Of a stretch of 31,694 nucleotides of DNA, positions 1 through 31,694 are shown in pieces. Positions within the stretch are counted from its first letter, which is position 1, and each line of letters opens with the position of its first letter. Made by a program: the position numbers and the translations under genes. Below the pieces are notes generated by a model. It did no database searches and was not told the DNA's origin. It saw nothing but the letters and a program-made list of their open reading frames with translations. The stretch comes from a virus, in the IMG/VR virus record IMGVR_UViG_3300046753_000233, positions 1-31,694 of that record; one strand, given 5' to 3'.

Positions 1-98
1 ACTTCTTTTATAAGAATTTTAGTGTATTCTTTTTTGTCTTTTTTAGACTCTGGTAAATACTTGGGGTTTTTTGAGTTTAATTTTCTTTTTTTAGGCAT
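1..98 (-). CDS. N-terminal fragment of an unknown small basic protein, cut by the window edge
   Basis: An open frame starts with ATG at 98 and runs off the left edge after 32 codons. The product begins MPKKRKLN and is very rich in lysine, with few hydrophobic residues. It lies 9 bases after the holin stop in the same operon. In the late operon this is where a terminase small subunit could sit, since the large-subunit end is at the other window edge, but the visible residues do not identify a family. No Shine-Dalgarno is seen. The start is plausible because it follows the previous stop closely. Confidence 0.5.
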   Translation of the reverse strand, partial: MPKKRKLNSKNPKYLPESKKDKKEYTKILIKE

Positions 99-107
99 AA
101 GCCAAAC

Positions 108-506
108 TTATTTAGATTTATTAACCTTTTCGTAAGACCTTCCACCAAAATATGAACCGATGACTGTTAATAAAGTCAATTTTATTAACTCAATCCAGGA
201 GTTTTCTACTTTAAAATCTAAAAGTCCTCCATCTATAAATATAAGTAAAATTGTTGAGAATACTAGAAAGATTAGAACCATTGGACGTACATTTTTACTT
301 AACCAAGAGTCACTATTCATGTCAGATTTCCATCTTTCCGTAACTTGCTTTTGCATTTCTGCTTCGTGAGCCATAAAAAGCTCTTTAATTTTTTGTTCAG
401 CTTGTAGCTTTTCTTCTTTGCTTGTTGTAAGGTTATCAATAACTCCACCAACTTCTTTAACTAAATCAGTGGCACCACTAGAAAATATTTTAGATATTAT
501 GCTCAT
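108..506 (-). CDS. Holin, 3-TM superfamily type
   Basis: This 132-residue protein probably forms lesions in the inner membrane at lysis. Residues 1-60 are charged and helical (start MSIISKIF, with a Lys/Glu/Gln-rich stretch). A SWLSKNVRPMV motif leads into a first hydrophobic segment at about residues 74-92 (VLIFLVFSTILLIF). A second follows at about 106-120 and ends in GSYFGGRSYEK. The 'W-x-x-x-x-RP' entry and 'YFGGRSxEK' exit are typical of the Holin_3TMs/GTA-holin family. It is the last complete gene of the lysis block, and its start overlaps the stop of the neighbouring coiled-coil gene by one base. The family call rests on recalled motifs, not on a search. Confidence 0.75.
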   Translation of the reverse strand: MSIISKIFSSGATDLVKEVGGVIDNLTTSKEEKLQAEQKIKELFMAHEAEMQKQVTERWKSDMNSDSWLSKNVRPMVLIFLVFSTILLIFIDGGLLDFKVENSWIELIKLTLLTVIGSYFGGRSYEKVNKSK

Positions 507-733
507 TATTTATGATGTTTACAATTTTTAAAAGTAGCTAAGTCTTTTTCTAACTCAACTATTCTATCTTCACACTCATTAATTACCTTAATTTTCTTTT
601 CTAGCCTTTGCTCTAATACTTTTATGTCTTCTCCTAATTGACCAATTTGACTATATGCAATACCCATAGTAAATATAATACCTATTATCCATATTATATT
701 ACCAATGTTTATTGTCAAATCTTTTTGTATCAA
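506..733 (-). CDS. Small membrane-anchored coiled-coil protein (possible i-spanin-like)
   Basis: The 75-residue product has one N-terminal hydrophobic segment (about residues 8-28, IGNIIWIIGIIFTMGIAY). A heptad-like charged coiled coil follows at about 34-68, then a short Cys/His tail (NCKHHK). This N-in topology with an external coiled coil resembles an inner-membrane spanin, and the gene lies between a candidate endolysin and a holin. No lipoprotein (o-spanin) partner is visible, so the role is inferred from shape and position only. The start overlaps the end of the upstream gene by four bases (ATGA), suggesting translational coupling. Confidence 0.55.
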   Translation of the reverse strand: MIQKDLTINIGNIIWIIGIIFTMGIAYSQIGQLGEDIKVLEQRLEKKIKVINECEDRIVELEKDLATFKNCKHHK

Positions 734-975
734 TCTAAAAACATTTTAACTATTAAACCAATTAATGCAACATAGATTACCCAAAGAGATTTACTCATTA
801 CTTTTCTTATAGATGTGTTTCTGTTAACTCGAGCAACTACCCCATAATCAGGATCTAAAACTTTTTCTGTTAACATATCTAACTTATCTACTACTTTATC
901 TAATTTTTCCTCCATCGAGTCTATTCTTTGTTCCATTAGTGCCATTTCCTTTATGATGTCCTTATTCGTTGCCAT
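730..975 (-). CDS. Small coiled-coil protein with C-terminal membrane segment
   Basis: This 81-residue protein is not assigned to a family. Residues 5-40 form an amphipathic coiled coil (repeated Met/Glu/Lys/Leu/Asp heptads). A linker with PDYGVVARVNRNTSIRK follows, and residues 62-80 form one hydrophobic helix (LWVIYVALIGLIVKMFL). The linker plus C-terminal TM looks like the small hemolysin-XhlA-type or holin-accessory proteins found beside lysis genes. It sits in the lysis block, sharing its start base with the stop of the DUF5675-like gene and overlapping the next gene by four bases. Confidence 0.55.
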   Translation of the reverse strand: MATNKDIIKEMALMEQRIDSMEEKLDKVVDKLDMLTEKVLDPDYGVVARVNRNTSIRKVMSKSLWVIYVALIGLIVKMFLD

Positions 976-1451
976 TACATTTTTTTATCAAAATCTATAT
1001 ATTCTATTGTTACTTCATTTCCTTTTATTAACTCTTTTGCAATATCTGGATATACTCTTTTATACGCATTAGTGGACTTTCCAATGAAGCCATCTTTGAT
1101 GATTTTATTGTTCTCTTGTGAATCACCCAAAAGAAGGCATCCAGCAGTATCAGAATCATCATTACCACAATGTATAAGAATATATTCAAAGCCTGGTACG
1201 TTACAAATTTCAAGCATGCCCTTATGCATTCCTGCAAATCTTTTTTTATACTTTGCATCAAATCCACCTTCATTTCTAAATTGTATTTTATATGTACCAG
1301 CAGGTATTCTTGTTTCTCCTTTAACTTTTAAAACTCTATGCTCGTCCTCTAAGGTATAAGCCATAAACAATAAGCCTATGTCGCTATCTTCAAAAAGCAA
1401 ACCATGAGTGGAATCTTTTTCTGAACTAAACCTTAGAACTTTAAGTTTCAT
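975..1451 (-). CDS. DUF5675-family protein, candidate peptidoglycan-active lysis enzyme
   Basis: The 158-residue protein matches the DUF5675 pattern: an N-terminal strand region, FMAYTLEDEHR at about 29-39, and ETRIPAGTYKI at 46-56. It continues with HKGMLEI at 76-82 and then LIHCGN (His94, Cys95) followed by DTAGC (residues 101-105, Cys105). A His before an invariant Gly-Cys in a small beta-rich fold recalls L,D-transpeptidase/YkuD active sites, but that link is my inference. It is followed by two small membrane proteins and a holin, and no classical lysozyme, amidase or CHAP gene is in the window. It is therefore the best endolysin candidate here. The family call is firmer than the enzymatic role. 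Confidence 0.65.
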   Translation of the reverse strand: MKLKVLRFSSEKDSTHGLLFEDSDIGLLFMAYTLEDEHRVLKVKGETRIPAGTYKIQFRNEGGFDAKYKKRFAGMHKGMLEICNVPGFEYILIHCGNDDSDTAGCLLLGDSQENNKIIKDGFIGKSTNAYKRVYPDIAKELIKGNEVTIEYIDFDKKM

Positions 1452-1900
1452 TATATACTTGCTACAAAAACTTCCACATCACAAGCTGCTACTGTTGCTT
1501 CAGCAGACATAACAAAACTAGAGTTGTGAGAAACTGCTCCTTGTGCTATATCAGCATTGTCAGCATCAAAACTTGCACCACCCATTATAAAAGATTTACC
1601 TGCTTCTAGTTTAATTACCATAGCGTCCGTTCCAAATACTTTTAAATTTACATAATTAGTGTCATCTAGATTTGTAACTCTAATATATTTTACGTTTGCT
1701 GCTGTAAGAGATCCTTGGCCTGTTGATCCTAGCTGTATTATAGGTGTAAATGCACTAATAGGCACCTCTACCACTCTATTATAAACCTCATCAATATTAG
1801 CTACTGTTAAAGTATTTGTATTACCATAAGCTTGTCCGTTTAAAGTTACAGTATCAGTTAATGTAACTGTTAAATTTGCGTTTGTTACTGTTGTTGCCAT
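1451..1900 (-). CDS. Beta-rich virion structural protein, unknown family
   Basis: The 149-residue product is rich in Thr, Val, Asn and Ala and poor in charge, as expected for a beta-sandwich virion protein. It contains IRVTNLDDTNYVNLKVFG and then LEAGKSFIMGG, a pattern I associate with small decoration or fibre-associated proteins of marine phages. The leader is pure A/T and ends AAAAATGGC. It lies between the LamG/fibre genes and the lysis block, so a role on the capsid or fibre surface is likely. No catalytic motif is visible. Confidence 0.6.
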   Translation of the reverse strand: MATTVTNANLTVTLTDTVTLNGQAYGNTNTLTVANIDEVYNRVVEVPISAFTPIIQLGSTGQGSLTAANVKYIRVTNLDDTNYVNLKVFGTDAMVIKLEAGKSFIMGGASFDADNADIAQGAVSHNSSFVMSAEATVAACDVEVFVASI

Positions 1901-1916
1901 TTTTATTTATTTTTAT

Positions 1917-2180
1917 TTAGTTATCTATTTCTTTTATATATGTACTTGTTTCTATTTCCTCCACACTTACTCCTGTTCCATCTCCAACCCAATTTTGATG
2001 AGTAGTATAAGTATAATTAGAACAAGTATCAATGTTGTTAAATCTTCTAATCCTGTCATTTACTTGTTCTGTTGTAGCAATTAATCTTTGTTCACCTTCT
2101 CTGTTTTTTTTAGAAAAAGTTATCTGATCTTTATCTAAAGATTGAAAAACTTGTTCTTTAACTATGTAATAATTCATCAT
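1917..2180 (-). CDS. Conserved-looking small phage protein, function unknown
   Basis: The 87-residue protein starts MMNYYIVKE and has no membrane segment. Its middle contains EQVNDRIRRFNN and then YTTHQNWVGDGTG. I do not recognise a family. The stop of the upstream LamG gene overlaps this start by four bases, so it is probably translated together with the LamG protein, and a small fibre-associated or chaperone role is possible. The alternative start at the second Met would remove only one residue. Confidence 0.5.
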   Translation of the reverse strand: MMNYYIVKEQVFQSLDKDQITFSKKNREGEQRLIATTEQVNDRIRRFNNIDTCSNYTYTTHQNWVGDGTGVSVEEIETSTYIKEIDN

Positions 2181-3118
2181 ATTGTAGCATATCCTGATGA
2201 TCCACTTACAGTAAATGTATTACTGTTGCTAGAGTCATCATTTCCATTTTGTTCAAAATTCCAAAAACCAACTAAATTACTACTAGCACTATGAGTTGTT
2301 GCATCCATAGGTATACCACTATTATATAATTCTGAAACTTCACTAGAACTAAGTTGTTTATCCCAAATAGTTAAACCATTATATAAAGTTTCTGTATTGT
2401 TGCCAGTTTTAATTTCACCACTAGCAACACCATTAGAACCAACACTCCAACTTCTATTATTAGTTGTACTCATAGCAGGGCTACCACTACCAGATGTGTA
2501 AACAACTGGTGGAGCTCCTGCATCATTAGCGTTCCAAAATAATCTCATTCCACTAGTGCCATTTAATGTTGATTTGGTAATTGTAATTAATGTGTAGTCA
2601 TCATCATTAACATAACCTCTATTACTACTACTCCAATATGTACCACCTAAACCAGCAGCCTGATAACCAGCAGCATAAGCCCCACCGTTTGCATGAAATA
2701 ACCATTCTCCCTGTTTAGTCCAAGTGTCTTTTGAATTTGTTTTGTTACCATATTGTAAACGAATTCTATTATTACTTTCATTGTATAAAACTTTAATCAT
2801 ATCTGATAATTGATATGAAGCGTTTTCTTTTTGTCCAATAAAAAAATGTATGTTAGTATTTAAAGAAGAACTCCAACCTGCTTTTATCCAAAAAGAAATA
2901 CTAAAAGCATCACTTCCTGTAAAATTTAAATCATCTGTAGTATCAACAAAATTTATAGAGTTTGCTGTACCAGTAGTTAAAGATTTTTTTACAGCGTACT
3001 CATCTGTAAATCCTGGAACAGTTAAACCCAACACCTCATCTAATGATGAGAGTGTTGAGTCATATACCTTTGCAATACTTGATATTGCAGTGTCATATAT
3101 TTTATTAATATTTGGCAT
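2177..3118 (-). CDS. LamG / concanavalin-A-like lectin-fold tail protein
   Basis: This 313-residue protein has a short N-terminal piece with two near-repeats (YDTAISSIAKVYDSTLSSLD), probably an attachment or trimerisation stalk. A LamG-type jellyroll follows from about residue 45 to the end. Its marks are SINFVDTTDDLNF, FSISFWIKAGW, a 'YTLITITKS' strand and the terminal pair LTIWDKQLSSSEVSELYNSG and LVGFWNFEQNG. LamG domains bind glycans, so a role in host-surface recognition is likely. It lies in the fibre block, between another structural protein and a small coupled gene. Confidence 0.75.
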   Translation of the reverse strand: MPNINKIYDTAISSIAKVYDSTLSSLDEVLGLTVPGFTDEYAVKKSLTTGTANSINFVDTTDDLNFTGSDAFSISFWIKAGWSSSLNTNIHFFIGQKENASYQLSDMIKVLYNESNNRIRLQYGNKTNSKDTWTKQGEWLFHANGGAYAAGYQAAGLGGTYWSSSNRGYVNDDDYTLITITKSTLNGTSGMRLFWNANDAGAPPVVYTSGSGSPAMSTTNNRSWSVGSNGVASGEIKTGNNTETLYNGLTIWDKQLSSSEVSELYNSGIPMDATTHSASSNLVGFWNFEQNGNDDSSNSNTFTVSGSSGYATI

Positions 3119-3552
3119 TAGGCTATTTCAATATAAGTGTTATCAGGATTAAAATAAATGCTTGAAGCTGATAGTGCATAACCTACAACTCTAACATGAT
3201 CGCCAGATCCACTAGGTGCTGTTTGTGTTAAAGCACCACCATCACCTAAGTAAACCTTACCACCTAAAGTTAGTCCTTCACCAGCTGTTACAACACCTCT
3301 TATAAGCATTCCAGAGCTAGAGTTAGATCCTGTAGCTACAGCTAAAAGACCATCATACCTGCCTGCAACATCTTGGTCAGCTGGAACCCAAATAACAGTA
3401 CTACCACCAACTATTAGTGTTGTATAAACAACACCAGCAGTAGTAGCAGTAGAGTTAAAGCAAAAAAGCAAATCACCATTGTAATCTCCTGAAGAATTTC
3501 CAGGGTTTGCTACAAAAACTTTTGCACTTTGTTTTTCATAAGGATGTGCCAT
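3118..3552 (-). CDS. Beta-rich virion/fibre-associated structural protein
   Basis: The 144-residue product starts MAHPYEKQSAKVFVAN and is dominated by Gly, Ser, Thr, Val and Ala. Its C-terminal half has GKVYLGDGGALTQTAP and ends with VVGYALSASSIYFNPDN. This is a pattern seen at the ends of small phage decoration or fibre-tip proteins. It is the first gene after the long repeat fibre, and its stop abuts the LamG start. The function as an accessory adhesin or decoration protein is inferred from composition and position only. Confidence 0.55.
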   Translation of the reverse strand: MAHPYEKQSAKVFVANPGNSSGDYNGDLLFCFNSTATTAGVVYTTLIVGGSTVIWVPADQDVAGRYDGLLAVATGSNSSSGMLIRGVVTAGEGLTLGGKVYLGDGGALTQTAPSGSGDHVRVVGYALSASSIYFNPDNTYIEIA

Positions 3553-3571
3553 AATATAAATATATTAATTA

Positions 3572-5290
3572 TTACTGTACTAATGATACCATTACTGTAA
3601 CATCGCCTGAAGCAGGAGCATCATTAAAGCCAATTGTAATTTGACTTGTAGAATTTCTAACTACTTCAGCATAAACTGTTTCATAAGAAGAAGAATCATA
3701 CATTTGTACAATAACATTTCTTGTTCCTAAGTTATGAGTTACTGCAATACTAGTTAAAGATCCATTACCAATAGTTGTAGTAAAAGTTCTTCTAGCTAAG
3801 TGTGCAGGAGTTACATATCTTGAAGTATCAGAACCAGCATCAGCTTCTGTATTAGTTGCTCTTTCTACAATACCAGCAGTAGTTGTACTTGCAGCAGACT
3901 CATCACCAGTGTTAGTACCACTTGTATTAGCAATATAAGCCGTAGAAATCGCAGTACCCTGCCAAACTCCTGTTCCAATAGTACCTACAGTTGTTAATGA
4001 TGTATTACCTGCTGTTGGAGATTTACCAGCTAAAGCAGAAGTAATTGTCGAAGCATAAGAACTATCATCATTAATAGCAGCAGCAATCTCATTAAGAGTG
4101 TCTAATGCTCCAGGTGCACCACCAATTAAATCAGTGATTTCTCCTTGTACATAAGCAGTAGTTGCTATTTGTGTAGTGTTAGTATTAGAAGCAGCTGTAG
4201 GGGCTGTTGGTGTGCCAGTTAATGCAGGACTAGCCTTTGGTGCAGCAGCTTGTAGTGTATCATACATCTCATCTGTCATTACACCCCAATTAGTTGTGTT
4301 TGCAGCAGGAAGAGAAGCATTGTCACCATCAGAAGATGTTATTGTAAATGCTGTTCCACTCACTACAACACCTAAATCTGTATCTACATTTGTTACTTTA
4401 GCTGTGTTAGCTGTAATCGCACTAGCCTGACCACCAGTAATACCAGTCTTAGCATTGTTAGTTGCAATATTAGACTCCATAGTGTCTAAATCAACAGCTT
4501 GTGTTACAGATATAAATCCTACTTTGGTAGAATCAGCACTTGGATAAGAGATTTTTGCTGTATTTGCTGTAATTTTATTTGCTTGTCCTGATGTTATACC
4601 TGTTTTAGCGTTGTTTGTAGCTATGTTAGACTCCATTGTGTCTAAGTTTACAGCTTGACTAACAGAAATATTAGACAACTTATCTGCTTGTGTAGAAGTA
4701 ATACCTGTTTTGGCTGTGTTTGCTTGAATTGCATCAAACATTTCGTCAGTCATAACACCCCAGTTATCTGTATCAGCAGCAGGTAAACTTGCGTTTGTAC
4801 CATCACTAGAATTTACTACTAAAGATGTTCCTCCTTGAGTAACAGATAAGTTTGTGCTTACGTTAGTTACCTTGGCACTGTTTGCTGTTATAGCATTAGC
4901 CTGTGAAGTTGTAATTCCAGTTTTTGCTGTATTTGCAGTAATTGCACTTGCTTGTGATCCTGTAATACCAGTTTTAGCTGTGTTAGCACTAATAGCACTA
5001 ATTGTAGAACTGTCTAAATTTACAGTTGCAGCACCAGAAGAACCACCTGAAACATCAATGTTGTTACCACCTATAACTTCAGTAATATCTCCTGTTGCTG
5101 AAGATAAAGAAACCCACGCAGAACCATCATAATACTTTAAAATGTTAGAACCTGTGTTGTAATATATTTGTCCTTCAACCCCTGAAGGATCAGCTGCTAA
5201 GTGCTGAATTTTAAAATTCTGCAACTCATGATCGTTTAAATCTACATTTCCATGTATATCTAAATCGCTTAAAAATTTAATACTTGCCAT
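3572..5290 (-). CDS. Repeat-containing tail fibre protein
   Basis: The 572-residue protein is built like a trimeric fibre. A head region at residues 1-75 contains LKYYDGSAWVSL, a common fibre N-terminal motif. A repetitive shaft spans 98-300 with ANTAKTGIT or NNAKTGIT units, alternating with 'TMESNIATNNAKTGIT'. Two long near-identical blocks (about 139-190 and 297-348, each with NASLPAA and NWGVMTDEM) point to an internal duplication of about 158 residues. A linker with TPTAPTAASNTNTTQIATTAY at 360-380 and an ALDTLNEIAAAIN helix at 395-407 are classic for phage fibres. The C-terminus (from VTHNL, 517) is a small beta domain shared with the upstream gene. It probably contacts the host. Confidence 0.8.
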   Translation of the reverse strand: MASIKFLSDLDIHGNVDLNDHELQNFKIQHLAADPSGVEGQIYYNTGSNILKYYDGSAWVSLSSATGDITEVIGGNNIDVSGGSSGAATVNLDSSTISAISANTAKTGITGSQASAITANTAKTGITTSQANAITANSAKVTNVSTNLSVTQGGTSLVVNSSDGTNASLPAADTDNWGVMTDEMFDAIQANTAKTGITSTQADKLSNISVSQAVNLDTMESNIATNNAKTGITSGQANKITANTAKISYPSADSTKVGFISVTQAVDLDTMESNIATNNAKTGITGGQASAITANTAKVTNVDTDLGVVVSGTAFTITSSDGDNASLPAANTTNWGVMTDEMYDTLQAAAPKASPALTGTPTAPTAASNTNTTQIATTAYVQGEITDLIGGAPGALDTLNEIAAAINDDSSYASTITSALAGKSPTAGNTSLTTVGTIGTGVWQGTAISTAYIANTSGTNTGDESAASTTTAGIVERATNTEADAGSDTSRYVTPAHLARRTFTTTIGNGSLTSIAVTHNLGTRNVIVQMYDSSSYETVYAEVVRNSTSQITIGFNDAPASGDVTVMVSLVQ

Positions 5291-5312
5291 TTTTTTATTT
5301 ATTTATTATTAA

Positions 5313-6080
5313 TTAATTAAAATACGCTTTCCCAGAGAAAGCACCACTAAAGGTTAGAGTCACCTGATTCAGCGAATCATAATCAACTTGACCTATTACT
5401 ACTGTACCTGCTGAGTCAACAACAGTTACACTAGCGTTTTTGTTTAGATTATGCGTAACCACCCAAGTTGCACTTGAGCTACTTTGTGTGTGCACATAAT
5501 TTTTATCATTTACACCTGTGGTTGCTAAAATAGTACTAAAAGGCGTAAACCTAATATTTCCACTAGCATCAGTGTGTAATACTTCATTTGTTATTTCTAC
5601 ATCAGCTATAGATAAAGTAAATCCTGTACCGTTTTCTAAAGCTGGTGAAGCTGTTGTAAGTCCAGTTACTGTTACAACACCATTTGCATCTTTACTAGCA
5701 GAAAAATCGGCATGACCATTAAGTGCTCCTTGTAAAGCTGTGCCAATTTCTAATACTGTAGAGTTTATACCTGTTGTTGTAACGTCTACTGCTATTACAC
5801 CTCCATAACCAGTAGGAGTAGACATAACATCACTGTTTGTTATCTGAAAATATACTGCATATTTTATAGCATCATAGCTATTATATATACATAAGTATTG
5901 ATGATGTAAACTACCAGTAACATCGGCTACTGGTGTTATAGTTATTGTACTTGTGTAGTTACCTTTTACCCACTCTACTACACTTTGCCCATTCTTAGTG
6001 GACACTGTTCTTTTTCTCGCTGGTTCAAATCCTTTTGGATTGTGTATCTGGGAGTCACTTAAATTATTATGGTGTTTCAT
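5313..6080 (-). CDS. Fibre/adhesin-type structural protein with VTHNL C-terminal domain
   Basis: The 255-residue protein starts MKHHNNLSDSQIHNPKGFEP, an N-terminal anchor type I associate with Bacteroidota phage fibre proteins. A beta-rich middle follows, with ITNSDVMSTPTGYGGVIAV and two Thr/Val-rich strands. The last 50 residues (WVVTHNLNKNASVTVVDS, then YDSLNQVTLTFSGAFSG) resemble the C-terminal domain of the next gene, the repeat fibre. This suggests that the two form one adhesion apparatus or that one derives from the other. It sits directly after the head-tail connector gene. Confidence 0.65.
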   Translation of the reverse strand: MKHHNNLSDSQIHNPKGFEPARKRTVSTKNGQSVVEWVKGNYTSTITITPVADVTGSLHHQYLCIYNSYDAIKYAVYFQITNSDVMSTPTGYGGVIAVDVTTTGINSTVLEIGTALQGALNGHADFSASKDANGVVTVTGLTTASPALENGTGFTLSIADVEITNEVLHTDASGNIRFTPFSTILATTGVNDKNYVHTQSSSSATWVVTHNLNKNASVTVVDSAGTVVIGQVDYDSLNQVTLTFSGAFSGKAYFN

Positions 6081-6084
6081 TTAA

Positions 6085-6564
6085 TTAATATGTTATAATC
6101 CCATGTCTTTTACTTACATTCCCACCTTTTGTTTTATTATCACAACCGTCACAACCTTGCCATTCTGGATATAATGTATGGTTGTCGTCTAAATATTTTT
6201 CCATTTTTTTCTTATACGTTTCAGCTTTTTTATATGTTTCTGAACGTAAATAATTTAATTTTGTAGGATCTACTGGACTTGTAAAATCAGCCAAATTATC
6301 TACAACACCTTGCGAAGTAGTATTGTATGTTATGTCTGGCAATATCTCAAATTTAACGCAAAAAGCCAAATAATTTTTTATATAATCATTAACTAAAGTA
6401 ACATAGCTTCCCCCAACACATGCATTATACAAATCCTCTCCTAAAAAAGGCTTTACATGATTTAGTTCTGCTATTTCTATAAATGTATCTTTTATAAGAT
6501 GTGAGTCAAAATTAGAATTTGTTATAGATCTTGAAATTACTTCTGATTTAGTTATTAGTGGCAT
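6085..6564 (-). CDS. Head-tail connector protein (DUF6712-like / gp6-type adaptor)
   Basis: The 159-residue protein starts MPLITKSEVISRSITNSNFD and contains IAELNHVKPFLGEDLYNACVGG. This is the helical pattern of phage adaptor proteins that dock under the portal (DUF6712/gp6-like). A Lys-rich helix follows (SETYKKAETYKKKMEKYL). The tail carries a CDGCDNK cluster that could bind a metal. Its start overlaps the end of the portal gene by 17 bases, fitting a head-completion role. The family is assigned from memory of motif layout. Confidence 0.6.
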   Translation of the reverse strand: MPLITKSEVISRSITNSNFDSHLIKDTFIEIAELNHVKPFLGEDLYNACVGGSYVTLVNDYIKNYLAFCVKFEILPDITYNTTSQGVVDNLADFTSPVDPTKLNYLRSETYKKAETYKKKMEKYLDDNHTLYPEWQGCDGCDNKTKGGNVSKRHGIITY

Positions 6565-7867
6565 CTTCTTTATTTTGATCGTTATTACTTTCTTTTACAT
6601 TCTCTTTTGCTTTTGCTTTTTCGTCCATTAATTCTTGCATTTGTTGAGGTGTTAATTCAGGCAAATGAAAAATTTCTCTTCCTTCTCTAATAGAAATAAA
6701 TTCTGACGGAGCTATTGCCCCTAATAGTGAAACAGGTGGTTTTGTGTAAAATCTTAGGTCAGATGCGTTAATACCTCTTTCTACTTTTAATATTTTTCTT
6801 ATGATCTTTAAGAACATTTGTTGTGGTTCTTTAATGACCGTACTCATGGCTATGTCATAAGCCGTAAGTATTTGTTGATTGTTTCCTAATTGTCCAGCTA
6901 CTTGTATACCTGATAATGCTGGGTTCCATCTATGTGCTGATATAATATTATCATTAGTAATTTTTTGCAACTCCATAAAGGAACCGTCACTGGTATCATT
7001 TATAATATTTACATTAGTTGCATCGCCATCACCATTTTTTGCTATAAACAAAATCTTTGAGTTATCTCCAGCACCAGTTAGTTTTGCAACAGCATCATCT
7101 ATAAAGTCTTGTGCTTCATCCTCACCCATATCTGCGTTAAGCTCAACAATAGCACTAGGCATAAACCCATTTTTAAATCTAGTAAGGTTGTAAACTCCTA
7201 TTTGATTTGCTATTTTTATATGATCTAAGGCTGCACAATAATCTGGCATGCCATAATAATAATAAGTACTTTCATAATCTGAAAAATGCACCATAGTTCT
7301 AAGAACAGAGCCATTGCTTTCTTCTTTATAGTCTGGATAAATAGGTACTTTTCTTAAATCATCTGGATATTGTCTTGCTCTTTCCCAATCAGGATGCAAT
7401 AATATATGTTTACCATCTTTATGTACACGAGCTGTTGTGCCATCTTGATGAAAAAAGTTGACATATCCTCTACCTATAACAACCTCCATGTATGCATTAC
7501 CAAGTTTCCAATAATCAGAAAAAACTTTTTTGGCAACATCATCCATTGATTCGCCATAAACATTAACATCTTCTAATATTGATTGTAATTTTTTATTACC
7601 TGTTCTTAACCCTTCTCCAATTGAAAAAGTAGTCTTCGTGCTTAGTATAGCTCGATGAGTAGAAGCTGATCTTGATAGTTCAGATAACTCTTGTGGAAAT
7701 AAATTATTAATACCAAAAGGAATCCAATCATCCTGTAAGGGTTTATACGGATGTGGTTCTTTTGGTGGTTCTTTTGATACATCTTTACTAAAAGAATAAC
7801 CTAATATTTTAGGACTCTTTTTTGTTAGACTTATATTTTCTGTACTTTTCTTTCTTTTTCGGCTCAT
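6548..7867 (-). CDS. Portal protein
   Basis: The 439-residue protein would form the dodecameric DNA entry ring of the capsid. After a basic, Pro-rich head (KEPPKEPHPYKP) it has DDWIPFGINNLFPQELSELS and then STHRAILSTKTTFSIGEG. This is the usual start of the portal fold: packing of the first wing helix and the 'HRA-hh-xK' segment. GNAYMEVVIGRG, DYESTYYYYGMPDYCAALD, and a long middle with ISAHRWNPALSGIQVAGQLGN match the HK97/SPP1-type portal core and clip. The C-terminus is acidic and helical (TPQQMQELMDEKAKAKENV). The length is normal. Its N-terminus overlaps the preceding small gene by 59 bases. Lying downstream of the capsid gene is unusual. Confidence 0.85.
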   Translation of the reverse strand: MSRKRKKSTENISLTKKSPKILGYSFSKDVSKEPPKEPHPYKPLQDDWIPFGINNLFPQELSELSRSASTHRAILSTKTTFSIGEGLRTGNKKLQSILEDVNVYGESMDDVAKKVFSDYWKLGNAYMEVVIGRGYVNFFHQDGTTARVHKDGKHILLHPDWERARQYPDDLRKVPIYPDYKEESNGSVLRTMVHFSDYESTYYYYGMPDYCAALDHIKIANQIGVYNLTRFKNGFMPSAIVELNADMGEDEAQDFIDDAVAKLTGAGDNSKILFIAKNGDGDATNVNIINDTSDGSFMELQKITNDNIISAHRWNPALSGIQVAGQLGNNQQILTAYDIAMSTVIKEPQQMFLKIIRKILKVERGINASDLRFYTKPPVSLLGAIAPSEFISIREGREIFHLPELTPQQMQELMDEKAKAKENVKESNNDQNKEDATNN

Positions 7868-8084
7868 TTATGATAACTTTTTTTGGTTGTATGAATTCAT
7901 CTTTTTTGACAGCTTGTTCTTCATTTTCCAAAGAAACATAAGGTTTGCCTTGATTATATAAGTTAGATAACACCTTGTTGCTAAACTTTGAGTCAAAAGA
8001 AACTTCAAAGCCGTGTCCTGCAACTACAACATGATCATTATCATTAGAAACAAAATAATCTTTATCGAATTTAAATTTCATCAT
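7809..8084 (-). CDS. Small unknown protein upstream of and overlapping the portal gene
   Basis: The 91-residue product starts MMKFKFDKDYFVSNDNDHV and ends in a strongly basic tail (KKKEKYRKYKSNKKES) that overlaps the portal start in another frame. There is no membrane segment or catalytic motif. The position between capsid and portal genes suggests a small head protein, and the basic tail could touch DNA. This is inference only. A start at the second Met is equally possible. Confidence 0.5.
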   Translation of the reverse strand: MMKFKFDKDYFVSNDNDHVVVAGHGFEVSFDSKFSNKVLSNLYNQGKPYVSLENEEQAVKKDEFIQPKKVIINEPKKKEKYRKYKSNKKES

Positions 8085-8109
8085 GATATTATATTTTATG
8101 TAAATATAT

Positions 8110-8140
8110 AAGATTTAGGGGGATTTCCCCCCCTAATCTT
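8110..8140 (-). terminator. GC-rich hairpin after the 8159-8806 gene
   Basis: An inverted repeat pairs GGGGG (8118-8122) with CCCCC within the C7 run (8127-8133). It then continues as A-T, a one-base bulge and AAGATT/AATCTT. On the minus strand it lies 19 bases after the stop of the structural protein gene and before the small gene/portal unit. The following sequence is A/T-rich but has no long T run, so it may be a terminator, an attenuator or an mRNA-stabilising 3' structure. Confidence 0.55.
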
Positions 8141-8158
8141 ATAAAAAGTTATTATAAA

Positions 8159-8806
8159 CTAGTTTGTAGTCCAAGCATTAGTAACACCAGTAACAGCTTG
8201 AAATAAATCAATTTGTCCTGCGTTTGCTGGATCTACGTTTGCAGCAGATACTACTACTAACGCTTCTCTTGGGTATTCAGCATGAACACCAGCTAATTTA
8301 ACTTGAGTACCGTTTGCATCTTGTAATGCAATACCAGTAGTTTGCTCTCCTGAAGAGAACTCCATGAATGCTTTCTTTTCGAAAACTTTATCATATCCTA
8401 AAATAAAGAAGTAAGTTTCTGGTGCAGTAGCATCACAATCATCTGCGAATGTTTCTACTAATGCATAAAGACCACAAGACTCAGTAAGCTCTCTTAATCT
8501 ACCATTAATTTCTTCAGTTACTTTTGGAATGTAGAAATCTAATTCTACACTTACAAGAGTAGAACCGTTCTCTCTTGTTGCATTTGCAGTGAAACCAGCA
8601 GTTTCTCTATCAAATTCAAATTCATAAAAAGTTGAAGACACAAAAGAATTAAATTCACCACCAGCAGCATCAGCACCAGGCCCTGATCCAGCAGCAGCAT
8701 ATGCTACAGCACCTAATCCACCTTGCTCCATAAGCCAAATTCTTTTTAGTCCACCTCTTCGGTTTCTGTCGCAACATACAATTGCGTGTCCTTGAGTTAT
8801 TGCCAT
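8159..8806 (-). CDS. Major structural protein, candidate tail tube or decoration protein
   Basis: The 215-residue protein is bounded by hairpins on both sides, like the capsid gene before it, which fits an abundant product. It starts MAITQGHAIVCCDRNRRGG. The centre has SVELDFYIPKVTEEINGRLREL. The C-terminal half has FSSGEQTTGIALQDANG and then LAGVHAEYPREAL, a 'G...L.DANG..V.L.G' pattern seen in major tail tube proteins. No other gene in the window is an obvious tail tube, which supports that reading, although decoration or head function cannot be excluded. It has an AAAAAATGGC start and no Shine-Dalgarno. Confidence 0.6.
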   Translation of the reverse strand: MAITQGHAIVCCDRNRRGGLKRIWLMEQGGLGAVAYAAAGSGPGADAAGGEFNSFVSSTFYEFEFDRETAGFTANATRENGSTLVSVELDFYIPKVTEEINGRLRELTESCGLYALVETFADDCDATAPETYFFILGYDKVFEKKAFMEFSSGEQTTGIALQDANGTQVKLAGVHAEYPREALVVVSAANVDPANAGQIDLFQAVTGVTNAWTTN

Positions 8807-8832
8807 TTTTTTATATTTATTATATTATTATA

Positions 8833-8840
8833 CAAAGTTA
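8833..8840 (-). promoter_or_regulatory. Candidate Bacteroidota -7 element for the 8159-8806 gene
   Basis: On the minus strand the bases read TAACTTTG, an exact fit to TAnnTTTG. They lie between the capsid-gene hairpin and the ATG at 8806, about 27 bases before the start. No clear TTTG lies 18-22 bases further upstream, because the hairpin occupies that region. The site could give the second structural gene its own start of transcription. The evidence is weak without the upstream half. Confidence 0.3.
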
Positions 8841-8842
8841 TT

Positions 8843-8861
8843 GGGGGGTTATGCACCCCCC
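8843..8861 (-). terminator. G6/C6 hairpin after the major capsid gene
   Basis: GGGGGG (8843-8848) can pair with CCCCCC (8856-8861) around a 7-base loop, in otherwise AT-rich DNA. On the minus strand it starts 16 bases after the capsid stop codon and is followed by AATAACTTT. The T run is short, so partial termination or 3'-end protection of the capsid mRNA is possible. Confidence 0.55.
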
Positions 8862-8876
8862 TTTAACATATTATTA

Positions 8877-9887
8877 TTAAGAGTGGATTGAAGTTACAAC
8901 CATTCCTGGTTCTTTAACAGCAACACCGAAAGAGTAAAGCATTCTAAAACGATTTTCTTTACAATCTCTGTTGTACCACATGTCAACATCTTGTGCAGCA
9001 AAATCTGTACCAACAGTAATGTTATTCTCCATAGTCCAGATTGCAGCTTTAGTTTCACCAGCAGCATCAGGTGCGTTACCATTTGTCATATTAACTAATG
9101 CACCAGCGTGATTAGCAATATCAACATCCCAAGAATTAACTACCATTAATGGCACACCGTTAAATCTTAAATTACCAACACCGTTTTGTAAATCAGCGTA
9201 AGCAGCAGTATGAGAACCATTAGAAGCTCTTAACTCAGCAGCATAAGAGTCTGCAAAAGCTCTTGAACAGTAAATTACTTGTCCTTCAGCAGTAGCTAGT
9301 TCAATTGAACGAGCAGCTAACATAGCTTCTAGGTGAGTAATTGTAGCTGTAGCACCTTGAGTTAATGCTTGTCCAGCAGGTAAAGTACCAGCTCCTTTTG
9401 CAGTATCTAGTGCTTTCCATACGCCATTACATAATGCTTGAGTTCCTGCACCATTGTCAGCATCTCCCCACCATAGAATAGTAGACATATCTCTCATTAT
9501 ACCTTGTAGTACTAATTCTGAAACAATTTCCATAAAGATAGTTCCAGATAAATCATAACGACTAATACCTCTTCTCAATAATTGAGATTTAATGTGAGAT
9601 AATAAAGAAGTTGATTGTTGTGCATGCTCTACCTCTAATCTACATAGAGTTAAAGTGATCACATCATTTGCTGATTGTGTGCCATCAGCAGTAAAGCATG
9701 AAGAATTCATAGCTTTTGTTAAATCTTTAAGTGCTGAGTACCTGTCTAATTTTATAGAAGCACCAGAAATATCAGAAATAACTTCCATCCCTTTCAGATG
9801 GTCATTTTCGTAAAAGAGTGGAGATAAAAAATACTTTCTAGCATCTTCTTGGCTCCAGCTTAAACTTGTATTAATTACATTTGCCAT
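8877..9887 (-). CDS. Major capsid protein (HK97 fold)
   Basis: The 336-residue protein is the expected size for a capsid subunit. The N-terminal part has SWSQEDARKYFLSPLFYEND, then IKLDRYSALKDL. The middle has the long helix region LLRRGISRYDLSGTIFMEIV, and there is an ARSIELATAEGQVIYCSRAF strand-helix. The end carries the 'NITVGTDFAAQDVDMWYNRD' and 'NRFRMLYSFGVAVKEPGMV' segments, where HK97-type P- and A-domain strands end. It lies directly downstream of the protease/scaffold gene (13 bases apart) with an AAAAATGGC start. Hairpins follow it, fitting high expression. Confidence 0.85.
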   Translation of the reverse strand: MANVINTSLSWSQEDARKYFLSPLFYENDHLKGMEVISDISGASIKLDRYSALKDLTKAMNSSCFTADGTQSANDVITLTLCRLEVEHAQQSTSLLSHIKSQLLRRGISRYDLSGTIFMEIVSELVLQGIMRDMSTILWWGDADNGAGTQALCNGVWKALDTAKGAGTLPAGQALTQGATATITHLEAMLAARSIELATAEGQVIYCSRAFADSYAAELRASNGSHTAAYADLQNGVGNLRFNGVPLMVVNSWDVDIANHAGALVNMTNGNAPDAAGETKAAIWTMENNITVGTDFAAQDVDMWYNRDCKENRFRMLYSFGVAVKEPGMVVTSIHS

Positions 9888-9900
9888 TTTTGTCTAATTT

Positions 9901-10269
9901 TTAATTTTTAAAATAAATTTTCTTGTCATTACTGATGCTTTGTGCTAGAACATCCCACGCATCTTCAGATTTTGCATCTGGAGTTGGGTTAGGATCTTTA
10001 CTAGGTACAACATCACTTGGAGTCCCCTCCATTTTAGCTACTTTATAAGAAGAAATCTCATCTTCTAAAGTTGCAATGTATCCATCCTTTTCAACGATTT
10101 TGCCATTTAATTCAACGATAGCTTTGTTAGACTCTTCTATAGACTCTTCTAAAGTGTTCATTTTTTCAACAACAACATCATTATCAAGAATTTTTACTTC
10201 CTTTACATCTCCTTCCTTATTGAAAAGGTCAGAAATAAAAGTCTTTAAGTTATCAAACTCTTTTTCCAT
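9901..10269 (-). other. Possible separately translated scaffold from internal start Met377
   Basis: In-frame ATG at 10269 follows an A-rich stretch (AAAAAAGAAAGTAAA) like the leaders of other genes here. It would yield a 122-residue acidic coiled-coil protein beginning MEKEFDNLKTF. Phage lambda makes scaffold Nu3 from an internal start in the protease gene, which is the model. Nothing in the sequence proves use of this start. Confidence 0.3.
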
Positions 10270-11397
10270 TTTACTTTCTTTTTTAATGTTATTAAATAAA
10301 TTATTTACAAGAGCTTTATTCTTGTAATCATACTTGTTTATATCAAACCTTGCAGCAAGCTTAATTGGTTCTTCGATTTTATCTACAAAACCATACTTTA
10401 CTGCTTCAGCACTATCAAACCAAGTTTCTTCATTCATCCAAGAACGGATTTGCTCTTCGCTATTTCCTGTCTTAGACATATATATACTTACCAGCCTATC
10501 ACCCATTTTATCCATAAGTTCAGCTGCTTTTCTTAAATCACCTGCATCTCCAACTTCTCCTCCCCATACATTGTGTATCATATAAAGTGAATTTTCACTC
10601 ATTATAACTTCATCACCGGCAAGTGCTATAACACTTCCCATTGACGCAGCTATACCTTCTATACGAGTAGTCACCTTTTGTGGCATTCTGCTTATAGCAT
10701 CATATATTGCCAACCCATCTACTACAGATCCTCCTGGTGAGTTTATTCTTAAAAGAACAGATGTGTCATTTGGGATGTTTTTCATTTCATCTATAAAAGA
10801 TTTGGCATCAACCCCATATTTGCCAATCTCATCATATATCATTACTTCTGTTACGTTATCAGAAGCTACATTTTTAATATCGTACCAATTCATCTTTATT
10901 GAGTTTTTTATTTTGGCACTTACCTCATCATGCTCATGTTCATATGTAAAAAGAATAGTCATTTCTGTACCATCCTCATCTGTCTGTGTTACATATAATT
11001 CTCCTACATCATGTAAAGTAGCCATTTGAGCTTCAGTAAAATCATATTTATGATCATACTCTTCTCCTTTATATTTATATTTTCTTTTTTTTGCCACTCC
11101 GTCTATTTCTTTTAATTTAGCAATAGCCCAATTAACTCCACTTTTTCCCCCCCAACAATCGTACATTAATCCTCCACAACCTTCAGAATATGGAACATCT
11201 GCGTGTTGTTCGTGTCTTTTAAAACTAGCCATGCGTGCAATCGTTGAACGAGAAAGTTTTTCTCTTCGTGATAATTGTCCTGCACGAGTCCAGCCTACGC
11301 TTGTGCCACAAGAACTACCATTTTCTTCTTTATACTTTATTGCTCTCTTAGCATTATTAGTAGCAGATTGTGGATAGTCATTGTAGGTCTTAGCCAT
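9901..11397 (-). CDS. Head maturation protease fused to a scaffold-like tail (ClpP/S14 type)
   Basis: Three parts are visible in 498 residues. Residues 1-100 form a phage-protease-associated domain with GTSVGWTRAGQLSRREKLS, TIARMASFKRHEQHA and the 'GGLMYDCWGGKSGVNWAIAK' segment. Residues about 165-345 form a ClpP-type serine protease with INSPGGSVVDG, EGIAASMGS (probable nucleophile Ser252), LYMIHNVWGG (His275) and ETWFDSAEAVKYGFVD. From Met377 there is an acidic coiled coil (MNTLEESIEESNKAIVEL) and a Pro/Asp-rich end, like a scaffold. It would cleave scaffold and capsid during maturation. The position directly before the capsid gene supports this. The scaffold part may also be made alone from Met377. 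Confidence 0.8.
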   Translation of the reverse strand: MAKTYNDYPQSATNNAKRAIKYKEENGSSCGTSVGWTRAGQLSRREKLSRSTIARMASFKRHEQHADVPYSEGCGGLMYDCWGGKSGVNWAIAKLKEIDGVAKKRKYKYKGEEYDHKYDFTEAQMATLHDVGELYVTQTDEDGTEMTILFTYEHEHDEVSAKIKNSIKMNWYDIKNVASDNVTEVMIYDEIGKYGVDAKSFIDEMKNIPNDTSVLLRINSPGGSVVDGLAIYDAISRMPQKVTTRIEGIAASMGSVIALAGDEVIMSENSLYMIHNVWGGEVGDAGDLRKAAELMDKMGDRLVSIYMSKTGNSEEQIRSWMNEETWFDSAEAVKYGFVDKIEEPIKLAARFDINKYDYKNKALVNNLFNNIKKESKMEKEFDNLKTFISDLFNKEGDVKEVKILDNDVVVEKMNTLEESIEESNKAIVELNGKIVEKDGYIATLEDEISSYKVAKMEGTPSDVVPSKDPNPTPDAKSEDAWDVLAQSISNDKKIYFKN

Positions 11398-11461
11398 TTT
11401 TAATCTTTACAGCAATATAAGTCAATAAATTTTGATGATAATGGAAATTAGTGGAATAAAA

Positions 11462-11496
11462 TTTGCATATGTCGTTTTTGTTACGTTACATTGTAA
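11462..11496 (+). promoter_or_regulatory. Bipartite early promoter/operator, copy 1
   Basis: TTTG (11462-11465) is followed after 20 bases by the 11-base perfect palindrome TTACA-T-TGTAA (11486-11496), and the first early gene starts at 11517. The same arrangement, with the same 20-base gap, recurs at 16487-16521. TTTG plus TACATTG resembles a Bacteroidota -33/-7 pair. Alternatively TAAAATTTG (11457-11465) is the -7 element and the palindrome is an operator. This stretch lies in the 119-base divergent region between the late block and the early block. Confidence 0.5.
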
Positions 11497-11516
11497 TTCA
11501 ATCAATACATATAACT

Positions 11517-11876
11517 ATGAAATTCGAAACAAAAATATCAGGCAACAGCGTAACAGTTTTTAATGTTAGTAAAAAAAATCACGATACAGAAACAGATTTT
11601 TTAATAGAGTGGGTTTATGAAACAGAAATGAGATCTTGGGGTATCAAGGGTACATATTTATACATTAATAAAGTAGTTGGTGAGGTAGTGGTAGACTTTT
11701 GGGAAGAAGAAAACACTAGAAAACAAAGACATTTAATAGATAGTGATTTAGAAAATTACGATGGCACTAAATGGTCTGTAGAAATAGATGACAGTAATTT
11801 AAACTTCAAGAATCATATACAACCACAAGATTTATACATTGACTTTGAAAGTAAAATTATAACTGTAATATTTTAA
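11517..11876 (+). CDS. First gene of the early block, function unknown
   Basis: The 119-residue product starts MKFETKISGNSVTVFN. I place the start at 11517 because the longer frame from 11463 would cross the promoter/palindrome element. It is a beta-rich soluble protein with WVYETEMRSWGIKGTYLYI and then VVGEVVVDFWEE, many aromatic residues and an acidic end. No family is recognised. As the first early gene, directly behind the promoter, it may act on the host or on transcription, but nothing in the sequence shows this. Confidence 0.6.
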   Translation: MKFETKISGNSVTVFNVSKKNHDTETDFLIEWVYETEMRSWGIKGTYLYINKVVGEVVVDFWEEENTRKQRHLIDSDLENYDGTKWSVEIDDSNLNFKNHIQPQDLYIDFESKIITVIF

Positions 11877-11879
11877 ACT

Positions 11880-12182
11880 ATGAATTACGATAACTATAAA
11901 CTAAGCAATCCTATAGATGATAACTGTAACAATGTATTAGTAACTTCTTGTTGTGGTGTTGAAGAGGAGAATAGTGAAACAAGTAATTGTTGTGGCAGTA
12001 GATTTTGGGTAAACACTGATATTTGTGGTGAATGTAAAGAACACGCAGATGATTATATGGTTTGTACAGAATGTGGTGATGATGAAGATTCTTACACTAT
12101 GTTAGAACAATATGAATATGATCAAAAGATGAAAGACCATTATGATGAGATTAAATCAGATGGTTATAAAGATGAACGTTAA
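11880..12182 (+). CDS. Small acidic cysteine-rich (zinc-ribbon-like) protein
   Basis: The 100-residue product has nine cysteines: Cys16, the pairs 24-25 and 37-38, then CxxC at 49-52 (CGEC) and CxxC at 62-65 (CTEC). The last two CxxC pairs are typical of a zinc knuckle or ribbon. The C-terminal third is strongly acidic. Such proteins are common in early regions of marine phages and are usually unassigned; DNA or protein binding is possible. The gene starts three bases after the previous stop. Confidence 0.6.
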   Translation: MNYDNYKLSNPIDDNCNNVLVTSCCGVEEENSETSNCCGSRFWVNTDICGECKEHADDYMVCTECGDDEDSYTMLEQYEYDQKMKDHYDEIKSDGYKDER

Positions 12183-12196
12183 TTATAAATAAAACT

Positions 12197-12385
12197 ATGT
12201 CAAAAATTAAAGAATTAGTTCTTGAAGAACAAGAACGTCAAGCATACATTGAGAAATATTATTCTGCAATGTATACATCAGCTGAATACATGGGATTACA
12301 AGAGGTATTCGAAAAGCTGCATGAATCTAATATTAATTACAAACCAAAAAAAAATCAAAATTATGTCAAAAGAAACTCAAAATGA
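12197..12385 (+). CDS. Small helical early protein, unknown
   Basis: The 62-residue product starts MSKIKELVLEEQERQAYIEK and is predicted from its charge pattern to be mostly helical, with a basic end (KPKKNQNYVKRNSK). The A-rich leader (AATAAAACT before ATG) matches neighbouring genes. Its 3' end overlaps the next gene by 23 bases in another frame. No family is recognised. Confidence 0.5.
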   Translation: MSKIKELVLEEQERQAYIEKYYSAMYTSAEYMGLQEVFEKLHESNINYKPKKNQNYVKRNSK

Positions 12386-12761
12386 AATGTTAAAGAGATT
12401 GTTTATAGAAAACAACTTAGTTAAAGATGATGTTTTTAAACACAAATTTTATAACATAATTACTAGACAAGGTATAGACAAAATTATGGCTGCCAATAAT
12501 ATTGAAATACAATATGAAATAGTAAATTTGTCAGATGATCATACACATTGTTTAATAAAAGCATTAGGCAAAAAAGGTGATAGAATTATACAAACTTTTG
12601 GAGAGTGTACTCCTAAAAACAATAGCAATGCTTATCCTGTTGCAATGGCAGAAAAAAGAGCTAAATCAAGAATAGTTCTTACATTAGCTGGACTTTATGA
12701 AATAGGTTGTTTTGGAGAGGATGAAGCTGAAGACTTCAAAAGATCTAAAATTAATGGATGA
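12363..12761 (+). CDS. Conserved DNA-metabolism-associated early protein with 'AEKRAKSR' motif
   Basis: The start at ATG 12363 gives 132 residues beginning MSKETQNEMLKRLF. It has ITRQGIDKIMAANNIEI, then a beta region (YEIVNLSDDHTHCLIKAL) and the segment YPVAMAEKRAKSRIVLTLAG, followed by GCFGEDEAEDFK. I recall this 'YP-AMAEKRA-R-hhLKL-G...E-E' layout from hypothetical proteins near replication genes in marine and Bacteroidota phages. Some Rad52/ERF-like annealing proteins have a similar AEKRA-SR helix, but the match is too thin to name a function. An earlier in-frame ATG at 12222 would overlap the previous gene almost completely and was not used. Confidence 0.6.
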   Translation: MSKETQNEMLKRLFIENNLVKDDVFKHKFYNIITRQGIDKIMAANNIEIQYEIVNLSDDHTHCLIKALGKKGDRIIQTFGECTPKNNSNAYPVAMAEKRAKSRIVLTLAGLYEIGCFGEDEAEDFKRSKING

Positions 12762-12996
12762 AAATGATTGGATAGATGAACTACTAGAAGACGAACCATC
12801 TTCCTTATGGCAAATAGGAAAGATAGAAAGTCTTCTAGTAACATCAGGTGCTAATTATTTGTATGAGAATATAAATTTAAATGAATTAACATATTATGAA
12901 GCAGAAGAAATTATCAAAGACCTCTGGCAGAATGACTGCCCTAGAGATCCTAGAGATCAATTTGAAAGAATGCGAAGAGGGGGAATGTTTGAATAA
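12754..12996 (+). CDS. Small acidic early protein, unknown
   Basis: The 80-residue product starts MDENDWIDELLEDEPSSLWQ, with its start overlapping the previous stop (ATGGATGA). It contains IGKIESLLVTSG and ELTYYEAEEIIKDLWQN, a helical 'Q-x-x-KIE-LL-TS ... EAE-II' pattern found in small Bacteroidota phage proteins near recombination genes. No function is known to me. The earlier ATG at 12712 is possible but less consistent with the overlapping arrangement. Confidence 0.55.
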   Translation: MDENDWIDELLEDEPSSLWQIGKIESLLVTSGANYLYENINLNELTYYEAEEIIKDLWQNDCPRDPRDQFERMRRGGMFE

Positions 12997-13441
12997 TTGG
13001 CAAAAGACAAGAGAGATAGTTAGAATAAACAAACAATTTGTTGAAGACATTGTAATTGTAGATAAAGATAGGTACATACCATTAGAACATTATATTGATT
13101 TTTTAAATGTAATGCCAGAACATTTATGGTGTTTAAATCCAGTCTTTTACTATAATTCTGATATACCATGTTGGGATGGTATAGGTTTCTTAGGCGAAAA
13201 AATACACAAATCAACAGTTAGAACTAAATATTTACAGTTATGTTTTGACAAGCTTGATATTAGTATAACTGATGTTTTAGATAACAAGGAAGAAATGTTT
13301 ATTCATATTGAGAACAATAAAGAAAGATTTTTGCACGCAATAAAATATCTAAAAAATAAATTAAGTATACAAGAATTAAAATATATATATATTAAATCTA
13401 AAAAATTAAGTGATGAAAAGTTTATCATTGAGCAGTACTGA
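12932..13441 (+). CDS. Early protein of unknown function
   Basis: The start at 12932 gives 169 residues beginning MTALEILEINLKECEEGE. It overlaps the previous gene by 65 bases, the longest overlap in the block, so the true start could be a later codon. The protein has CLNNWQKTREIVRINKQFV, an aromatic middle (LWCLNPVFYYNSDIPCWDG) and a helical end (AIKYLKNKLSIQELKYIYI). It lies just before the DnaA-like gene and overlaps it by 29 bases. No family is recognised. Confidence 0.5.
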   Translation: MTALEILEINLKECEEGECLNNWQKTREIVRINKQFVEDIVIVDKDRYIPLEHYIDFLNVMPEHLWCLNPVFYYNSDIPCWDGIGFLGEKIHKSTVRTKYLQLCFDKLDISITDVLDNKEEMFIHIENNKERFLHAIKYLKNKLSIQELKYIYIKSKKLSDEKFIIEQY

Positions 13442-13802
13442 AGAATCAATAATTCAAATTATAGAGGTTGTTGGTGATTATAAATTAAGAACTCTTAGAA
13501 GTAAGAACAGAGAGCAAAAAATACAACTTACTAGAGCAATTCTAGGAGTAGTTTTATATGAAAATAAAACAACAATAAAACGCATAGGTGAAATTATAAA
13601 TAGACATCATGCAACAGTTTTACATTATATGCAGCACCATAAAGACAACTTAGATTACTACCAGGAATATAAAGAGTTATATTATCAGGTTAAAGATGAA
13701 TACAGAACAGGCTATAGAAGAGCTAAAGTTGATATAATGGAACAACAAATAAAAGAGCTACAGGACTCTATAAAAACCTTAAAAGTAAATTTAAATAATT
13801 AA
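13413..13802 (+). CDS. DnaA domain-IV-like DNA-binding protein
   Basis: The 129-residue protein resembles only the C-terminal DNA-binding domain of replication initiator DnaA. Residues about 35-75 contain LTRAILGVVLYENKTTIKRI (basic loop and helices) and then GEIINRHHATVLHYMQHH. The latter corresponds to the DnaA signature R-x-H-[ST]-T-V-L-H that reads the DnaA box. The AAA+ ATPase domain is absent. The C-terminal third is a charged coiled coil (EQQIKELQDSIKTLKVNL) that may dimerise the protein. It could bind the phage origin, displace host DnaA or act as a regulator. The neighbouring primase-helicase supports a replication role. The start is ATG 13413, with a GTG directly upstream as the alternative. 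Confidence 0.7.
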   Translation: MKSLSLSSTEESIIQIIEVVGDYKLRTLRSKNREQKIQLTRAILGVVLYENKTTIKRIGEIINRHHATVLHYMQHHKDNLDYYQEYKELYYQVKDEYRTGYRRAKVDIMEQQIKELQDSIKTLKVNLNN

Positions 13803-13816
13803 TTAAACTAAATATT

Positions 13817-14083
13817 ATGAGTGATAAAAAGTATGTAAACGGCATTATTATTAAAGAAAAAACTTTTGATAATGGTGGTACTCAATTAAAAATGAGTATA
13901 AAAAAAGACGAAGTAATTCAACAATTAAATGAACTTGAAGATAATGGTTGGATAAATCTAATTATAGCAAGAAGGCAAAACCCAAGTGATACAGGAATAA
14001 CACATTATACTTATGTGGATACTTGGAAACCTAGCAAGAAAAAATCTGTAGAAGTAGGATCAGAAGATGATTTGCCATTTTAA
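13817..14083 (+). CDS. Small protein with SSB-like acidic C-terminal tip
   Basis: The 88-residue product starts MSDKKYVNGIIIKEKTFDNG and ends GSEDDLPF. The final acidic DDLPF mimics the DDDIPF tip through which bacterial SSB recruits replication proteins. The body has short beta strands (GGTQLKMSIKK, WINLIIARRQ), is too short for a full SSB OB fold, but could be a reduced one. It lies between the DnaA-like gene and the replication genes. ssDNA binding is inferred from the tip and context; the DNA-binding surface is not identified. Confidence 0.6.
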   Translation: MSDKKYVNGIIIKEKTFDNGGTQLKMSIKKDEVIQQLNELEDNGWINLIIARRQNPSDTGITHYTYVDTWKPSKKKSVEVGSEDDLPF

Positions 14084-14094
14084 TTAACAAAAAT

Positions 14095-14163
14095 AGTTGG
14101 GGGGTAGCCACTACGGCAATATAATAATAATACTATTAAATGTTTTTTGCCCCCCTACTTTTT
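14095..14163 (+). promoter_or_regulatory. Structured leader/attenuator-like element before the replication genes
   Basis: Inside the 96-base gap before the helix-turn-helix gene, AGT (14095-14097) plus GGGGGG (14099-14104) pair with CCCCCC (14150-14155) plus ACT (14157-14159). TTTTT follows (14159-14163). The 45-base interior holds two more small inverted repeats: GCC/GGC (14107-14109/14115-14117) and TAATA/TATTA (14125-14129/14134-14138). Together they suggest a folded RNA, either a terminator with an ornate loop or an attenuator controlling the primase-helicase. The pairing was found by eye. Confidence 0.4.
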
Positions 14164-14179
14164 ACAAAACAAAACTAAT

Positions 14180-14782
14180 ATGAGTGAAGAACCAACTTAT
14201 TGGGCAACTCTGCCTGCTAATGTAAGATATAGTGATAAGCTAACACCATTAGAAAGATTACTATATGCCGAGATAACATGTCTAACAAACTATAAAGGTT
14301 ATTGTTGGGCAACTAATGCTTATTTTAGTAAATTATTTAATAGACATCCTAAAAGTATAAGTAGAAATATACAAAGTCTAGTTCAGCATGATTTTATTAA
14401 AATAAAACTTGTAAGACAAGGTAAGAATGTTGAAACTAGGATTATACAAGTAGTTGATACCCCTCCACAAAAATGTTACCCCCCCCTCCACAAAAATGTT
14501 ACCAATAATAACAAAAAAGAAAAAGATAAGTTATTTCTTGAGTTCTGGGAAGCATATAATTTTAAAAAAAGCAAAAAATTATGTTACAATAAATTTATGA
14601 AATTAAGTTTAGAAACTTGTGAAAAATGTGTAACAGCTGCTAAAATTTATACAGAATCAATAACTGATACTAAATTTAAAAAACACCCAGCAACTTGGTT
14701 AAATCAAGGCTGTTGGGATGATGAAGTTATTATAAATGACGGCAAAATTAAAGGTGGTAAGTATGATGGTATGGTTTTTTAA
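14180..14782 (+). CDS. Winged-helix replication protein (DnaD/RepA N-terminal type)
   Basis: The 200-residue protein starts MSEEPTYWATLPANVRYSD. The frame is open further upstream only through the hairpin element. Residues 8-95 form the winged helix typical of phage/plasmid replication initiators: LTPLERLLYAEITCL, CWATNAYFSKLF, PKSISRNIQSLVQHDFIKI. A low-complexity hinge (TPPQKCYPPLHKNVTNNN) encodes a duplicated DNA repeat. The C-terminal part has FLEFWEAYNFKKSKKLCYNK and HPATWLNQGCWDDE, the short DnaD-like/replisome-loading tail seen in such proteins. It directly precedes the primase-helicase gene and probably loads it on DNA. Confidence 0.65.
   Translation: MSEEPTYWATLPANVRYSDKLTPLERLLYAEITCLTNYKGYCWATNAYFSKLFNRHPKSISRNIQSLVQHDFIKIKLVRQGKNVETRIIQVVDTPPQKCYPPLHKNVTNNNKKEKDKLFLEFWEAYNFKKSKKLCYNKFMKLSLETCEKCVTAAKIYTESITDTKFKKHPATWLNQGCWDDEVIINDGKIKGGKYDGMVF
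14461..14503 (+). repeat. 23-base-period tandem duplication with C8 tract inside the winged-helix gene
   Basis: The 20 bases at 14461-14480 recur exactly at 14484-14503, giving a period of 23 bases. The period is not a multiple of three, so the two copies are read in different frames (PPQKCY and then PLHKNVT). The junction is a run of eight C (14479-14486), rare in this AT-rich DNA. It lies in the hinge between DNA-binding and C-terminal parts, where length change is tolerated. Confidence 0.75.
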
Positions 14783-14791
14783 AATATAAAA

Positions 14792-16486
14792 ATGACATTT
14801 ACTGATTTTAACATTGAAATAAAAAGAACTGCTGGACAAGTAAAAACAAAATGTCCAAAATGTTCACATGATAGAAAGAAAAAAACAGATCCATGTTTAT
14901 CTGTTAATATAGATGAAGGTGTCTGGAATTGTCACAATTGTGGATGGACAGGTGGTTTAAAAAAACAAAACAAATATATGCAAGAGATAAAATATGTGTT
15001 GCCTGTAAACAAACCAGAGAAAGAATATTCTGATAAGTTTATAGCTTGGTTTAAAAGTAGAGGTATATCAAAAAACACTATACTAAAAAATAGAATTGCA
15101 GAAGGCAAGGAATATATGCCACAGATAGGAAAAGAAGTTACAACTATTCAGTTTAAATATTACAGAGATAGTTCACTTATTAATATAAAATACAGGGATG
15201 CTGCAAAAAACTTTAAACTAGTAAAAGACGCAGAACGTATTATGTATGGTCTTGATCATTTGATAGGTAAAAAACAAGCTATAATTGTAGAGGGAGAAAT
15301 GGACAAGCTAGCTTTTTATGAAGCTGGTTTTGAAAATTGTGTTTCAGTTCCTAATGGTGCTAGTAATTTAAAAATGGAATATTTAAATGATTTTGCTACA
15401 AACTTTGACAAAGTGTTTTTAGCTGTAGATAATGATGAGCCAGGTCTTAAATTACAGGAAGAATTGTCAAGAAGAATAGGTAGAGATATATGTTATAGGG
15501 TTAATTATTTTGAAAACTGTAAAGACATTAATGACGTTTTAATTAATCATGGTGTTTCTGGCGTAAAGTCTTGTATAGATAAAGCACAGCTGTATCCTCT
15601 TGAAGGTGTTTTAAATGTTAAAGATTTTGATATTGATATAGATAGTCTTTTTGAAATTGGACTTAACAAAGGTCAGACTGTAAATCATAATAACTTTGAT
15701 AATCTTTTTAGTTTTGCTAGCTCACAATTAACAGTAGTTACAGGCATACCTACACATGGTAAAAGTAATTTTTTAGAACATATATGTATGAGGTTATCAA
15801 CTTTACATAAATGGAAGTTTGGTGTATTTAGTCCAGAACATTATCCTATGCAATTACATTTTTCTGTTTTAGCTGAAAAGCTTATTGGTAAAAGCTTTAG
15901 AAATAATACAAAATATGAACGCATGTCTAAATCAGAATTACACATAGCAAAAGAATTTATTTCTGATTATTATCATTGGATAAGACCAGATGGAGATGTG
16001 TACACGATAGATGCTATTTTAAATTCAGCTAAACAATTGATCAGAAGACATGGTATAAATGCCTTAATTATTGATCCGTATAACAAAATTGATGCTAACA
16101 TTGGATCTCAAAATGAAACAAATTATATAAATAAATTTTTAACTAAACTAACAATATTTAAGCAAAAATATGATATACATATATTTTTAGTAGCTCACCC
16201 TAGAAAAATGCAAAAAAAAGATAATGGCCTGTATGAGATACCTACTTTATATGATGTTGCTGGTAGTGCAAACTTTTATAATCAAGTTGATAATGGTATA
16301 TCTGTATACAGAGATTTTAAAAATCAATTGACAAGTGTCTATGTGCAAAAGGTTAAATTTAGACATATTGGAGAATTAGGAGAAGCTCAGTTTAAATATA
16401 ATATACAAAACGGCAGATATGTTGAGGTAGGCGAACACCTTGATAATCAATCATATATAGAGGTTGAACAACAAAGTATGTTATAA
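14792..16486 (+). CDS. Primase-helicase (T7 gp4/Twinkle type)
   Basis: The 564-residue protein would prime and unwind DNA at the phage fork. The N-terminus has a zinc-binding domain (Cys21, Cys24 in CPKC; Cys47, Cys50 in CHNC). A TOPRIM domain follows with IIVEGEMD (Glu167, Glu169) and FLAVDNDEPG (Asp213, Asp215). The C-terminal RecA-like/DnaB helicase part has Walker A VTGIPTHGKSN (Lys324, Ser325), Walker B NALIIDPYN (Asp428), the HIFLVAHPRK sensor strand and the QVDNGISVYRD loop. All core motifs look intact. It follows the winged-helix gene by 9 bases. No DNA polymerase is encoded in this window, so it must work with host enzymes or an unseen gene. Confidence 0.88.
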   Translation: MTFTDFNIEIKRTAGQVKTKCPKCSHDRKKKTDPCLSVNIDEGVWNCHNCGWTGGLKKQNKYMQEIKYVLPVNKPEKEYSDKFIAWFKSRGISKNTILKNRIAEGKEYMPQIGKEVTTIQFKYYRDSSLINIKYRDAAKNFKLVKDAERIMYGLDHLIGKKQAIIVEGEMDKLAFYEAGFENCVSVPNGASNLKMEYLNDFATNFDKVFLAVDNDEPGLKLQEELSRRIGRDICYRVNYFENCKDINDVLINHGVSGVKSCIDKAQLYPLEGVLNVKDFDIDIDSLFEIGLNKGQTVNHNNFDNLFSFASSQLTVVTGIPTHGKSNFLEHICMRLSTLHKWKFGVFSPEHYPMQLHFSVLAEKLIGKSFRNNTKYERMSKSELHIAKEFISDYYHWIRPDGDVYTIDAILNSAKQLIRRHGINALIIDPYNKIDANIGSQNETNYINKFLTKLTIFKQKYDIHIFLVAHPRKMQKKDNGLYEIPTLYDVAGSANFYNQVDNGISVYRDFKNQLTSVYVQKVKFRHIGELGEAQFKYNIQNGRYVEVGEHLDNQSYIEVEQQSML

Positions 16487-16521
16487 TTTGTATATTTAAA
16501 AAATTAATTGTTACATTGTAA
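16487..16521 (+). promoter_or_regulatory. Bipartite early promoter/operator, copy 2
   Basis: TTTG (16487-16490, part of TATAATTTG) is followed after 20 bases by the palindrome TTACA-T-TGTAA (16511-16521), the same design as at 11462-11496. It lies in the short gap after the primase-helicase gene. The ATG of the next gene follows the palindrome after one base, so if TACATTG is the -7 element the message would start after that ATG. An operator role, or a later start codon, would resolve this. Confidence 0.5.
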
Positions 16522-16522
16522 T

Positions 16523-16720
16523 ATGATTTATGCACCAATTTTAATGATTATAGTTTCTATGACAATAGGAGCAGCTTTAGGTGCCATAGGCATGTTATAT
16601 ATAAATTATAAAGAAATAAAAAGCCTAGAAGAAGAACTCGATAAATTTAGAGATTTGTATTTTGAAGAAATGGATAAGTGGCGAAACAAATATATTGATG
16701 ATGGCCATAATTTTTATTAA
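16523..16720 (+). CDS. Small single-pass membrane protein
   Basis: The 65-residue product starts MIYAPILMIIVSMTIGAALG. One hydrophobic segment covers residues 3-27, and a charged helical domain follows (KEIKSLEEELDKFRDLYFEE). The small size, an early position and the N-terminal TM suggest a protein that acts at the host membrane, but no family is recognised. The start chosen is the first ATG, which touches the palindrome; Met8 or Met13 would be alternatives giving a longer leader. Confidence 0.5.
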   Translation: MIYAPILMIIVSMTIGAALGAIGMLYINYKEIKSLEEELDKFRDLYFEEMDKWRNKYIDDGHNFY

Positions 16721-16731
16721 AAAAAAACGCA

Positions 16732-16950
16732 ATGAATTTTGAAAACTTTATTTTAAACTTAACAGAAGAAGAAAAAATTAAATATCTTCACGAATCTTTA
16801 ACAGACAGAAATTTTGGTATGTTTGAAGTATTGTCTACTATTTTATCTTTAAGAGATCATAAAAATGGTGGTGTAGACAAAAAAACTATAGACCTAATTT
16901 ATAAAAAAATTATAATAGATGGGGAAACCAATATACCGAGTGATAGTTAA
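16732..16950 (+). CDS. Small early protein, unknown
   Basis: The 72-residue product starts MNFENFILNLTEEEKIKYLH, is helical and soluble, and ends in GETNIPSDS. It is preceded by an A-rich leader and overlaps the next gene by 32 bases in another frame. No motif points to a function. Confidence 0.5.
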   Translation: MNFENFILNLTEEEKIKYLHESLTDRNFGMFEVLSTILSLRDHKNGGVDKKTIDLIYKKIIIDGETNIPSDS

Positions 16951-17164
16951 ATTTCAATACAGGAATACATCTAATAGTAGTTATATAAAAGCAAGAATAA
17001 AAATAGGTCATATAGATACTTTTGCTTTATCTAGAAATAAAGAAGAAATTTTAGAGCATATTAAACCAAAAGTTCTGAGCAAAATAAACAAGAAAGAAAA
17101 CGAAGTAGAAATTAAAATTTTAGATTACATTATAGAAGGTCAATATGGAGAAACAAACTACTAA
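16919..17164 (+). CDS. Small basic early protein, unknown
   Basis: The 81-residue product starts MGKPIYRVIVKFQYRNTSNS and is a mixed alpha/beta, lysine-rich protein (IKARIKIGHIDTF, NKKENEVEIKILDYI). It overlaps its neighbours on both sides (32 bases before, 20 after), which fits the compact early block. It could be nucleic-acid-binding by charge, but no domain is recognised. Confidence 0.5.
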   Translation: MGKPIYRVIVKFQYRNTSNSSYIKARIKIGHIDTFALSRNKEEILEHIKPKVLSKINKKENEVEIKILDYIIEGQYGETNY

Positions 17165-17579
17165 GCATAACAAATATTATTACCAAGAAGGTAGGAACGG
17201 ATGGACTCCTACTAGTACTTATTCAATTACAAAAACAAACGATATGATTAACCCAAAGATGAAATTGTCAAAAGAGGAACTAGGATTAGTTTCTAAAGAC
17301 AGAAAAGAAAAGCCTGTATATACAGGTGTACTAAAATACTTTCCAGATGCAATACTAGAAGTTGCTAGATGCAGCTTTGTAGGTCAAGAACAACACAATC
17401 CTGATAAACCTTTGCACTGGGATAGAAGTAAAAGTGGCGATGAGTTAGATGCCTTGTCAAGACACTTACTAGATGCAGGAACAATAGACACAGATGGTGT
17501 TAGACATTCTGCAAAAGTAGCATGGAGAGCTTTAGCTAATTTACAAAAAGAAATAGAAAATGAAAAAGAGAACAAGTAA
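17145..17579 (+). CDS. dATP/dGTP diphosphohydrolase family protein (DUF5664-like)
   Basis: The 144-residue protein matches the N-terminal dATP/dGTP diphosphohydrolase family. The conserved core runs from KPVYTGVLKYFPDAILEVA (57-75) through VGQEQHNPDKPLHWDRSKSG (79-98), then DELDALSRHLLD (99-110) and HSAKVAWRALANLQ (121-134). The Glu/Asp and His residues in these helices are likely metal or phosphate ligands. Such enzymes trim purine deoxynucleotides to monophosphates, altering the pool during replication. They occur in several phage types, sometimes with 2-aminoadenine synthesis, but no purZ is visible here. The N-terminal 45 residues are variable. The gene overlaps both neighbours. Confidence 0.7.
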   Translation: MEKQTTKHNKYYYQEGRNGWTPTSTYSITKTNDMINPKMKLSKEELGLVSKDRKEKPVYTGVLKYFPDAILEVARCSFVGQEQHNPDKPLHWDRSKSGDELDALSRHLLDAGTIDTDGVRHSAKVAWRALANLQKEIENEKENK

Positions 17580-17754
17580 TTTACTAGAAAAGGCACATTC
17601 ATTAGTTGTATCTGTAACAGGAACAGATATTTCTAAAACAAAAAGACAAGAGGTAATGAAAGATGTAAGAGCTATATATCGCAAAATTAAAGAGATAGAG
17701 CCAAAGATTTATGATACACTTAATAATGATGACAACCACAAAACCACAAGATAA
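17560..17754 (+). CDS. Small basic helical early protein, unknown
   Basis: The 64-residue product starts MKKRTSNLLEKAHSLVVSVT, with a probable helix-turn-helix-like or three-helix layout (KRQEVMKDVRAIYRKIKEIE) and a polar end. It overlaps the diphosphohydrolase gene by 20 bases and the next small gene by one. No family is recognised. Confidence 0.5.
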   Translation: MKKRTSNLLEKAHSLVVSVTGTDISKTKRQEVMKDVRAIYRKIKEIEPKIYDTLNNDDNHKTTR

Positions 17755-17927
17755 TGTTGTACGAAATAATAAAAAAATATAATTTGTCTGAATTAGAAGT
17801 TTTAAGTATAGTTCATGAATGGTATACAATGGGAATGTATGAAGATATTGTTATGGATGAAGACGGTTTAGAGCTTGACGAAATATGTGATTTAGAAATA
17901 GAATCAATATTAGAAACAAACAACTAA
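17754..17927 (+). CDS. Very small acidic early protein
   Basis: A 57-residue frame starts at the ATG whose first base is the last base of the previous stop (TAATG). The product starts MLYEIIKKYNLSELEVLSIV and becomes very acidic (MDEDGLELDEICDLEIESIL). The stop-start overlap and absence of any competing frame support it as a real gene. A DNA-mimic or host-protein-binding role is imaginable from the charge, but nothing shows it. Confidence 0.5.
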   Translation: MLYEIIKKYNLSELEVLSIVHEWYTMGMYEDIVMDEDGLELDEICDLEIESILETNN

Positions 17928-17931
17928 AAAA

Positions 17932-18018
17932 ATGTTTAGATTTATATTTAAATTACTAGGCATCAAGTTTAACAATATAATTAAAAACTTAGAAGAGTAT
18001 GAAAAGAAAAGAAGGTGA
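17932..18018 (+). CDS. Possible 28-residue amphipathic peptide gene
   Basis: After an A7 leader, ATG at 17932 opens a 28-residue frame (MFRFIFKLLGIKFNNIIKNL, then a charged tail), ending inside the next gene, which it overlaps by 20 bases. The peptide is cationic and amphipathic. It fills the only gap in this part of the early block. The leader resembles those of neighbours, but the length is so small that it may be a non-coding spacer. Confidence 0.35.
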   Translation: MFRFIFKLLGIKFNNIIKNLEEYEKKRR

Positions 18019-18211
18019 ATCTTTTGAAGATTATAAAGAAAGAAGAAGAGAAGCTAATTTAAAAACTAAAAATAAATTAAAAGGAATTAATGTATTTCCT
18101 GGTGATTGGGGTACTTATCGAAAAGATATAGATGGGGAGGTGGAGTCTAGAATGAAACATATTTTAGATAAGATAAAAGATAAATACAAAAATCAGGATG
18201 AGCAACAGTAA
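17999..18211 (+). CDS. Small charged early protein
   Basis: The 70-residue product starts MKRKEGESFEDYKERRREAN, a conserved-looking start in small phage proteins ('GES-EDY-ERR'). It has LKGINVFPGDWGTYRKD and a charged helical end. It overlaps the next zinc-finger gene by 14 bases. No function is known to me. Confidence 0.5.
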   Translation: MKRKEGESFEDYKERRREANLKTKNKLKGINVFPGDWGTYRKDIDGEVESRMKHILDKIKDKYKNQDEQQ

Positions 18212-18350
18212 GGAATGTGCACAATGTAAAAAACCTTTAAAAGGATGTCCTTGTGGTCACAGAAAAGCAGTAGATGGAAAGATGGTTCACGGAAGATGTT
18301 TAGATAAATATAATTATATAATTAATAAAAACAAAAAACAAAATGGATGA
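18198..18350 (+). CDS. Short zinc-finger-like protein (50 residues)
   Basis: The frame from ATG 18198 encodes MSNSKECAQCKKPLKG and then CPCGHRKAVDGKMVHGRC. Cys7/Cys10, Cys17/Cys19, His21 and Cys34 can form one zinc site. It ends in a basic Asn/Lys tail. The start overlaps the previous gene and the stop overlaps the next start (ATGGATGA), as elsewhere in the block. Its small size hides it from usual length cut-offs. It probably binds nucleic acid or a host protein. Confidence 0.55.
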   Translation: MSNSKECAQCKKPLKGCPCGHRKAVDGKMVHGRCLDKYNYIINKNKKQNG

Positions 18351-18585
18351 TAATTTTATAGATGATGAAAACCTTAGAGTTTTAGTAGATCTAAAAGTAA
18401 AAGGTAACGCTAATGGCACTATATTTGTCAGAAACGATTTAAAAGATACTATTGAAAGAATAGAGTCTACTAATAAAGATAGAGTTGTAGGGATAGTATA
18501 TGACGGCTCATATAATTTAGAAATATTAACGCAACCACTACAAGAGCTAGACAAAATTATTAAGGAGGTAACAAAGAATGATTAA
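18343..18585 (+). CDS. Small early protein upstream of rusA, unknown
   Basis: The 80-residue product starts MDDNFIDDENLRVLVDLKVK and has short strands (GTIFVRNDL, RVVGIVYDGSYNLEIL), then a helical end. Its last codons contain AAGGAGG (18565-18571 region), which lies about 9 bases before the rusA ATG and could serve as a ribosome site for it, an exception to the usual absence of Shine-Dalgarno here. No family is recognised. Confidence 0.5.
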   Translation: MDDNFIDDENLRVLVDLKVKGNANGTIFVRNDLKDTIERIESTNKDRVVGIVYDGSYNLEILTQPLQELDKIIKEVTKND

Positions 18586-18958
18586 GTATCCATATCCTCC
18601 TATGGCAAAACCTAGGATGACAAGAGCTGACAGCTGGAAAAAAAGACCAATAGTTTTAAAGTATTGGGATTTTAAAGATCACATAAAAAGCTGGGCAATA
18701 AGAGAAAACTTTAAATTAGGAAACGAAATATATGTTATTTTTCATATACCTATGCCGAAGTCCTGGAGTAAGATTAAAAAAACACAGATGATATTTGCTG
18801 ATCATCAACAACGTCCTGATGTTGATAATTTATTAAAAGGTCTAATGGATGCTTTGCTTGAGGAAGATTCTCACATACACACTGTTTATGCAAGAAAAAT
18901 ATGGAGTAATGAGGGTTCTATAGAGTTTTACAGAAAAACTAGTCTTCTTCTCTCTTAA
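18578..18958 (+). CDS. rusA: RusA-type Holliday junction resolvase
   Basis: The 126-residue protein is the usual RusA size and resolves four-way DNA junctions before packaging. PPMAKPRMTRADSWKKRPIV matches the family N-terminal loop. HIPMPKSWSK corresponds to the 'P-P-x-SWSK' strand. QQRPDVDNLLKGLMDALLEE (Asp81, Asp83, Asp91) holds the metal-binding aspartates and the dimer helix. It is the last gene of the early block and overlaps the previous gene by eight bases. Its 3' end overlaps the oppositely oriented last late gene by 20 bases. Confidence 0.85.
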   Translation: MIKYPYPPMAKPRMTRADSWKKRPIVLKYWDFKDHIKSWAIRENFKLGNEIYVIFHIPMPKSWSKIKKTQMIFADHQQRPDVDNLLKGLMDALLEEDSHIHTVYARKIWSNEGSIEFYRKTSLLLS

Positions 18959-18977
18959 TATTATAATGCTTTTCTGT
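18930..18977. terminator. Possible bidirectional terminator at the early/late convergence
   Basis: ACAGAAAA (18930-18937) is matched by TTTTCTGT (18970-18977), giving an 8-base AT-rich stem with a 32-base loop. It lies exactly where rusA and the oppositely oriented gene overlap. On the plus strand TTTTA follows. It is the only inverted repeat seen between the converging operons, but it is weak and could be chance. Confidence 0.25.
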
Positions 18978-19262
18978 TTTATATCTTTGCTTATAAATAA
19001 TATTTCTACACTGCTTCTCAGTAATATTATGCCTAATCGATATATCTATAAAAGTTTTACCAATATGACCTTGATTTTCTATAATGTATTTATCAAAGTC
19101 TTTAAACATCATGTAATTTCTTAATGATTTTGGAGCTATAATACCATTCTCTACAAGATGATAAACTAAATCTTTTACAGTATAGTTTTTTCCCCACCTA
19201 ACTTCAGACTCATCACCAATAATGCTTATAAACTCGTCTACAACAATTTTACTGTTTGGCAT
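18939..19262 (-). CDS. Last gene of the tail block, unknown (HTH-like C-terminus)
   Basis: The 107-residue product starts MPNSKIVVDEFISIIGDESE and has KNYTVKDLVYHLVENGIIAP. Its end has IDISIRHNITEKQCRNIIYK, which looks like a helix-turn-helix (ten-residue turn, then a recognition-type helix). It directly follows the zinc-ribbon gene (stop TAA and then ATG). Being last in the late operon, it may not be a virion protein. The HTH reading is by eye. Confidence 0.45.
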   Translation of the reverse strand: MPNSKIVVDEFISIIGDESEVRWGKNYTVKDLVYHLVENGIIAPKSLRNYMMFKDFDKYIIENQGHIGKTFIDISIRHNITEKQCRNIIYKQRYKTEKHYNIKREED

Positions 19263-19502
19263 TTATTTCCATAAGTTTTGTGGACACTTTATAAAATCTT
19301 CATCGATTCTATTTTTAGATTGTAACATGCAACCACAATCACCACATCTTTCAAGGATTTCTAAAGCTAGTGGTTTTTGATAAACACCACACTTATTGCT
19401 TCTACAAATTGATAATCTTTTTTCAAATTTTTTATCACTAGCTAATTTTACACCTTCGCCAATAATAATTTTCCAGAATAGTTTTCTTAAATCTTTAAAC
19501 AT
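19263..19502 (-). CDS. Small zinc-ribbon protein next to the tape measure
   Basis: The 79-residue protein starts MFKDLRKLFWKIIIGEG; the upstream in-frame TTG at 19508 would add two residues. An amphipathic helix at 1-20 is followed by Cys33, Cys38 (CRSNKC), Cys53, Cys56, Cys58 (CGDCGC) and Cys73 (KCPQNLW). This fits the recurring phage zinc-ribbon 'C..C....C-x-x-CGC-L...CP-x-x-W'. It follows the tape measure by 21 bases, a place where small tail or baseplate accessory proteins are common. Confidence 0.6.
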   Translation of the reverse strand: MFKDLRKLFWKIIIGEGVKLASDKKFEKRLSICRSNKCGVYQKPLALEILERCGDCGCMLQSKNRIDEDFIKCPQNLWK

Positions 19503-19523
19503 AGTCAAATATATATATAATTA

Positions 19524-22500
19524 TTAAAATAAATTAGATTGAGCTTCTTGGATCTGAACATTTAATTGTGAATTACTTATATCAGATTCAGTAACAATAA
19601 CTTTTTGTGTATTTATAACACTTGCTAGAGCAGAAACTATTTTTTGGCTGTTAAAGCCACTGTCAAAACTTTTTTGTGCAGCCTGTCTTGAAGGAGTTAT
19701 ACCTCCATTTTCAAATGCTACACCACCACCAGCAACATTCATAGCACTTAGTTGAGGTTTAAACATTGCAGTTGCTTTTCTATTTATAACAGCTTCGCCA
19801 CCTTCAAGTTCTGCAACAGTACCACCTACAGCAAACTTAACGCCACCTTGTGCATGCCTAGCTCCTTTAACCATACCACCACTTGCAAATTTGTCAATAT
19901 CTCCAGGAACTATACCTCCGTCTTCACCTACAAACTTTTGTGCAGCTATACCAGCTATTTGTGCACCGACAAAAGCAGACATAATAGGAGCAGCCACAAT
20001 TGCACCTAAACCTGTTTCACCAGCAACCCTAGTTATAGCTAAATAACCATTTAATGTTGCCTGTATAATGTCGTTTACTTTATTTAAATGAAATTGCCTT
20101 CTTTGTATGTTTCTAATCTCAGCTTCTTTTTTAGCTTCTAAAGTTACTTCTCTATCATTAAAGGCTTCTTGCATTGCTTCTGTATCTTGACCAGCTAATT
20201 CAGCTTGTGCTAATTCATCTCTAAATGCATTTTCTCTATCTAGTTTTTGTCTATCAAATTGAGCATTTAAATCAGCAATGTTTGCTTCTGCAATGTTAGC
20301 AGAAACACTTAAAGCTATTTGAGATATTTGATCATAAGTTTCAACTACTTTTGCTATTCTTTCGTCCTGTAAAGCCTTTATAGTATCAATTTTATCTTGC
20401 TCTATTTGTATTTCTGCTGCTGCTAGTTGTTCAGCATTAAGAATACCAGCATCTTTTTCTCTTTGAGCTTGTGCTTTTAGCTCAATAGCAGTTCTTTCTG
20501 CTAAATCTTGTTTATCTTTATTGTTTTTAAAGAAGTTATTTAAATCATTTGATCTGTTGTCTATTTCATTTTTTAAAATTTGTCTGGCATTTTCTTCTTG
20601 TTTGCCTTGTCTAACAACACCTAGTTTTTCTATTTCAATATCTTTTTCAGCTGCTAAGTTTTTTATAATATCACTATTTTGAGCTTCCTTTAGTTGTTCT
20701 TCAATTAAAATATCACTAAATATTTTTAACCTTGCATTAGCACCTTCTTCAGTTTCTTTTGCAAGTAACTCCCAGCCAGCTTTATCTATATTTTTTAAAA
20801 CATCATAGTTATTTGCATTTCTTTCAAAGAATTTTAAATCTCTTTTTGCCTGATCTTTAAAATTATCTTCTCTTTGTGACTTAATACTTCTTATATTCTT
20901 TTTATTTAAAGCTAATTCTTTTATTAAATCTTTTTCTTTACTTTTAAATTTATTCTCAACAGCTGCTTCTTCCTGTTCACTTAAGTCTTTTATAGCTTTA
21001 GTAGATGTATCAAAGAACTTTTTAAACTCATCTTTTGTTTTTGCTAATCTAAAAGTGCTAAAGAAACTTTTATCTCTTCCTTGACCTGATCGATCTAGAG
21101 CTGCATTAAAATTAGTAACTTTTGTTTCTAATTCATCTACAGTTATATTTAAAAGCTGACCATCGTTTAACCACTTTTCATTACCTTTTACCCAGGCATC
21201 AAAACTTCCATCTTCTTTTAATTGTGATTTAAATTCAGTAAATGCTTTGTTGGCTTCATCTAAAAGTATTATATCTTTATCTAAATTAAACTTTTGGATA
21301 GAGCTTTGAAACTCTCTACCTATTTGCACATTTTTAAGAAGCTCTAATTCATCTTCTGCTTTTTTAACCTCTACCTCTTGTTTGTCTTTATTATACTTTC
21401 TAAACTCTTCTAAATCAGCCTTGTATTCTTTTCTAAGATTTAGCCTGGTCGACTTGTTTTTTAATATTCTAAATTCAGACAATTCTTCTGTGCCTTTCAG
21501 CATTTCTTCTAATTGTTTTTCTCTAAGCTTTCTAACTTTTGTTATTGAAGTAACATCAGTTGATGCTGTTTTTAAAATCTCTTCTCTTTCGTTGTGTAGT
21601 TGTATAATTTTATCTTGATAAAGATTATAACTAATTTTTTTAGAGTCTAGATCATTTTTTACAATTAGTTTATTTAATTCTATGGTTCTTAGTTTTTGTC
21701 TATTTTCTTCTGACAAACCTGATTCCATATCTTTAAGATTAGCTATGTCTACTCTTAATTGTTCTGATTCAGTAAGTACTTTGTTTAATCTTATTAAATC
21801 TTCAGTTTTCATTATTTCAACATCAAAGTTTTCTAATAGTTCACCATGATCTTGTTTTAATTTACGAAGTAGCTTTGATCTTTCTGATGTTCCGTCACCA
21901 GCCAATACTGCAAGATTAACCTGCTTAGTTATTTGGTCGTTTACTCTACGTTGCATCATTTCATTTTCACCCATTTCATCATTAAGATCCGTAAAATATC
22001 CAACTAGCAAAGAAACAGCTGTAAGAAGAAGGCCAAACGGATTAGCTCTTATTACAGCACTAATACCTTTTAACGTTCCAGAAAAAATATTTGCTCCAGC
22101 TGCTGCTGCTTTAAAAACTGTTACTTGTGATGCAACTACATTTCTTAAATTAGTGAAAGTTATTGCACCTAAAGCTGCTGCTGTTCTAGCTACAACAAAC
22201 CTTGCTGCTAAAGCCGTAATTACAACAAGTATAGCGTTAGCTGCTCTTTTTAAACGTTCAAGAGCTTTTTCATTGTTTTGTAAATTTTCTACAAATTGTG
22301 TTAGTCCGTTTATAATATTTCTTAAACCACCATCAAACAATTCACCTATAGCAATTCCAAGTCCTTCTGTTGCTGACTTTAAAAGTGTAAAATCTCCTTC
22401 TAAGTTGTTAAGCCTTATTTGTGCCATTTGTGAAATAACACCTTCTGCTTCATTTAAAATGCCTAAACTACTTTCTAGTCCTTCAATATTATTTAATAAA

Positions 22501-23489
22501 GTCAAAAATGCAGGAGCTGATCTTTTGTCTAAAAGCTCTGTAGCTTCCGTTAAACCAAAAGACTCATCCTTCATTTCTTTTAAAGCTTCTATCATTTGTG
22601 GCAGACCTTGTACAGTCCTACCTAAAGACTTGTTTAATTTTGAGTTAGCATCTCCTAAACGAAGAAATATATTTTTTAACGCATTACCTGCTAAAGATCC
22701 AGACAGTCCATTGTTAGCTAAGATCATAAGTTGTGCTGATGTTTCTTCTAAAGTAAAACCAGCTGACCTAGCAATAGGAGCAACAAACTTCATTGACTGT
22801 GTAAACCTTTCTAAGTTTAATGCTGAGTTAGTAAAAGAAGCACCCATAATGTCAGCGACTCTTCCTGCTTGTGAAGCGTCTATACCAAAAGCTCTAAGAA
22901 CAGAACCTGCTGTTTCAGCTGAAGAAGCTAGTGACTCACCTGTACCTGCTGCAAGAGCTAAAGTACCGTCTTGTGCTGCTAAAATCTCTTGTGATGTAAA
23001 ACCTAATCTTGCAAACTCTTCTTGCAACTTACCTACTTGTGTAGCTGTAAAAACAGTAGTACTACCCAATCTTTTTGCAGAAGATTCTAATTTTTTAAAT
23101 TCCTTTTCTGTAGCACCAGATATTGCTTTTACAGCAGACATTTGTGACTCAAAGTCAGAAAACGTAGTTATAACACCTTTAAGTCCTCCTATTATTGCTC
23201 TAAACGCAAAGGCAGAAACAATAGCAATACTTGCTGATCTAAATATTGCAGTCATCTTACTACCTGTATTATTTAATGTCTGTGCTTGCTTGTTAAATGT
23301 TTTGGCACTGTTATTGCTTTTTTGTAAAGCAGCGTCTAAATCTTTTATAGCTAAGTTTTGTGCCTTAAAAGCTTTAGTCCCTTTACCTAAAGAGTCTAAA
23401 CGATTTTTAGCTGTTAAAAGTTTCCTGTTTAACTTATCTAGATCTTTTAAATCAGCTTTAAATTTGTAAATGGTAGTAGATTCAGCCAT
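19524..23489 (-). CDS. Tail tape measure protein
   Basis: The 1321-residue protein sets tail length and helps DNA entry. Residues 1-75 form a coiled coil. Residues 80-280 hold the TP901/PhageMin_Tail core (FSDFESQMSAVKAISGATEK, SAKRLGSTTVFTATQVGKLQ, ANNGLSGSLAGNALKNIF). Further hydrophobic segments lie near 415-440 and 475-495. A long charged coiled coil spans about 500-1130, and Gly/Ala-rich membrane-like helices lie around 1150-1195. The end is typical: GGIVPGDIDKFASGGMV and GGTVAELEGGEAVINRKAT. By the usual 0.15 nm per residue rule the tail would be close to 200 nm at most, so a long-tailed siphovirus. On the opposite strand an antisense open frame reflects codon bias. Confidence 0.9.
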   Translation of the reverse strand: MAESTTIYKFKADLKDLDKLNRKLLTAKNRLDSLGKGTKAFKAQNLAIKDLDAALQKSNNSAKTFNKQAQTLNNTGSKMTAIFRSASIAIVSAFAFRAIIGGLKGVITTFSDFESQMSAVKAISGATEKEFKKLESSAKRLGSTTVFTATQVGKLQEEFARLGFTSQEILAAQDGTLALAAGTGESLASSAETAGSVLRAFGIDASQAGRVADIMGASFTNSALNLERFTQSMKFVAPIARSAGFTLEETSAQLMILANNGLSGSLAGNALKNIFLRLGDANSKLNKSLGRTVQGLPQMIEALKEMKDESFGLTEATELLDKRSAPAFLTLLNNIEGLESSLGILNEAEGVISQMAQIRLNNLEGDFTLLKSATEGLGIAIGELFDGGLRNIINGLTQFVENLQNNEKALERLKRAANAILVVITALAARFVVARTAAALGAITFTNLRNVVASQVTVFKAAAAGANIFSGTLKGISAVIRANPFGLLLTAVSLLVGYFTDLNDEMGENEMMQRRVNDQITKQVNLAVLAGDGTSERSKLLRKLKQDHGELLENFDVEIMKTEDLIRLNKVLTESEQLRVDIANLKDMESGLSEENRQKLRTIELNKLIVKNDLDSKKISYNLYQDKIIQLHNEREEILKTASTDVTSITKVRKLREKQLEEMLKGTEELSEFRILKNKSTRLNLRKEYKADLEEFRKYNKDKQEVEVKKAEDELELLKNVQIGREFQSSIQKFNLDKDIILLDEANKAFTEFKSQLKEDGSFDAWVKGNEKWLNDGQLLNITVDELETKVTNFNAALDRSGQGRDKSFFSTFRLAKTKDEFKKFFDTSTKAIKDLSEQEEAAVENKFKSKEKDLIKELALNKKNIRSIKSQREDNFKDQAKRDLKFFERNANNYDVLKNIDKAGWELLAKETEEGANARLKIFSDILIEEQLKEAQNSDIIKNLAAEKDIEIEKLGVVRQGKQEENARQILKNEIDNRSNDLNNFFKNNKDKQDLAERTAIELKAQAQREKDAGILNAEQLAAAEIQIEQDKIDTIKALQDERIAKVVETYDQISQIALSVSANIAEANIADLNAQFDRQKLDRENAFRDELAQAELAGQDTEAMQEAFNDREVTLEAKKEAEIRNIQRRQFHLNKVNDIIQATLNGYLAITRVAGETGLGAIVAAPIMSAFVGAQIAGIAAQKFVGEDGGIVPGDIDKFASGGMVKGARHAQGGVKFAVGGTVAELEGGEAVINRKATAMFKPQLSAMNVAGGGVAFENGGITPSRQAAQKSFDSGFNSQKIVSALASVINTQKVIVTESDISNSQLNVQIQEAQSNLF

Positions 23490-23499
23490 CTTTTTTTAT

Positions 23500-26400
23500 T
23501 TAATAGTTATTATTTCTATTGTTAATGTTTTGTGTGTTTCTTGTGCTTTCTGAACTTTTTTCTTCTTCTCTTGTGTATAATTTTTTTAAATCATTTTCTT
23601 CAGTATATAACAATGTGCAAATTGTTCCATCAGCTTCTTCGACAACAAGTTCGCATCCATGTAGTTCAACTTTACCATTGTTATCAACAGTAAAAGCGTT
23701 CTCTATAGATTTTAATTTTGATTTTACCTCTACAGTTGCATATGTTTTAGATTTTGGTACAGCATCGTCTTTACCATTATCTTCTTCAGCTTCTACTGGT
23801 GGATTTACGTTTGGATCTACAAATAAAGATCCAGTTGGACTTGCATAATTAGCATCATACTTCCATTCAATAAGCTCAACTTTTGTTAATTGATTATTGT
23901 TTGGTTTGTAATCTTTTATAGACTGTACAGTCCAATATGTAGAAACATCATCTATTTTTAAATGTATTATATCTCTATAATCAAAATTATTTATATCTAC
24001 AGCGTTTAATGCCATATTACAAGTTCTTACTAAGGCACCACCATTCATTTTATCGTATGCGTTTTTCCAATATTTTGTAAATAGTCCAGGACTTACATAA
24101 CCAGAACCATCATTATAGTCATCCCATGATAAATTAAATTCATCTCTACTAAAACCTTTTTTCCAGCCGTTTATCCAACCTAAATGTGGGTATCTACTTG
24201 TTGTAAATATTGTACCATCTCCTTTTCTAAAATCATATGGTGTAGTTTCTTGTACTCCATAATAATTTAATATTCTTAATTTAAATTTTGGTGTTGGATT
24301 GTATGCTGGTCTTCCGTAACCATTAATAACTCCACCTTCATCATTCCACATGACTGGCATTAAAGGATTTTGTCCAACATTATCAGCAGGACTATTCCAA
24401 GATAAATCACCCCATGCATAGGCACCTGGAGCATATGGATGATCAACAGAGTTTACTTTTGGGTTTGGTTGTAAACCATAATTATTAAACCTGTATGTGT
24501 TACTAAAAATCTTTGTTCCAAATTGCAGTGTTTCTCTTCTAAATCTTTTCGTATTTGTTTCTGTATAAGATTTATACTCATTTAAATCGTTATCTTCTCT
24601 CCAATTATATAAGCTTTCTAATCCATTGTCTGATGTATCTCTTTGATAATTAAAGTTTACGCTTTGTGCTAGCTCTACAGCTATAAATTTGTCTTCCCAA
24701 GACTTTTTATCTAATCTAGTAGTCCAGTCTATAACTTTACCAGAACCAAAAAAAGTGTCATATGGCTCTACATATACTACTCTTTGTTCTTTATCAGCAA
24801 ACCATTGTAAATTAAACAACTCTGTAAGTCCTTTTAAATAATCAGTTTGTTTAGTGCAAGGTAAAACTTTTGAAAGGTTTATGAATTGATCTGGAACAGT
24901 GTTTGAAACTAAAGGAAATGCTAAAAACTTCATGTGTGAAGCATCACACCACATAGCAAAAGTTGAGTCATTATTGTAACCGTGTATTCTATATGCTAGA
25001 TGATCACCAGCATTACATACTACATTAAAAGATTGTGTGTCAGGTATACCGTCATAAACTCCATTATCGTTATCAAAAACTTTATGAGCAATTGCTTCTA
25101 CTTGGCCGTTTTTCATTAATTCAATTTGTAGCCAGCTATAACCACCACTAGACAATATATTGTCACTAATATATAAAGTACCGTGTAAATCAACTTGGTA
25201 TGTTCCTGCAAATGGTGTTGTGTAACCTTGATTAGAAGCGTTTTGTGACCAGTTATTTCCTAAGTTTACACCAGGAACTAAATTAGGATACCAATAACCG
25301 TGTGTTCTATTTCTTTTTAGTTTACCTCCAGATGAAAACGTACCACCACAAGGAAACTTATCGTTTAATTCTACATTTGCATATTGACTACCTTCACTAC
25401 CAAATAAATCATCATCGGCATAACTTTCTCCAGAAGAGTAAGGGTGGCACAATCTTTTAAATGTTTCTGATTCTATAAAATTACTACTTATAGAGTAACC
25501 TATTGTATCAAATATTTTTTTAATTAGTCTATAAGCAAATATAACAGGATGAAAGTCATTGCTGTTATGATTAAAATCAGCTGCATTTACACTATTAGCA
25601 TGCCATTGACCATAATTAATTAAACCATAAAAATAATCTTTTCCTGTTGGTGGTGATCCCCACTGAAAAAATATGTTACCATCTCCAAATAAATTTCTAT
25701 CTAAGTTATTTTTAAAATCAATAATGTTTTCACCGTCAACACTATCTACAGGTGAATGATACCATGAGTTTATTATAGATGCAAAACTTTTTTTAATATC
25801 TAAACCATCACCAAATGGTACTTGACATATTTCACGATCTTCTAATAAGTGTTTCCAATCTACAGAATCATCTATTATATGACAAGAGTATTTACCACCA
25901 TTGCCAGTTATACCTTTTTCCACCCTCATAAGGCCTTTAAAGACATTAACTCCATTAACGCTAACCCTACAAGGCATCCAGTCAATTTTTTCTTTTATAG
26001 AGCCTACAGCAAGCATTGGCGTTAGTATTCTATTATTATGACTGTTAGCTGGTACCTCAAAAGTTTTACTGTATGCTGTTGTTCTTTTTGATAGATCTTT
26101 TAAATTACCAACAGAATAGGTAAATGCTAAAGGAAGTGTTTCACTTTTAAATAAATCTAAATAATCCCATTGATATTGATCTACAGAATAATTTATTTCA
26201 GTAGCCATTACAGGAACTGTAGAGGTAACTATATCAGAATCTCTTTTAGTAATTTTTATATAGTCAAGAGTTATTCTTGCAGGTATATTTTCATCTATTG
26301 CTTTGGCATTTAAAATGTTTATAGATCCATTAGAAGCGTGAAAATGTCTACTGTTGTCCATTGGCAATACACCACCATTAAGTGCAGTATGACCAAAAAC

Positions 26401-27480
26401 ATTAGAAACTTGTAAAGCCGATAAACAAACTTTGTGAGTTCCAGATGTTGTTATTTCTAAATCATTAGAATTAGTAGGCTCAATATTATTATTATAAGGG
26501 GCTCCTTGCAGTATATCTATTTTAGCATTCAAAATTTGTGAAACCCTTATTTCTACTTCATATTGATCTTGTGAATTAACTCCTGCTCCCATACCCCAAT
26601 AATCAGATCTTACTCCTAAAATTCCTGAACCTCTAAAGCAATCATTAGCTTTCATTCCTATAGAAGCATCTCTAAATTGTGATCCCTCATAAGATCCAAT
26701 ATGTGTTTTAGCTGTCAAGCTTCCTCCTATCCAATAAAAAGGATTACCAGAACCACCTGAGCTATCCCAATGCATTGAGTGTGTATAAGCAGAAATATAA
26801 TAAGAATGGCTTTCTGGATCTGTCCACATATCTGGACAGGACAAACTGTAATCGTCCATTGTATCAGAACCATTACCTCTTAATAGTAAGTGATTATTAG
26901 CAAAACAACCTAAAACATCAAAAGCTACTCCCTCTCTTTTAGTTACTGTATTTGCAGATCCTTGTGTTTTACTATTGTTTACAAAATAGACGCTTCTACC
27001 TTGTACGTTATGAGAATAGTTTTTGTTATTTTTTGGCTCAAACCTTACACCACCTGCTGTAGAAACAGGATTTATAAAAGGCATATTTTGTGGAACTAAA
27101 TTATCATCGTAAACATTTATGTAAACTATTTTGTTGTCAGATATACCATTGCCTGGTAAAAAACTATTACCATTCCAAGTTGACAAATATGATAAATGAC
27201 AAGCTTGTGTTCCGATGTTTCCCACACCAATCATTTCTTGTAATGTGCCCCCTAAATTGCTAGCTGTATTTGGCATTATACCCTTATACATAACTCTTTC
27301 GCCAATATTGCCTGAACCTTCATTAAATCCTTGATCTTCATATGTACCAGGATCAACACAGCCGTTATATTGCACAATAGTTTGCGTACCAGTTTGTACT
27401 TCAGTAGTAATGTCTTTCGAGCCTACTACAGTTCCAATTTCTAAAACACAGTTATTTGACTTAGGATTTATGTTAGCCAT
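23500..27480 (-). CDS. Large baseplate / tail-tip structural protein
   Basis: This 1326-residue protein starts MANINPKSNNCVLEIGTV. The first 400 residues are beta-rich and contain many Asn, Gly and Ser. The middle (about 410-560) has KSETLPLAFTYSVGNLKDLS, KRTTAYSKTFEVPANSHNN and SVNGVNVFKGLMRVEKG, which resembles hub/tail-tip proteins that sit on the tail tube end. The second half has LPCTKQTDYLKGLTELFNLQ, WFADKEQRVVYVEPYDTF and a Glu-rich end. The size and position next to the tape measure fit a tail-tip (Tal/gp27-like) role in Bacteroidota phages. There is no peptidase or lysozyme motif. Confidence 0.6.
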   Translation of the reverse strand: MANINPKSNNCVLEIGTVVGSKDITTEVQTGTQTIVQYNGCVDPGTYEDQGFNEGSGNIGERVMYKGIMPNTASNLGGTLQEMIGVGNIGTQACHLSYLSTWNGNSFLPGNGISDNKIVYINVYDDNLVPQNMPFINPVSTAGGVRFEPKNNKNYSHNVQGRSVYFVNNSKTQGSANTVTKREGVAFDVLGCFANNHLLLRGNGSDTMDDYSLSCPDMWTDPESHSYYISAYTHSMHWDSSGGSGNPFYWIGGSLTAKTHIGSYEGSQFRDASIGMKANDCFRGSGILGVRSDYWGMGAGVNSQDQYEVEIRVSQILNAKIDILQGAPYNNNIEPTNSNDLEITTSGTHKVCLSALQVSNVFGHTALNGGVLPMDNSRHFHASNGSINILNAKAIDENIPARITLDYIKITKRDSDIVTSTVPVMATEINYSVDQYQWDYLDLFKSETLPLAFTYSVGNLKDLSKRTTAYSKTFEVPANSHNNRILTPMLAVGSIKEKIDWMPCRVSVNGVNVFKGLMRVEKGITGNGGKYSCHIIDDSVDWKHLLEDREICQVPFGDGLDIKKSFASIINSWYHSPVDSVDGENIIDFKNNLDRNLFGDGNIFFQWGSPPTGKDYFYGLINYGQWHANSVNAADFNHNSNDFHPVIFAYRLIKKIFDTIGYSISSNFIESETFKRLCHPYSSGESYADDDLFGSEGSQYANVELNDKFPCGGTFSSGGKLKRNRTHGYWYPNLVPGVNLGNNWSQNASNQGYTTPFAGTYQVDLHGTLYISDNILSSGGYSWLQIELMKNGQVEAIAHKVFDNDNGVYDGIPDTQSFNVVCNAGDHLAYRIHGYNNDSTFAMWCDASHMKFLAFPLVSNTVPDQFINLSKVLPCTKQTDYLKGLTELFNLQWFADKEQRVVYVEPYDTFFGSGKVIDWTTRLDKKSWEDKFIAVELAQSVNFNYQRDTSDNGLESLYNWREDNDLNEYKSYTETNTKRFRRETLQFGTKIFSNTYRFNNYGLQPNPKVNSVDHPYAPGAYAWGDLSWNSPADNVGQNPLMPVMWNDEGGVINGYGRPAYNPTPKFKLRILNYYGVQETTPYDFRKGDGTIFTTSRYPHLGWINGWKKGFSRDEFNLSWDDYNDGSGYVSPGLFTKYWKNAYDKMNGGALVRTCNMALNAVDINNFDYRDIIHLKIDDVSTYWTVQSIKDYKPNNNQLTKVELIEWKYDANYASPTGSLFVDPNVNPPVEAEEDNGKDDAVPKSKTYATVEVKSKLKSIENAFTVDNNGKVELHGCELVVEEADGTICTLLYTEENDLKKLYTREEEKSSESTRNTQNINNRNNNY

Positions 27481-27481
27481 T

Positions 27482-28939
27482 TTAAGATGTTTGCATTGTT
27501 AATTGTTCAGAATAACTATATGATATTTCAATATAAGAAGTGCCTGATTCTGTAGTGTAAATAAGACTTCCATCAGTGTTTATCACTATAGGTATTAACA
27601 TGTTAGTTTCTTGGTTCCAGTTATTCTTATAAGGGGGGTGTTTTATTTCTTGATCAATCCATACCATTGTGCTTGACAATAATTCTTCCATATGTAAAGC
27701 TATCTCTTTTCCTACTGGTTGTGATACAAGGTTAAAAATATCCTCTCTGTCTGTATGTAGAACTGTTCTATTATGTAATGAGCCTTCTGTAGAATTTGCA
27801 AATCTATCATAAATAGTTCTATTATTTTTTACTTCTTTTGTTTCAGTACCATAAATATTTATCCAATCATAACCACCTTGAGAATTCTTAAAAACAAATT
27901 TAGTTCTGTCGCATTCACCATTTCCTGGTTTATCTAACCAGTCAATATATAATGTATCTATCTGATAGCCAAAACCACCAGCTGGATTTTTTGAGTGATA
28001 TAAATATCTATAACCAGGCAGTGTACCCTTAACAAAAGGCAGCACAATAACACCTCTACTTATAAGGTTGTCAGATCCATCTATAATAAGATTTGTATTA
28101 GTCCCACCATTTACTGTTATAAAATCTACTAATGAATCAGGATGTGCAGGTATTTTATATAAATCTGTTTTGTCATCTATATACATAGTAGTAACCCCAG
28201 CAATATTATCTCCAGTACTATCAAATATATATATTGTTAGCCAGAACTCTTCAAATTGTTTAGCACTAAGACCAACAGGCTGATATATGGCATCAGTTTT
28301 AGAGTCTTTACGATTTATAGTGTATGATTTACTTGCTATATGACTCCTAAAGGAAATTAAAGAATTTTGTCCGTACTTGTTGTAATCTGGAGAATTCTGG
28401 CTGTATTTTAAAGATATATCGTCAAAATAATAACTAGTGTTATTACCTAAAACTAATCTATCTATATTATGATGATTATATCCTGCTCCCTGTGCTTCTA
28501 ATCTTTGTGTATAATCAGTGTGAACGTCTAAAGCGTAAAATGCTTTTGATATAACATTGTCATTAATATCTTCTACAAATGGTTGATTTGGTGAGCTTGC
28601 ATATCTTTTAGCATGTATTCTTAATCTAAAAAAACCACCTAGCTCATAAAAGCCTGGCAAAACACCTATTGGAACCCAACTAAATTGACCTCTTATAACC
28701 AGCTCTCTAATGTAACCCATTAAATTAAATGAATAAAAATTAGGGTTATCATTATCTTCGTAAGCGTTAATATAAACACCAGTACCAACAAACTGTCCAC
28801 TATTTATATATGTTTCTCTTTCTATTTCTCCAATCATATATGCAGCATCACCTTCATCATCTACTATTTGACAAATGATTGGCCTGGATGTAGTGTAAAA
28901 CTTTCTATCTGTATCTTTTATAATTGCAATAGTTGCCAT
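27482..28939 (-). CDS. Tail-tip/distal tail-type protein
   Basis: The 485-residue protein starts MATIAIIKDTDRKFYTTSRP and has GQFVGTGVYINAYEDNDNPN, FSWVPIGVLPGFYELGGFFR and a C-terminal beta region (NTDGSLIYTTESGTSYIEIS). Aromatic and Asp/Asn-rich strands dominate. It lies one base before the large tail-tip gene (stop and start nearly touch). A Dit-like or second baseplate component is the simplest guess; the family is not certain. A carbohydrate-binding part is possible but not shown. Confidence 0.5.
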   Translation of the reverse strand: MATIAIIKDTDRKFYTTSRPIICQIVDDEGDAAYMIGEIERETYINSGQFVGTGVYINAYEDNDNPNFYSFNLMGYIRELVIRGQFSWVPIGVLPGFYELGGFFRLRIHAKRYASSPNQPFVEDINDNVISKAFYALDVHTDYTQRLEAQGAGYNHHNIDRLVLGNNTSYYFDDISLKYSQNSPDYNKYGQNSLISFRSHIASKSYTINRKDSKTDAIYQPVGLSAKQFEEFWLTIYIFDSTGDNIAGVTTMYIDDKTDLYKIPAHPDSLVDFITVNGGTNTNLIIDGSDNLISRGVIVLPFVKGTLPGYRYLYHSKNPAGGFGYQIDTLYIDWLDKPGNGECDRTKFVFKNSQGGYDWINIYGTETKEVKNNRTIYDRFANSTEGSLHNRTVLHTDREDIFNLVSQPVGKEIALHMEELLSSTMVWIDQEIKHPPYKNNWNQETNMLIPIVINTDGSLIYTTESGTSYIEISYSYSEQLTMQTS

Positions 28940-28940
28940 G

Positions 28941-29453
28941 TTATGTTTTTATTGTTCTATTTAAAATTTTATGTATTTCTTTTGATGCAACCATTCTAGT
29001 TCTAGTGTTTATTACTTTAGAAACCTCTTGATCTACATCTTTTTTTATTTCATCTACCCAACCTAAATTTTTAGGAGTCTTCTCTCCTTTATTTATTTTT
29101 GATCTAGCAATAGCAAAAGCAGCTTTTAATGCTGCCTTACCTTGTAACCCTTTTTTAGCTCCTAACCATTTTACTAAACCACTTATATATGGATTTGGAC
29201 TTTGCTTACCATTTCCCCTGCCAGTAAAATTAAAAACAGTAGAAAATTCTTGACCTTTGTTTAACCAATCACCATAAAAGATACTAGTTATTTCTAAATC
29301 GTCTGCATCATTTTTTACTTTAAGACTTTGTCTAAGAGTTCCAGAAGTTTGCATTTTAAACTTAGATCCTGGTCTTTTTCTATTTATTTGTTTTTTAAAA
29401 AGCCTTATTGCTTTTCTACCAGCAAAATCATATATGTCTTTCTTTATATTCAT
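28941..29453 (-). CDS. Tail completion/neck protein (HK97 gp10-like)
   Basis: The 170-residue protein starts MNIKKDIYDFAGRKAIRLFK and is strongly basic. It has TSGTLRQSLKVK, then IFYGDWLNKGQEFSTVFN and the GRGNGKQSPNPYISGLVKWL stretch, and a helix with LKAAFAIARSKINKGEKTP. The 'ASGxLRxSL ... Y..WLN.G' layout fits HK97 gp10-type proteins that cap or complete the tail. It lies between the tail terminator-like gene and the tail-tip genes. The assignment is by motif resemblance only. Confidence 0.55.
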   Translation of the reverse strand: MNIKKDIYDFAGRKAIRLFKKQINRKRPGSKFKMQTSGTLRQSLKVKNDADDLEITSIFYGDWLNKGQEFSTVFNFTGRGNGKQSPNPYISGLVKWLGAKKGLQGKAALKAAFAIARSKINKGEKTPKNLGWVDEIKKDVDQEVSKVINTRTRMVASKEIHKILNRTIKT

Positions 29454-29456
29454 TTA

Positions 29457-30038
29457 TTAACAGCCTGAAGCTTCACATTCAGCTAAAGTTGCAAAAGTAC
29501 CAGAACCATCACCTGGATCTATACAATCACCATTTACACAGTTATAACTATCAGCAACAGGAGCTGGTGGCCAAGTAGAGGTGCAATCTATATCTATGCA
29601 GTCAACAAAAACCTCTAAACTAAAATTACAAGTTACACTAACTAGTCTGTCATTATGAGTCCCTTTATTTCTAAAAATATCAATAGCGTCAGATGTTATT
29701 ATATCTTTGCAATTGTTGCTTGCACCAAAACATGATAAAAAATTAAGCAATCTATTTTCTAATGCTGTCATTATAACATGTACATTGTCTACAAGTTCAA
29801 CACCTGTTACGTTAGATTTAGAAATAGGTCTAAAAGCTGTAACAGTACAACTGTATTCTTGTAAATTACTATTAATATCTAATAAAGTAGATTTTGGATA
29901 TTCGAAGTTTAATAAATCGTAGCTTATGCTGTGATCAAAATTAATACTACTTAAACTTCCAAACTTAAATGCATTAAAACCTGCACTAGTAGCACAGGTA
30001 TTCATATTGTTAACTATTTGAGTTAAGTTAGTCGCCAT
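29457..30038 (-). CDS. Tail terminator-like protein with Cys-rich C-terminal tag
   Basis: The 193-residue protein starts MATNLTQIVNNMNTCATSAG and has a main domain of about 155 residues (INFDHSISYDLLNFEYPKST, SNLQEYSCTVTAFRPIS, LFLSC-type helix, VTCNFSLEVFVDCIDIDC). Its place and size fit a tail terminator or minor tail protein. The last 30 residues (about 162-193) form an extra Cys/Gly/Asp segment with NCVNGDCIDPGDGSG and TLAECEASGC, with four Cys that may form disulphides. I associate this tag with other marine Bacteroidota phage proteins. It shares its first base with the last base of the chaperone gene region. Confidence 0.5.
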   Translation of the reverse strand: MATNLTQIVNNMNTCATSAGFNAFKFGSLSSINFDHSISYDLLNFEYPKSTLLDINSNLQEYSCTVTAFRPISKSNVTGVELVDNVHVIMTALENRLLNFLSCFGASNNCKDIITSDAIDIFRNKGTHNDRLVSVTCNFSLEVFVDCIDIDCTSTWPPAPVADSYNCVNGDCIDPGDGSGTFATLAECEASGC

Positions 30039-30322
30039 TATTTTTGTTGTTTTTTATTTAATTCACCTAATATTTCATCAAATTTACTACAAGCATTCTT
30101 CCAGGAAAGATATGTCAGTATTTCATCTAGCTTAGAATTTAACACGCTGTCTACTGCACTTTCATTTCCCTTTGTAAATATACCGTCAGCTGCAATTCTA
30201 TAAACAGAATTTAACCAGCCGTAACCGTCTATTGTACCTTTTGCTGCTCTTGCAGCTTTTGCATTGCCACCTCCTGAGAGATTAGGAAACTGGTCAGCAA
30301 TCCTTGTTCTAACTTGTTCAAA
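30038..30322 (-). CDS. Frameshift extension (T part) of the tail-assembly chaperone
   Basis: This is the segment read after a -1 shift. It begins in the T9 run and encodes FEQVRTRIADQFPNLSGGG, then a helical end (LDEILTYLSWKNACSKFDEI). An ATG at 30340 would allow independent translation (100 residues, MGCRFFFEQ), but no ribosome site or A-rich leader precedes it. Its frame also overlaps the 224-residue gene by 112 bases. With the shift the fused protein is about 288 residues. Like lambda gpGT it would bind the tape measure and recruit tail tube subunits. Read through a T9 run, a sequencing indel is the alternative. Confidence 0.6.
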   Translation of the reverse strand, partial: FEQVRTRIADQFPNLSGGGNAKAARAAKGTIDGYGWLNSVYRIAADGIFTKGNESAVDSVLNSKLDEILTYLSWKNACSKFDEILGELNKKQQK

Positions 30323-30903
30323 AAAAAAGCGACATCCCATATCGTTGCCATGTCTAATTTTTCGAACATTTTAGCTCGTTTATCTATAAGATCATCATTT
30401 AATCTCTCGTCTTCTCCCTCTTTTTTGCACAAAATAGCTAATTGTCTAGGCATATAGCTAATATGTCCATCTTGTATCAAGTTTGATTGTAATTCTAACT
30501 GTTCTGCTTCTATATATCTTCCAAAACTAGATTTACGCATCAAATCTTTTGGTAAAAAAAACTCTTCTTCACCAATTTTAAAAGAGCTTATGTCAATTGG
30601 TTGATATTTTTGATTTACAAATGATAGCGTTTTCATTAAATCATTCGCTTCAACCAAATCCCAATGAGAAACATCTTGTAAGCTAACACCTGTCCAATAA
30701 GACAAAACCTCTGTATTATAGTCCAATTGCATTATAGTTTCTCTAAACTCAAAATCATCATCTGGGTTTTCCTCTTTATAAGTTTCTATTTTCTTTGTAT
30801 GCTTATCTATAAGCTTTGTAAAACCATAAAATCTTTCCCAAGTTACTTCCAACCATGACTCAGGCAATACTATCGCCTTGTCATTCATTGTAAAATCTTT
30901 CAT
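30229..30903 (-). CDS. Tail-assembly chaperone, short form (G-type)
   Basis: The 224-residue protein starts MKDFTMNDKAIVLPESWLEV. It is helical and charged, with WERFYGFTKLIDKHTKKIE, LMRKSSFGRYIEAEQLELQS and MPRQLAILCKKEGEDERLND. The last is the 'A-IL-kkeGE' signature of gpG-type chaperones. Residues 189-194 (WDVAFF) lie at the slippery T run, after which the normal frame ends with QEVAMQKLQEQQKVQ. It would act in the cytoplasm during tail assembly and not stay in the virion. The genes after it are tail genes. Its 30903 start shares a base with the previous stop. Confidence 0.65.
   Translation of the reverse strand: MKDFTMNDKAIVLPESWLEVTWERFYGFTKLIDKHTKKIETYKEENPDDDFEFRETIMQLDYNTEVLSYWTGVSLQDVSHWDLVEANDLMKTLSFVNQKYQPIDISSFKIGEEEFFLPKDLMRKSSFGRYIEAEQLELQSNLIQDGHISYMPRQLAILCKKEGEDERLNDDLIDKRAKMFEKLDMATIWDVAFFLNKLEQGLLTSFLISQEVAMQKLQEQQKVQ
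30322..30328 (-). promoter_or_regulatory. -1 ribosomal frameshift slippery heptamer T TTT TTT
   Basis: On the minus strand nine T (30328-30320) follow GC. The zero frame reads GCT-TTT-TTT-TTG. The last T of GCT plus two TTT codons form the canonical X-XXY-YYZ slip site T-TTT-TTT, and a shift of -1 leads into the downstream frame TTT-GAA-CAA. No stop interrupts either frame near the site. The position near the end of the G-type gene matches lambda G/GT. Confidence 0.6.
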
Positions 30904-31307
30904 TAATTTAAATTTATATTCATATTATTTTCGGTAGAGGGATATATAACTATGCTTTTATTAAGTTCCTCAAGTACAGACACAGTCAAAGATAACAATT
31001 TTTCTTCTACATCGTCAATATCTTTTTCTTGATATAATAACAAGCTATTAAAATAACCTTTTGTCGCCCAGTATAAATTATTTGGCAAAGAAATGTACCA
31101 TTCTCTTGCATTAACAGTACCATCTAAACAATACTCACCTAGTCCATTATGAAATGTTATAACATTATCAATCAAATTTTGATAACCTACATAATCTTCA
31201 TTAAAAAAAGTGGCACTGTAAACAAGTTCTGCCATATCGTCTAAATAGTTATTTACAATAACAGAATGTTGCTTATTTAGATAATATATTTCTTGTTCAC
31301 TAGCCAT
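30903..31307 (-). CDS. Small protein after the large terminase, unknown
   Basis: The start at ATG 31307 (AAAATGGC, as in other late genes) gives 134 residues beginning MASEQEIYYLNKQHSVIVNN. The longer frame from 31322 would run into the candidate promoter. The protein is helical and acidic (YLDDMAELVYSATFFNEDYV, KDIDDVEEKLLSLTVSVLEE) and soluble. Its place after terL and before the chaperone suggests a head-completion or packaging accessory, but no family is recognised. Confidence 0.5.
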   Translation of the reverse strand: MASEQEIYYLNKQHSVIVNNYLDDMAELVYSATFFNEDYVGYQNLIDNVITFHNGLGEYCLDGTVNAREWYISLPNNLYWATKGYFNSLLLYQEKDIDDVEEKLLSLTVSVLEELNKSIVIYPSTENNMNINLN

Positions 31308-31308
31308 T

Positions 31309-31349
31309 TTACAATATAACAAATATACTTTGGAAATTTATGGAACAAA
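31309..31349 (-). promoter_or_regulatory. Bacteroidota-type promoter for the tail block
   Basis: On the minus strand TTTG (31349-31346) is followed after 18 bases by TATATTTG (31327-31320), an exact TAnnTTTG. TTATATTGTAA (31319-31309) follows directly and differs from the early palindrome TTACATTGTAA in one base. The gene start at 31307 lies only 13 bases after the -7 element, so the 5' leader would be very short. It sits in the 54-base gap between terL and the next gene. Confidence 0.5.
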
Positions 31350-31361
31350 AAGTTAGTTTTT

Positions 31362-31694
31362 TTACCTCCAAGCTAAAATACTTTTATTTCTACCAAACAA
31401 GTATCTCATTCTCATCATAAGAGCATCAGCGAAATCAGGGGAGTGTCCTAGTACTGCTTTCATCTCTTTTTTACTAATTATTGCTAATTTATTGTCATTA
31501 TCCATGTTTTTTCTTCTAATAACCTCAAATTCTTCAATTATTTTGTTTCTCATGTCGGTATCGTTGCATTTTACCCAAATATTACCCACATTTACTTGTT
31601 CAGCCAGTTTATAATAGCATTGTGTCTTTAAATTTTGATAATTTTCTTTGTTTAGTGGTTTGCCGTTATTTACAAAAGGTACAACACCCTTCAT
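31362..31694 (-). CDS. terL: Terminase large subunit, C-terminal fragment cut by the window edge
   Basis: The 110 visible residues are the end of the nuclease domain of a DNA-packaging motor. NKENYQNLKTQCYYKLAEQV, FEVIRRKNMDNDNKLAIISK and then LGHSPDFADALMMRMRYLF match the conserved end of terminase nucleases, with the Asp pair in SPDFAD as a metal ligand. The ATPase domain (Walker A/B) and the first nuclease motifs are absent and should lie beyond the right edge. The frame starts with ATG exactly at the last base of the window, but a whole terminase is about four times longer, so this is probably an internal Met. Confidence 0.8.
   Translation of the reverse strand: MKGVVPFVNNGKPLNKENYQNLKTQCYYKLAEQVNVGNIWVKCNDTDMRNKIIEEFEVIRRKNMDNDNKLAIISKKEMKAVLGHSPDFADALMMRMRYLFGRNKSILAWR

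Follow-up and report, generated by a model that had tools for sequence, protein, structure and literature searches.

The window, that is, the whole 31,694-nt stretch of viral DNA under analysis, carries on its plus strand the first early gene (11517..11876; 119 aa, function not assigned), a gene for a DnaA domain-IV-like protein that has a long helix at its C-terminus (13413..13802), the primase-helicase gene (14792..16486), which served as the query for finding relatives, and a small membrane protein gene (16523..16720). The minus strand carries the head maturation protease gene (9901..11397; PHROGs head maturation protease, E=9e-73), a gene for a 107-aa helix-turn-helix protein (18939..19262) and, after the terminase gene, a 134-aa gene (30903..31307). 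The original prediction described two plus-strand copies of a motif with an identical 20-base spacing, and both are exact: TAAAATTTG (11457-11465) is followed by 20 bases, TTACATTGTAA (11486-11496) and T, and TATAATTTG (16482-16490) is followed by 20 bases, TTACATTGTAA (16511-16521) and T. As had been noted, the first copy is ahead of the first early gene (11517) and the second follows the primase-helicase. In the whole record, TTTG-N20-TTACATTGTAA matches twice on the plus strand and never on the minus strand, and the two matches to TTTG-N20-TTAYATTG exceed the mean of 0.07 per dinucleotide shuffle (maximum 1). The palindrome by itself, with up to 2 mismatches, is not enriched (32 vs 39.6 expected), indicating that the signal lies in the two elements and their fixed spacing and that the palindrome alone does not carry it.

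Judged from sequence and conservation, TTTG-N20-TTACATTG is a single putative bipartite promoter, with TTTG as its −33 element and the "palindrome" in the −7 slot. The original prediction misread this anatomy: TAWAATTTG is not a −7 element followed by a palindrome but an extended −33 element (AATTTG), and it is the palindrome that forms the −7 box. In the first early promoter (E1), TTTG lies at 11462..11465 (AATTTG from 11460) and the −7 box TTACATTGT at 11486..11494, conserved ahead of the first early gene in relatives. Since the published box position is −12 to −5, the E1 transcript is predicted to start at ~11498-11499, leaving a predicted leader of ~18 nt. In the second (E2), TTTG lies at 16487..16490, directly behind the helicase stop codon, and the −7 box TTACATTGT at 16511..16519; relatives conserve it 3' of the helicase. 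The box is 4 nt from the ATG at 16523 (3-4 nt in relatives), and the predicted start coincides with the A of that ATG or lies 1 nt away from it, so that the mRNA of the small membrane protein gene is predicted to be leaderless. TTTG precedes 38 of 193 unique TTAYATTGY boxes at a gap of 20, with 0-2 at neighbouring gaps, and holds the fixed distance from the −7 box that is characteristic of the Bacteroidota −33 element at 29 of 46 gene-anchored sites.

The same sites could be read as a promoter with TAWAATTTG as its −7 element, followed by TTACATTGTAA as the palindromic site of a phage repressor or regulator. The palindrome is perfect in both window copies and has near-palindromic neighbours; however, TAWAATTTG exceeds TAnnTTTG by one base, and its first T is conserved in only 58%. 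The right arms drift (TGTAT, TGTAG, TGCTT, TGCAA) without compensating change, and relatives fill the slot with TACATTTG, TATCTTTG or TATATTTG. A motif search in relatives found the spacing kept and the palindrome lost: it is perfect at 10 of 66 sites, and TTATA left arms are paired with TATAA in 0 of 43. We consider the operator very unlikely and, from these alignments, largely refuted, the palindromic look being probably incidental. Of the two possibilities raised in the original prediction, that of a promoter class specific to the phage and timing its transcription is well supported by how the sites are conserved, spaced, oriented and placed among the genes, and the operator palindrome of a regulator is not supported.

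A second, apparently late promoter class has the form TTCCA-N21-TTATATTG, in which the −7 box is the same and TTCCA replaces TTTG. TTCCA is repeated at 10-bp steps, on one face of the DNA, in and around the −33 slot, and occurs in numbers only at gaps 11, 21 and 31 from the box (11, 34 and 22 times; 7 times at gap 14). Late promoter L-A, on the minus strand, has a distal TTCCA at 11452..11456 and a proximal one in the −33 slot at 11442..11446, together forming TTCCA-N5-TTCCA, with the −7 box TTATATTGC at 11412..11420 and a predicted start at ~11408. The TTCC-N22-box arrangement recurs upstream of the protease gene in relatives, and the head protease gene is predicted to be the first of a head operon driven by L-A. 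Late promoter L-B, also on the minus strand, has TTCCA in the −33 slot at 31341..31345, a second TTCCA 10 bp downstream (31331..31335) and the −7 box TTATATTGT at 31311..31319; the equivalent place after the terminase gene is occupied in complete relatives and in G361. The first gene behind L-B is the 134-aa gene, whose ATG is 4 nt past the box and whose mRNA is predicted to be leaderless. TTTG at gap 26 (12 boxes) represents TTTTTG ahead of TTCCA in L-B and L-C. The L-B box is the third site of the original prediction, TTATATTGTAA at 31309-31319 on the minus strand behind TATATTTG; its location was correct, but its assignment as a variant of the same class was not, because it shares the −7 box and has TTCCA in place of TTTG. 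The TTCCA-N5-TTCCA ahead of this site had been overlooked, as had the L-A site (11456-11413 on the minus strand). Two other groups of repeat matches were set aside. Almost all TTCCA-N16-TTCCA matches are one conserved coding stretch of the helicase gene; those in L022, L039 and L042 are different and belong to longer late arrays. The TTCC-N6-TTCC matches in G353, G354, W02 and W03 lack a correctly spaced −7 box.

The two classes separate by gene context in relatives, which are kin and whose counts are not independent samples. A late-type TTCC-N22-box stands ahead of the head protease in 22 of 26 non-redundant relatives (0.12 in shuffled sequence), and gene-anchored searches found it 3' of the helicase in 0 of 46. 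The early type shows the reverse, with 0 of 26 ahead of the head protease and 29 of 46 3' of the helicase; gene-anchored counts on shuffled sequence were 0.02-0.36. None of the 26 late sites carries the early −33 element at early spacing, and a conserved phage element thus takes the −33 slot with the −7 box kept. Complete near relatives have 1-3 early and 2-3 late sites each. Early sites are on the early strand, except for one match in G007 with no ORF behind it. Late sites are all on the late strand and nearly all precede structural or terminase genes; they are found ahead of the head operon and of the gene after the terminase, and in complete relatives ahead of the terminase operon too. From these sequence patterns, it is probable that the two original copies are early promoters for the RNA polymerase of a Bacteroidota host and that a late class shares their box with TTCCA in place of TTTG. 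Our best reading is that an early/late switch may be readable from DNA across an uncultured marine phage family (flavophages).

In relatives, the −7 slot holds the canonical Bacteroidota boxes TACATTTG, TATCTTTG and TATATTTG at equal spacing or 1 base shorter. Early and late −7 boxes shift jointly between lineages, the early/late pairs being TTAYATTG/TTATATTG, TATAATTG/TATWATTR and TATATTTG/TATTTTTG; the −33 elements take no part in this change. In the third of these pairs, the box is the canonical TAnnTTTG of sigma-A. Compared with Bacteroidota sigma-ABfr promoters (−33 TTTG, −7 TAnnTTTG), early phage sites retain the −33 TTTG, and their TTG-to-TTG distance is 28 for boxes of 7 and 8 bases, and 27 in L057 and L074. 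The window box TTACATTGT is of the form TTAYATTGY and does not fit TAnnTTTG, which was found only in the distant relatives L053, L057, L074 and L079. It does match TAnnTTGY, the box of Flavobacterium psychrophilum SM5 promoters (PMC9723704), and Y follows TTG at 66 of 66 ORF-linked phage sites. Upstream of genes in two Flavobacteriaceae genomes that were sampled, the exact box TAYATTGY shows no enrichment and TAHHTTTG does; in 296 genomes of the order, no genome has more than one TTTGG-N19-TTAYATTGTA; the sigma factor or the true host is therefore uncertain. An exact-pattern test in 41 Flavobacteriaceae genomes gave similar match numbers for N20 and N23, with low power because the canonical control was nearly flat as well (6 vs 4). 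A scan of viral_contigs with TTTG-N20-TTACATTGTA was kept out of the evidence, as the matches listed were mostly due to chance.

A phage-modified or alternative sigma factor might read TTCC as its own −33 element without a separate activator. TTCCA does occupy the −33 slot at fixed spacing, and the SM5 promoters of F. psychrophilum, whose box the phage sites resemble, have been assigned to an alternative sigma factor (PMC9723704). We consider this possibility rather unlikely, because no sigma-like protein was found among the tested window early proteins or the additional genes that a complete relative carries, and repeats at 11, 21 and 31 bp are more readily explained by cooperative binding of a separate protein than by a single sigma region 4.

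We lean slightly towards a combined reading with a separate activator, in which a phage-encoded protein, bound in the −33 slot to TTCC repeats phased at 10 bp, would reprogramme the Bacteroidota polymerase, giving a family-wide two-class early/late code with the −7 box free to track the host and many mRNAs leaderless. One −7 specificity of the host RNA polymerase would serve both promoter classes. The early promoters would fire without help, and an early-made phage DNA-binding protein would then settle on the TTCC repeats, substitute for the −33 contact and recruit the same polymerase to the late operons. The ATG is 3-5 nt behind the box at half of all sites, and mRNAs there should thus be leaderless.

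The leading candidate for the TTCC-binding activator is the 107-aa helix-turn-helix protein, which has 26 invariant columns among 27 sequences, is present in every clade record tested and is missing from cultured phages that have no TTCC arrays. Of the 27 family members, 11 match Pfam Mor (PF08765) weakly (best E=0.007), none significantly, and a PDB fold search with the model gave no match below E=1; membership of the Mor family is not supported. The gene stands at the end of the late tail operon, and no promoter of the early type was found ahead of it, which leaves its timely production as an activator without explanation. The P2 ogr gene, part of a late-promoter activator system, has the same position at the end of a tail operon, and no sequence relation is claimed.

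The DnaA-IV-like protein is a second candidate activator, or a replication protein. Bac_DnaA_C was matched in 32 of 32 relatives (Pfam), the window protein itself scoring 30.1 bits vs a cut-off of 31.5, and its model (pLDDT 90) aligns with the M. tuberculosis DnaA DNA-binding domain (3pvp) at TM 0.85 by target length. By its model, the 13413-13802 product has the predicted DnaA domain IV DNA-binding fold and signature. If it bound the TTCC arrays as iterons, these would be a replication origin, with a promoter look from neighbourhood only. The protein is universal in the clade, the unit TTATTCCACA resembles the DnaA box TTATCCACA plus one extra T, and the longest arrays are in the divergent early/late region. 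However, each genome has 2-3 separate sites, all of them preceding late operons with a −7 box at a distance of exactly 21 bp, DnaA-IV-like proteins are also found in phages without arrays, and the base-contacting residues vary (RHHAT or RDHST) with TTCC constant. Canonical DnaA boxes are scattered, with no cluster. An origin is thus improbable, a little more so than a dedicated sigma factor. As the putative late activator, the 107-aa protein comes close to an even chance; another early protein is considerably less likely, and the DnaA-IV-like protein slightly less again.

The proposed arrangement has counterparts in cultured phages. Lambda CII promoters have direct TTGC-N6-TTGC repeats around −35, the geometry of TTCC-N6-TTCC here, with no sequence relation claimed. 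In T4 middle promoters, the phage MotA box stands in for the −35 element next to an unchanged host −10 element, as the phage element here takes the −33 slot with the −7 box retained (PMC2988021). The MotA box is single, at −30, and requires AsiA, whereas TTCC here recurs every 10 bp (PMC2988021); no AsiA-like protein is known for this phage. At the Mu middle promoter Pm, the Mor site replaces the −35 element with the host sigma factor retained, but the repeats bound by Mor are inverted, 5 bp long and centred at −43.5 (PMC4390567), and those here are direct. In the literature, we found no late-promoter code described for Bacteroidota phages relying on the host polymerase. If the proposed code is true, raw sequence would suffice to separate early from late genes in this phage family, and a small set of proteins would be named for tests as an activator that acts on the unusual sigma factor of Bacteroidota. 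The code would also supply promoter parts for immediate use and a clear example of predicted leaderless translation in a phylum that lacks Shine-Dalgarno signals.

The two copies of the bipartite element stand exactly where the original prediction placed them, at the early promoters E1 (11462-11496, plus strand) and E2 (16487-16521, plus strand). A motif search found TTTG-N20-TTACATTGTAA at 2 places in the whole record, both on the plus strand, and dinucleotide shuffles of the record gave an expected mean of 0.07 matches to TTTG-N20-TTAYATTG. The palindrome by itself was not over-represented in the record, and therefore the signal is the pairing at fixed spacing. The element had been proposed to be either a regulator's operator or a phage promoter. 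The operator reading proved wrong, as only 10 of the 66 boxes at unique sites with an ORF behind formed a perfect palindrome, and a TATAA right arm accompanied 0 of the 43 TTATA left arms. The promoter reading was right: a bipartite element at fixed spacing recurs in relatives at the same gene places. Of the conservation expected in relatives, the pairing and spacing were kept (N19 in some distant members), and the perfect palindrome was not.

Relatives were collected by scanning viral contigs with the primase-helicase (14792-16486, plus strand); 80 loci were obtained, with protein identities of 58-97%. In many of them the element lies immediately 3' of the helicase stop with different spacer letters, and the element ahead of the first early gene is likewise conserved. 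At the same place, distant members carry TTG-N20-TATAATTG, TTG-N20-TACATTTG, TTG-N20-TATCTTTG or TTG-N19-TATATTTG. From the first TTG to the second, the distance is 28 with TACATTG, the 7-base box, and also with TACATTTG and TATCTTTG, the 8-base boxes; in loci L057 and L074 it is 27. The palindrome therefore sits where the Bacteroidota promoter, which has TTTG at -33 and TAnnTTTG at -7, carries its -7 element (PMC7366714, PMC6847099). Judged from sequence, the palindrome is the putative -7 box and TAWAATTTG an extended -33 element. The base after TTG is T or C in 66 of 66 unique sites with an ORF behind, in agreement with TAnnTTGY, the box of F. psychrophilum promoter class SM5 (PMC9723704). 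The cultured Flavobacterium phage tooticki6-1 carries TTTGGTAGTATCAAAATTAGTCGTATATTTG, which corresponds, with a canonical box, to the early promoters of relatives, for example TTTGGTAGTCTCAAATATTTGTCTTTATATTG in G008. Two more early-type promoters precede other small early genes (G008, 25156 and 22566, both minus strand; locus L220).

In 347 upstream regions from two Flavobacteriaceae genomes, TAHHTTTG was enriched with a strand bias (83 in sense, 32 in antisense, 20 in shuffles), and TAYATTGY showed no enrichment (6 vs 6.8). Among 296 genomes of the order, TTTGG-N19-TTAYATTGTA never occurred more than once per genome. Either the true host lies elsewhere, or the phage relies on a minor class of host promoters, for example SM5, or the early promoters are also helped.

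An ATG follows the box by 3-5 nt at 33 of 66 sites and by 6-10 nt at none, the remainder being mostly at 14-31 nt. Transcripts of F. johnsoniae start 4-5 nt behind the box (PMC6847099), and with such starts half of the mRNAs are predicted to have the start codon as their first bases. In F. psychrophilum only 5.5% of mRNAs are leaderless (PMC9723704). Close ATGs (3-5 nt past the -7 box) occur at 16523 (plus strand) and 31307 (minus strand) in the window and in loci L004, L010, L036 and others, before unrelated genes.

A second pattern was reached via the third predicted site (31309-31319, minus strand), immediately behind the terminase gene, where TTCCA-N5-TTCCA is found. The same repeat precedes TTATATTG on the late strand where the first early gene and the head maturation protease gene diverge (late promoter, 11412-11456, minus strand). 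Complete relatives have it at both of these sites; before their terminase operon, which lies outside the window, they have one lone TTCCA, also 21 bp from the box. The gap between TTCCA and box was 11, 21 or 31 bases in 67 cases, 14 in 7, and any other value at most once; the TTCCA elements therefore repeat on one helix face. This direct-repeat geometry resembles that of lambda CII sites. Distant relatives have longer arrays, with up to four TTCC units (locus L055), and retain TTCC-N22-box while the box changes to TATAATTG, TATTATTG or TATTTTTG. At 11442-11456 (minus strand), the unit of the late repeat, which reads TTATTCCACA in several of the relatives, resembles a DnaA box, TTATCCACA, plus an additional T.

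The two classes were compared in a non-circular test anchored on genes, not motifs. Within the 130 bases preceding the head protease gene (9901-11397, minus strand), 22 of 26 non-redundant sequences carried TTCC-N22-box, against a shuffled mean of 0.12, and none carried the early type. Of the stretches behind the helicase, 29 of 46 had an early-type site (0.36 in shuffles) and 0 had a late-type one. At the late anchors, gaps of 22 and 32, a step of 10 bp, were the only ones with appreciable counts. These counts are not independent events because the relatives share descent; the altered spacers, downstream genes and boxes speak against simple inheritance of a single stretch.

Early and late promoters of one lineage have matching boxes; between lineages the box varies, and the class is marked by TTG versus TTCC. 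On the simplest reading, a single RNA polymerase holoenzyme would serve the two classes, and in late promoters another factor would bind TTCC. The extra genes scanned in the complete relative G006 included no match to a sigma factor or RNA polymerase. In T4 middle promoters and Mu Pm, a phage element takes the place of the -35 with the host -10 retained, and the late class is similar in that the -33 element is replaced and the box retained (PMC2988021, PMC4390567).

Two conserved DNA-binding proteins are candidates for binding TTCC. The product of the early gene at 13413-13802 (plus strand) has a DnaA domain-IV fold to which a long C-terminal helix is fused; it was present in 18 of 18 records searched and found also in phages without TTCC arrays. 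The window and its near relatives have RHHAT as the recognition motif of this protein, and many others have RDHST; the residues that contact bases in DnaA structures are thus variable and TTCC is invariable. This protein is an unlikely activator. Another early protein, encoded at 12986-13441 (plus strand) and about 150-180 aa long, is conserved; it has a core around WDALGFLGEKIH and no Pfam or PHROGs match.

The 107-aa HTH protein (18939-19262, minus strand) is invariant at 26 positions across 27 relatives and ranks among the family's most conserved proteins. It is present in every clade record tested; none was found in the five records without arrays, which were three cultured phages and two outgroup records. 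It matched Pfam Mor weakly, with no family above the cut-off and no solved-fold match, and the DNA ahead of its gene showed no early-type promoter. The gene lies at the end of the tail operon, as ogr does in P2. Directly ahead of it, all relatives encode a cysteine-rich protein of 78-81 aa (19263-19508, minus strand) with a weak Com zinc-ribbon match. Tentatively, the 107-aa protein may be the activator; that a protein other than these two candidates has this role is somewhat doubtful. The finding widens to an early/late promoter code with a putative phage activator.
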